DNA from: Pisciglobus halotolerans
GTDB lineage: Bacteria; Bacillota; Bacilli; Lactobacillales; Carnobacteriaceae
Length of the DNA stretch: 45,221 nucleotides
Assembly (NCBI RefSeq): GCF_900113675.1
Contig: NZ_FOQE01000017.1
Span: 1-45,221 of the forward strand
Direction of reading: 5' to 3'
A model generated the notes under the pieces. It searched no databases and was not told the origin of the DNA. It was given only the letters and a program-made list of their open reading frames with translations. Position numbers and translations under genes: made by a program. Numbering within the stretch: position 1 is the first letter of the stretch; each line of letters starts with the position of its first letter. Shown here piece by piece: positions 1 to 45,221 of the stretch.

Positions 1-218
1 TCTCTCGTAAAGGAAATTGTTTGGACAATTCACCAATGGAAAATTTCTTTAGTCTTTTGAAACAAGAAGTATATCATGGACAAGTTTTTCATAGCTACGA
101 AGAACTAGAGAGAACAATCGTCACATTTATCGACTATTACAATCACAGAAGAATCAAACGGAAACTCGATTGGATGAGTCCAATCGACTATCGTAAAGAA
201 ATTCAGAACGCCGCTTAG
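1..218 (+). CDS. IS3-family transposase OrfB, C-terminal fragment
   Basis: Last 72 residues of a DDE (rve/integrase core) transposase that catalyses transposition of the IS. The reading frame is open back to the window edge through SRKGNCLDNSPMENFF, the conserved region around the catalytic glutamate of the DDE triad in IS3 OrfB proteins, followed by a YNHRRI motif. The TTG at 21 is an internal Leu codon, not a start. Only the C-terminus is present, so nothing can be said about the first ORF or frameshifting. An identical protein end occurs on the opposite strand at 45006-45221. Confidence 0.9.
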   Translation, partial: SRKGNCLDNSPMENFFSLLKQEVYHGQVFHSYEELERTIVTFIDYYNHRRIKRKLDWMSPIDYRKEIQNAA

Positions 219-247
219 GGTTAGAAGTTTCTTGCGGATAAAAGTAG

Positions 248-280
248 AAAAAAAGAAGTGGATTTCTCCACTTCAAAAAA
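248..280 (-). terminator. IS-borne terminator facing inward
   Basis: GAAGTGGA (255-262) pairs perfectly with TCCACTTC (267-274) around a TTTC loop. On the minus strand the hairpin is followed by seven T, so it would stop transcripts entering the IS antisense to the transposase. On the plus strand only A runs flank it. The same structure lies in the other IS copy. Confidence 0.65.
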
Positions 281-1316
281 GTCTAATATTTGGGGGTCAC
301 TACATGAACCATATTTGCTGCTGCCTATTGCTTTCGGCATGCTACTAGTCAATTTACCGCTGGCCCATTTAATGCTGCCACCTGAAAATGGCTCGAACGG
401 AGGTCTATTGTATTACATTTATCAAGGAACAGAATTAGGCATTTATCCTCCGCTGATTTTCCTCTGTTTAGGCTCGACGATCGATTTTGGGCCTTTGATT
501 GCCAATCCAAAAACACTTTTACTGGGTGGAGCAGCACAAATTGGGATTTTTGTTGCTTTCTTTGGCGCTCTTTTGCTTGGTTTGACACCTTTAGAAGCAG
601 CTTCGATCGGAATCATTGGTGGTGCAGACGGACCAACTGCTATTTACTTGACGACCCAATTGGCCGAGCATTTATTGCCCATTATTGCCTTAGCTGCTTA
701 TTCTTACATGGCGCTCGTCCCCATTATTCAACCACCGATCATTCGATTATTGACGACGAAAGAAGAACGCAAAATTGAAATGAAGCAACTTCGGGTAGTA
801 ACGAAAAAAGAAAAAATTTTATTTCCTATTGTGACGACAATTTTTGTTTTGTTGCTTGTTCCATCTTCTGCACCGCTTATCGGTATGTTGATGTTAGGGA
901 ATCTAATTAAAGAATCTGGCCAAGTCCCAAAAATCACCGATGTTCTTCAGCATTCATTGATGTATATCGTGACGATTTTATTAGGTGTCTCAGTTGGTGC
1001 TAAAGCTGAGGGCGATTTGCTTTTGACTGTTGCCACTTTGAAAATCATTGCTTTAGGTCTCATTGCTTTTGCTGCCGGAACAGCAGGTGGTGTTTTGATG
1101 GGGAAACTGATGTGTAAACTGACAAAAGGTGAGATCAATCCAATGATTGGTGCTGCAGGAGTTTCTGCTGTACCTATGGCTGCTCGTGTTGTGCAAAAAG
1201 AAGGCATAAAAGAAAATCCTTCTAATTATATACTGATGCATGCGATGGGGCCTAATGTTGCAGGAGTTATCGGATCAGCAGTAGCTGCAGGAGTTCTGCT
1301 TGCTTTCTTCAGCTAA
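258..1316 (+). pseudogene. oadB: Na+-translocating decarboxylase beta subunit, 5' end replaced by IS
   Basis: OadB-type integral membrane subunits couple decarboxylation of oxaloacetate (or a related acid) to Na+ export. Native sequence begins after base 304 with [12 protein letters not shown], which in complete homologues lies roughly 35-40 residues in, so the first membrane helix is missing. The [13 protein letters not shown] motif carries the conserved Asp of the Na+ path, and the late helix [18 protein letters not shown] is intact. The open frame can be extended into the IS to a GTG at 258, inside the IS hairpin and without a visible ribosome binding site; this start is probably not used. 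I infer a disrupted gene. The alpha subunit and other citrate genes would be expected on the far side of the IS. Confidence 0.85.
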
Positions 1317-1378
1317 GGCTTCGTTATTTTTCAGCATCTCCTCGAGAAAGAAAAGTGGCTTTTAAAATAGATCATGGT

Positions 1379-1406
1379 TTTGTTTTCGTGAAAGTCTTGC
1401 TATAAT
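1379..1406 (+). promoter_or_regulatory. Promoter of the aminotransferase gene
   Basis: Perfect -10 TATAAT at 1401-1406 with a weak -35 (TTTGTT, 1379-1384) at 16 bp spacing, 37 bp before the gene start. Confidence 0.5.
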
Positions 1407-1442
1407 TTATTCATGTCATGAAAAGAGTCAGGAGGAGTGCTG

Positions 1443-2708
1443 ATGGAAAATGCACTTGAAAAACAATATACTGAGTTGAAAAAACTCTATCAACAATACC
1501 TGAATGATCCGGTGAATCTAAATTTAAAAAGAGGCGTTCCTAGTAAAGAACAATTGGCTTTATCAGAACCTATGCTGACCGTTTTAAATGAGACAGATTC
1601 ATTTGTCAGCAAAGATGGAACAGATATTCGAAACTATGGAAGCTTAACAGGGATCATAGAAGCTAAGGAATTTTTTGCAGATTTATTGGAAGTAGAGGCT
1701 CATGAAGTGATCGTGGGTGGAAACTCCAGCTTGCAATTGATGCATCTTGTTTTGTCTAGCTTGATAAAACACAAAAAAGACATTGCAGCTAATAGTTGGA
1801 AAAATGAAGGCAAACGAAAAATGCTATGCCCTAGTCCTGGTTATGATCGACATTTTGCTTTAGCTGATTACCTTGGATTTGAATTGGTCCCAATCACATT
1901 AAAAGAAGATGGACCTGACATGGAACAGGTACAAACACTGGTTGCCAATGATGACAGTATCAAAGCAATCTGGTGTGTACCAACTTATAGCAATCCAACG
2001 GGGATCACCTATTCTAATGAAGTGGTGCATGCTTTATCACATATGCAAACAGCTGCTGAAGACTTTACCATTATGTGGGACAATGCTTATGTTGTTCATC
2101 ACTTGAATCAAGAACATGAAGCAGCTCTTAATTTACTAGAAGCTTGTAAAGAAGCTGGCAACCCCGAGCGACCATGGTTATTTTGCTCAACTTCAAAAGT
2201 AACTTTCCCTGGAGCTGGAGTAGCGGCTGTAGCCTCTTCTGAAAAGAACATCAAGTGGTTAAGCGAACCATTATCTTTTCAAACGATCGGTTTTGACAAA
2301 TTGAATCAAATGCGTCACGTAAAATTTTTGAAAGACCGTAAACATTTGCTGGAACACATGGAAAAACATGCGGCTATTCTAAAACCGAAGTTTGATTTGA
2401 TCGTTCATCAGTTGGAAAAAAATTTCCAAGGAAAAGAGATCGTTCAGTGGACCAATCCAAATGGCGGTTATTTTATTCATTTAACGACGCAAGAGAATTG
2501 TGCTGAAAAAACAGTTGAAGCATTGGGAGCTATTGGTGTGCACTTGACTGAAGCAAATGCAACCTATCCTTATGGAGAAAACCCTTTGGATAATAGCATT
2601 CGATTAGCTCCAACTTCTGTTTCGCTTTCGGATCTAGAAATGGCGATGGATAGGATTTGTTTATGTCTTGAATTGGTTGCGCTAGAAAATAAAATTAGGA
2701 AAAAATGA
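1443..2708 (+). CDS. PLP-dependent aminotransferase, aspartate aminotransferase subgroup Ic-like
   Basis: Predicted 421-residue fold-type I aminotransferase. The N-terminal NLKRGVPSKEQL and RNYGSLTGI stretches, the PTYSNPTG motif, WDNAYVVHHL (Asp that contacts the PLP pyridine nitrogen, and Tyr) and STSKVTFPGAG (Schiff-base Lys) fit the long aspartate aminotransferase group (PF12897-like). Start chosen at ATG 1443 because AGGAGG at 1430-1435 lies 7 bp before it; the GTG at 1437 overlaps that site. It probably transfers amino groups between an amino acid such as aspartate or alanine and a 2-oxo acid; the substrate is not established from sequence. Single gene with its own promoter, not co-transcribed with oadB. 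Confidence 0.8.
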   Translation: MENALEKQYTELKKLYQQYLNDPVNLNLKRGVPSKEQLALSEPMLTVLNETDSFVSKDGTDIRNYGSLTGIIEAKEFFADLLEVEAHEVIVGGNSSLQLMHLVLSSLIKHKKDIAANSWKNEGKRKMLCPSPGYDRHFALADYLGFELVPITLKEDGPDMEQVQTLVANDDSIKAIWCVPTYSNPTGITYSNEVVHALSHMQTAAEDFTIMWDNAYVVHHLNQEHEAALNLLEACKEAGNPERPWLFCSTSKVTFPGAGVAAVASSEKNIKWLSEPLSFQTIGFDKLNQMRHVKFLKDRKHLLEHMEKHAAILKPKFDLIVHQLEKNFQGKEIVQWTNPNGGYFIHLTTQENCAEKTVEALGAIGVHLTEANATYPYGENPLDNSIRLAPTSVSLSDLEMAMDRICLCLELVALENKIRKK

Positions 2709-2817
2709 AATCTAGACCATTCTTTTTTAACGATCAAAGCAGAAAAAGAGAAGAAAAAGTAAAAAAAGTGTATGATAAAAGAAAACAAATATTTTTTGAT
2801 CGGAAAGGAAGAGCGAG

Positions 2818-3384
2818 ATGTCAAAAGGAACGTTTTGGTTAGGAGCACTCATTGGAGGGGTATCTGCATACGCTGCAGCTTACTTATTTGCACCGAAATC
2901 GGGATATGAACTTCAAGAGGAATTGTTCGATAAAGCAAATGAAACAAAAGAAGCAACACAAGGCTATTTAGAAGTGGCGCAAGAGACAAGTCAAGATTTA
3001 AAAGCAATGCTGCAAGATGCCTCAACAGGTGTAAAAGAAAGCTTCAGAACAGCTTCTGATGATCTGAAGGGACAATTTAAGGAAGATGCCAAATTCCTTA
3101 AAAGCGATGTTGAAGGAATCAAAGAGCAAGTTCCTGGAAGTGTCCGAAACTTAAAAGAAACGGTTGCGGCTAGTATGAAACAGAAAAAAGAGACCACTTT
3201 GGATTTAAAACAAGATCTCTCAGCAGTCACTCAAGAAGCAAAAAGTGATTCTGCTGGAATTAAAGACGAACGGATGCAAGAAGTAAAAGAAGTTCAGCAA
3301 GAAAATGAACAAAATACTGAATACGAGCTGTATCAAGAAGCATTTGAAAAAGAGTTGGATTTAGATGATACATTTAAAAAATAA
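2818..3384 (+). CDS. YtxH domain protein, membrane-anchored coiled coil
   Basis: 188 residues. Residues 1-35 form a Gly/Ala-rich hydrophobic segment ending in LFAPKSGYELQEEL, the signature of YtxH-family proteins (PF12732). The rest is charged, rich in Lys, Glu and Gln, and predicted helical, with repeated SVKESF/DLK/EAK-like stretches typical of stress-induced or LEA-like proteins. ATG at 2818 follows GGAAAGGAAG, and a -10-like TATGAT lies at 2771-2776. A strong terminator follows at 3417. Role unknown; family members are often linked to general stress and envelope functions (inference). Confidence 0.75.
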   Translation: MSKGTFWLGALIGGVSAYAAAYLFAPKSGYELQEELFDKANETKEATQGYLEVAQETSQDLKAMLQDASTGVKESFRTASDDLKGQFKEDAKFLKSDVEGIKEQVPGSVRNLKETVAASMKQKKETTLDLKQDLSAVTQEAKSDSAGIKDERMQEVKEVQQENEQNTEYELYQEAFEKELDLDDTFKK

Positions 3385-3416
3385 ACAGTATGTTGATGGT
3401 TTATACTCTTAAAATG

Positions 3417-3457
3417 AAAAAGCGGGGAAGAATGGACTAGCCATTTCCCCGCTTTTT
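3417..3457 (+). terminator. Rho-independent terminator after the ytxH-like gene
   Basis: AAAAAGCGGGGAA pairs with TTCCCCGCTTTTT across a loop of about 15 nt and ends in a T run. A MITE is inserted immediately after it. Confidence 0.9.
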
Positions 3458-3467
3458 AGCATATATT

Positions 3468-3605
3468 GTTTTTTCCTCTTCTAACGCTGGTAAAGAAATT
3501 TCCTCCAGTCGATGGGCTGCTAAAATTTCTAGAAGTAGAATACTAACGAGTTTAGCCTGAAAAAGGAATGGTTTTTTACTGACCAATGTTAAATATTGTA
3601 GAACC
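3468..3605 (+). mobile_element. MITE copy 1, short form (138 bp)
   Basis: Begins with a diverged left end (GTTTTTTCCTC then TTCTAACGCTGG) and ends TTAAATATTGTAGAACC. Flanked by target duplications CATATATT (3460-3467) and CATACATT (3606-3613), 7 of 8 identical. The centre lacks the folded core of the long form: it runs GGGCTGCTAAAATTTC, where copies 4 and 5 have the CTGA joint. It lies 2 bp beyond the T-tract of the ytxH terminator. No coding capacity. Confidence 0.88.
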
Positions 3606-3677
3606 CATACATTTTAAGAAAATCTATGAAGTTGGATTGCTTCGAGCCGCTAAAGTATTAAACAAAAGAGGTCTTGA

Positions 3678-4121
3678 CTAAGATTGTTTTTCGCCATTTT
3701 CTTTGTATTTAATGACATGACTATCTTTGTTGTCTGCTATTTCTTTGGCTCTTTTGACAGCTTCTGCCTTTGTATTGAATGAATCTGCTGCGTGTTTTGC
3801 TTTTACTGTTTTGACTTGCCATTTACCATCTTCATGATAAACTTTAACATCATTATCTAATAAGTCAGGAATTTTGCTTTTTGTATCATGCTTATCATCT
3901 TTTTTTGGCGGATCTTCTTTTTTGAATGCTTTCTTTTCTTTTTCGGAAGCATTTTCCATCCACTCTTTCGCTTGCGAAGTTGCAATTGGAATCGCATGAT
4001 CATCGTTGTAACCTTCCGCTAAAAGAGCATTTGCAATGTCGATGGCCTTTTTTCGCAATAAGGGGTCAAAGTTTTTAAAAGATGCGGGGTAGTCGTTCAT
4101 GTTCCAAGGCATATTGTTCAT
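3678..4121 (-). CDS. YdaT-like DUF2188 protein
   Basis: 147 residues with two parts. Residues 1-60 (MPWNMNDYPASFKNFDPLLR, then IANALLAEGY and AIPIATSQAKEW) match the N-terminus of B. subtilis YdaT. After a charged Lys/Asp linker, residues about 92-143 (VKVYHEDGKWQVK...DSFNTKAEAVKRAKEIA) are a DUF2188 domain. In Bacillus YdaT is a general stress protein; the molecular role is unknown. It is soluble, with no signal peptide or membrane segment. Monocistronic, transcribed leftward against the ytxH gene, with a MITE between the two 3' ends. Confidence 0.8.
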   Translation of the reverse strand: MNNMPWNMNDYPASFKNFDPLLRKKAIDIANALLAEGYNDDHAIPIATSQAKEWMENASEKEKKAFKKEDPPKKDDKHDTKSKIPDLLDNDVKVYHEDGKWQVKTVKAKHAADSFNTKAEAVKRAKEIADNKDSHVIKYKENGEKQS

Positions 4122-4231
4122 CCTTTCTTTTTACTTCATTATCATCAGCTTAGCACCTTTTCTTACCGCATTCAAAATATCTGATTGAGGCAAAATGTCT
4201 AATTTTTTTATAATTTTATGAAAATGGTGGT

Positions 4232-4260
4232 TTGCCGTGTTATAGTTGAAAAGATAATAG
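4232..4260 (+). promoter_or_regulatory. Promoter upstream of rlmA
   Basis: TTGCCG (4232-4237), 17-bp spacer, TAATAG (4255-4260); the next gene starts at 4329. Confidence 0.45.
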
Positions 4261-4328
4261 AAATGACGTTTTTATTTAGGAATAAGAATGAAACAACGAT
4301 CAATTTCATATATTAAGGAGCTTTTAAA

Positions 4329-5183
4329 GTGAAAAAAATAGACCAAGCAAAAAAATTTTTAACGGAACAAATGTCATTGTTTCAATGTCCTGTTTGTAAA
4401 GAACCTTTTGAAAAACTACAAGAGCATAGTTTGATTTGTCGCAATGGACATGTCTTTGATCTTTCGAAAAAAGGAACCCTTTATTTTTTAAAGAAAGCTT
4501 CTAAAAATGAATATGATAAAAATATGCTCTCCGCTCGCTTTGCCATTGCACAGGCTGGTCTGTTTGACCCTCTCATTGAAATGGTTTATAAAAACATAAC
4601 GCGAAAGGAAGATGGAACGGTATTAGATGTTGGTTCAGGTGAAGGCTCTCACTTAGATAAGCTGGTGCACTTGGGATTAAAGGGGAATTTAGTAGGTTTC
4701 GATATTTCAAAAGATGCCATTATCTTAGCTGCCAGCCATTTTACATCAGCTTTTTGGTGTGTTGCCGACTTGGCTCAGTCTCCTTTTGCAGCTAACCAAT
4801 TTGATACCATTTTAAATATTTTTTCACCTTCTAATTATCAAGAGTTTGAACGGTTATTGAAAGAAGATGGACAAGTGATTAAAGTCGTGCCCGATGCTGA
4901 TTATTTAATTGAATTAAGAAAACTTTTTTATCTGGACCAGCAAGAAAAACAGCGCTACTCAAATGAACATGTGATTCAAAAATTCCAAGAACATTTTTCT
5001 GAAACAACGATCGTACCTATTCGTTATACTTTTCCACTTGACAGTGAGCTTTTTGATCAATTGATGCTAATGACACCGCTTGGATGGGGCGCAACAGCAG
5101 AAGGTAAGCAATATGCCATGCAGCATCCTTTACAAAGCGTGACAGTGCATGTACAAATGCTGATCGGTAAAAAAGGGTCTTAA
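4329..5183 (+). CDS. rlmA: 23S rRNA (guanine-N1)-methyltransferase, RlmA family
   Basis: 284-residue SAM-dependent methyltransferase. The N-terminal zinc finger is visible as FQCPVCKEPF followed by LICRNGHVFD (CxxC...CxxxH), and the family hallmark DLSKKGTLYFL follows. The Rossmann SAM site is VLDVGSGEGSHL at about residue 97, followed by GFDISKDAI. In Gram-positives this family (RlmA-II) methylates G748 in the 23S rRNA exit-tunnel hairpin, which affects binding of some macrolides and ketolides. GTG start at 4329 with AAGGAG upstream. Monocistronic. Assignment to G748 rather than G745 rests on taxonomy, not on a residue I can point to. Confidence 0.85.
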   Translation: MKKIDQAKKFLTEQMSLFQCPVCKEPFEKLQEHSLICRNGHVFDLSKKGTLYFLKKASKNEYDKNMLSARFAIAQAGLFDPLIEMVYKNITRKEDGTVLDVGSGEGSHLDKLVHLGLKGNLVGFDISKDAIILAASHFTSAFWCVADLAQSPFAANQFDTILNIFSPSNYQEFERLLKEDGQVIKVVPDADYLIELRKLFYLDQQEKQRYSNEHVIQKFQEHFSETTIVPIRYTFPLDSELFDQLMLMTPLGWGATAEGKQYAMQHPLQSVTVHVQMLIGKKGS

Positions 5184-5265
5184 ACGTAAAGAATGCATTT
5201 TATTTGTAGTTTATCTAACCTCGCACTATACTTAAATTAAGTTAGTGAAATGGGGAGGAATAAAC

Positions 5266-5469
5266 ATGAGTATGTTGAATGAACAAGAAATTAATCAATT
5301 GATCGATGATGCAAAGAAAGAATTGGATAGAGTAATGGATAGACGCTCAGAAGACTTAGGAAACTCAGTCCATTTTATTGAAAATGAACTCCAAATAGTG
5401 AACTTAAAAGGACAAATTACGGCTTATCAACAAATTTTAAATAATCAAGAAGAGACTCCAATCGAGTAA
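5266..5469 (+). CDS. Small uncharacterised protein (67 aa)
   Basis: 67 residues from ATG 5266, 7 bp after GGGGAGG (5252-5258); an upstream in-frame start at 5245 would overlap that site. Strongly charged and predicted helical, with no cysteines, signal or membrane segment. Begins MSMLNEQEINQLIDDAKKEL and ends NLKGQITAYQQILNNQEE. Sequence and placement suggest a small cytosolic helical protein; I do not recognise a function. A hairpin terminator lies about 170 bp downstream. Confidence 0.65.
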   Translation: MSMLNEQEINQLIDDAKKELDRVMDRRSEDLGNSVHFIENELQIVNLKGQITAYQQILNNQEETPIE

Positions 5470-5806
5470 AATAGGTAAATAAAACACCATAAAAAGTTCT
5501 TCATCTATGAATATTAACTTTTTCTCTTGCATAAATGCTGAGTTGGTGTTACATTTATATTTACAAGCCGCAGTTGGTTCATTCGTTTTTATCAGGAATC
5601 CATCAGATGTTGATAAAAGTTAATGAATTTAAAGGCTTCACTAACGTATCGCTTCGCAGTGTCTACCACCGAAGCGATACGTTTCTTTGTGTTGATCAAG
5701 TTTTTTTATCTTTTATTGTGCCTTTTTCTTTTCAGTTTATAGCAAATCTTTATATTTTGTTTTAAAATAGAAGGGACTGCTAATGCTTTTTGAAAGGAGA
5801 AGAAAG
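5470..5806. other. Intergenic region with one terminator
   Basis: Apart from the hairpin at 5643-5690 I see no gene or repeat. A 76-codon open frame here (5535-5765) runs across the hairpin, has no ribosome binding site and is biased to Phe/Leu/Tyr; I do not regard it as real. Confidence 0.55.
5643..5690 (+). terminator. Hairpin terminator before queG
   Basis: AACGTATCGCTTCG (5643-5656) pairs with CGAAGCGATACGTT (5670-5683), followed by TTCTTTG. It isolates queG from the small gene upstream. Confidence 0.7.
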
Positions 5807-6976
5807 ATGTCAACTGGAGCTGCTTTAAAAGAACGCATCATCGCAGAGAGCAAAAAGATCGGCATAGATAAAATCGGTTTTACAACAGCAGAACCTTTTG
5901 AGGGACTGGAAGAACGACTCCATGCTCAACAAGAAAAAGGGCATCACTCTGGATTTGAACATAAAGTGATCGAAGAACGCGTTTACCCGGAATTGATTTT
6001 TGATGAACCAAAGTCAATTATTGCTATTGCATTGGCTTACCCCACTAAAATAGCAAATAAACCACCACGAGAAAAAGGTGTACGTCGTGGAGAATTTGCT
6101 CGCGCTTCATGGGGAACTGATTATCATGACATCTTAAGAGAAAAAATGGACCGGCTGATTGAGTATATTCGTGAAGAAGCGGCAGAAGAAGTAACGTTCA
6201 AACCAATGGTGGATACAGGGGAACTTGTAGATGTGGCTGTTGCCCAACGAGCCGGACTAGGGTTTATAGGTCGTAATGGACTATTGATCACAGAAGAGTT
6301 CGGCAGTTATGTCTATCTAGGTGAAATCATTACAAATCTTTCTTTTCCTGCTGATGAACCTGTTCCATTTGGTTGTGGAGATTGTACACGTTGTATTGAT
6401 GCTTGCCCTACAGGAGCGCTGCTTGGCGATGGTAGAATGAATGCACAACTTTGCTTGTCTTATCAAACACAAACAAAAGGCATGATGGATGAGAAATTCA
6501 GAAGAAAGATTGGCCATGTCATTTATGGCTGTGATATTTGTCAAATCGTTTGTCCATATAATAAAGGAAAAGACTTTCATTTCCACAAAGAAATGGAGCC
6601 TGATCCTGAAGCAGTTATGCCGAAACTGAAACCGTTGTTAACGATCAGTAACCGTGAATTTAAGGAGAAATTTGGTCACATGGCTGGTTCGTGGAGAGGG
6701 AAAAAGCCTTTGCAAAGGAATGCCATCATTGCGCTTGGTAATTCGCGTGACAAATCAGCCTTGCCGGACTTGTTGCAATGTGTAGAAAAGGATATACGCC
6801 CAGTGATTCGCGGCACAGCCGCATGGTCTATTTCAAAGATCGTCACAAGCAGAGACGAGATGGTCGTAGAATTTCTTGAAGAAGCTCTTGAAAAAGAAAC
6901 AGATAAAGAAGCTTCCCAAGAAATGACTAAAGCGATCGAAACCATTAGAAATAAAAATGAAAAACGTAGAAGATAG
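5807..6976 (+). CDS. queG: Epoxyqueuosine reductase QueG
   Basis: Catalyses the last step of queuosine synthesis, reducing epoxyqueuosine to queuosine at the wobble base of GUN-decoding tRNAs, using cobalamin and two [4Fe-4S] clusters. 389 residues. The cluster ligands are seen as [12 protein letters not shown] and [12 protein letters not shown] in the middle of the protein. The C-terminal third ([20 protein letters not shown]...) is a HEAT-like repeat region that contacts tRNA. ATG 5807 follows AAAGGAG; the ATG at 5783 lies before that site. First gene of a likely queG-trmL unit with 19 bp between stop and the next start. Confidence 0.92.
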
Positions 6977-6995
6977 TCAGGAGAGAATGTTTGTT

Positions 6996-7502
6996 ATGAA
7001 TCATATTGCTTTATTTGAACCCCTTATTCCAGCTAATACTGGAAATATCGCTAGAACATGTGCTGCAACCGATACGCGTTTGCATCTGATCGAACCACTT
7101 GGATTTAAAACGGATGATAAGCATTTGAAAAGAGCTGGCTTAGATTATTGGCATGATGTGGATATTGTTTATCACCGCAATCTGGAAGAATTTGTTGAAT
7201 CAGTGGGAGACGGAGAATTATTTTTAATCTCAAAATTTTCTCATAAAGTCTATACGGATGTCGATTATTCAAACACTGAAAAAGATTACTATTTCTTGTT
7301 TGGAAAAGAAACAACAGGTCTTCCGGAAAACTTTATGCGGGAAAATGAAGATAAATGTTTGCGCCTGCCAATGGATGATACACATGTTCGTTCATTGAAT
7401 TTATCTAATACAGCTGCGATCATGATTTATGAAGCATTACGACAACAGCAATTTGCTGGGCTAGAGCTGACGCATCACTATACAAACGATAAATTAGACT
7501 AA
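6996..7502 (+). CDS. trmL: tRNA (cytidine/uridine-34-2'-O)-methyltransferase TrmL
   Basis: SPOUT-class methyltransferase that adds a 2'-O-methyl group to the wobble nucleotide of tRNA-Leu. About 168 residues. MNHIALFEPLIPANTGNIARTC is the canonical N-terminus; LFGKETTGLPENFM and LRLPMDDTHVRSLNLSNTAAI form the SAM-binding trefoil knot. Start uncertain: AGGAG at 6979-6983 lies 3 bp before ATG 6987 and 12 bp before ATG 6996; homologues favour 6996. An ATG at 6957 would overlap queG and place the ribosome site inside the gene. With queG it forms a wobble-base modification pair. Confidence 0.9.
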   Translation: MNHIALFEPLIPANTGNIARTCAATDTRLHLIEPLGFKTDDKHLKRAGLDYWHDVDIVYHRNLEEFVESVGDGELFLISKFSHKVYTDVDYSNTEKDYYFLFGKETTGLPENFMRENEDKCLRLPMDDTHVRSLNLSNTAAIMIYEALRQQQFAGLELTHHYTNDKLD

Positions 7503-7595
7503 AAACGAAACGAATGAGCTTGAGACGCCTTCGAATGATCGTTTCTTATGCATCATCAAATTGATTTTAATAAAGAGAAAAGAGCAGGTGGAGCA

Positions 7596-7853
7596 TTGAA
7601 AAAAATATTTATCCTTTTGATTAGAGGTTATCAAAAAGGCATCTCGCCGATGTTTCCAGCAAGCTGCCGATACCAACCAACTTGTTCTCAATACACCATC
7701 GAAGCCATTCAGCAGCATGGAGCGTTAAAAGGCGCTGTAATGGGAACAGCTCGGATCATGCGTTGTCATCCATTTGTCAAAGGCGGTTATGATCCTGTTC
7801 CTGACCATTTTAGTTTGAAACGAAACCAAAAAAAGAGAAACCAAAACGAGTAG
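7596..7853 (+). CDS. yidD: Membrane protein insertion efficiency factor YidD
   Basis: 85-residue protein starting at TTG 7596 after AGGTGGAG. Contains the invariant YidD core RGYQKGISP, then [10 protein letters not shown] and CHPF, with three conserved cysteines. YidD is an inner-face, amphipathic-helix protein that aids YidC-mediated membrane insertion. An upstream ATG (7548) would add 16 residues absent from the family. The last codons (KKRNQNE) lie in the left arm of the terminator at 7829. Confidence 0.88.
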
Positions 7854-7876
7854 AACAGTTTTGGTTTCTCTTTTTT
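7829..7876. terminator. Bidirectional terminator between yidD and argS
   Basis: AAAAGAGAAACCAAAAC pairs with GTTTTGGTTTCTCTTTT across about ten bases; A and T runs on the two sides let it act in both directions between convergent genes. Its left arm encodes the last residues of YidD. Confidence 0.85.
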
Positions 7877-7920
7877 ATTGGTTTGATCCTGCTTATTTAA
7901 GGATGCAGCGAAAGCTGTTC

Positions 7921-9615
7921 TTACATTTGATCAGGCGCTTCTACACCTAGAATACGCAAGTCTTCTTTCAATAAGTCCGCCACAGCTTTTACTAAAGCTA
8001 ATCTTGCAGGTTTTTCTTCGTCTTCTACAAGTACACGGCTGTTTGCATAATATTTGTTAAAAGCTTGTGCCAAGTGAAGGGCATGTTTAGCAATAACAGA
8101 AGGTTCAAATTTTTCAAATGCACGACGAAGCGTTTGATCATATTCTTGGATCAACTTGATGACTTCCCAACTGTAATCATCTGTCAGTGAATAGTTATCC
8201 GCTACTGGTACCTCATTGATCTCAGCTTTGCGCAAAATGCTCATGGCACGGGCTCGTGTATATTGTACATAAGGTCCCGTTTCTCCTTCGAATTGTACGA
8301 TTTCTTCAATCGTAAAGTCAAAGTTGTTTACCCGTTCATTCTTAAGGTCGTGGAAGATAACAGCACCGACACCAACTTGATCGGCAACTTTTTCTTTATT
8401 TGGCAAATCAGGGTTCTTAGCTTCGATTTGTTTTAAAGCTGTTGCAACCGCATCATCCAGCACTTCATTTAAGAGAACGATTTTCCCTTTACGTGTAGAT
8501 AATTTTTTACCGCCTTGTGTGATCAATCCAAATGGAATATGGTGCATATCATCTGACCAGTCGTAACCCATTTCTTTTAAAACAGCTTTTAATTGTTTAA
8601 AGTGGTTAGCTTGCTCGTTTCCAACAGCGTAAAGAGACATGGCAAAGTCATACGTGCGTTTCCGGTAAATCGCTGCAGCTAAGTCACGTGTGATATAAAG
8701 CGTTGCGCCATCTGATTTTTTGATCAAGGCAGGGTTCAAGTTGTATTTCTCCAAGTCGACGATCGTTGCGCCGCGATCAACTGTTAAAATATTTTTTTCT
8801 TCCAATAAGTCGATGACTTCTTGCATCTTGTCATTATAAAATGCTTCACCATTATAAGAATCGAAAGTAATGTTCAAACGGTCATAGATTTGATTGAATT
8901 CTTTCAAAGATTCAGAACGGAACCATTTCCATAATTCTGTTGCTTTTTCATCACCGTCTTCAAGTTTTTTGAACCATTCACGACCTTGCTCATCAAGTTC
9001 AGGATTTTTCTCTGATTCTTCGTGGAAACGGACATACAATTTCAATAATTCTTGGATCGGATTTGCACGAACAGCTTCTTCAGATCCCCATAGTTGGTAA
9101 GCAACGATCAACTTCCCAAACTGTGTGCCCCAATCGCCTAAGTGATTGATTTTAACGGGTTGATAGCCCATTTTTTCGACGATATTTGCTAATGCATTAC
9201 CAATAACAGTCGAGCGCAAATGTCCAAGAGAAATAGGTTTAGCAATGTTTGGAGAAGACATATCGATCGGAACATTGCGATGATCGCCCAAATTAGTATT
9301 GCCATATTCAGTTCCTGCTTCAAGCATTTCTTTCAATACTTGTGAGCTGATCAGTTTTTTATCTAAGAAAAAGTTTAGATAAGGACCGACAACTTCAATT
9401 TTTTCAACATAGGGGGAAGAAACGTTTTCGCCAATTTCAGCTGCGATTTGTTGAGGCGCTTTGCGGAAAAGCTTAGCCAATGAAAAAGCAGGGAATGCAA
9501 TGTCGCCGTGACTGGCTTGTTTTGGTTTCTCTAATAAAGTTAAAATTTCTTCAATTGTCAAGGAATCACCGATTTGTTCGTGTAAAGCTTCAGCAACTTT
9601 TAATTTGTAATTCAT
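7921..9615 (-). CDS. argS: Arginyl-tRNA synthetase
   Basis: Class I synthetase that charges tRNA-Arg. 564 residues, the usual length. The N-terminal Add-1 domain ([11 protein letters not shown]) recognises the tRNA elbow; the HIGH-type motif reads SLGHLRS, preceded by SSPNIAKP; the KMSKS loop is KLSTRKG. The C-terminal anticodon-binding domain ends in [13 protein letters not shown] 9615 is preceded by GGAGG. It has its own promoter and a T-box leader, so expression should respond to uncharged tRNA-Arg. Divergent from argR, which pairs two arginine sensors back to back. Confidence 0.97.
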
Positions 9616-9667
9616 AAGTTTTCCTCCATTACCATTTATTTTTGATTGTTGTGATGAAAAAAAGGGT

Positions 9668-9933
9668 ATAAAAAAAGCCTCTTTCTAGTCTGCAAAAAGA
9701 CTAAAAAGAGACGAGTTATTCCCGCGGTACCACTCTTGTTGTTGTGTTTGGAACACAACCACTTGTTTCTGTCATAACGGCTGAAATGGCCGGAACTGAT
9801 CAGTAAAAACTGACTTCATTCTCTCCGAAGTACGATTCCTGCAAATTTCCGTGATTGGCTCCCACCGTCCCAACTCGCTATTGACTTCCATCAGCAGTAC
9901 TTTCTTCATCAACGATCATTATTTGATTTTTTC
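9668..9933 (-). promoter_or_regulatory. T-box leader of argS
   Basis: On the minus strand GAGTGGTACCGCGGG (T-box core, plus-strand 9722-9735) is followed by a terminator: CTCTTT and AGTC pair with GACT and AAAGAG before a T run (9670-9711). Upstream lies a long structured stem I region. A CGT triplet followed by A (9834-9832) lies where the specifier is expected and would read Arg; the assignment is by position and not confirmed by folding. Uncharged tRNA-Arg should favour the antiterminator. Confidence 0.88.
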
Positions 9934-9939
9934 CTGTTC

Positions 9940-9968
9940 ATTATACCAATTTGCTCAAGCGATAGCAA
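9940..9968 (-). promoter_or_regulatory. argS promoter
   Basis: On the minus strand TTGCTA (9968-9963), 17-bp spacer, TATAAT (9945-9940). Confidence 0.75.
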
Positions 9969-10022
9969 CTAAGAAAAGAAGAAAGAATTTTTATTCATCC
10001 ATTTGTAAAAAAAATGCTAAAG

Positions 10023-10053
10023 TTAACCGTTTTCTAGTCGACTTTGTTATAAT
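10023..10053 (+). promoter_or_regulatory. argR promoter
   Basis: Perfect -10 TATAAT at 10048-10053, 36 bp before the start codon; the -35 is weak (TTAACC, 10023, 19-bp spacing). AT-rich sequence around it could hold an ArgR operator but I see no clear one. Confidence 0.5.
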
Positions 10054-10089
10054 ACATGTATGAGCATAATGATGAGGGAGGTTCACCGA

Positions 10090-10545
10090 ATGAAAAAATC
10101 GGAAAGACAACTGGCCATAAAGCAAATCATTACAAATTTTGAAGTAGCGACCCAAGAAGAGTTGCTGAAACATTTGAAAGAAGAAGGAGTCAATGCAACA
10201 CAGGCAACGATCTCAAGGGATATTAAAGAGATGCATCTTGTAAAAACAACCACTCCACAAGGAAATGTAAAATATACTTTATATCAAAACAATCAACTGA
10301 CGAATGAAGAAAGACTGCAGACAACGATCGGTGATGTGGTTACTCAAATCAGTAAAGTACAATTTATGACGATCGTGGTTACGATCCCTGGAAATGCACA
10401 TGTTGTAGCGGCACTGATCGACGCGCTGGATTATCCAGAGATCGTCGCAACAGTTGGCGGGAATGATACGATCGCTATTATTTCTAAAGATGATGCTGAT
10501 GCAGATAAAGTGTATAAATATTTAAACCAATTCATTGAAGAATAG
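10090..10545 (+). CDS. argR: Arginine repressor ArgR/AhrC
   Basis: 151-residue transcription factor. The N-terminal winged helix (residues 1-70) shows TQEELLKHLKEEGVNATQATISRDIKEMHLVK, the canonical ArgR DNA-binding helix with the TQATISRDI motif. The C-terminal oligomerisation and arginine-binding domain shows GNAHVVAALIDAL and GTVGGNDTIA-like residues (VATVGGNDTIAII), with the Asp pair that binds arginine. ATG 10090 follows GAGGGAGG; the upstream in-frame ATG at 10060 lies before that site. Controls arginine biosynthesis and catabolism as a hexamer with arginine as co-repressor. Divergently transcribed from argS. Confidence 0.95.
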   Translation: MKKSERQLAIKQIITNFEVATQEELLKHLKEEGVNATQATISRDIKEMHLVKTTTPQGNVKYTLYQNNQLTNEERLQTTIGDVVTQISKVQFMTIVVTIPGNAHVVAALIDALDYPEIVATVGGNDTIAIISKDDADADKVYKYLNQFIEE

Positions 10546-10587
10546 TGATCAGAAGAAAACAGTAAAGAAAGGAAGTAAAAAAACATC

Positions 10588-12114
10588 ATGGATCAACAAT
10601 CATTATTAGACCTACAGAATGGTTCAGATATTCGTGGAGTGGCAACTCAAACGCCGGAAAAAGAAACAACACTGACAGAAGAAAACATCGAAAAAATCGG
10701 TTACGGTTTTGCTGTTTGGCTGAATGATGTAAAAAAACTGAAACTAGATGTACCGGGCCAAATGGTGAAAGTAGCTGTTGGACAAGATAGCCGTCTATCC
10801 GGAAATAGAATCAAAGACCTATTGATCCAGTCACTTGAAAATGCGGGTATAACGGTTTTTGATGTGGGATTAGCGACAACACCAGCTATGTTTATGGCAA
10901 CAAAATACGAGGATTACGATGCAGATGCGGCTATTATGATCACTGCCAGTCATTTGCCTTCAGAGTATAACGGATTGAAGTTCTTTACAAAGGATGGCGG
11001 AGCTGAACACGAAGACATTACTTTTATTTTAGAACATGCTGATCGTGAACACATTTCCTGGCCAGCTGAGCAAGGAGAGACCATTAAAAAACATCTTTTA
11101 AGAGATTATGCGCATGATTTGAAAGAAAAAATTCGTTCTGGTATTAAACATGCAGCTGATCCTGAGAAACCTTTGAAAGGAAAACACATTATCGTAGATG
11201 CAGGAAATGGTGCTGGCGGCTTTTTTGCTGATGCTATGTTAGCAAAATTGGGAGCGAATACAGAAGGCAGTCAATTTTTAGAACCCGACGGTAATTTCCC
11301 GAATCACGTTCCAAATCCTGACAATAAAGCGGCAATGAAAAGTATCCAAGATGCTGTGATCAGACACCAAGCGGATATGGGCATTATTTTTGATACAGAT
11401 GTAGACCGGTCAGCACTTGTTGACCGCAATGGAATGACCTTGAACCGCAACAATTTAATTGCTGTTATTTCTGCTATTTTGATCAAAGAGAATCCGGGGA
11501 CGACTATCGTTACCAATTCAACAACGACAGACCATTTAAAAGATTTTATTGAAAAGTTGGGAGGAAAACAAGATCGCTATCTGACTGGCTATCGTAATGT
11601 GATCAACCGTGCATTAGCTTTAAATGAGAAAGGAATCTCGACCAGCTTAGCGATTGAAACAAGCGGGCATGCTGCCTTAAAAGAAAACTACTTTTTGGAT
11701 GATGGTGCCTATTTGATTGCTAAAATATTGATCGCCGATGCTGAATTACAAAAAGAAGGCAAAGACTTTTCCAGCTTGATTGCTTCGTTGAAACAGCCAG
11801 AAGAAACAGATGAAGTGCGCTTTAAAATCTTATCTGAGGATGTTCAAGAAGCAGGAGACCAAATATTGAAAGCATTTGAAGCTTACGTTAAGAAGACCGT
11901 TGACCTGCAAATCGAACCACAAAACTTAGAAGGCGTTCGTGTGAATACAGCAGGACAATTTGGTTCTGGCTGGTTGTTGTTGCGTATGAGTTTGCATGAA
12001 CCGCTTTTAGTATTAAATTTGGAGAATGATGAAGCAGGTGCCATTGTAAAAATCAAAGAAAAATTGAAAGATTTCTTCTATGAACAATCCTTGCTAGATG
12101 CATCTCGCTTGTAA
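10588..12114 (+). CDS. Phosphoglucomutase/phosphomannomutase family phosphohexomutase
   Basis: 508-residue alpha-D-phosphohexomutase that interconverts hexose 1- and 6-phosphates. Active-site phosphoserine loop TASHLPSEYNG (usual TASHNP; Leu replaces Asn), Mg2+ loop DTDVDRSA (usual DGDxDR), sugar loop ETSGHAALKENYFLDDGAY, and a C-terminal phosphate-binding region. N-terminal QNGSDIRGVA is a typical start. RBS AAAGGAAG precedes ATG 10588. It follows argR by 42 bp and could be co-transcribed, but there is no functional link to arginine. Substrate preference (glucose or mannose) cannot be set from sequence. Confidence 0.85.
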   Translation: MDQQSLLDLQNGSDIRGVATQTPEKETTLTEENIEKIGYGFAVWLNDVKKLKLDVPGQMVKVAVGQDSRLSGNRIKDLLIQSLENAGITVFDVGLATTPAMFMATKYEDYDADAAIMITASHLPSEYNGLKFFTKDGGAEHEDITFILEHADREHISWPAEQGETIKKHLLRDYAHDLKEKIRSGIKHAADPEKPLKGKHIIVDAGNGAGGFFADAMLAKLGANTEGSQFLEPDGNFPNHVPNPDNKAAMKSIQDAVIRHQADMGIIFDTDVDRSALVDRNGMTLNRNNLIAVISAILIKENPGTTIVTNSTTTDHLKDFIEKLGGKQDRYLTGYRNVINRALALNEKGISTSLAIETSGHAALKENYFLDDGAYLIAKILIADAELQKEGKDFSSLIASLKQPEETDEVRFKILSEDVQEAGDQILKAFEAYVKKTVDLQIEPQNLEGVRVNTAGQFGSGWLLLRMSLHEPLLVLNLENDEAGAIVKIKEKLKDFFYEQSLLDASRL

Positions 12115-12178
12115 CTTCAATGATCAATCTACTAAGATAGTAAGTGGATAGAAAAGAAGAATAAGGAAGTGGAATAAA

Positions 12179-13045
12179 ATGGAGAAACCCTTATTGAAGA
12201 GTATAGAAATGTATAATGGTGTAAAGATTCCGCAAATTGGTTTGGGTGTCTTTTTGATGAAAGATGAAGAAGAGCTGGTTTCAGCTGTGAAAGCAGCGGT
12301 TGAATCAGGCTATCGTCATTTCGATACAGCAAAAATTTATGGAAACGAAGAATACTTAGCAAGAGGCTTGAAAGAATCAGGCGTTGCTAGAGAAGACATC
12401 TTTTTAACATCCAAAGTTTGGAATTATGATCAAGGATTTGAAGAAACAAAAGCTGCTTTTGAAGAATCGCTGCGTAAGCTAGATACAGATTACTTAGATC
12501 TCTATCTTATCCATTGGCCAGCACCGAAATATATCGAAACATGGAAAGCTTTAATGGAATTATACGAAGAAGGGAAAGTTCGTGCAATTGGCGTATCGAA
12601 CTTTCAAATTCATCATTTGGAAGAATTAAAAAAACAAGAACTTATGCAGCCAATGATCAACCAAATCGAAACGCATCCTGAATTTCCACAGAACGAGTTG
12701 CATGAATACATGAAAGAAAATGGCATTGTTCATGAAGCTTGGGGTCCGATTGGTCAAGGAAAAACAGGTTTGCTTTCTAATCCAGTATTGGTAGCTATTG
12801 GGAAAAATTATCAAAAAACGCCTGCTCAAGTGATTTTACGTTGGCATGTCCAACGCGGAGAAGTAATCATTCCAAAATCTGTCCATGCAGAACGTATTAG
12901 AGAAAACAGTGATATTTTTGATTTTTCTTTAACAGATGAAGAAATGGATTTGGTGGCTAGTTTAGAAACGGGCACACGTTATGGCTCTGATCCTGATGAT
13001 CAAGAACGATTAAAAGAAACGTCCATTCGTCCTGAAAATCAATAA
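12179..13045 (+). CDS. Aldo/keto reductase
   Basis: 288-residue NADPH-dependent (beta/alpha)8 oxidoreductase, similar to the 2,5-diketo-D-gluconate reductase/prostaglandin F synthase-like group in Gram-positives. Catalytic tetrad visible: Asp in HFDTAKIYGNE, Tyr in the same stretch, Lys in LTSKVW and His in YLIHWP. The NADP site is IIPKSVHAERIREN. The physiological carbonyl substrate is unknown. ATG at 12179 follows AAGGAAGTGG. Ends with a terminator at 13068. Confidence 0.88.
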   Translation: MEKPLLKSIEMYNGVKIPQIGLGVFLMKDEEELVSAVKAAVESGYRHFDTAKIYGNEEYLARGLKESGVAREDIFLTSKVWNYDQGFEETKAAFEESLRKLDTDYLDLYLIHWPAPKYIETWKALMELYEEGKVRAIGVSNFQIHHLEELKKQELMQPMINQIETHPEFPQNELHEYMKENGIVHEAWGPIGQGKTGLLSNPVLVAIGKNYQKTPAQVILRWHVQRGEVIIPKSVHAERIRENSDIFDFSLTDEEMDLVASLETGTRYGSDPDDQERLKETSIRPENQ

Positions 13046-13067
13046 CGTAATACTGCTCAGCAGAATT

Positions 13068-13100
13068 AAGACTAGGAAACGTTCTAGTCTTATTTTTTTT
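13068..13100 (+). terminator. Terminator after aldo/keto reductase, its T-tract used by a MITE
   Basis: AAGACTAG (13068-13075) pairs with CTAGTCTT (13084-13091), followed by A and eight T. Part of that tract (13092-13099) is the left target duplication of the adjacent MITE. Confidence 0.88.
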
Positions 13101-13381
13101 ATTCTTCATTCTCTAACGTTGGTAAAGAAATTTTCTACGGTAGATGGGGCTACTGATGAAAAGCTGTGAGCAAGTATTGAGCCGAAAACCGCCTCTCGAT
13201 GCTCGCAAGCTTCAAACTTAGTATCATGGCTAAAGCCTAACATTAAGTGACTCACACTGCATCTTTTTTCATGGCTATTAGTTGTCCTATACCCTTCCTG
13301 AAGTTTTTAGAAATAGAATTTTAACAGGATTAGCATCAAAAAAATGATTTTTTACTAACCAGCGTTAAAAATTGTAGAACC
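13100..13381 (+). mobile_element. MITE copy 2, long form (282 bp)
   Basis: Left end TATTCTTCATT then CTCTAACGTTGG; right end GCGTTAAAAATTGTAGAACC. Imperfect target duplications ATTTTTTT (13092-13099) and CTTTTCTT (13382-13389), 6 of 8 identical, suggest an older insertion. Contains the branched core: an outer stem, a hairpin with GGCTAAAGCC at its tip and a second hairpin TATTGAG/CTCGATG held by G.T pairs. Lies between the aldo/keto reductase terminator and the proS T-box promoter. Confidence 0.85.
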
Positions 13382-13455
13382 CTTTTCTTTAGCAGCAACT
13401 CTTTCAACAAATAAATTGAAAATAGTGCATGATAGAAGTAATAATTGAAAAAAGA

Positions 13456-13484
13456 TTGAAATTTTTGACTAGACAGCTTACAAT
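13456..13484 (+). promoter_or_regulatory. proS promoter
   Basis: TTGAAA (13456-13461), 17-bp spacer, TACAAT (13479-13484). Predicted start about 10 bp before the T-box stem I. Confidence 0.65.
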
Positions 13485-13490
13485 AGCTAG

Positions 13491-13730
13491 TGTAAAAGCG
13501 TCGGGATTAGTAAATTGATGAAGGGTAAAGAGAGTCTTTTCATAGCTGAAAAAAAGACCCCCACTGATCGATCGAACCTGCCTGACAATACGTTATAGAA
13601 ATATAACCGGGGTTCTGCCGTTATCAGAAAAGAGATGGACTTTTTGTGAAAGCAAATTGTCAATAAAGGTGGTACCGCGGAAGTATATTTCGTCCTTTTT
13701 AAAGGATGGAGTATGCTATTTTTTTGCGTA
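13491..13730 (+). promoter_or_regulatory. T-box leader of proS (proline specifier)
   Basis: T-box core AAAGGTGGTACCGCGG at 13665-13680. Stem I base GTCGGG (13500-13505) pairs with CCTGAC (13581-13586), and the triplet before it on the 3' side is CCT plus a purine (13577-13580), a proline codon in the right place. The terminator pairs AGTATA (13682-13687) with TATGCT (13712-13717) around TCCTTT/AAAGGA, followed by a T run. Uncharged tRNA-Pro should permit read-through into proS. Confidence 0.9.
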
Positions 13731-13822
13731 AAAATGTAGTATGAATCAACCTACAGCAGAGTAAAAAGCGGTTTAATGACGTCTGCTTATTCCATGTTGT
13801 TGGACATTATAGGAGGGCTCAC

Positions 13823-15262
13823 ATGAGTAATTTACAAAAAGAAGATTTTTCTGCTTGGTATATCCAAACGATCAAACAAGCAGATTTAATGGATTATTCG
13901 CCTGTACGCGGGTGTATTATCTTTAAACCAGACGCTTTTGAGATCTGGGAACATATCCAAGAAGCTTTTAATCGTCGTTTTAAAGAAGAAGGCATTCGAA
14001 ATGCTTATTTCCCAATGCTGATTCCAGAATCTTATTTTACAAAGGAAAAGGACCACATTGAAGGTTTCAGTCCTGAACTGCCATGGGTAACGGAAGCAGC
14101 TGGAGAAGAGCTAGAAGAACGGTTGGCTTTAAGACCCACTTCAGAAACAATGATCGGAAATGCTTATGCCAACTGGATCCAATCTTATCGTGATTTGCCA
14201 ATGGAAATGAACCAATGGGCAAATGTTTTTCGCTGGGAAAAGAAAACATTGCCTTTCTTACGTACTTCTGAATTTTTATGGCAAGAAGGACATACTGCAC
14301 ATGAAACGGAAGAAGAAGCACGTCATCGTACAATGCGGATGCTTACGATTTATCAAGAAGTCATTGAATCTTTATTGGCGGTACCTGTTTATGAAGGACA
14401 AAAAACACCGTCAGAACGTTTTGCTGGAGCTGTTGATACTTATTCAGTAGAAGCGATGATGAAAGATGGCAAAGCAGTGCAAGCAGGAACTTCTCACTTT
14501 ATGGGAACTAAGTTTGCTGAAGCTTTTGATATCAAATATTTGAACCGTGACAATGAACACGTTTATGCTCATACGACTTCATGGGGAGTTTCTACACGAT
14601 TGATCGGTGCTTTGATCATGACGCATGGAGACGAACAAGGACTTGTATTGCCACCAAAAGTAGCTTCTAGACAAGTCGTATTGGTGCCAGTCGGTCCTTG
14701 GAAGAAAAATCCTGAAATTATGGAGAAACTGTCTACATTAAGGGATGGCTTACGTGAAAAAGGATTGCGTGTCATTATTGATGACAGCAGCAATTCACCT
14801 GGCTTCAAATTTAATGAATGGGAATTAAAGGGTGTACCGATGCGAATAGAATTTGGTCCGCGTGATTTGAAGAATGATCAAGTAATGATCAAAATGCGTG
14901 ATCTTTCTGAAAAAGAAAGTGTTCCCCTAGACGATGTTTTATCCTACATTCCAACTGCTTTGGACAATATGCAAACACGCTTATTAGAAAAAGCGCGGGA
15001 AAATCGCAAACAGCATGAATATACGCATATCAATACGTTAGATGAATTGAAAGAACATATTGAAATGAAAAAAGCAGAAGGAGAAGTACCTGGTTTTGTT
15101 TTAGCGGGATGGGATGGAGATCCTGAAACAGAAGCAAAAATCAAAGAGGAAACTGGTTTTACAACTCGGAATATTCCTTTTGATCCTCCTGTTAAAAAAG
15201 AAACTTGTATTGTTTCTGGCAAGCCTGCTCAGTATACCATTTGGTTGGCACGCGCTTATTAG
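13823..15262 (+). CDS. proS: Prolyl-tRNA synthetase, archaeal/eukaryal type
   Basis: 479-residue class II synthetase of the short type without the editing insertion found in the roughly 570-residue bacterial ProRS. Seen: N-terminal DFSAWYIQTIKQADLMDYSPVRG, motif 2 FRWEKKTLPFLRTSEFLWQEGHTAH, motif 3 GVSTRLIGALIMTHGD, anticodon-binding domain from about 285 (VVLVPVG), and a C-terminal domain ending in the family-typical ARAY (here WLARAY). Only one Cys (ETCIVSGKPA) is present where Zn-binding homologues have several, so the Zn site is probably lost. ATG 13823 follows AGGAGGG. T-box controlled. A bacterial-type proS may exist elsewhere, making this a second, tRNA-responsive copy (inference). Confidence 0.93.
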   Translation: MSNLQKEDFSAWYIQTIKQADLMDYSPVRGCIIFKPDAFEIWEHIQEAFNRRFKEEGIRNAYFPMLIPESYFTKEKDHIEGFSPELPWVTEAAGEELEERLALRPTSETMIGNAYANWIQSYRDLPMEMNQWANVFRWEKKTLPFLRTSEFLWQEGHTAHETEEEARHRTMRMLTIYQEVIESLLAVPVYEGQKTPSERFAGAVDTYSVEAMMKDGKAVQAGTSHFMGTKFAEAFDIKYLNRDNEHVYAHTTSWGVSTRLIGALIMTHGDEQGLVLPPKVASRQVVLVPVGPWKKNPEIMEKLSTLRDGLREKGLRVIIDDSSNSPGFKFNEWELKGVPMRIEFGPRDLKNDQVMIKMRDLSEKESVPLDDVLSYIPTALDNMQTRLLEKARENRKQHEYTHINTLDELKEHIEMKKAEGEVPGFVLAGWDGDPETEAKIKEETGFTTRNIPFDPPVKKETCIVSGKPAQYTIWLARAY

Positions 15263-15270
15263 AATCATTC

Positions 15271-15306
15271 AAAAAAGACCTTGGCAAGAGCGCCAAGGTC
15301 TTTTTT
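15271..15306 (+). terminator. Terminator after proS
   Basis: AAAAAAGACCTTGGC pairs with GCCAAGGTCTTTTTT around AAGAGC. Confidence 0.95.
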
Positions 15307-15443
15307 GAGCTTTTATCATTTTTTGCATGAACCGCTTAAAGTAATTTCTTTTGAAATCGTTTCTTCAAAAGAAAAACTTCAAGAAAATATTTTCCAACTC
15401 TTTTTCTCAGAGAGCAGCAAGTGAAACCAAAAGCCAATAAAGC

Positions 15444-16928
15444 TTATTCTGCTTCTGGTTCCCAATGCCAATGGAAGCCGTCTCGTTTTAATAAATCGTC
15501 GCTTTCGATCGGCCCCATCGACCCGCTTGGATAATTCGGGAAGGCACATTCGACTTTGTTCCAAGCCTGACGAATAGCGTCGATAAATATCCAAGAAGCT
15601 GCGACTTCATCCCAGTGAGTAAAGTTCGTAGCATCTCCATTCAAGCAGTCGAGAAGCAGTTTTTCATAGGCTTCTGGACTATTAGCAGTCATTTCAGCTG
15701 AGTGGGTATGTGTCAAATGGATCGGTTCAGTTCTCATTCCGGGACCAATTTTCTTAGTATTGAGTTTCAAAGAGAAACCTTCAACAGGTGAAATGAAAAT
15801 AGATAAAACATTTGGCGGTAAATCTTCTTCAGCTTCTTCTTGAAACAGATTCAATGGTACATTTTTAAACTCAATATCGATTTGCGAACCTTTTTCAGCT
15901 AATCGTTTACCAGTTCGAACGTAAAAGGGAACGCCAGCCCAGCGATAGTTATCAATGAAGAGTTTTCCAGCAACAAACGTTTCTGTTTGTGATTCAGGAT
16001 CTACATTTGCTTCTTTTCGATAACCATGAAGAGTAGACCCTTCTATCGTGCTTTTTCCATACTGGCCGCGGACAAAGTTTTTGCGAACTTCTTCATCATT
16101 GTAAACACGCAAAGCACGCAACACCTTGATTTTTTCATCTCGTATTTCACTATCTTTTAATCTTGTTGGCGGCTCCATCGCAAGCAAGGCGACGACCTGA
16201 AGAATATGATTTTGAACCATATCACGCAATGCACCGCTCGTGTCATAATAACCGCCGCGCTCTTCAACGCCCAGCGACTCACTGAGTGTTACTTGTATAT
16301 TGCTGATATAACGATTGTTCCACATTGACTCGATCAGTTGATTACCGAAACGAATCGCAGAAATATTTTGGATCATTTCTTTACCAAGATAATGGTCGAT
16401 CCGATAGATTTGATCTTCTGTAAATGAAGCACGGATTTCTTCATTCAGTTCATAAGCACTATCGTAATCGTGTCCAAAAGGCTTTTCAATGATCAACCGA
16501 TCAAAGCCATTTTCTGTCAGCAGATTTTGTTCCTTGATATTCTTAGCAATGATGCCGAAGAACTTAGGAGACATAGCCAAGTAAAAGAGACGGTTTTGTT
16601 CCAATTGATATTTTTCATCAAGCATACAAGCAAGCTTTTCCAAGTTGACATAATGCTCAGTATCTTTAACATTATGAGATTGGTAATAGAAGTGGCTAGC
16701 AAAAGCAGCCGCATGTTCAGTTGATTCTGTTAGTTCTTCAATGTTTTTCATCACGATTTCGCGGTAATAATCGTTTGACCATTCTCGTCTAGCAGTACCG
16801 ATCACAGCAAAATGGTCTTTCAAATAACCTTTCTTATATAAACGATAGAGTGATGGGTATAATTTCCGATTGGCCAGATCACCTGTTCCACCAAAAATGA
16901 TAAATAATGCCTTTTTTTCTTCGCCCAC
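15444..16928 (-). CDS. zwf: Glucose-6-phosphate 1-dehydrogenase
   Basis: First enzyme of the oxidative pentose phosphate pathway; oxidises glucose 6-phosphate to 6-phosphogluconolactone and yields NADPH. 494 residues. Coenzyme loop FGGTGDLANRKLYPSLYRLY; active site RIDHYLGKEMIQN with the catalytic His; IIEKPFGHD is also conserved. GTG start at 16928 with AGAGAGG ten bases upstream. Faces the proS terminator region at its 3' end; an AT-rich gap holds the 5' side. Confidence 0.96.
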   Translation of the reverse strand: MGEEKKALFIIFGGTGDLANRKLYPSLYRLYKKGYLKDHFAVIGTARREWSNDYYREIVMKNIEELTESTEHAAAFASHFYYQSHNVKDTEHYVNLEKLACMLDEKYQLEQNRLFYLAMSPKFFGIIAKNIKEQNLLTENGFDRLIIEKPFGHDYDSAYELNEEIRASFTEDQIYRIDHYLGKEMIQNISAIRFGNQLIESMWNNRYISNIQVTLSESLGVEERGGYYDTSGALRDMVQNHILQVVALLAMEPPTRLKDSEIRDEKIKVLRALRVYNDEEVRKNFVRGQYGKSTIEGSTLHGYRKEANVDPESQTETFVAGKLFIDNYRWAGVPFYVRTGKRLAEKGSQIDIEFKNVPLNLFQEEAEEDLPPNVLSIFISPVEGFSLKLNTKKIGPGMRTEPIHLTHTHSAEMTANSPEAYEKLLLDCLNGDATNFTHWDEVAASWIFIDAIRQAWNKVECAFPNYPSGSMGPIESDDLLKRDGFHWHWEPEAE

Positions 16929-17157
16929 TCCAAAAAAACCTCTCTTTCATTTTACGATTTAGAGTTTGACCTTTATTTTTTCAATTCATCTAAATCATTG
17001 TACTGTTAAAATGCAGGATAATCAATTTTTCTTTTTTTTATTTACTAACGAATTTAAAACTGTTTATTAGTTTACCATGCTTTTCTCAAAAAATCTAAAG
17101 CGTTATCGCGTGGAAAATAAAGTATTTTTACTTTCCTATAAATGATAGAACAAGAAA

Positions 17158-17226
17158 GAAACTCAAAATATCCAAGGACTCAGCTGCCATTTGTCAGAAT
17201 GATCAGCTGATATTTTGAGTTTTTTG
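17158..17226 (+). terminator. Orphan terminator-like hairpin upstream of the helicase
   Basis: ACTCAAAATAT pairs with ATATTTTGAGT, with an inner stem TCAGCTG/CAGCTGA, then TTTTTT. No gene ends before it on this strand, and the helicase promoter lies after it. It may end a small RNA or a leader transcript starting near 17100; function unknown. Confidence 0.65.
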
Positions 17227-17248
17227 TTAGCATCAGACAAAAATGTGT

Positions 17249-17254
17249 TATAAT
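17249..17254 (+). promoter_or_regulatory. -10 element of the helicase gene
   Basis: TATAAT at 17249-17254, 35 bp before the start; the best -35 is TTGTTA (17224-17229), 19 bp upstream. Confidence 0.55.
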
Positions 17255-17289
17255 AGATCAGATAGTTTAATATAGAAAGAGGCGAAAAA

Positions 17290-18618
17290 ATGCAACATTC
17301 TTTTGAAAAGTTTGGTTTAAAACCATTTTTAATCGACGCCATTCATGAATTGGGATTTAATGAGCCAACTGAAGTACAAGAAAAAATCATACCGCAAATA
17401 AAAAAAGGTCGCAGCGTCATTGGGCAGTCTCAAACAGGATCTGGAAAAACGCACACTTTTTTACTGCCATTGATCAACAATATCGACCCAGAAAAAGAAG
17501 AAGTTCAAATCGTCATTACTGCACCTAGCAGAGAATTGGCAGACCAGCTGTTTCAAGCAGCTGAACAACTTGTCGCTAAAGCTGATCCGGCTATTTTTGT
17601 TCAAAACTATGTGGGAGGAACAGATAAGAGCCGTCAATTGAGTAAACTGCAGCACAAACAACCCCATATCGTGATTGGAACTCCTGGCCGGATCTTAGAT
17701 TTAGTCAATGAAAACGGCTTGTTGCTTCATACCGCTTCAGTGTTAGTAGTAGATGAAGCAGATATGACTTTAGACATGGGGTTCTTGGAAGATGTTGACC
17801 AAATCGCTGGAAAATTGCCTGATCGCATTCAAATGCTCGTCTTTTCGGCGACTATTCCGCAAAAATTACAACCTTTCTTAAAAAAATATATGGAAAATCC
17901 TTTATTTGAACAGATCTCGTCGAAAACGTTGCTGTCTCCTTCAATCGACAACTGGCTGATCTCGACAAAAGGAAGAGAAAAAATTGATCTGATTTATCAA
18001 TTGCTGACGATTGGACAGCCTTACCTAGCTATTGTTTTTGCAAATACAAAAGTTAAGGTCGATGAAATTGCTGCTGGTCTAAAAGAGCGTGGTTTAAAAA
18101 TCGCTACGATCCATGGCGACATTCCTCCTCGTGAAAGAAAAAGAGTGATGAAGCAGATCCAAAATCTAGATTATCAATTTATCGTTGCTACGGACTTGGC
18201 TGCTCGCGGAATTGATATCGAAGGAGTTTCACATGTCATCAATGCTGAGATTCCAAATGATTTAGATTTCTTTATTCACCGAGTTGGTCGAACAGGACGT
18301 AAAAACATGGAAGGTATTGCGATCACACTGTATGATCCTAGTGAAGAACAGCAAATTACTGAACTTGAAAAAATGGGGGTTCAGTTTGTGCCAAAACAAA
18401 TTCGTCAGCAAGAAATCGTAGATACGTATGACCGCAACCGTCGTGAAAAAAGAGAAAAAACAACTACCGAAACATTAGATCCTGCCATCCGTGGAATGGT
18501 CAAGAAGAAGAAGAAAAAAATTAAACCAGGCTACAAGAAAAAAATCGATCGCGCCATTAAAGAAAGCAACCGAAAAAAACGGCGGATTGAAACGCGCAAT
18601 CGTGCGAAAAGAAAATAA
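17290..18618 (+). CDS. cshB: DEAD-box RNA helicase, CshB-like
   Basis: 442-residue ATP-dependent RNA helicase. Motifs in order: FEKFGLKPFLIDAIHELGF with the Q motif, GQSQTGSGKTHTF (Walker A), APSRELA, GTPGRI, DEAD (VVDEADMTLDMGF), SAT (VFSATIPQK), then VFANT, ATDLAARGIDI and HRVGRTGR. The basic tail, with KKKKKKIKPGYKKK, matches the CshB (YqfR) type, a cold-shock-associated helicase of ribosome assembly and RNA decay. Own promoter, strong terminator after. Confidence 0.9.
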   Translation: MQHSFEKFGLKPFLIDAIHELGFNEPTEVQEKIIPQIKKGRSVIGQSQTGSGKTHTFLLPLINNIDPEKEEVQIVITAPSRELADQLFQAAEQLVAKADPAIFVQNYVGGTDKSRQLSKLQHKQPHIVIGTPGRILDLVNENGLLLHTASVLVVDEADMTLDMGFLEDVDQIAGKLPDRIQMLVFSATIPQKLQPFLKKYMENPLFEQISSKTLLSPSIDNWLISTKGREKIDLIYQLLTIGQPYLAIVFANTKVKVDEIAAGLKERGLKIATIHGDIPPRERKRVMKQIQNLDYQFIVATDLAARGIDIEGVSHVINAEIPNDLDFFIHRVGRTGRKNMEGIAITLYDPSEEQQITELEKMGVQFVPKQIRQQEIVDTYDRNRREKREKTTTETLDPAIRGMVKKKKKKIKPGYKKKIDRAIKESNRKKRRIETRNRAKRK

Positions 18619-18658
18619 AAAAACACGGTAATAAGAAGTTCTTATTACCGTGTTTTTT
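18617..18658. terminator. Bidirectional terminator between the helicase and DUF1189 genes
   Basis: AACACGGTAATAAG pairs with CTTATTACCGTGTT, flanked by A and T runs; it overlaps the stop codon of the leftward gene. Confidence 0.92.
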
Positions 18659-19433
18659 ATGTTATTTTTCGCTGATCGGTATTCTTTAGTACAAAGAAAT
18701 AAACAAAAAGCGTTAGGACTAATTTGATTTCTAATTGAAAAGCAAGATACAAACCAAAGGTGTTTAAAATTGCAAATAAGATCGTAGGGGCAGTGGAAGC
18801 AAACAAAACGATCTTCCAGTTTTCAAAAAATTTCAATGACTTTCGGTAGAAGACAGAGAAGAGATTAGCAAATACGGTATATAAAAAATTGTTGAATAAA
18901 GCTGTCACAAACATGATCGCGAACAACAATATACCGATCAGTACGGAAGCACCGAAGTTCATTTCGCCCATCGTTTGAAATAAATCTTTGAAGAAACGCT
19001 GGTCCATGCCATTTAGCTGGCTATAGGACAGTTGAACTGGATAACCGCTGATACTGAAATAAAGGCCGTCCTCTAAAAGAGAAATAAATAATCCATTTCC
19101 TCTTACTTTGCTTTCAACGTCTTCTTGCGTCATTCTGCCTGAAGGTTCAAATGTAAATACAAATGAATCAGTTCGATAAATATAACTTTTTGCTTGTTCA
19201 CTAGGAACAATCTGATTATCGGAGATTGTAAAATCTGGAATCGTTTTCGCAATTTCTTTTCCATCAGAAGAAATATTTTGAATGATTTCGTTTGTTTGAA
19301 TGTAAAACGGAATCGTCATGATCAAAGCTAAAAATAAGAAGTAAAGCACCTGATTCTTTTTTGATACTTTACGTGCTGCTGCTAATTTTTCAGGAGCAAC
19401 AAATGAAGCTTTGAATAATTGAAATAATTGAAT
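18657..19433 (-). CDS. DUF1189 membrane protein
   Basis: About 258 residues. LFQLFKASFVAPEKLAAARK is the DUF1189 N-terminus, followed by a hydrophobic helix, an extracytoplasmic region of about 110 residues, and three or four C-terminal helices. Role unknown. Start problem: the upstream in-frame ATG (19469) has no ribosome site, while GGAGGG (19445-19440) is followed six bases later by ATT CAA TTA TTT; no ATG, GTG or TTG is in frame there. Translation may begin at ATT 19433, or at 19469 with a 12-residue extension that is unlike the family. Confidence 0.75.
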   Translation of the reverse strand: MQLFQLFKASFVAPEKLAAARKVSKKNQVLYFLFLALIMTIPFYIQTNEIIQNISSDGKEIAKTIPDFTISDNQIVPSEQAKSYIYRTDSFVFTFEPSGRMTQEDVESKVRGNGLFISLLEDGLYFSISGYPVQLSYSQLNGMDQRFFKDLFQTMGEMNFGASVLIGILLFAIMFVTALFNNFLYTVFANLFSVFYRKSLKFFENWKIVLFASTAPTILFAILNTFGLYLAFQLEIKLVLTLFVYFFVLKNTDQRKIT

Positions 19434-19961
19434 AAAAATCCCTCCATTATTGATAAAAATAACCAACATCTGATTTTACAACAAAAACAGATGACTTCTC
19501 CTTTCTATTGTAGACTGTTATTTAAGGAAACTCAATAGAAAGAAAACGAGCTCATTCATAACGTTGAATGAAAAAAAATAGGTTTAAAAATTCTTGCTTC
19601 TATATATTCATGTTAAAGAATAGGGAAGAAGAGGTGCGATTCATTCAAGGAAACGAAAATCTGTTGCATTAATGGAACCAAATCAGCTGATGAAAGACAT
19701 AAAGCCTCGTTCTGCTCGCTTTGCATCATTTTGCTAAGTTTATGACCTCGATCAAGTTCAATGGCAAAAGCGGAGTGTCTGCCCAAAGAACAGTTTTGTT
19801 TGTTAAAAAAGTTAAAATAGAACATTATGTCAGCAAAAATGCATAAACTTTTTTCGACCATTCGTTGACACCAACGTTTTGCTCGTTTTATTTGTATTCT
19901 TCTAATAAGAGTGTTAGATTATTAATAGTAAGGAATAAATAAACATTGGAGGAATTTGATT
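19434..19961. other. Intergenic region between DUF1189 gene and sodA
   Basis: Divergent upstream regions. A TTGACA lies at 19864-19869, a possible -35 for sodA. An 82-codon frame on the minus strand (19613-19861) has no clear ribosome site. Its translation (NKQNCSLGRHSAF...LDRGHKLSK) is cysteine- and histidine-bearing and resembles spurious predictions I associate with repeated intergenic sequence of lactic acid bacteria; I cannot confirm this. Confidence 0.4.
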
Positions 19962-20570
19962 ATGGCTTACGAATTACCAGCATTACCATATGCATATGAT
20001 GCTTTGGAACCGCACATTGATGAGGAAACAATGAAGTTTCATCATGACAAACACCATGCAACTTATGTAGAAAAAACAAATGGTGCTTTGGAAAAACATC
20101 CTGAGTTGGCGGATAAATCTATTGAAGAATTAGTGGCAGACTTAGCTTCTGTTCCTGAAGATATTCGCACAGTGATCCGTAACAATGGCGGTGGCCATGC
20201 TAACCACAGTTTCTTCTGGGAAATTTTATCTCCAAATGGTGGCGGAGAGCCTACAGGAGCATTGAAAGAAGATATCGCATCTACTTTTGGCAGCTTCGAT
20301 AAATTTAAAGAAGAATTTGCAGCAGCAGGCGCTGGACAATTTGGTTCAGGCTGGGCTTGGTTAGTTGTAAACAATGGTAAATTGGAAATTACTTCTACAC
20401 CAAACCAAGATTCTCCATTAACAGATGGCAAAACGCCTATCTTAGGAGTAGATGTATGGGAACATGCATACTACTTGAAATATCAAAACAAACGTGCAGC
20501 TTACCTTGATGCATTCTGGAATGTTGTAAACTGGGATGAAGTAGCTAAACGTTACGAAGCAGCAAAATAA
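19962..20570 (+). CDS. sodA: Superoxide dismutase (Mn/Fe type)
   Basis: Converts superoxide to oxygen and H2O2. 202 residues. Metal ligands: His in [11 protein letters not shown], His in [12 protein letters not shown], and Asp/His in [28 protein letters not shown] is the usual core. GGG before HANHSFFW and the context of a lactic acid bacterium favour manganese. ATG 19962 is 8 bp after TTGGAGGA. Single gene ending with a strong bidirectional terminator. Confidence 0.96.
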
Positions 20571-20580
20571 GCTGTGACGT

Positions 20581-20629
20581 AAAAAAACAAGAGACGTTGG
20601 GATCATATTTCCGACGTCTCTTGTTTTTT
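20581..20629. terminator. Bidirectional terminator between sodA and yfhO
   Basis: AAAACAAGAGACGT pairs with ACGTCTCTTGTTTT around a 16-nt loop; T runs on both strands. Confidence 0.92.
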
Positions 20630-20656
20630 ATGTTGGATCAAAAAACTTTCTAAACT

Positions 20657-23428
20657 CTAGTGAACAAATGGGTGATTCCTTTTTAAATACTTTGTGAGCA
20701 ACAACAATAATGCTGAGAGGATAGACACGATCATTCCTTTTGCAAAGTAAGGTGTGCGATAAGAAAATGACAAAGTGTGACGGCCTTCTTTCATCGGGAC
20801 AGCCAATAAGCTATCCAATGCTTTTGTTGTTTTGACTGGTACACCATCAACTTTGACTGACCAGCCTTTACTATAAGGAATGGTCGTCATCAATAAGTCT
20901 TGTCCGGGTTGAATATTCACGATGCCGTTGATCGCGGTATTGCTGTATTCTTTTATGATCATTCCACCTTGCTTCAGTTCATCAATAGAATGTTCAAAAA
21001 CAGATTGATCTAGACGATACAGTTGGATTTGATCTAGAGAGACAGATTCGTCTTTCAAGCGCAGCTCGAAAGTTGTCGTTTCGCCTTCATTCTGGTTAGT
21101 CATATTTAATACTAAAGTATCACTATAATTGTCGTACTGAGTAAAAGGAACGCCATTTAAAAATAACGACACATCATCATCTTTTACTGATGAGCCCATG
21201 GTCAGATAATAAGCTTCACTTGATTGCGGAATAAATTGATACTTAACACTTGCTTCTTTTGAAGAGTCTTGACGTTCAACTTTTGGGATGACTGTAGAGT
21301 CCAACATATGGATATTTTTATATAAGGTACTGCTGAAAGGCTCTTTTAAAAATAAAGCTGATTTTTGTCGATTTCCTAAAAGTGCATTTAATATGTTTTC
21401 TTGCATTTGAAGGGGATCGTGTTCGATTAACGCAACAGATAATATGTCACTCGAACTGCCAAAAGCAAGCGGCAAGGCATAGGGATTCTGATAAAGGATC
21501 ACTCGATCTGAAACACTCAATTTTTGATATTGTCGCAAGTCTGGCTTCGTTTGAAAAAGCGTTAGTGAGAAAGCGGGCTCTTCATTGTCCGTATCGTAAA
21601 GCGGAAAGCGTAAAGCAGGTGTAAGAACTTCTCGTGTAAAGCTGTCCGTTTTTAGTGGTACCTGCTGATGGTTCATCCGTTCTTTTAACATTTCATTTGG
21701 TTTTTGGTAAATGTTATTTTGCTCACTCAAATAGTATTTGACGCCAAATAAAGCGTCTGTGAAGATTGTGCCATTTGAATAGGTCAAAAAGCCGCTGCCT
21801 CCTGGAAGCCCCATGTGCCCAAATAATTCAGGAATCGCACTTTCAAAGGTTGAACTGAAATGCGTAATACTTTTAAAATTATTTTGCAAACTGTCATTTT
21901 TCGAACGCAGAAATGTTTTTTCGGTACGATAAAAACTTGGATCAACTGTTTGAAGTTGGTTGCTGATATCTTGCATGCTGATCTGATACGTTGAAAAGGA
22001 GCTTTGCTTAACATAACTTAAGCGAGAAAGAGTGACTGATGCATTCACTGCCATTTCTGAAGCCGTAAAAATAAAGAAAATGAATGGCAGCCAAGCGTAA
22101 CGATTGTTCTTCAAGATCATCAGCAGAATAGTGATCATCATAAACAATAAGGTTAAAACAATTTGAATAGGTTCAATAAAGTCAAATTCTTGTTGATAGA
22201 CATATAGACTAATACTTGCTGAAACAACCACGGCAAAAAAAGTGCTAACTGGTGTCAGTCCTTTTGAGCGCTGAAAACTACGAAAACCTAGAACGATCAT
22301 AAAGAAACAAACGACAAATGAAAATCGATAAGGATACCAGTTTGGAAACTGCATAGCATGCCAAATTTTATTAAGTGCTTTGATATTCATAGATAGGGTA
22401 AATAAGCTCGTCAATAAAAGTGCAGCCAAACGTTCTTTTTTTGAAAAAGAGGCGTTGAAGAAATATAAACAAAAGCTAAGTAAGGCTAAGCTGCCGACAA
22501 AAACATTAGGATAGCCAGACGGCATCTGGTCAAAGTTAAAGGCACCGATCATAAACTTTGAAACCAGTTCAGGAACCGGATAATCAAATGACCAATCTAA
22601 CGTGGATTTCATGTAAGAGACTTTGCTTTCAATCAATGCAGACAGTGTTGGTAAAAGTAAAAATGCAGTTATTCCGCCAGCTAGCAGCGAGTGCCAAGCA
22701 AATTGAACAAGCAGCTTTGCAAGGTGAGCGATTTTCTTTAGGTTCGACAGATCCTTAGAAAAATGTATTCCAGTTAATCGATAAATAAAATAAAACACAA
22801 TGAACAAACAAACCATGTAACCGATATAGTAGTTTGTGAAAAGGGCCAGAGCCAACATCAGGGTATAATAGGTCCCCTTATTTGAATGAATCAAATATTC
22901 AACACCAAGCGCTACCAGCGGCAAAAGGATAATGCCATCCAGCCACATGATATTAAACTGATTGACAACTGTATAACCCATGAGTGCATAACTAGAAGCG
23001 AAACCGACTAGAATGAAACCTTTGCCATCAAAAGCTTTATGTAAAAAGTAAGCCATTGATAGACCTGAAAGGCCATATTTGAGCAATGTTACAATCGTAA
23101 CGCCTAGTGAAATTTGGGTTTGAGGCAACAGCAAAAAAAGCAAGTTCAAGGGACTTGTCAGATAGTAAGCCCATAATCCTACCATATCTCCGCCGATAGA
23201 TTTAGAAAAAGAGTAGAAAAAACTGCTTGGGTCTTCTAGCAACGTGTGACGATAATAAGAAAAAAAATCGACATATTGTTGCCCTAAGTCGATCGTTAAT
23301 AAAGAACTATTTCCAAAAGGGTAAACGCCTTTTACAGCATGGATGACGAACATCGTTAAAAAGGGTACAAAAAAAGCGAGTAGAAAGGCCCAATCATTTT
23401 GTAAAAATGCAATACTTCTTTTCTTCAT
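20657..23428 (-). CDS. yfhO: YfhO family multipass membrane protein (GT-C type)
   Basis: 923 residues with at least a dozen hydrophobic helices. The N-terminal part (FGNSSLLTIDLGQQYVDFF; GGDMVGLWAYYLTSPLNLL) is the YfhO signature (PF09586), with the acidic residues expected of GT-C glycosyltransferases. After about residue 470 follows a long extracytoplasmic beta-rich part ending in PGQDLLMTTIPYSKGWSVKVDG, then a last helix. In Bacillus and Listeria relatives YfhO-type proteins add sugars to teichoic acids outside the membrane from undecaprenyl-phosphate sugars. The sugar here is unknown, and no CsbB-like partner is in the window. ATG 23428 with AGGAG upstream. Confidence 0.88.
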   Translation of the reverse strand: MKKRSIAFLQNDWAFLLAFFVPFLTMFVIHAVKGVYPFGNSSLLTIDLGQQYVDFFSYYRHTLLEDPSSFFYSFSKSIGGDMVGLWAYYLTSPLNLLFLLLPQTQISLGVTIVTLLKYGLSGLSMAYFLHKAFDGKGFILVGFASSYALMGYTVVNQFNIMWLDGIILLPLVALGVEYLIHSNKGTYYTLMLALALFTNYYIGYMVCLFIVFYFIYRLTGIHFSKDLSNLKKIAHLAKLLVQFAWHSLLAGGITAFLLLPTLSALIESKVSYMKSTLDWSFDYPVPELVSKFMIGAFNFDQMPSGYPNVFVGSLALLSFCLYFFNASFSKKERLAALLLTSLFTLSMNIKALNKIWHAMQFPNWYPYRFSFVVCFFMIVLGFRSFQRSKGLTPVSTFFAVVVSASISLYVYQQEFDFIEPIQIVLTLLFMMITILLMILKNNRYAWLPFIFFIFTASEMAVNASVTLSRLSYVKQSSFSTYQISMQDISNQLQTVDPSFYRTEKTFLRSKNDSLQNNFKSITHFSSTFESAIPELFGHMGLPGGSGFLTYSNGTIFTDALFGVKYYLSEQNNIYQKPNEMLKERMNHQQVPLKTDSFTREVLTPALRFPLYDTDNEEPAFSLTLFQTKPDLRQYQKLSVSDRVILYQNPYALPLAFGSSSDILSVALIEHDPLQMQENILNALLGNRQKSALFLKEPFSSTLYKNIHMLDSTVIPKVERQDSSKEASVKYQFIPQSSEAYYLTMGSSVKDDDVSLFLNGVPFTQYDNYSDTLVLNMTNQNEGETTTFELRLKDESVSLDQIQLYRLDQSVFEHSIDELKQGGMIIKEYSNTAINGIVNIQPGQDLLMTTIPYSKGWSVKVDGVPVKTTKALDSLLAVPMKEGRHTLSFSYRTPYFAKGMIVSILSALLLLLTKYLKRNHPFVH

Positions 23429-23589
23429 ATTGTAGATTCTCCTCGGATAAAACTATTCTCGTATAGCATAGCATAATCCGCAGTAGATAGGGGAGCGAAT
23501 ACTTAATTTTTTCTATCGTATATGGTTTATCCATTTAAAATCTGTTACAATGTACAAAGTTGATTTGACCAGAGAGGTGTTAGATAAAG

Positions 23590-25728
23590 TTGAAATCAAA
23601 TAGTAGACATCACAGAGACAGGAAAAGTAAGTCTCATATTCCTTTTAGATTGAATTTGTTATTTTTTGGCGCGTTTGCTTGCTTTGCTTTGCTCATCCTT
23701 CGACTAGCCTATCTTCAAATCGTCAGTGGGGAAGAATATGAAGCTGAAGTACAAAGAACAGAAACGACACTCGCTACTGGAAGCGTTCCTCGGGGCGAGA
23801 TTTATGATGCTAGTCATCGAAAACTAGTTGGAAACGAAGCAATCCAAACAATTACTTATACAAGAGGCTCTGGTGTTTCTTCTGAAGATATGGCACATAT
23901 CGCTTTGAACTTAGCCAACTATATTGAAATGCCTAATGTTACACAATTGGAAAGCAAAAAAGACTATGACATTAAAACGCGAGATTTAAAAGACTTCTGG
24001 CTTGTTTTAAATCAAGACAAGGTCACAGACCAACGGATGTCTGAAGAAGAAAAGAAACTAACAGGCGGCGAGTTTTATCAAGCACAGATCGCTAAAGTCA
24101 CAGACGAAGATGTTGCTGATTTTTCCAAAGAAGAAAAGGAAGCTGCTGCGATTTTTTCTAAAATGAATGGCGCTTATGCCTTAACGACGATCAATATCAA
24201 AAATGACAATGTCACAGATGCTGAAATCGCAAAAGTTAGTGAAAACTTAAGTTCGTTGCCAGGTGTAGATACTGGAACAGATTGGGTCCGTTCTTATCCG
24301 CAAGGTTCGATGCTCAGCAGTATCTTAGGAAGTGTGACTACAGAAAAAGAAGGGATTCCTGCCAGTCAAGCTGCTGCATTTTTGGCAAATGGTTATGCGC
24401 GTAATGACCGTGTTGGAAAGAGTCAAATCGAAAAACAATATGAAACAGTTTTGGCAGGATCCAAGTCAAAATCTGAAACAGAAACAAATAGCAATGGTGA
24501 CGTGATCAATACGATTGAAAAATATGCAGGAGACAAAGGAGACAACCTTGTATTAACCATTGATATGGACTTTCAAAGAACAGTTGAAGAAATCGCACGC
24601 GAAGCATTGAAAGATCGTCAAGGATTGAATCGAGGCATTTATATCGTAGCGACAAATCCGAAAACAGGAGCTGTCTTAGCGATGACTGGACAAGAGTACA
24701 ATCCAAAAACAGGAAAAGTTGAAGATGCTACTTTGGCTACTGCGACAAAAGCTTTTGAAATGGGTTCTACTGTCAAAGGAGCTACCGTTTTATCTGCTTA
24801 TATGGATGGTGCTTTAACCCTTGATAATAATGTGATCGTCGATGAACCGTTGAAATTCTTAGGTACACCTGAGATCAATTCCGTTTTTAATAGAGTTCCC
24901 GGAAATAGAATACCATTGACGGATATTACAGCTTTAGAACGTTCTTCTAACGTTTATATGTCAAAATTGGCCTTAAGAATGGGTGGGAAATACAACTATA
25001 CCCGTAATGAAGCTGTAAAAGTAGATGCTGATCCTGTATTGACCCGCTTGAGACAGTATTTTGCCCAATTTGGTTTAGGTGCTTCAACAGGTATTGACTT
25101 GCCAAGTGAAAGTACCGGTCTTCCTGGTGTCGATCCAAATAAATTCATGTATTTTGCTTTCGGACAGTATGATACGTATACAACGATGCAATTAGCTCAA
25201 TATGTATCGACGATTGCGAATAACGGTAAACGAATGGGCTTGCACTTAGTTGATGAGATATGGTCTACAGGCAAAGATGGAGAACTTGGAAAAGTAGAGT
25301 CTCAAATTGAGCCAACCTTATTGAATACTGTTAACGTTGATCAAAAGTATATAGATCGAGTCCAAAAAGGCTTTTACCAAGTGGTCAATGGCAGCCAAGG
25401 AACAGGACATAAAAGATTAGGTGGAACATCTTATGTTTCTGCAGGTAAAACAGGTACTGCCCAATCTAGTTACTATGGCTCTCAAGGTGATCCGAATAAT
25501 GGAACCCAAACAATCAACAAAACCTATGTTGGTTATGCACCATATGATGATCCTGAAATTGCCATTGCTGTTGCAGTTCCTTACTTGCCGACAAACAATT
25601 CTAATTATCAAAGTCAGATTGCTGCAAAAAAAGTTTTAGATGCTTATTTCCAAGTTGGAGCATATGCTAATAAAGCAGATGATCTGCAAAACGAACACAA
25701 AGATGAAGAAGTAGAGGTTGCAGAATAA
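23590..25728 (+). CDS. Class B penicillin-binding protein (transpeptidase)
   Basis: 712-residue monofunctional D,D-transpeptidase that cross-links peptidoglycan. A short basic cytoplasmic tail is followed by one membrane helix (about 20-42), a dimerisation/pedestal domain (SVPRGEIYDASHRKLVGN) and the transpeptidase domain with SxxK = STVK (in EMGSTVKGAT), SxN = SSN (RSSNVYMSK) and KTG (AGKTGTAQS). Resembles the PbpA/PBP2b group of elongation enzymes in Gram-positive cocci and Bacillus. TTG start at 23590, with AGAGAGGTG upstream. Divergent from yfhO; both act at the envelope. Confidence 0.93.
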   Translation: MKSNSRHHRDRKSKSHIPFRLNLLFFGAFACFALLILRLAYLQIVSGEEYEAEVQRTETTLATGSVPRGEIYDASHRKLVGNEAIQTITYTRGSGVSSEDMAHIALNLANYIEMPNVTQLESKKDYDIKTRDLKDFWLVLNQDKVTDQRMSEEEKKLTGGEFYQAQIAKVTDEDVADFSKEEKEAAAIFSKMNGAYALTTINIKNDNVTDAEIAKVSENLSSLPGVDTGTDWVRSYPQGSMLSSILGSVTTEKEGIPASQAAAFLANGYARNDRVGKSQIEKQYETVLAGSKSKSETETNSNGDVINTIEKYAGDKGDNLVLTIDMDFQRTVEEIAREALKDRQGLNRGIYIVATNPKTGAVLAMTGQEYNPKTGKVEDATLATATKAFEMGSTVKGATVLSAYMDGALTLDNNVIVDEPLKFLGTPEINSVFNRVPGNRIPLTDITALERSSNVYMSKLALRMGGKYNYTRNEAVKVDADPVLTRLRQYFAQFGLGASTGIDLPSESTGLPGVDPNKFMYFAFGQYDTYTTMQLAQYVSTIANNGKRMGLHLVDEIWSTGKDGELGKVESQIEPTLLNTVNVDQKYIDRVQKGFYQVVNGSQGTGHKRLGGTSYVSAGKTGTAQSSYYGSQGDPNNGTQTINKTYVGYAPYDDPEIAIAVAVPYLPTNNSNYQSQIAAKKVLDAYFQVGAYANKADDLQNEHKDEEVEVAE

Positions 25729-25741
25729 ACAACGATAAACT

Positions 25742-25791
25742 AAAAAGGCAGAAGGTATCGAGTTTAATGCTCAATGCCTTCTGCCTTTTTT
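25742..25791 (+). terminator. Terminator after the penicillin-binding protein gene
   Basis: AAAAAGGCAGAAGG pairs with CCTTCTGCCTTTTT around a loop of about 21 nt. Confidence 0.92.
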
Positions 25792-25808
25792 AGTTGTCTT
25801 TATTGTTT

Positions 25809-26086
25809 GTTTCTTCTTTTAACGTTGGTAAAGAAATTTCCTATGGTCGATGAGCTACTGATGGAAAGCCATGAGAACACATTGAGCCGAAAATCGCGTC
25901 TCAATGTTTGCAAGCTTTAAACTTAGTGTAACGGCTAAAGCCTAATACTAAGTGATTCACATTGCATCTTTTTTCATGGCTATCAGTAGCCCTATGTGCC
26001 TCCTGAAATTTCTAAAAATAGAATACTAATGAATTTAGCATTAAAAAAATTGATATTTTACAGATCAATTTTTTTAATGTAGAACC
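25809..26086 (+). mobile_element. MITE copy 3, long form (278 bp)
   Basis: Left end GTTTCTTCTTTTAACGTTGG; right end degenerate, finishing TAATGTAGAACC. Target duplications TATTGTTT (25801-25808) and TATTATTT (26087-26094), 7 of 8. The core is well preserved: CTACTGAT and GCCATGA pair with TCATGGC and ATCAGTAG, with hairpins CATTGAG/CTCAATG and ACTTAGTGT/ATACTAAGT. It starts 10 bp past the T-tract of the penicillin-binding protein terminator. Confidence 0.88.
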
Positions 26087-26156
26087 TATTATTTCTGAGG
26101 TAGATTGCTGAAAAGAAACGTTCTTCGTTCTATCCCCATTTAAAATATCGTTTCCT

Positions 26157-26654
26157 TTATTCTTCCTTCATAAGTGATTGTGCGATTTCTTCAAAACTCA
26201 TCTTACTGTCAACTGGATGAGAACCAGGACGAATAGAAGAAGTATAATTTTTTTCTTCTAAGAAATCATTGAAATCTGAAGGTTGTTCGATAATGCCTAA
26301 TTCAACAAGCTGTTTGACTGCTGTACTGCTTGGATCTCCTTTATTGATGACAACAGTTCCTTTAATGATTTCCTTTTCAGACGATGTTTCTTTATCTGCT
26401 TCTTTTGTGCTTTCTTGTTCGGCATCTTTGCTTTCAGCAGAATCTGTTTTTTCCTTGTCAAGCTTTTCCTCTTCCGTCTCAGCTAGCAAAGATTCATACA
26501 TTGATTTGTAAGACTGCTCGTCTTTGCTTAATTCTTGTGAACCCGAAGTTTTTCCTTTGTCAGCAGCTGGTTCATTGAAAAAGCTGAACCCTAAAAGAAT
26601 AACGGCAGAAAGAAGGAAACCAAGAGATAAGTACCGTAATGCTGGTTTACTCAT
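26157..26654 (-). CDS. Membrane-anchored protein with YceG/MltG-like domain
   Basis: 165 residues. Helix 8-26 (LSLGFLLSAVILLGFSFF) anchors a Glu/Lys/Ser-rich linker (about 30-95). The C-terminal 65 residues (GTVVINKGDPSSTAVKQLVELGIIEQPSDFNDFL...IRPGSHPVDSKMSFEEIAQSLM) resemble the small LysM-like N-domain of MltG/YceG proteins, but the catalytic lytic transglycosylase domain is absent. I infer an extracytoplasmic peptidoglycan- or divisome-associated protein without enzyme activity. Separated by 16 bp from the upstream gene at 26671, so probably its second cistron. Confidence 0.65.
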   Translation of the reverse strand: MSKPALRYLSLGFLLSAVILLGFSFFNEPAADKGKTSGSQELSKDEQSYKSMYESLLAETEEEKLDKEKTDSAESKDAEQESTKEADKETSSEKEIIKGTVVINKGDPSSTAVKQLVELGIIEQPSDFNDFLEEKNYTSSIRPGSHPVDSKMSFEEIAQSLMKEE

Positions 26655-26670
26655 TTAATGAACTCCTTTT

Positions 26671-27027
26671 TTATTTAGATGATGCAATGACATATTCATC
26701 AATGATTTGCTTAACAGTTTCTTCCATTAAGCGCGTTTGGTTGGCAATATCTTCTGTAGATACATCTTGTGTGTATAAATGAATCACATGTTTTTTGATC
26801 ACTTCATGAATCGTATCGGTTGCCGGCAGATCCTGTGAAGGTATATTTAATTCGCTTTCCAATATACTCACACGTTCTTTTAAATGATAAATATCCTGAA
26901 GTAATTGGAGCGAAAGCTCTTCAAATTCTTCTTGGATTTTTTCTCCGCTGTCTTTTTTAAAGAAAGACCATACGATCAAAGCGATGGCGATAATCAGTAA
27001 TATAATGGCAATGATCCAACTATTCAT
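26671..27027 (-). CDS. Small membrane-anchored coiled-coil protein, unknown
   Basis: 118 residues from ATG 27027, nine bases after AGAGGTG; a GTG at 27039 overlaps that site. Residues 1-22 form a membrane helix (WIIAIILLIIAIALIVWSFF). A coiled coil (EEFEELSLQLLQDIYHLKERVSILESEL) follows, then a helical region (DVSTEDIANQTRLMEETVKQIIDEY) with the look of a helix-turn-helix-like cap. I do not recognise the family. Its location next to a YceG-like membrane protein suggests a shared envelope role (inference). Confidence 0.6.
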   Translation of the reverse strand: MNSWIIAIILLIIAIALIVWSFFKKDSGEKIQEEFEELSLQLLQDIYHLKERVSILESELNIPSQDLPATDTIHEVIKKHVIHLYTQDVSTEDIANQTRLMEETVKQIIDEYVIASSK

Positions 27028-27283
27028 TTTGTCGTTCACCTCTTTATTTTTTTATTTTTGACGTCCAAATAAAACATCAATGGTAAAAATACGCTTTCTG
27101 TTTAAATTACCAACAAAAATTTTACCACAGATTGTAGTGAAAGAGAATGCTATAAATAAACTAAATTCAAAATCGCCTTTATTTTCGTCAGATTCATATT
27201 GCTTTTTGAAAAAGCTTTCATTCTAAAAGAAGTATGTTAGAATAAAAACTGGTGATTTAGAAATTTGCAAGAGGAGCGATAGG

Positions 27284-28939
27284 ATGAAAAGCAATTGGTG
27301 GAAACAAGCTGTTGTATATCAAATTTATCCAAGAAGTTTTCAAGATAGTAACGGGGATGGCGTTGGAGATTTGCAAGGCATCATTCAGCGTCTAGATTAT
27401 TTAGAAAAACTTGGCATTGATGTCATATGGCTCAGCCCTGTTTATCAGTCTCCCAATGATGACAATGGCTATGATATCAGCAACTACTATGAGATCCAGC
27501 CTGAATTTGGAACGATGGAAGATATGGAGCAACTGATCAACGAAGCCAAAAAACGGAAAATCAAAATTGTCATGGATTTGGTCGTTAACCATACTAGTGA
27601 TGAGCATCCGTGGTTTATCGAGGCTAAGAAAGGCAAGGAAAACCCTTATCATGATTATTATGTTTGGCGTGATCCGGTAGAGGGAGATGTGCCAAATGAT
27701 TTGACTTCAGTTTTTAGTGGGTCTGCTTGGACATTTGATCCTCAACTAGAGCAATATTATTTGCACTTATTCAGTAAAAAACAACCTGATTTGAATTGGG
27801 AAAATGAGAAGATGCGTCAAGACATCTATGAAATGATGAATTTCTGGTTAGACAAAGGAGTCGGCGGTTTCCGCATGGACGTGATCGAACTGATCGGCAA
27901 GGTGCCTGATGAAAAAGTTACAGCAAATGGACCAAGACTTCATGAATATTTACAAGAAATGAATAAACATACTTTTGGACAGCATGATGTGATGACAGTT
28001 GGAGAAACCAATTCTGTCACGCCTGAAGAAGCAAAACTTTTCTCAAGTGAAGACCGTAATGAACTGTCAATGGTTTTTCAATTTGAACATATGGTTCTTG
28101 ATCAACAGATAGGTAAATCAAAATGGGATTTGAAACCTTTAAACTTAACAGATTTAAAGAAAGTATTGTCCATTTGGCAAAGTGCGTTAAAAGATGAAGG
28201 CTGGAATAGTTTGTTTTGGAACAATCATGATCAACCTCGAATCGTGTCTCGTTGGGGAAATGAACAAGAGTACCGAGTGAAAAGTGCAAAAATGTTTGCT
28301 ATCCTTTTACACTTGATGCAAGGAACACCTTATATTTACCAGGGAGAAGAAATTGGTATGACAAATATCAAGGTGAACGATCTTTCGCAGTTAGACGATA
28401 TCGAAAGCATTAATATGTATCACGAAAGATTAGAAGCAGGATACTCAAAAGAAGAGATCTTTCGTTCTATCAACACGAAAGGAAGAGACAATGCACGCAC
28501 ATTGATGCAGTGGGATACTTCTGAGCAAGCTGGTTTCACTTCTGGACAACCTTGGCTAGAAGTAAATGAAAATTATGATGCGATCAATGCTGCCCAAGCT
28601 TTAGAGGATACTCATTCTATTTTTTATTGTTACCAACAGCTCATTCAGATGCGAAAAAATAACCCGCTCATTGTTCATGGCGATTACCAATTGCTGCTTG
28701 AAGATCATCCAACGATTTTCGCCTATACAAGATCTTATCAAGGTGAAACATGGCTCGTCGTTGCTAACTTTAGTGAGGAAACAACTGATATTGCGTTGTC
28801 AGACCATCCGACGTCTCTTGTTCCTTTGATCAGCAACAGCGAGAAAGAAAACTATGACCTGCAAGATCTAAAACTATCGCCTTACGAAACTTTTGCTGTT
28901 CAGCTAGAAAGACCTTTATTGAGCGGTGATGTAAAGTAA
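27284..28939 (+). CDS. dexB: GH13 glucan/oligo-1,6-alpha-glucosidase, DexB-like
   Basis: 551-residue retaining alpha-glucosidase. Family GH13 features: WWKQAVVYQIYPRSFQDSN, DLVVNHTSDEHPWF, GGFRMDVIELIGK (nucleophile Asp), MTVGETNS (acid/base Glu) and FWNNHDQPR (transition-state Asp). The IELIGK and LFSKKQPDLNWEN stretches closely resemble streptococcal DexB, which removes glucose from the non-reducing end of isomalto-oligosaccharides. Trehalose-6-phosphate hydrolase is a less likely alternative. No signal peptide, so substrates must be imported; no transporter is adjacent. RBS AGAGGAGCG before ATG 27284. Confidence 0.85.
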   Translation: MKSNWWKQAVVYQIYPRSFQDSNGDGVGDLQGIIQRLDYLEKLGIDVIWLSPVYQSPNDDNGYDISNYYEIQPEFGTMEDMEQLINEAKKRKIKIVMDLVVNHTSDEHPWFIEAKKGKENPYHDYYVWRDPVEGDVPNDLTSVFSGSAWTFDPQLEQYYLHLFSKKQPDLNWENEKMRQDIYEMMNFWLDKGVGGFRMDVIELIGKVPDEKVTANGPRLHEYLQEMNKHTFGQHDVMTVGETNSVTPEEAKLFSSEDRNELSMVFQFEHMVLDQQIGKSKWDLKPLNLTDLKKVLSIWQSALKDEGWNSLFWNNHDQPRIVSRWGNEQEYRVKSAKMFAILLHLMQGTPYIYQGEEIGMTNIKVNDLSQLDDIESINMYHERLEAGYSKEEIFRSINTKGRDNARTLMQWDTSEQAGFTSGQPWLEVNENYDAINAAQALEDTHSIFYCYQQLIQMRKNNPLIVHGDYQLLLEDHPTIFAYTRSYQGETWLVVANFSEETTDIALSDHPTSLVPLISNSEKENYDLQDLKLSPYETFAVQLERPLLSGDVK

Positions 28940-29057
28940 AAAATCTTTACAGTTCACTAAAAAGTACTGGAATATTTGCTGAAAAGATGATATTATAGTC
29001 AAGTCGGAAGATGAGTGCTTTTGTCTTCAATTTTGTTTAAAGCTTGGAGGGATAAAC

Positions 29058-29207
29058 ATGCGCGTAAACATTACTTTGGAATGCACAGAATGTAAAGAAC
29101 GTAACTACATCAGCGAGAAAAACAAACGTAACAATCCGGACCGTATTGAATTAAGCAAATACTGCCCACGTGAACGTCGCGTTACAGTTCACCGTGAAAC
29201 AAAATAA
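29058..29207 (+). CDS. rpmG: 50S ribosomal protein L33
   Basis: 49 residues beginning [17 protein letters not shown] and ending [15 protein letters not shown]. Part of the large subunit near the E site. Two N-terminal Cys and one later Cys are kept, while the fourth zinc-ligand position is Glu, as in the common L33 type of lactic acid bacteria. ATG 29058 follows TTGGAGGG. Located just before yqgN as in Bacillus. Short enough to be missed by gene finders. Confidence 0.96.
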
Positions 29208-29235
29208 TGGATGATCCATTAAAAAGAGACGTTTA

Positions 29236-29282
29236 AGAAGCAAGAACTGAGATCAAAAAGTCTCGGCTCTTGCTTCTTTTTT
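29236..29282 (+). terminator. Terminator after rpmG
   Basis: GAAGCAAGA pairs with TCTTGCTTC; inner GAGA/TCTC stem; followed by six T. Confidence 0.85.
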
Positions 29283-29431
29283 CTCGAGTTTTTGTGTGCA
29301 ATGCTACATCATTTAAGACCCATCGTGCCAATTCATGTGAACTATCAAAGCTATAAAGCATTGTTTTCGATTGCTGTCTTTTTCAATAAAGAATTTCTAA
29401 AACAAATAGATAGAAGAAGGAGGCTGCTCAT

Positions 29432-29992
29432 TTGAATAAACAAAAGATTCGAACTGATATGATTCAATTGCTCAAAAGCTACCCTAAAAAAGAGAAACAA
29501 CGTGAAGAAGAAAAGATCATGCATACCTTATTCAAGACAAAAATGTGGAAAAATGCAAAAACAATTGCAGTGGTCATGGCACAAGACTTCGAATTCGACA
29601 CGAATAAAATTATTGAAAAAGCTTGGGAAGAAGGAAAAACGGTAGCCTTACCGAGGGCAAAGGCTGGAGGCATCATGGATGTCGTTCCTTATTCAAAAGA
29701 CATGCAGCTGGAAAGAACATCTTTTGGTATTCTTGAACCAGCAAGAACGTTAACTGCGCTGTCTAAAAAAGAGATCGAACTCATCATTGTTCCTGGTTTA
29801 GCTTTCTCTACAGATGGATTTAGAGTAGGATTCGGCGGCGGTTACTATGATCGTTTTCTAAAAGACTATGATGGCGTAACGGTTTCTCTTGTGTTAGAAA
29901 AACAACTGATCGCATTGCCAAATCCGGAACCGTTTGATGTGCCGTTAGACTTTTTGATCACAGCTGATCAGATTTTTCGCTTTAACCGTTAA
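29432..29992 (+). CDS. yqgN: 5-formyltetrahydrofolate cyclo-ligase
   Basis: 186 residues. Converts 5-formyl-THF to 5,10-methenyl-THF with ATP, returning stored folate to one-carbon metabolism. Conserved GFRVGFGGGYYDRFL loop (phosphate/folate site) and IIVPGLAFSTDG. TTG start at 29432 with AAGGAGG upstream. First of a yqgN-gluP-yqgQ-glcK order also seen in Bacillus subtilis. Confidence 0.93.
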   Translation: MNKQKIRTDMIQLLKSYPKKEKQREEEKIMHTLFKTKMWKNAKTIAVVMAQDFEFDTNKIIEKAWEEGKTVALPRAKAGGIMDVVPYSKDMQLERTSFGILEPARTLTALSKKEIELIIVPGLAFSTDGFRVGFGGGYYDRFLKDYDGVTVSLVLEKQLIALPNPEPFDVPLDFLITADQIFRFNR

Positions 29993-30170
29993 TAATGGGT
30001 AGTCAGCAATTGAAAAACAAAAGGCTCTTTTACTTCTAAAGTTCTCTTAAAGAAATAAAGATAGCTGATTTGACCCTTTTTTCAAATCGTTGTTATGGTA
30101 TAATGTAAAAAAATAAACAGGCATAGAAATGTAAATTGTTTCTGATATAATAATAGATGGGTGTGAAAAT

Positions 30171-30875
30171 ATGATCAAGCAAACCCAGTTGAAGTTTAAA
30201 GTGAGACGTTTTTTTCGCAAACCGATCGCTACCTATACCTTTTTTGCGATCCAACTATTGATGTTTCTTTTAATGACACTCGATGGCGGTAGTACGAATA
30301 TTTATACATTGATTCAGTATGGAGCCAAATTTAATCCTTTGATCGTAGAAGGTGAATGGTGGCGTTTGATAACACCGGTATTTCTGCATATCGGGTGGAT
30401 GCATTTGTTGATGAATTCAGTAATTTTGTATTACCTTGGAGCTCAGCTCGAAAGTTTGCTGGGAGCGTGGCGCTTTGCACTGATTTACTTAATGAGTGCA
30501 CTATCTGGAAATTTGGCCAGCTTTGCTTTTAATCAATCTATCTCTGCTGGAGCTAGTACGGCTTTATTTGGCCTTTTTGGCGTTGCCTTGTATTTAGGGA
30601 AAGTATATACAGGTAACCCAGCAGTTCAACAGATGGCTAAAAGCTTTGGTACATTAATTTTAATAAACCTTGTTTTTGGCTTCTTTTCTAGTTCGATCGA
30701 CCTAGCAGGGCATATCGGCGGACTCGCAGGCGGTTATTTAATCGCAACAGCTATTAGTGTTAAAGATCCTTTGCCACGTTGGAAAAAGCAGCGCATTCAA
30801 TTTGGCTTGCTTTTTGCAGCTATGGTCATTCTATTCTTTATCATTGGCTATATGCGTACCACTAGATTATTTTAA
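30171..30875 (+). CDS. gluP: Rhomboid intramembrane serine protease GluP
   Basis: 234 residues, six or seven membrane helices. Rhomboid motifs: GWMHLLMNSVIL (HxxxN), SAGASTALFGLFG (catalytic Ser in GxSx) and IDLAGHIGGLAGG (catalytic His). Cleaves substrates within the membrane. It lacks the long cytoplasmic N-domain of B. subtilis YqgP and is therefore a compact form. ATG 30171 after GGGTGTG; TATAAT boxes at 30099-30104 and near 30147 suggest its own promoter. Followed by yqgQ with 8 bp between stop and start. Confidence 0.92.
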   Translation: MIKQTQLKFKVRRFFRKPIATYTFFAIQLLMFLLMTLDGGSTNIYTLIQYGAKFNPLIVEGEWWRLITPVFLHIGWMHLLMNSVILYYLGAQLESLLGAWRFALIYLMSALSGNLASFAFNQSISAGASTALFGLFGVALYLGKVYTGNPAVQQMAKSFGTLILINLVFGFFSSSIDLAGHIGGLAGGYLIATAISVKDPLPRWKKQRIQFGLLFAAMVILFFIIGYMRTTRLF

Positions 30876-30883
30876 AGGTGAGG

Positions 30884-31108
30884 ATGTTTGAAGTGAGATC
30901 CGTTTATGATGTACAACAATTGTTAAAACGTTTTGGGATATTTGTATATGTCGGAAAAAGACTATGGGATATTGAATTGATGATGGATGAATTGAAAAAA
31001 ATCTACCGCAACGAATTAATTGACCGAAAAACGTACTTAACAGCGTTGAACGTTTTGAAGCAAGAACATCAAAAAGAAGAAAAAAGAGAAAACAATCATA
31101 CTTTTTAG
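30884..31108 (+). CDS. yqgQ: YqgQ family (DUF910) protein
   Basis: About 74 residues: SVYDVQQLLKRFGIFVYVGKRLWDIELMMDELKKIY matches the short YqgQ/DUF910 family, a small helical protein always found beside glcK; it has been suggested to bind nucleic acid. Start taken at ATG 30884 (AAAGGTG 30874-30880); GTG 30893 is an alternative. The gluP stop lies inside its ribosome site, so translation is probably coupled. Confidence 0.85.
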   Translation: MFEVRSVYDVQQLLKRFGIFVYVGKRLWDIELMMDELKKIYRNELIDRKTYLTALNVLKQEHQKEEKRENNHTF

Positions 31109-31127
31109 CAGATTTGGAGGAAGTCAA

Positions 31128-32099
31128 ATGTCAAAAAAAATTATTGGAATCGATTTAGGTGGAACAACTGTTAAGATGGCTATTTTAAATGAAGAAGGTG
31201 ATATTCAACAAAAATGGAGCATCATAACAGATATCACAGAAGAAGGAACAAAAATCGTTCCTTCAATCATTGAATCGATCAATGAACATTTAGCAAAATA
31301 CGAAATGACGCCTGATGACTTTATTGGAATCGGTATGGGTTCTCCTGGAACAGTTGATATGAAAGAGGGAACCGTGATTGGTGCCTATAATTTAAATTGG
31401 CGGACACTGCAGCCAGTCAGACAGCAAATTGAAGAAGGCACACATATTCCATTTACATTAGACAATGATGCAAATGTGGCTGCTCTTGGAGAAGCTTGGA
31501 AAGGTGCCGGCGAAAGTGATCCGAATGTTGTGTTTTTGACCTTAGGAACCGGTGTCGGCGGCGGAATCATTGTGGAACATAAATTGGTACATGGCCATAA
31601 CGGTGCTGCCGGTGAGATTGGCCATATCACAGTTGAACCTGAAGGCTATCAATGTACCTGCGGCAAGCATGGGTGCTTGGAGACAGTAGCTAGTGCAACA
31701 GGCGTTGTTCATTTAGCTAGAGATTACGCTGAATGTTATGCTGGCGATTCAACATTGAAGTATATGATCGATGATGGACAGTTGATCACAGCTAAAGATG
31801 TTTATGATCTAGCAAAAGAACAAGATGATCTAGCTGTGATGGTCGTAGAAAAAGTAGCTTATTACTTGGGTCTTGCCTGCTCACACTTAGCAAACATTCT
31901 AAATCCTTCAACGATCGTGTTAGGCGGAGGCGTTTCAAAAGCTGGAGAGATCTTACTGGAATCCGTTCAACCTTATTTTGAACAATTCACTTTCCCAACG
32001 ATTCGCAAAGAGACTAAGCTGCGTTTGGCAGAATTGGGTAATGATGCTGGTGTGATCGGAGCAGGTTCTTTGGTAAGATCAGAAATTGTAACAGAATAG
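31128..32099 (+). CDS. glcK: Glucokinase, ROK family
   Basis: 323 residues; phosphorylates glucose with ATP to glucose 6-phosphate. ATP site GIDLGGTTVKMA; sugar site LDNDANVAALGEAWKGAG; the ROK zinc motif CTCGKHGCLE; GTGVGGGII phosphate loop. 19 bp after yqgQ with its own GGAGG, last gene of the unit, followed by a terminator. It may feed glucose released by the DexB-like enzyme encoded 3 kb upstream into glycolysis or, through zwf, the pentose phosphate route (inference). Confidence 0.95.
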   Translation: MSKKIIGIDLGGTTVKMAILNEEGDIQQKWSIITDITEEGTKIVPSIIESINEHLAKYEMTPDDFIGIGMGSPGTVDMKEGTVIGAYNLNWRTLQPVRQQIEEGTHIPFTLDNDANVAALGEAWKGAGESDPNVVFLTLGTGVGGGIIVEHKLVHGHNGAAGEIGHITVEPEGYQCTCGKHGCLETVASATGVVHLARDYAECYAGDSTLKYMIDDGQLITAKDVYDLAKEQDDLAVMVVEKVAYYLGLACSHLANILNPSTIVLGGGVSKAGEILLESVQPYFEQFTFPTIRKETKLRLAELGNDAGVIGAGSLVRSEIVTE

Positions 32100-32134
32100 G
32101 CATTTTTTTGCTTCAATAATCATCAATATAAACC

Positions 32135-32172
32135 AAAAAAAGTCGAGCATGCAGATGTCTCGGCTTTTTTTT
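32135..32172 (+). terminator. Terminator after glcK
   Basis: AGTCGAG pairs with CTCGGCT, flanked by A7 and eight T; the last T begins the target duplication of MITE copy 4. Confidence 0.88.
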
Positions 32173-32179
32173 AGTTTTT

Positions 32180-32314
32180 GTTTTTTAATCTTTTAACGTT
32201 AGTAAAGAAATTTTCTCCAATCGATGGGCTACTGAAATTTCTATAAATAGGATTCTAATGAGCTTAGCAATAAAAAATGATATTTTACAGACCAACGTTA
32301 AATATTGCAGAACC
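32180..32314 (+). mobile_element. MITE copy 4, short form (135 bp)
   Basis: Left end GTTTTTTAATC then TTTTAACGTTAG; right end CCAACGTTAAATATTGCAGAACC. Target duplications TAGTTTTT (32172-32179) and AAGTTTTT (32315-32322), 7 of 8. Central joint GGGCTACTGAAATTTC is shared with copy 5. Located at the very end of the glcK terminator T-tract. Confidence 0.9.
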
Positions 32315-32389
32315 AAGTTTTTCCGTCTTTTGATGCGTGTAAAGCTGGAAGGTTAGGGCTTTAAAAAAGGAGAAAACGAAAAGCTGTGC

Positions 32390-32395
32390 TATAAT
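32390..32395 (+). promoter_or_regulatory. -10 element of the lipoprotein gene
   Basis: TATAAT at 32390-32395, 54 bp before the start; no good -35 at 16-18 bp. Confidence 0.45.
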
Positions 32396-32449
32396 GAATA
32401 AAAGGGCCTCAGGAAACAAGGAAGACGAGAATAAAAATAGGGTGATAAA

Positions 32450-33559
32450 ATGAAAAAAACAATCCACATAAATTGGGTAGCTTTAATTTTGGTTGTTGCC
32501 TTGTTTTTAAGCGGCTGTCATAGCCAACAGCCATCTAAGCAAAACAAAATAGATAAAAAGCCTGTTAAAATCGAAAAAACCGCTATCCCTTATTCAAACT
32601 TTCGCAAAGTTTCCGGCTGGTTATCGAATGATGAAGTTTTGATTCATTCTGGGTCAGAAGAAGGAGATCGTCTAAGTTCTTTTAATGTATTAACAGGCAA
32701 AACAAAAGACCTTTTTTCAACAGATGCTTATATCTTAACGACTGCTGTTTCTCAAAAAGAGCAAGAAATCGTTTTTCAAGAAGTAGCAGATACAAGCTCA
32801 AAGATGGTATTGATCGATACGGAAGGAAATAAACTTCAAGAACTGCCGATCAAGGCTAATGGATATGTTTCTTTGAATTGGAATAAAGATGACACTTCGC
32901 AGCTCTTCATTGCTTATTATCACACTGCCGAAGAATTGACACTTTTAAACTGGGATACAAAAGAAAATAAAGCTGAAGAATTAAGTGCTTCTTCACTTTA
33001 TCCTTCTTGGTATTCAGAAAACCTTTATTTATACGTTGATAATAAAGATGATTTTTTACTAGAATCGGGACAACTTTATATGGGAGATGTGCGTTCAAAC
33101 GATGTCATGCTCATCAATAGTGAGGTCTCAGACTTTTTCTTACATGAAGACACTTTTATAACCTATACTCCTTCTGATTTTAACGAAAAAGAACTTTTAT
33201 TGACTTACCAATATCCTTTTATGGTAGACAAAGGATTTATGACTATTCCTAAAGTTACGATGAACGAACGCATCAACTTTCCCTACTTGACACAAGCTGG
33301 CAGAGATACACCTGTTTACGGCATTATTGCAAAAGAGTCTGCTGAACTTGAGAAAGAGAGTGGAGAATTTGTTTTTGGTTACTTGGATTTTGATCAACAA
33401 AAAGTCATACCTGTAACAGATGTACCTGAAAATGCACCCATACAAATATCTGAAAATGGTAAATACTGCCTTTATGGCTGGCGATTTGAATATTTGATTG
33501 ATAATCAAACAGGAAAAATACATGATTTGATCGAGATACCGGAAGATTTACAAGCATAA
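32450..33559 (+). CDS. YqgU-like lipoprotein, predicted beta-propeller
   Basis: 369 residues. Signal peptide with lipobox LSGC (Cys at about 23), so it is lipid-anchored outside the membrane. The body has repeated short beta motifs (GWLSNDEVLIHSGSEEG; LNWNKDDTSQLFIAYY; WYSENLYLYVDN) in the style of six-bladed propellers and of the YqgU lipoprotein that sits in the corresponding Bacillus yqg region. No enzyme motif seen. RBS AGGGTGA. Function unknown. Confidence 0.75.
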   Translation: MKKTIHINWVALILVVALFLSGCHSQQPSKQNKIDKKPVKIEKTAIPYSNFRKVSGWLSNDEVLIHSGSEEGDRLSSFNVLTGKTKDLFSTDAYILTTAVSQKEQEIVFQEVADTSSKMVLIDTEGNKLQELPIKANGYVSLNWNKDDTSQLFIAYYHTAEELTLLNWDTKENKAEELSASSLYPSWYSENLYLYVDNKDDFLLESGQLYMGDVRSNDVMLINSEVSDFFLHEDTFITYTPSDFNEKELLLTYQYPFMVDKGFMTIPKVTMNERINFPYLTQAGRDTPVYGIIAKESAELEKESGEFVFGYLDFDQQKVIPVTDVPENAPIQISENGKYCLYGWRFEYLIDNQTGKIHDLIEIPEDLQA

Positions 33560-33693
33560 TAAGGCACATAAAGTAGAAAAAGACTTTTTCCTATCTGATT
33601 CTTTAGATGCCTTTAAAATTCTTGGTAGTCAATCACGGTTTTCTTGTGTAAAATGAAGAAGTGTAAGACGTGATGAAAGGAGAGTAATAGATT

Positions 33694-34092
33694 TTGAATA
33701 CAACAACAATCATTAACTGGGTATTGTGGGTCATCATTATTATTTGGGGGATCTATGAACTCATACAGTATTTCCGACGCAGACGAGCAGCTAAAGTATT
33801 GACTCAAGAAGAATTCAGTAAAAATCTGCGGAAAGTCCAACTGATTGATGTTCGTGAAAAAGACGAATATAATGCTGGACATATTCTAGGAGCACGGAGC
33901 TTGCCATACACTGCATTAAAACAGCGAATGGGCGAAATCAGAAAAGATCAACCAGTGTATCTTTATGATCAAAAACAAGCATTAAGCGCACGTGCAGCTC
34001 TAAAACTGCGGAATGCCGGCTATGAGAATATTTACATATTAAAAGGCGGCTACAATGACTGGACAGGAAAAATCAAGCGAAAAGCACGCTAA
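33694..34092 (+). CDS. YqhL-like membrane-anchored rhodanese-fold protein
   Basis: 132 residues: N-terminal membrane helix (WVLWVIIIIWGIYELIQYF), basic stretch, then a rhodanese domain (LIDVREKDEYNAGHILGARSLP...YILKGGYNDWTGKI). The active-site loop that normally carries the catalytic Cys reads VYLYDQKQALSARAA, with no cysteine, so sulfur transfer is unlikely; the Bacillus YqhL group looks similar. Probably a binding or scaffolding protein at the membrane. TTG start at 33694 after AAAGGAGAG. Confidence 0.82.
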   Translation: MNTTTIINWVLWVIIIIWGIYELIQYFRRRRAAKVLTQEEFSKNLRKVQLIDVREKDEYNAGHILGARSLPYTALKQRMGEIRKDQPVYLYDQKQALSARAALKLRNAGYENIYILKGGYNDWTGKIKRKAR

Positions 34093-34120
34093 AAAAAGAG
34101 GCAGAAACAAAAGGACTCTC

Positions 34121-34188
34121 AAAAAAACGCATTCCCAAAACTATTGAACTATTTGTTCATTAGCGGGAGTGCGTTTTTCTAGTTGTTC
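34121..34188 (+). terminator. Terminator after the rhodanese gene, T-tract used by a MITE
   Basis: AACGCATTCCC pairs with GGGAGTGCGTT across a loop of about 39 nt, followed by T5. The tract lies inside the 8-bp target duplication of MITE copy 5. Confidence 0.85.
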
Positions 34189-34190
34189 CT

Positions 34191-34316
34191 CTTCTAACGT
34201 CGGTAAGAAATTTCCTCCGGTCGAAAGGCTACTGAAATTTCTAGAAATAGGTTTTAACGGATTTAGCATTAAAAAAAAGTGTTTTTTTACTGTCCAACAT
34301 TAAATATGGTAGAACC
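34191..34316 (+). mobile_element. MITE copy 5, short form (126 bp), perfect target duplication
   Basis: Left end AGTTGTTCCTCTTCTAACG; right end CAACATTAAATATGGTAGAACC. Perfect 8-bp target duplication GTTTTTCT at 34183-34190 and 34317-34324. Middle joint GGCTACTGAAATTTC as in copy 4. Target is the terminator T-tract of the rhodanese gene. Confidence 0.95.
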
Positions 34317-34440
34317 GTTTTTCTATGCATTTATTAAAACTAACTAACGAAAGAGGGACTATTTTTTTTTTTTTGAAAAATGCTTTCGTCCTTGCTTTTT
34401 TGTTAGACAAAACACTTAAATACAATCAGTATAATCTGTA

Positions 34441-34478
34441 AACTGTTTTATGTTATAATGAAACAGTTAGAACAGTTA
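34441..34478 (+). promoter_or_regulatory. Promoter with overlapping inverted repeat, upstream of the phosphodiesterase
   Basis: -10 TATAAT at 34454-34459 lies between AACTGTTT (34441-34448) and AAACAGTT (34461-34468), with a third half-site AACAGTTA at 34471-34478. A dyad centred on the -10 is a likely repressor operator. A second TATAAT lies at 34430-34435. The regulator is unknown. Confidence 0.5.
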
Positions 34479-34490
34479 CGGAGGGGAATC

Positions 34491-35234
34491 ATGCAACAAA
34501 CGAAAGTGATCGCACACAGAGGAAGTAAAGGAACGCATCCTGAGAATACTTTAGCAGCCTTCCAAGAAGCTTTGCGTGTTGAGAGCGACGGGATCGAATT
34601 GGATCTTCATTTAACAAAAGACCAACAGCTAGTCGTGATTCATGACGAGTCAGTGAATCGTACAACCAACGGGAAAGGTAAAGTGAAGGACATGACGCTT
34701 TACGAGATCAAACAGTTAGACGCTGGCAGTTCCTTTTCGCCAGCTTTTAAAGATGAAAAGATCCCAAGCTTTCAAGAAGTGTTGGATTTGCTGGTGAAAG
34801 AGGATTTTAAAGGTCTGCTGAACATTGAACTCAAAACAGATCATGAGCCTTATCCGGGTATTGAAGAGAAAGTCATTCAGATCATGAAGCAGCACAAATG
34901 GCTTTTTCAAGTTGTTTACTCCAGCTTCAATTATGATTCACTGATTCGTATGAAAGAACGAGATTATGAAGCAGAAATCGCTCTATTATTTGAAAAATCG
35001 AAAGGTGCTCAAAAAAAGATCGGGGAAAAGTATACGATTTGCATGTGGCATCCTAAGATAAATTGGTTGAAGCGGGTAGGTCTAAAAACTTATCCTCATC
35101 AATCTATGCGCCCTTGGACTATCAATAGTTTGAGTCAAATGGATTACTGTTTTGAACAGGCCATGTCTGGTTTGATCACAGATTATCCAGAACTTGCTTT
35201 GAAACGTCGAAAAAAGTGGCAACCAGATAGATAA
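34491..35234 (+). CDS. Glycerophosphodiester phosphodiesterase
   Basis: 247-residue GDPD enzyme that hydrolyses glycerophosphodiesters to glycerol 3-phosphate and an alcohol. Metal and catalytic residues: VIAHRGSKGTHPENTLAAF (His, Arg, Glu-Asn), GIELDLHLTKD (Glu, Asp), VVIHDESVNRTTNG (His) and NIELKTD. No signal peptide, so cytosolic. ATG 34491 follows GGAGGGG. Followed closely (11 bp) by miaA, with which it is probably co-transcribed. Confidence 0.9.
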   Translation: MQQTKVIAHRGSKGTHPENTLAAFQEALRVESDGIELDLHLTKDQQLVVIHDESVNRTTNGKGKVKDMTLYEIKQLDAGSSFSPAFKDEKIPSFQEVLDLLVKEDFKGLLNIELKTDHEPYPGIEEKVIQIMKQHKWLFQVVYSSFNYDSLIRMKERDYEAEIALLFEKSKGAQKKIGEKYTICMWHPKINWLKRVGLKTYPHQSMRPWTINSLSQMDYCFEQAMSGLITDYPELALKRRKKWQPDR

Positions 35235-35245
35235 AGGAGCAAAAA

Positions 35246-36196
35246 ATGAAAGAAAAAATAGTCGTGATCGTTGGACCGACAGCAGTAGGCAAAACAAGTT
35301 TGAGTATCGAATTGGCGAAACACTTTGATGGAGAAGTCATCAGCGGAGATTCGATGCAGATCTATAAAGGATTGGATATTGGAACAGCTAAAGCTTCACT
35401 TAAGGAGCAAGCTGGTGTGCCGCACCATTTGATCAATGAAATCAATCCTGATGAAAGTTATTCTGTATCAGACTTTCAAAAAAAAGCGCGCTTATTGATC
35501 AAAGAAATCACTGCTCGAGGGAAACTGCCCATTATTGTCGGCGGGACAGGGTTATATATTGAATCTTTACTATATGATGTTAGTCATGGCGGGACAGGAA
35601 AAACGGATGAAGCTTTTCGTTTAGAAAAAGAAAAAGAAGCAGATGAAAAAGGCAATGTATATCTCTGGGAAGAACTAAACCGTTTAGACCCAGCAGCTGC
35701 TGAAAAAATCCATTACAATAATCGCAGACGTGTGATCCGCGCCATGGAAGTTCATCATGTAACGGGTCAGCTTTTTTCTGTATTCCAAAATGAGCGAGAA
35801 AAAAAAGAACAACTTTATGATGCCAAAATCATCGGTTTAAACACAACCCGAGATTTACTATACGAACGGATTGATTTGCGGGTTGAACAAATGATGAACA
35901 ACGGCTTGGAAAAAGAAGCAAAAAAGTTGTTCAAACTTGGTTTGACAGATACACAATCATCGAAAGGAATCGGGTATAAAGAATGGTTTCCTTATTTTGA
36001 AGGGATGTGCTCAAAAGCAGTTGTTCTAGAGATGATTCAACTTCATTCGCGCAGATATGCAAAACGCCAGTTGACTTGGTTCAAAAATCGTCTGAGCGAC
36101 GTCGATTGGTTTAACCTGATTGAATACCCGAATAACAAAGAATTGATATTTGAAGAAATAAAAGATTTCTTAGATCCTTCAGCTGATCCAACTTAA
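35246..36196 (+). CDS. miaA: tRNA dimethylallyltransferase MiaA
   Basis: 316 residues. Transfers a dimethylallyl group to A37 of tRNAs reading UNN codons. P-loop IVGPTAVGKTSLSIELAK, GDSMQIYKGLDIGTAK, VGGTGLYIESLLYDV, and the late YAKRQLTWFKN motif. ATG 35246 after AAAGGAG. In Bacillus hfq lies between miaA and hflX; here only 64 bp separate the two and hfq is absent. Confidence 0.96.
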   Translation: MKEKIVVIVGPTAVGKTSLSIELAKHFDGEVISGDSMQIYKGLDIGTAKASLKEQAGVPHHLINEINPDESYSVSDFQKKARLLIKEITARGKLPIIVGGTGLYIESLLYDVSHGGTGKTDEAFRLEKEKEADEKGNVYLWEELNRLDPAAAEKIHYNNRRRVIRAMEVHHVTGQLFSVFQNEREKKEQLYDAKIIGLNTTRDLLYERIDLRVEQMMNNGLEKEAKKLFKLGLTDTQSSKGIGYKEWFPYFEGMCSKAVVLEMIQLHSRRYAKRQLTWFKNRLSDVDWFNLIEYPNNKELIFEEIKDFLDPSADPT

Positions 36197-36260
36197 ATGA
36201 TCATACATTTTGAAGAGGATAACAGCTTGAATAAAAATAAAAAAGAAAGCTGGTGAAAAA

Positions 36261-37517
36261 ATGGAAACAAGTGAACAGCGTAAGCAAAAAGAACGTGTGA
36301 TTATCGTCGGCGTTCAAACAACTGAAAAAGATGCTACATTTTGGTACTCTCTTAATGAAATGGAGCAGTTAACAGAAACAGCAAAAGGTGAAGTTGTAGG
36401 AACAGTCACACAAAAAAGAGATCATCCAGATGCCCGCACTTATCTTGGGAAAGGTAAATTGGTAGAGTTGCTGCATTTAGTAGAGGAAACAGGTGCAGAT
36501 ACAGTGGTGTTTAACCATGCACTCACACCTGGTCAAACAATGAATATTCAGGAACAGCTGGATACAAAAGTCATCGATCGTATTCAGTTGATCTTAGATA
36601 TCTTTGCTATGCGTGCTCAAAGTAAAGAAGGAAAGCTGCAAGTAGAATTAGCACAGTTGCAATATCTATTGCCGAGATTAGCCGGACAAGGAATCAATTT
36701 ATCTCGTCTGGGAGGCGGGATCGGAACAAGAGGACCAGGGGAAACAAAGCTGGAAACAGATCGTCGGCACATTCGGAACCAAATCAATGCTATTCGAAAA
36801 GAATTAGCAAAAACAGAACAACATCGTGCTTTAACGAGAAAACAACGAAAAGAAAGCCAAATTTTCCAGATTGGTTTGATTGGGTATACAAATGCTGGTA
36901 AATCAACATTACTGAATGCTTTGACAGAAGCAGAAACGTTTGAAGAAAATTTATTGTTTGCCACACTTGATCCGTTGACGCGGCAAATGGAACTTCCAAC
37001 TGGTATGGAAGTGACTTTAACGGATACAGTTGGATTTATTCAAGACCTGCCGACCCAGTTGATCGAAGCATTCCATTCTACTTTGGAAGAAACAAGGGAA
37101 GTTGATTTACTGCTACACGTGGTCGATGCTGCTGCTGAAAATATGGAAGAACATGAAAAAACAGTGCTGCAATTATTAAAAGAACTAGGGATGGACAAAA
37201 TCCCTCTTTTAACCGTGTATAATAAAAAAGACCTCGTACAGAGCGATTTTTTCCCAGATGTTTTTCCAAGTATTTTGATTTCAGCAAAAAATGCAGAAGA
37301 TATTGAAAAGCTTCAAGATAAAATCATTGAACAAATGAAAGAAATTTTGCAGCCGTATCAGTTGGCACTCTTGCCGCATGAAGGAGATCAACTCGTACAG
37401 TTAAAGAGAAAAACGATCGTAGAAGCACAAACCTATGATGAAGAGCAAAATCGTTATATTGTCAAAGGCTATGCTCCGGCACAGTCAAAATGGATTGGAG
37501 AGAATAAAGAATCATGA
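36261..37517 (+). CDS. hflX: Ribosome-associated GTPase HflX
   Basis: 418 residues. N-terminal glycine-rich HflX domain (TYLGKGKLVEL; GGGIGTRGPGETKLETDRR), then a G domain with IGYTNAGKSTLLNAL (G1), DTVGFIQDLP (G3) and YNKKDL (G4). Splits or rescues stalled 70S ribosomes under stress. Its last codons overlap the start of ynbB by 4 bp (ATGA), indicating translational coupling. Confidence 0.95.
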   Translation: METSEQRKQKERVIIVGVQTTEKDATFWYSLNEMEQLTETAKGEVVGTVTQKRDHPDARTYLGKGKLVELLHLVEETGADTVVFNHALTPGQTMNIQEQLDTKVIDRIQLILDIFAMRAQSKEGKLQVELAQLQYLLPRLAGQGINLSRLGGGIGTRGPGETKLETDRRHIRNQINAIRKELAKTEQHRALTRKQRKESQIFQIGLIGYTNAGKSTLLNALTEAETFEENLLFATLDPLTRQMELPTGMEVTLTDTVGFIQDLPTQLIEAFHSTLEETREVDLLLHVVDAAAENMEEHEKTVLQLLKELGMDKIPLLTVYNKKDLVQSDFFPDVFPSILISAKNAEDIEKLQDKIIEQMKEILQPYQLALLPHEGDQLVQLKRKTIVEAQTYDEEQNRYIVKGYAPAQSKWIGENKES

Positions 37518-38764
37518 GTTGGTACAGTCAATACACACCTGAATTAAGAGAAAAAATTGAACAAGTAGAAGAAAAAATCCAAGCTAATCAAGAAAAGATC
37601 CACGAAACTGCACTAGTGAACCAAAAAAAAGTACTGGATAGTTTTCGCAAAAAAAGAGTAACTGAACAGAACTTCAATCCTTCAACAGGATATGGCTATG
37701 ATGACTTTGGCAGAGATACATTAGAAGAAGTTTACGCAGATGTATTCAAAGCCGAATCAGGCCTTGTTCGTCCTCAAATTATTTCTGGAACACATGCCAT
37801 TACAACAGCTTTATTTGGTGTCATGCGTCCAGGTGATGATCTTCTTTACATCACTGGCGAACCATACGACACTTTATTGGAAGTCGTGGGCGTTACTGGA
37901 AACGGAATTGGTTCTTTTAAAGAATACCAAATGGGATTTGATTATGTTCCGTTATTAGATAATGGTAAGCCAGACTATGAAGAAATCAAAAAACAAATAA
38001 CTCTTCGAACGAAAGTCGTTGCGATCCAACGCTCAAGAGGCTATGCAACTAGACCTTCTTTCACGATTGCACAAATTGAAGAAATGATTCGCTTTGTAAA
38101 AGAAATCAATCCAGAATTGATCATTTTTGTAGATAACTGTTATGGAGAATTTGTTGAAGAAAAAGAACCGATTGAAATAGGTGCTGATTTAATGGCTGGC
38201 TCTCTCATTAAAAATCCAGGTGGCGGGTTAGCTAAAACAGGTGGCTATATCGTTGGGAAAAAAGACTTGGTAGAAGCTTGCGGCTACCGTTTAACTTCAC
38301 CTGGCATCGGGAAAGAAGCAGGAGCCTCTTTATCTAGTTTGCCAGAGATGTATCAAGGCTTTTTCATGGCTCCTCACACAGTTGGAGAAGCTTTAAAAGG
38401 TGCTGTTTATACAGCTGCATTATTAGAATCATGCGGAGTAGAATCTTCTCCTGCTTGGAATGATGAACGTACGGACCTTATTCAAACGATTTCCTTAAAT
38501 GACGAAGACAAGATGGTCAAATTTGCACAAACGATCCAAAAATATTCGCCTGTCAACGCGCACGTCATGCCTGTAGCGGCTTATATGCCTGGATACGAAG
38601 ATGATGTCATCATGGCTGCAGGAACGTTTATTCAAGGATCTAGTATCGAACTTACTGCCGATGGTCCTATCCGTCCGCCTTATACGTTATATGTCCAAGG
38701 CGGATTGACTTATGAACATGTCAAATTAGCTGTAACAGCTGCTGTCGCAGATTTATATTTCTGA
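37514..38764 (+). CDS. ynbB: YnbB-like PLP enzyme, methionine gamma-lyase family
   Basis: 416-residue protein of the family annotated as aluminium resistance or methionine gamma-lyase-like (PF06838). PLP lysine in SLIKNPGGGLAKTGGYIVG; FVDNCYGEFVEEKEP carries the Asp of the cofactor site; GTHAITTALFGVMRPGD is characteristic. Probably a C-S lyase of sulfur amino acids; substrate not proven. Overlaps hflX by 4 bp, and both end at the terminator 38807. The order miaA-hflX-ynbB-glnA matches Bacillus except for missing hfq and glnR. Confidence 0.9.
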   Translation: MSWYSQYTPELREKIEQVEEKIQANQEKIHETALVNQKKVLDSFRKKRVTEQNFNPSTGYGYDDFGRDTLEEVYADVFKAESGLVRPQIISGTHAITTALFGVMRPGDDLLYITGEPYDTLLEVVGVTGNGIGSFKEYQMGFDYVPLLDNGKPDYEEIKKQITLRTKVVAIQRSRGYATRPSFTIAQIEEMIRFVKEINPELIIFVDNCYGEFVEEKEPIEIGADLMAGSLIKNPGGGLAKTGGYIVGKKDLVEACGYRLTSPGIGKEAGASLSSLPEMYQGFFMAPHTVGEALKGAVYTAALLESCGVESSPAWNDERTDLIQTISLNDEDKMVKFAQTIQKYSPVNAHVMPVAAYMPGYEDDVIMAAGTFIQGSSIELTADGPIRPPYTLYVQGGLTYEHVKLAVTAAVADLYF

Positions 38765-38806
38765 TTTTGATGTTTTATTTTAAAAAGTGATAAAAAAATA
38801 GGTTAC

Positions 38807-38839
38807 AAAAAGCCCTTTGCCATGACAAAGGGCTTTTTT
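38807..38839 (+). terminator. Terminator after ynbB
   Basis: AAAAGCCCTTTG pairs with CAAAGGGCTTTT around CCATGA, followed by T run. Confidence 0.93.
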
Positions 38840-38903
38840 CATGGTATCGTAAGAAAGGTTATGTGAATAAAAAAGAACATGAAGGAGATTTTTTTTAATC
38901 AGC

Positions 38904-40238
38904 ATGAAAAATTATACAAGGCAAGAAATCATAGACAGCGCAGCAGAACATGATGTTCGTTTTTTACGTTTAATGTTTACGGACATTGAAGGTATTGTGA
39001 AGAATGTTGAAGTTCCGATCAGTCAGTTAACAAAAGTATTGGACAATAAAATGATGTTTGATGGTTCATCTATCGACGGTTTTGTCCGAATCGAAGAAAG
39101 CGATATGCAATTGCGGCCTGACTTTGCGACCTGGCTCGTGTTTCCATGGGAAATGGAACAAGGGAAAGTCGCTCGATTGATTTGTGATATCTATAACCCT
39201 GATGGGACGCCGTTTGCAGGCGACCCGCGTTCCAACTTAAAACGAGTCTTAAAAGAAATGGAAAAAATGGGCTTTACTGATTTCAATCTTGGACCCGAAC
39301 CAGAATTTTTCTTATTTAAATTAGACAAAAACGGCCAGCCTTCAGAGTATTTAAATGACCATGGTGGATACTTTGATTTAGCCCCCACTGACTTAGGCGA
39401 AAATTGCCGTCGTGATATCGTCTTACAATTAGAGGAAATGGGTTTTGAAATCGAAGCTAGCCATCATGAAAATGCACCTGGTCAACATGAGATCGACTGG
39501 AAATATGCTAATGCCGTCGAAGCTTGCGATAACATTCAAACGTTTAAGCTTGTGGTAAAAACAATCGCCCGCAAACATGGGTTACATGCTACTTTTATGC
39601 CTAAACCACTTACAGGAGAATGCGGTTCAGGTATGCATTTCAATATGTCATTGTTTAATGAAAACGGCAATGCTTTTTATGATGAACAGGATAAGATTGG
39701 TTTAAGCGAAACAGCTTATCGCTTCATGGCTGGAATATTGAAGCATGCTAAAGCTTATACAGCTGTTTGCAATCCTGTTGTTAATTCCTATAAACGTCTG
39801 ATCCCTGGCTATGAAGCACCTGTTTATATTGCATGGAGCGCTAAAAATCGTTCTCCATTGGTTCGTATACCAAGTTCTAGAGGTTTATCAACCCGTATTG
39901 AACTGAGAAGTGTAGATCCTAGTGCCAATCCTTATCTGGCTTTAGCTGTTTTGATTAAATCTGGTCTAGACGGAATTGAACATCACCGTGAAAATCCTGA
40001 ACCGATCAATCATAATATTTTTGAAATGTCGCGTAAAGAACGGGATGAAAAAGGTGTATTAGACTTGCCTTCAACATTACACAATGCGCTTAAATATTTA
40101 GAAGAAGACGAGATCGTTCAATCAGGACTAGGCAGCCATATTTATAATAGTTTTTTAAGTGTTAAAAAAAGAGAATGGGCAGAATACAGCCAAGAAGTTT
40201 CTGTATGGGAAAAAGATAGATATTTTAAAATATTATAA
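38904..40238 (+). CDS. glnA: Glutamine synthetase type I, divergent first copy
   Basis: 444 residues. Makes glutamine from glutamate, ammonia and ATP. Beta-grasp domain with [17 protein letters not shown] (the feedback Arg of GSI-alpha kept), [78 protein letters not shown] and a C-terminal [10 protein letters not shown]. The flap Glu (PGYEAP) is present. It departs from Bacillus GS at [13 protein letters not shown] (usual KPLFGVNGSGMHC) and at the C-terminus, which in Bacillus contacts GlnR. GGAG lies 18 bp before ATG, an unusually long gap. No glnR precedes it. Confidence 0.93.
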
Positions 40239-40250
40239 AATAAAAAGAGA

Positions 40251-40293
40251 TAAACCATTTTGCTTCTATGAGTAGAGGCAGAATGGTTTTTTG
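40251..40293 (+). terminator. Terminator between the two glnA copies
   Basis: AACCATT, TGC and TCTA pair with TAGA, GCA and AATGGTT, interrupted by single mismatches; T run follows. It separates the two synthetase genes transcriptionally. Confidence 0.8.
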
Positions 40294-40715
40294 TTTACCT
40301 AAAGATGCACTGAATCAAATCACTAAAATGAGATACATTCAACAATTGGTATAGCCATTCATTTTGAAAACAATGAATTTAAGTGCTCACATGCTTTCAA
40401 TAGGCAACCAAGAAGTTATCAAAAAAACGAAATATTTTATTGACTTTAGCCTTTCAGATTGCTATTCTAAAAAAGTGGTCGAATGAAAGATCCTCATGAA
40501 AGAAAAGGTTTTAAGTTTAAAAACAAAAATTGGTACAGTTGGTATATTGACAGTAAAACATTTTGATTTTGGCAAACAAAACAATGGCTAGAAGTGTTAA
40601 GCTGTCTATTAGCAGTTGATTGAAAAAGTGGTCATTCTGACAAGCAGACATGCATCCAGTCAGTTTAAGACAGCGCATTGTTCAGACGAATAGGCCAGTA
40701 AAAGGAGAAAAAAGG
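40294..40715 (+). promoter_or_regulatory. Long upstream region of the second glnA
   Basis: 422 bp without a recognised gene. A promoter TTGACT (40440-40445), 17-bp spacer, TATTCT (40463-40468) would give a leader of about 240 nt. Inside it lies an ATG frame of 31 codons (40496-40591, MKEKVLSLKTKIGTVGILTV...) with a weak ribosome site, and a second TTGACA at 40547 without a good -10. I find no complete GlnR/TnrA box (TGTNA-N7-TNACA). Confidence 0.5.
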
Positions 40716-42056
40716 ATGGCAACATACACACGAGAACAGATCTCACAAGCAGCAAAAGAAGAAAATGTAAGATTTTTACGTCTGATGTTTACCGATATTT
40801 TTGGTACTATCAAAAACGTAGAAGTCCCGGTCAGTCAGTTAACAAAAGTATTGGACAACAAAATGATGTTCGATGGTTCTTCTATTGAAGGATTTGTTCG
40901 GATTGAGGAAAGCGATATGTATTTGTACCCTGACTTAGACAGTTGGCTGGTTTTTCCATGGGAGATCGATAACAAGGACGGAAAGATCGCTCGTTTGATC
41001 TGTGATGTGTATCGTTATGATGGAACACCATTTGCAGGAGATCCGCGAAGCAATTTAAAAAGAGTTTTAAAAGAAATGGAAGCATTTGGGTTTACATCCT
41101 TTAATGTTGGTCCTGAACCAGAATTTTTCTTGTTTAAATTAGATGAACAAGGTGAGCCAACGATGGAATTAAATGATCACGGCGGTTACTTTGATTTGGC
41201 GCCCACAGATTTAGGAGAAAATTGTCGGCGCGATATCGTGCTGCAACTGGAAGAACTAGGCTTTGAAATCGAAGCCAGCCACCATGAAGCGGCTCCAGGA
41301 CAACATGAAATCGATTGGAAATACGCTGATGCTGTTGCAGCATGTGACAATATCCAAACTTTTGAGTTGATCGTGAAAACAGTGGCTCGTAAACATGGCT
41401 TACATGCTACATTTATGCCAAAACCTTTATTTGGCGTGGCTGGATCAGGTATGCACTGTAATTTATCTTTATTTACAGAAAAGGGAAATGCCTTTTTCGA
41501 TCCAGAAGGAGAGATGGAACTGAGTGAGACGGCAAAGTGGTTTGTAGCAGGAATCCTTGAACACGCCAGTGCTTTTACGGCCATTTGCAATCCAACAGTT
41601 AATTCTTATAAGCGTCTCGTTCCTGGCTATGAAGCGCCCGTATATATTGCTTGGAGCGGCTGTAATCGTACACCGCTTGTTAGAATACCTGAAGCAAGAG
41701 GAATGTCGACACGAATAGAAGTCAGAAGTGTAGATCCGACAGCAAACCCTTATATGGCAATCGCCGCTCTTTTAAGAGCTGGATTGGACGGTATTAAGCG
41801 CAAATTGGAACCACCTAAATCAATCGATCAAAACATTTATGTGATGGGTAAAAAAGAACGTTACCAAGAAGGCATTCGCGAATTGCCTTCGACGTTAAAT
41901 GAAGCACTCATTTCTCTTTCAAAAGATGAAGTCATCATAGAGAGTTTAGGGGAACATATCTATGCCAACTTTGTAGAAGCGAAGAAGATTGAATGGGATA
42001 ATTTCCGGCAACAAGTATCACAGTGGGAGAGAGACCATTACCTAAAATTATATTAA
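40716..42056 (+). CDS. glnA: Glutamine synthetase type I, second copy (GSI-alpha)
   Basis: 446 residues from ATG 40716, after AAAGGAG; an in-frame ATG at 40650 precedes that site and adds a non-family extension. Closer to Bacillus GS than the first copy: [95 protein letters not shown], and C-terminus [10 protein letters not shown]. All active-site motifs, the feedback Arg and the flap Glu are present. Own promoter and terminator. Likely the main assimilatory enzyme (inference). Confidence 0.95.
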
Positions 42057-42066
42057 TGGAAAGCAT

Positions 42067-42104
42067 AAAAACAAGCACCTCGTATGAACAAGGTGCTTGT
42101 TTTC
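42067..42104 (+). terminator. Terminator after the second glnA
   Basis: AAAACAAGCACCT pairs with AGGTGCTTGTTTT across ten bases. MITE copy 6 begins 8 bp after it. Confidence 0.92.
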
Positions 42105-42112
42105 TGTTATAT

Positions 42113-42394
42113 GGTTCTACAATATTTAACGTTGGTCTGTAAAAAATCAATTTTTTTAATGCTAAGCTCGTTAGAAACCTATTTCTAGAAATTTCAGGAG
42201 GCGCATAGGGCTACTGATAGCCATGAAAAAAGATGCAATGTGAATCACTTAGTGTTAGGCTTTAGCCGTTACACTAAGTTTGAAGCTTGCAAGCATTGAG
42301 AGGCGATTTTCGGCTCAATGTGTTCTCATGGCTTTCCATCAGTAGTCTATCGACCGGAGGAAATTTCTTTACCAACGTTAAAAGAGGAAGAACC
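42113..42394 (-). mobile_element. MITE copy 6, long form (282 bp), inverted, perfect target duplication
   Basis: Plus strand begins GGTTCTACAATATTTAACG and ends AACGTTAAAAGAGGAAGAACC, giving imperfect terminal inverted repeats of about 25 bp. Perfect duplication TGTTATAT at 42105-42112 and 42395-42402. Core: outer stem 42210-42225 with 42326-42345 (4-nt bulge), hairpin A 42247-42279 tipped with GGCTTTAGCC, hairpin B 42294-42320. Orientation is opposite to the other six copies. Best-preserved copy. Confidence 0.95.
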
Positions 42395-42432
42395 TGTTAT
42401 ATCAGACTGTTTCTTAAAGAGCGTAAGGGAAG

Positions 42433-42819
42433 TTATCCAAGAGTGTCTAAGAAGGTTTGAATGTGCTTTAAAAGAGCTTCATCTACTTCATAGGATGAAG
42501 AAAAGATATCTTTGTAAATATTATTCAAATAAAGCGTCAGTTCATCCATCAAATGATTCTCATCAACATATACTTTATTATCTTTACCATCAAAACTTTT
42601 TATAAAATAATCTCCCTGTTCACATTTAAATAAAATATGACGATTTTCATCAGGTAAAGTGAGGTGTCCAGAAGAAAATTGCAGTATATTTTCTTCAAGC
42701 TTAAATAGGGCTTCTCCCGTTTGTTTGTCCGCTTTGAGTTGTATCGTTCCTAGAATATGAAGATATCCAAATCCGCAAATAGGGCAGTGTAGCCGGTTTT
42801 CTTCTTGCATTTCCATCAT
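42433..42819 (-). CDS. Small zinc-ribbon-like protein, unknown
   Basis: 128 residues. An N-terminal CPICGFG and a later CEQGDYF supply three cysteines, suggesting a partial or degenerate zinc site. The middle (GTIQLKADKQTGEALFKLEENILQFSSGHLTLPDENRHILFKCEQGDYF) looks beta-rich and the C-terminus helical. No signal or membrane segment. Preceded by AAGGATGA. I do not recognise the family. It lies between MITE copy 6 and the tRNA cluster, leftward. Confidence 0.65.
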   Translation of the reverse strand: MMEMQEENRLHCPICGFGYLHILGTIQLKADKQTGEALFKLEENILQFSSGHLTLPDENRHILFKCEQGDYFIKSFDGKDNKVYVDENHLMDELTLYLNNIYKDIFSSSYEVDEALLKHIQTFLDTLG

Positions 42820-42880
42820 TGAGTCATCCTTTCAGGTTAACGTTCTAGTTTTATTGTAAACAAAAACCTATCTAAAAAAC

Positions 42881-42917
42881 AAAAAAACAGGCTTCTTATA
42901 AAGAAGTCTGTTTTTTT
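42881..42917. terminator. Terminator of the tRNA cluster
   Basis: ACAGGCTTCTT pairs with AAGAAGTCTGT (one G.T pair), with A7 before and T7 after, so it can work on both strands; on the minus strand it follows tRNA-Pro. Confidence 0.85.
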
Positions 42918-42936
42918 ATCGACTAATACATTTAAA

Positions 42937-43010
42937 TCAAGATGACAGGAATTGAACCTGCGACCCCTTCGTCCCGAACGAAGTGCTCTACCAAGCTGAG
43001 CTACATCTTG
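42937..43010 (-). tRNA. tRNA-Pro (anticodon CGG)
   Basis: Acceptor CAAGATG/CATCTTG, D arm GCTCAGCTTGGTAGAGC, anticodon stem CTTCG/CGAAG with loop TTCGGGA (anticodon 42976-42974), T arm GCAGGTTCAATTCCTGT. 74 nt, discriminator A, no encoded CCA. Reads CCG. Confidence 0.93.
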
Positions 43011-43120
43011 GAGATGTTCAGAAAGGTAGAGAAGATACGTCTGCTGATAAAGTAGAAGAGGAGAAGGAAACGAATCATATTTTCCAGGTACATCATTCAT
43101 CTGCTCTTGCCGTTCCTTTA

Positions 43121-43203
43121 TGGCCTGAGTGGGATTCGAACCCACACGAGATTGCTCTCACTAGTACCTGAAACTAGCGTGTCTGCCTTTCCACCACCAG
43201 GCC
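43121..43203 (-). tRNA. tRNA-Leu (anticodon CAG)
   Basis: Acceptor GGCCTGG/TCAGGCC with one G.T pair, anticodon stem CTAGT/ACTAG with loop TTCAGGT (anticodon 43170-43168), long variable arm GAGAGCAATCTC, T arm GTGGGTTCGAATCCCAC. 83 nt, discriminator A, no encoded CCA. Reads CUG. Confidence 0.93.
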
Positions 43204-43307
43204 TAAAAATAAAAGGATTCCCTTTGTTAAAAGGTTATCCTTGTTAAAGTAATTAAAAAAGAGAAGAAAAAAAGAACCTCTCTTATAGAAATTCTTTAAA
43301 CAAAATA

Positions 43308-43381
43308 CGTCTCAGGAGAGATTCGAACTCCCGACCGTTCGCTTAGAAGGCGAATGCTCTATCCTGCTGAGCTACTGAGAC
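43308..43381 (-). tRNA. tRNA-Arg (anticodon TCT)
   Basis: Acceptor GTCTCAG/CTGAGAC, anticodon stem TTCGC/GCGAA with loop CTTCTAA (anticodon 43347-43345), T arm GGGAGTTCGAATCTCTC. 74 nt, discriminator G, no encoded CCA. Reads AGA. First tRNA after the promoter. Confidence 0.94.
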
Positions 43382-43402
43382 ATCTTCTTAACAACAAAAT
43401 TA

Positions 43403-43431
43403 ATTATAGGCAAGAATGAATAAAAAGTCAA
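43403..43431 (-). promoter_or_regulatory. Promoter of the tRNA cluster
   Basis: On the minus strand TTGACT (43431-43426), 17-bp spacer, TATAAT (43408-43403), 22 bp before tRNA-Arg: near-consensus. Confidence 0.88.
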
Positions 43432-43698
43432 TACAGTTTTTATAAAAACATTGAAAAAATTATTTTTAGGATAAAAACAAGAGGCGAAAACCAGATAAAA
43501 CCAACGTTTAGGATGAAAAATAAAAGAAAACAAAAAAATAACTTTTTATAAAAATAATCTGCATCTTTATTAAGCTCTATTAATTCTCCCATGAACAACT
43601 TTTTTGTTATACTAAATAAAAGAACGATGGAATGTATACAAAGTCATTTGTTGAAAATACATTTAACTAAATGAACCTTTGAAAGAGTAGGTGACAAA

Positions 43699-43797
43699 AT
43701 GAATATACCAGCACTTATCATCATGTTCCTATATGTTCTATTGTATGTTTCAATGGTTATTGCATTAATTTTAGCATTAAATAAAAAAGACAAGTAG
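43699..43797 (+). CDS. 32-residue single-helix membrane peptide
   Basis: Reads MNIPALIIMFLYVLLY then SMVIALILALNKKDK. One long hydrophobic helix with a short basic tail. ATG 43699 follows AGTAGGTGA. It ends 20 bp before the DUF975 gene, which has its own AAAGGGG, so the two are probably co-transcribed. Could be a small regulator of the neighbouring membrane protein, or a toxin-like peptide; sequence alone does not decide. Below the usual length limit of gene finders. Confidence 0.6.
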   Translation: MNIPALIIMFLYVLLYVSMVIALILALNKKDK

Positions 43798-43817
43798 AAA
43801 GGGGAAATAACAAACAA

Positions 43818-44696
43818 ATGAGAAATGATGAAATAAGACGAGAAGCAAAACATATTTTAAAAAGTAACTGGAAAATAGCCATTTTAAATTTGATTATTGC
43901 AGGTGTGTTAGCCACGATGATCAGTCAAGCACTTCAAAGTTTGACAGGAAATGCAATGATGAATAGGGTTGCTATGATGCAACACCACATGACAGGGCCT
44001 GGTTCAATAATGTCAGTTGGAAACAGCTTCATGAGCATTCTGTTGGGTCTATTATCGATGGCTTTTTCGGTACTCCTTTATACAGGGTACGATTGGTCCA
44101 TGTTAGATTTAGTAGACGGTCAAAGACTGACAGTAGAAGGGTTATTTCAAGCAATGAAAAAAAACCGCATGTTAAAAGTTGTGGGATTAAACATTGCGAT
44201 AACTGTCTTGGTTGGTCTGTGGTCATTGCTGCTTATTATCCCAGGAATCATAAAGGCTTATAGCTACAGTCAAGCTTTAAATATATTAAAAGACGACCCC
44301 GATGTTTCTATTAGAGAAGCCATTCGTGCCAGCAAGGAAGTTATGCATGGGAAAAAAGCTCAATTTTTTTGGCTAGATTTTTCTTTTGCGGTTTGGTACC
44401 TTATGATTCTTGGTATATTTGCTTTGTTTGTCTATCAGTCTTTAAACCGAGCTGGCATTCAGTCTTTCTTAACGGATAATGAAGTCTTATTGACGCTCAT
44501 TATGATGCTGCTTGCCTTTTTAGTTGTGATAACAGTGATCGCGATTCTGTCTTTGTATATTGAGCCTTATCGAAAAACCGCTAAGCAGCTGTTTTATCGT
44601 GATTTAGTAGGTTATCCATCTGATACTGAATCTCACATGAACGGAGAAAAGGCGTTCTACCAAGATTTGTCAAACCATGATTCTTTTAATGATTAA
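43818..44696 (+). CDS. DUF975 multipass membrane protein
   Basis: 292 residues, about five or six membrane helices. N-terminal MRNDEIRREAKHILKSNWKIAI is the DUF975 (PF06161) signature, followed by YTGYDWSMLDLVDGQ and LLLIIPGIIKAYSYSQALNILKDDPDVS, a conserved loop of the family. Function unknown; an integral membrane protein, possibly of envelope stress. Polar tail of about 35 residues after the last helix. I see no strong terminator before MITE copy 7; the IS hairpin at 44944 may stop the transcript. Confidence 0.82.
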   Translation: MRNDEIRREAKHILKSNWKIAILNLIIAGVLATMISQALQSLTGNAMMNRVAMMQHHMTGPGSIMSVGNSFMSILLGLLSMAFSVLLYTGYDWSMLDLVDGQRLTVEGLFQAMKKNRMLKVVGLNIAITVLVGLWSLLLIIPGIIKAYSYSQALNILKDDPDVSIREAIRASKEVMHGKKAQFFWLDFSFAVWYLMILGIFALFVYQSLNRAGIQSFLTDNEVLLTLIMMLLAFLVVITVIAILSLYIEPYRKTAKQLFYRDLVGYPSDTESHMNGEKAFYQDLSNHDSFND

Positions 44697-44790
44697 ACAC
44701 CCTCAACAACAAAAGGGAAGGGCTTCCAAAATTGAAGCAGCTGTTTAGGTCCTTTATTAAGATCAAACAAATGAAGAATAACAAAAAAAG

Positions 44791-44887
44791 GGTTCTGCAT
44801 TCTCTAACATTGGTAAAGAAACGGGATTCTAACAAGTTTAGCATCAAAAAATATCTTTTACTGACCCGCGTTAAATATTGTAGAAAC
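44791..44887 (+). mobile_element. MITE copy 7, mini form (97 bp)
   Basis: Left end GGTTCTGCATTCTCTAACA; right end GCGTTAAATATTGTAGAAAC (one change from AGAACC). Target duplications AAAAAAAG (44783-44790) and TAAAAAAG (44888-44895), 7 of 8. It lacks both the core and the AAATTTC arms: GGTAAAGAAA joins directly to GGATTCTAAC. The only copy not next to a recognisable terminator hairpin. Confidence 0.85.
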
Positions 44888-44943
44888 TAAAAAAGCAAAG
44901 CAGTAGGGAAGATGTTCCCTGTAGTGACCCCCAAATATTAGAC

Positions 44944-44976
44944 TTTTTTGAAGTGGAGAAATCCACTTCTTTTTTT
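44944..44976 (+). terminator. IS-borne terminator stopping rightward transcripts
   Basis: GAAGTGGA (44950-44957) pairs with TCCACTTC (44962-44969), then seven T. Transcripts from the DUF975 gene would end here rather than run antisense into the transposase gene. Confidence 0.7.
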
Positions 44977-45005
44977 CTACTTTTATCCGCAAGAAACTTC
45001 TAACC

Positions 45006-45221
45006 CTAAGCGGCGTTCTGAATTTCTTTACGATAGTCGATTGGACTCATCCAATCGAGTTTCCGTTTGATTCTTCTGTGATTGTAATAGTCGATAAATG
45101 TGACGATTGTTCTCTCTAGTTCTTCGTAGCTATGAAAAACTTGTCCATGATATACTTCTTGTTTCAAAAGACTAAAGAAATTTTCCATTGGTGAATTGTC
45201 CAAACAATTTCCTTTACGAGA
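45006..45221 (-). CDS. IS3-family transposase OrfB, C-terminal fragment (second copy)
   Basis: Same 65-residue C-terminus as at 21-218 with the frame open to the window edge (SRKGNC before LDNSPMENFF). Holds the last acidic residue of the DDE triad and the YNHRRI tail. Truncated only by the window boundary, so the complete gene may be functional outside. Confidence 0.9.
   Translation of the reverse strand, partial: SRKGNCLDNSPMENFFSLLKQEVYHGQVFHSYEELERTIVTFIDYYNHRRIKRKLDWMSPIDYRKEIQNAA

Follow-up and report, generated by a model that had tools for sequence, protein, structure and literature searches.

The long and short copies of a miniature inverted-repeat transposable element (MITE) found in this stretch of DNA (the window, 45,221 nt) probably reflect recurrent, hairpin-assisted deletion of a core from the ancestral long form of one ISL3-ended family. 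Three size classes of these miniature elements would be members of this one family, sharing ISL3-like ends and target duplications of 8 bp. Its ancestral form would be the long one (about 280 bp), because full long elements are also present in other genera. A ~133-bp form would have arisen by repeated loss of the folded core between CTnCTGA/CTGA direct repeats, and at least part of a ~95-bp form by deletion between AGAAAT repeats. Replication slipping across the hairpin is the probable mechanism, and some short copies may have been copied onward rather than made in place.

Size classes, junctions and target duplications

The window is contig 59 of a genome assembled as 88 contigs (2.44 Mb). 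It carries the following copies and cores:

3468..3605, + strand: copy 1, short form; mutated junction; old group; target duplication catatatt/catacatt (7/8)
13100..13381, + strand: copy 2, long form; outside the young clade; left border approximate
13124-13323: folded core inside copy 2
25806..26086, + strand: copy 3, long form; left border approximate; right end altered
25830-26028: folded core inside copy 3
32180..32314, + strand: copy 4, short form; young group; target duplication tagttttt/aagttttt (7/8)
34181..34316, + strand: copy 5, short form; old group; target duplication gtttttct/gtttttct (8/8)
42113..42394, - strand: copy 6, long form; left and right 8-bp flanks identical
42172-42370: folded core inside copy 6
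44791..44887, + strand: copy 7, ~95-bp form, from reading the sequence; flanks aaaaaaag/taaaaaag (7/8)

As the initial annotation had stated, copies 4 and 5 share one exact junction, GGCTACTGAAATTTC, which occurs exactly only twice in the window (32227-32241 and 34227-34241), and copy 1 has a version with two mismatches (3515-3529). At up to three mismatches, six window matches were found against a shuffle mean of 2.0. When the window copies are aligned, the long ones read ...GGCTACTGATGG...CTCCTGAAATTTC... across the stretch missing from the short ones. The genome's long consensus has CTGA at positions 53 and 198, the edges of an exact 145-bp loss, which agrees with the proposed recombination between two CTGA repeats. 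The second, larger internal deletion ascribed to copy 7 was confirmed: it is joined at an AGAAA(T) repeat and places copy 7 in a third size class. This deletion is not unique to copy 7, as other ~95-bp copies in the genome join at the same AGAAAT repeat.

A census by pattern and DNA searches of the genome plus 60 fetched stretches, in which the best 100 of 110 places were followed, yielded at least 91 copies with both ends paired: 47 long (245-283 bp), 26 short (127-136 bp), 14 under 100 bp and four others. Copy 7 was missed by the pairing script and is not among the 91; unpaired element ends also exist in the genome. The copies begin with GGTTCTTCMTCTTYTAACGTTGGTAAAG... on the left and finish with ...ACCAACGTTAAATATTGTAGAACC on the right. 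They are dispersed in large numbers, have terminal inverted repeats and are too small to encode a transposase, as is characteristic of MITEs. Eight-base-pair target duplications, matching at 7 or more of 8 positions, flank 68 of the 84 copies with both ends placed, compared with a mean of 3.5 and a maximum of 13 in a flank-swap control. They occur at 39/47 long, 20/24 short, 6/9 smallest-class and 3/4 other copies, and their A+T content is 84-91% by class. One element, at L093 580-1025, exceeds the long form, with paired ends 446 bp apart and an intact 8-bp duplication. At L123 (C41:6000-7400) the left end of an element runs into a tandem array of GAGTTGGTCAATAAGTAGCTTTAATGAC-type units.

Of the 26 short copies, 16 carry the CTGA junction without a mismatch and 24 with at most three; the remaining two are a copy with its middle inverted and a doubtful one. 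Allowing up to one mismatch, the AGAAAT junction can be recognised in five of the 14 smallest copies (under 100 bp). The other smallest copies are joined elsewhere or are too diverged for the junction to be placed; most of the old ~95-bp copies are so diverged, and the class may therefore be mixed. Its members (L079, L082, L087, L089, L099, L110 and others) include old and young copies and do not form one clade.

Phylogeny of the copies and origin of the short form

Trees were built from the 137 outer columns common to all forms, with 83 rows (47 long, 25 short and 11 ~95-bp). One doubtful short copy (L077_3168), three very short copies (L084, L115 and L116) and the four "other" copies were omitted, and L046 was masked over its inverted stretch. 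One clade, supported at 96/89, comprises 42 long, 14 short and four ~95-bp rows, leaving five long, 11 short and seven ~95-bp rows outside it; we named these the young and old groups after viewing the tree. The initial annotation had held that a single deletion gave the short form, which then spread, so that the short copies should form one clade. The AU test, which presumes absence of recombination, rejects one clade for the 25 short rows (p 0.00012), and both the old and the young group contain long and short forms. The rejection persists without the ~95-bp rows (p 0.0077), within the old group (11 short, five long; p 0.0015) and within the young group (14 short, 42 long; p 0.009). One clade is likewise rejected for the ~95-bp rows (p 0.0015) and for short and ~95-bp rows jointly (p 0.0016). 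On the starred branches alone, the short class requires at least four changes. Resolution is otherwise low, with 48 of the 80 inner branches open; 137 columns for 83 rows give little to work with. The size label is weakly clustered on the tree (19 changes against a shuffled mean of 21.7, with 41 of 500 shuffles as low).

Diagnostic positions near the element ends divide the copies in the same way. Copy 4 has T and A, as in the young group, and copies 1 and 5 have C and T, as in the old. Young copies of all three forms (long, short and ~95-bp) have the A of TTTACAGACC, which on sequence comparison is derived, because copies in other genera that reach that far have T. Young short copies must have obtained it from young long copies through a second deletion at the same place, or else through conversion. 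At a divergence cut of 0.08, core-less copies make up 15 of 55 little-diverged rows and 21 of 28 diverged rows (Fisher 5e-5), a rise that fits loss over time; a rank test of divergence for long against short copies alone gave p 0.06.

These data weigh heavily against the earlier view of one deletion followed by independent spread of a short progenitor, which we now regard as very unlikely. It would explain why a single junction predominates at an unremarkable 4-bp repeat, and the separate 8-bp duplications of 20/24 short copies with both ends suit it. Differing duplications had been read as the mark of a mobile short progenitor for which the core was dispensable. That does not follow: when the core is deleted in place, a long copy retains its duplication, so the differences are not proof that a short progenitor was mobile, nor that transposition can proceed without the core. 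Two short-short pairs with moderate support, L057/L097 (96/79) and L128/copy 1 (95/71), would suit such a spread, and the AU test does not reject one clade for window copies 1, 4 and 5 (p 0.189). Against it stand the rejection of one short clade, overall and within each group, and the derived A common to young copies of all three sizes. A single old deletion followed by gene conversion between short and long copies, with the junction inherited and the outer segments following long copies, would account jointly for the one junction and the non-monophyly, and the copies would be numerous and similar enough for recombination. The mosaics it predicts are scarce, however: of the 20 short copies typable at both ends, 19 have concordant diagnostics and one is discordant, as judged at two diagnostic sites that are blind to conversion of the whole length. 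As mosaics are so few, repeated deletion is favoured, and we consider conversion improbable.

A stricter version of repeated deletion, in which every short copy was made in place from a long one and the short form never moved, is doubtful, though not to the same degree. The retention of duplications, the rise of core-less copies with divergence and the scattered placement on the tree all suit it; the nearest neighbour of the 25 short rows is long in 14 cases, short in seven and tied in four. Varied junctions in genome G016 are also in its favour. It fails to anticipate that 24/26 short copies share one junction despite longer repeats, that eight short copies differ from the consensus by no more than 3%, and that two short-short pairs have moderate support. 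CTGA is one of 53 four-base direct repeats in the long consensus, which also offers the 8-bp GAAATTTC, the 7-bp CACATTG and 6-bp repeats. CACATTG forms the junction in a single copy (L103) and GAAATTTC in none, compared with 16 exact and 24 near-exact copies at CTGA. This preference suggests either that a short progenitor was copied or that the structure creates a hot spot. Recurrent deletion of the core, perhaps with some onward copying of short forms, remains our preferred reading.

Core loss is not confined to this genome. In G016, from another genus, elements with ends GGCTCTTTATCAAATCGTGTTGGTG... have varied internal deletions: 12 right ends comprise four full-length cores (one with an altered arm), six partial cores and two without a core. 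At least six different junctions were distinguished by eye, and two copies share one. The element family thus loses its core recurrently.

A folded core shared among Lactobacillales

The part lost from the short form is a branched inverted-repeat fold of 52 pairs, located between AGAAATTTC and GAAATTTCT in the long form. In an alignment of 16 sequences from seven genomes, from which the structure was itself derived, 19 of the 52 pairs change on both sides, and 93.8% of core cells are paired, compared with 86.2 when shuffled and 33-45 when slid. A wider set of 71 matches (68 distinct rows) was aligned to the core model and is hence biased towards its structure; here double changes occur at 49/52 pairs (729 cells, against 191 shuffled). 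The model, R1, matches 11 of 18 genomes and four of six genera of the family, with 79, 77, 70, 51, 47, 30, 26, 20, 11, 8 and 3 matches per genome. Among 295 sampled Lactobacillales genomes the core is present in at least 27, spread over four family codes and 11 of the 74 genera; the tally is a lower bound, since the search used stricter filters and scored no more than eight matches per genome. The lost part is thus not filler: one fold is kept in 11 of the 74 sampled genera, yet repeatedly lost by single copies. Ends of the GG-N-TCT...TTGGT type again surround the core in several genomes, but were not made out around the cores of G083, G187 and G096. By blastn, Aerococcus tenax CP127381 has nine places resembling the G083 core, the best of them without an annotated feature. 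At L071 and other places in G010, cores occur two by two at a close spacing of about 240 bp, which would suit tandem duplication.

Searches for a known identity of the core were negative within their scope. A search of the window with Rfam 15 at gathering thresholds matched no copy; it placed a 23S-methyl RNA motif (5576-5688), a T-box leader (9704-9921) and three tRNA genes (42937-43381). At E values up to 5, Rfam searches of six loci touched the core only with chance-level edge matches (E 0.49 and 4.4), the single match over the cut-off being PyrR, outside the element. By blastn, three core queries had no match in plasmids and one had none in phages, and one exact core pattern was absent from viral contigs. 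Among the titles and abstract openings listed by searches of open-access literature, none described these repeats.

RNA tolerates G-U pairs, not A-C. As a control for the core we took SRP RNA from 20 element-bearing genomes (20 loci giving 18 distinct rows), located with RF01854, of which only a hairpin of about 80 bases matched and 19 of 20 matches fell below the family cut-off. Outside G-U-dominant pairs, G-U and A-C numbered 27 and 23 in the core and 30 and 2 in the control (Fisher p 0.00015). Over all pairs, the G-U/A-C counts were 49/23 for the core on the + strand and 44/19 in the - strand fold; those of SRP were 80/3 on the right strand and 21/12 on the wrong one. A larger core alignment gave 72/67 outside G-U-dominant pairs and 134/71 with them. 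Consensus energies were -41.8 and -46.0 on the two strands of the core, compared with -21.3 and -3.6 for SRP. The core thus has the covarying secondary structure of a structured RNA, but neither G-U far above A-C nor one better-folding strand. Long copies between tandem genes lie 15 times with and 13 times against the direction of the genes. Because G-U is hardly commoner than A-C, the core looks conserved as folded DNA rather than as ordinary RNA. Three points oppose this reading: two G-U-dominant pairs of helix 4 (columns 62-166 and 63-165) favour RNA of the + strand, the one control used, SRP, is structurally different, and some of the pairing may have arisen without selection, as taken up below. 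Whether G-U and A-C counts are nearly equal is a simple way to tell folded DNA from RNA in other repeat families too.

In a test for selection on individual copies of this genome, changes at pairs that keep pairing number 69 (84 expected) for the + strand and 57 (66 expected) for the - strand, with no clear strand bias. Changes that break pairs on both strands number 45 (88 expected), a comparison that misalignment of the A-rich outer part may inflate. Paired core positions change less than unpaired ones (171/4880 against 166/3655, p 0.016). Part of the pairing could arise without selection, if each hairpin arm served as template for the other; the retention of bulges and loops across families would argue against this as the whole story. 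A scan for new inverted repeats found one among 91 copies (copy 3) and 26 among 2000 random mutants; with no excess, we dropped arm-templated mutation as a general process in this genome. In copy 3, the right end (26039-26079) has given way to the element's own A-rich stretch copied in inverse orientation. In L246 (G016), one hairpin arm has come to match the other perfectly over a long stretch, as though copied from it. The short copy at L046 (1496-1628) has its internal stretch inverted between AGAAATTTC and GAAATTTCT, the kind of rearrangement that hairpin template switching would give.

We tentatively suggest that the core may be a deeply conserved module selected for its shape as DNA, either a cruciform or a single-strand hairpin with specific bulges and loops. 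It would be a putative target of recognition by a protein of the host or of the element, borne by ISL3-type MITEs across several families of Lactobacillales and repeatedly lost by slippage after landing. Integron attC sites are recombination sites whose conservation lies in the folded single-stranded DNA and not in the sequence, and by analogy the core is likewise a candidate folded DNA. Unlike attC sites, the core elements here sit within MITE ends with 8-bp duplications.

Relation to ISL3 and other repeats, and genomic context

The element ends have the GG-N-TCT...GTTGGT architecture of ISL3, with the same spacing as in the inverted repeat of the genome's own ISL3 remnants, GGCTCTTTGACAAGTAGTGTTGGTGGGTC; by hand count the two are similar rather than identical (15/24 bases). 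The ISL3 family generates 8-bp target duplications. The elements here are much shorter than an IS. PF01610 has five matches in the genome, four C-terminal pieces at contig ends and one match with stops. The ISL3 remnants (L159, L161 and L163) are tails at contig ends plus a degraded copy, and are a possible source of the transposase. The genome search found no full ISL3 copy with the exact MITE ends. In G103, which has several near-equal-scoring core copies, one core (L200) lies between an ISL3-like transposase tail and an ISL3-like end. We discarded the idea that the core is part of ISL3 elements there, since insertion into an IS is more likely, given two frames nearby that by their motifs would be a truncated ISL3 frame and a transposase-like one of unrelated type.

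MITEs with a long and a short form are already familiar, and the conserved core is the part worth following. PMC2229807 describes the Correia/NEMIS repeats of Neisseria as non-coding mobile repeats of about 155 and 107 bp, with a 50-bp internal difference, terminal inverted repeats and stem-loop potential. On that description, two sizes set apart by internal sequence are a shared trait. Correia/NEMIS elements have TA-type termini, in contrast to GGTTCT...GTTGGT and 8-bp A/T-rich duplications here, where moreover the missing part is 145 bp and conserved between families. The bcr repeats are not known outside one species group. In PMC3446304, bcr1-bcr18 of the Bacillus cereus group are intergenic multi-copy repeats, of which bcr1-bcr3 are MITE-like and bcr10 and bcr18 have conserved secondary structure and are predicted functional RNA elements. 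Unlike these, the core described here spans several families and is without a strong RNA-type G-U excess. The pneumococcal BOX and RUP repeats are not known to match those here. PMC3049150 presents them as small interspersed repeats in a related member of the order.

Genomic context was assessed from crude frames of at least 110 residues. Long copies lie between tandem genes in 28 cases, convergent genes in 10, divergent genes in none and at edges in nine; for short copies the numbers are 10, eight, four and three, with one copy inside a frame. The median distance to the 3′ end of a neighbouring gene is 82.5 bases (86 distances). Long copies may thus be kept out of promoter regions, a pattern noticed after the fact. 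Judged by the glucokinase adjoining copy 4, the nearest named relative is Desemzia incerta DSM 20581 (81% of residues; Carnobacteriaceae), whose locus has eight of the nine neighbouring genes tried. Its 21 kb contain no copy detectable by the long and short profiles or the core model, with nothing between glucokinase and yqgU, where copy 4 sits here. The GDPD gene following copy 5 was not found in that locus, and the lipoprotein between copies 4 and 5 has no relatives in this genome or in viral contigs. At the two contig ends (3-324 and 44900-45221), the window carries the same IS-like piece in inverse orientation, 98% identical over 322 nt, which is presumably a transposase end, IS3-like by its motif; the assembly broke at an IS at both ends.
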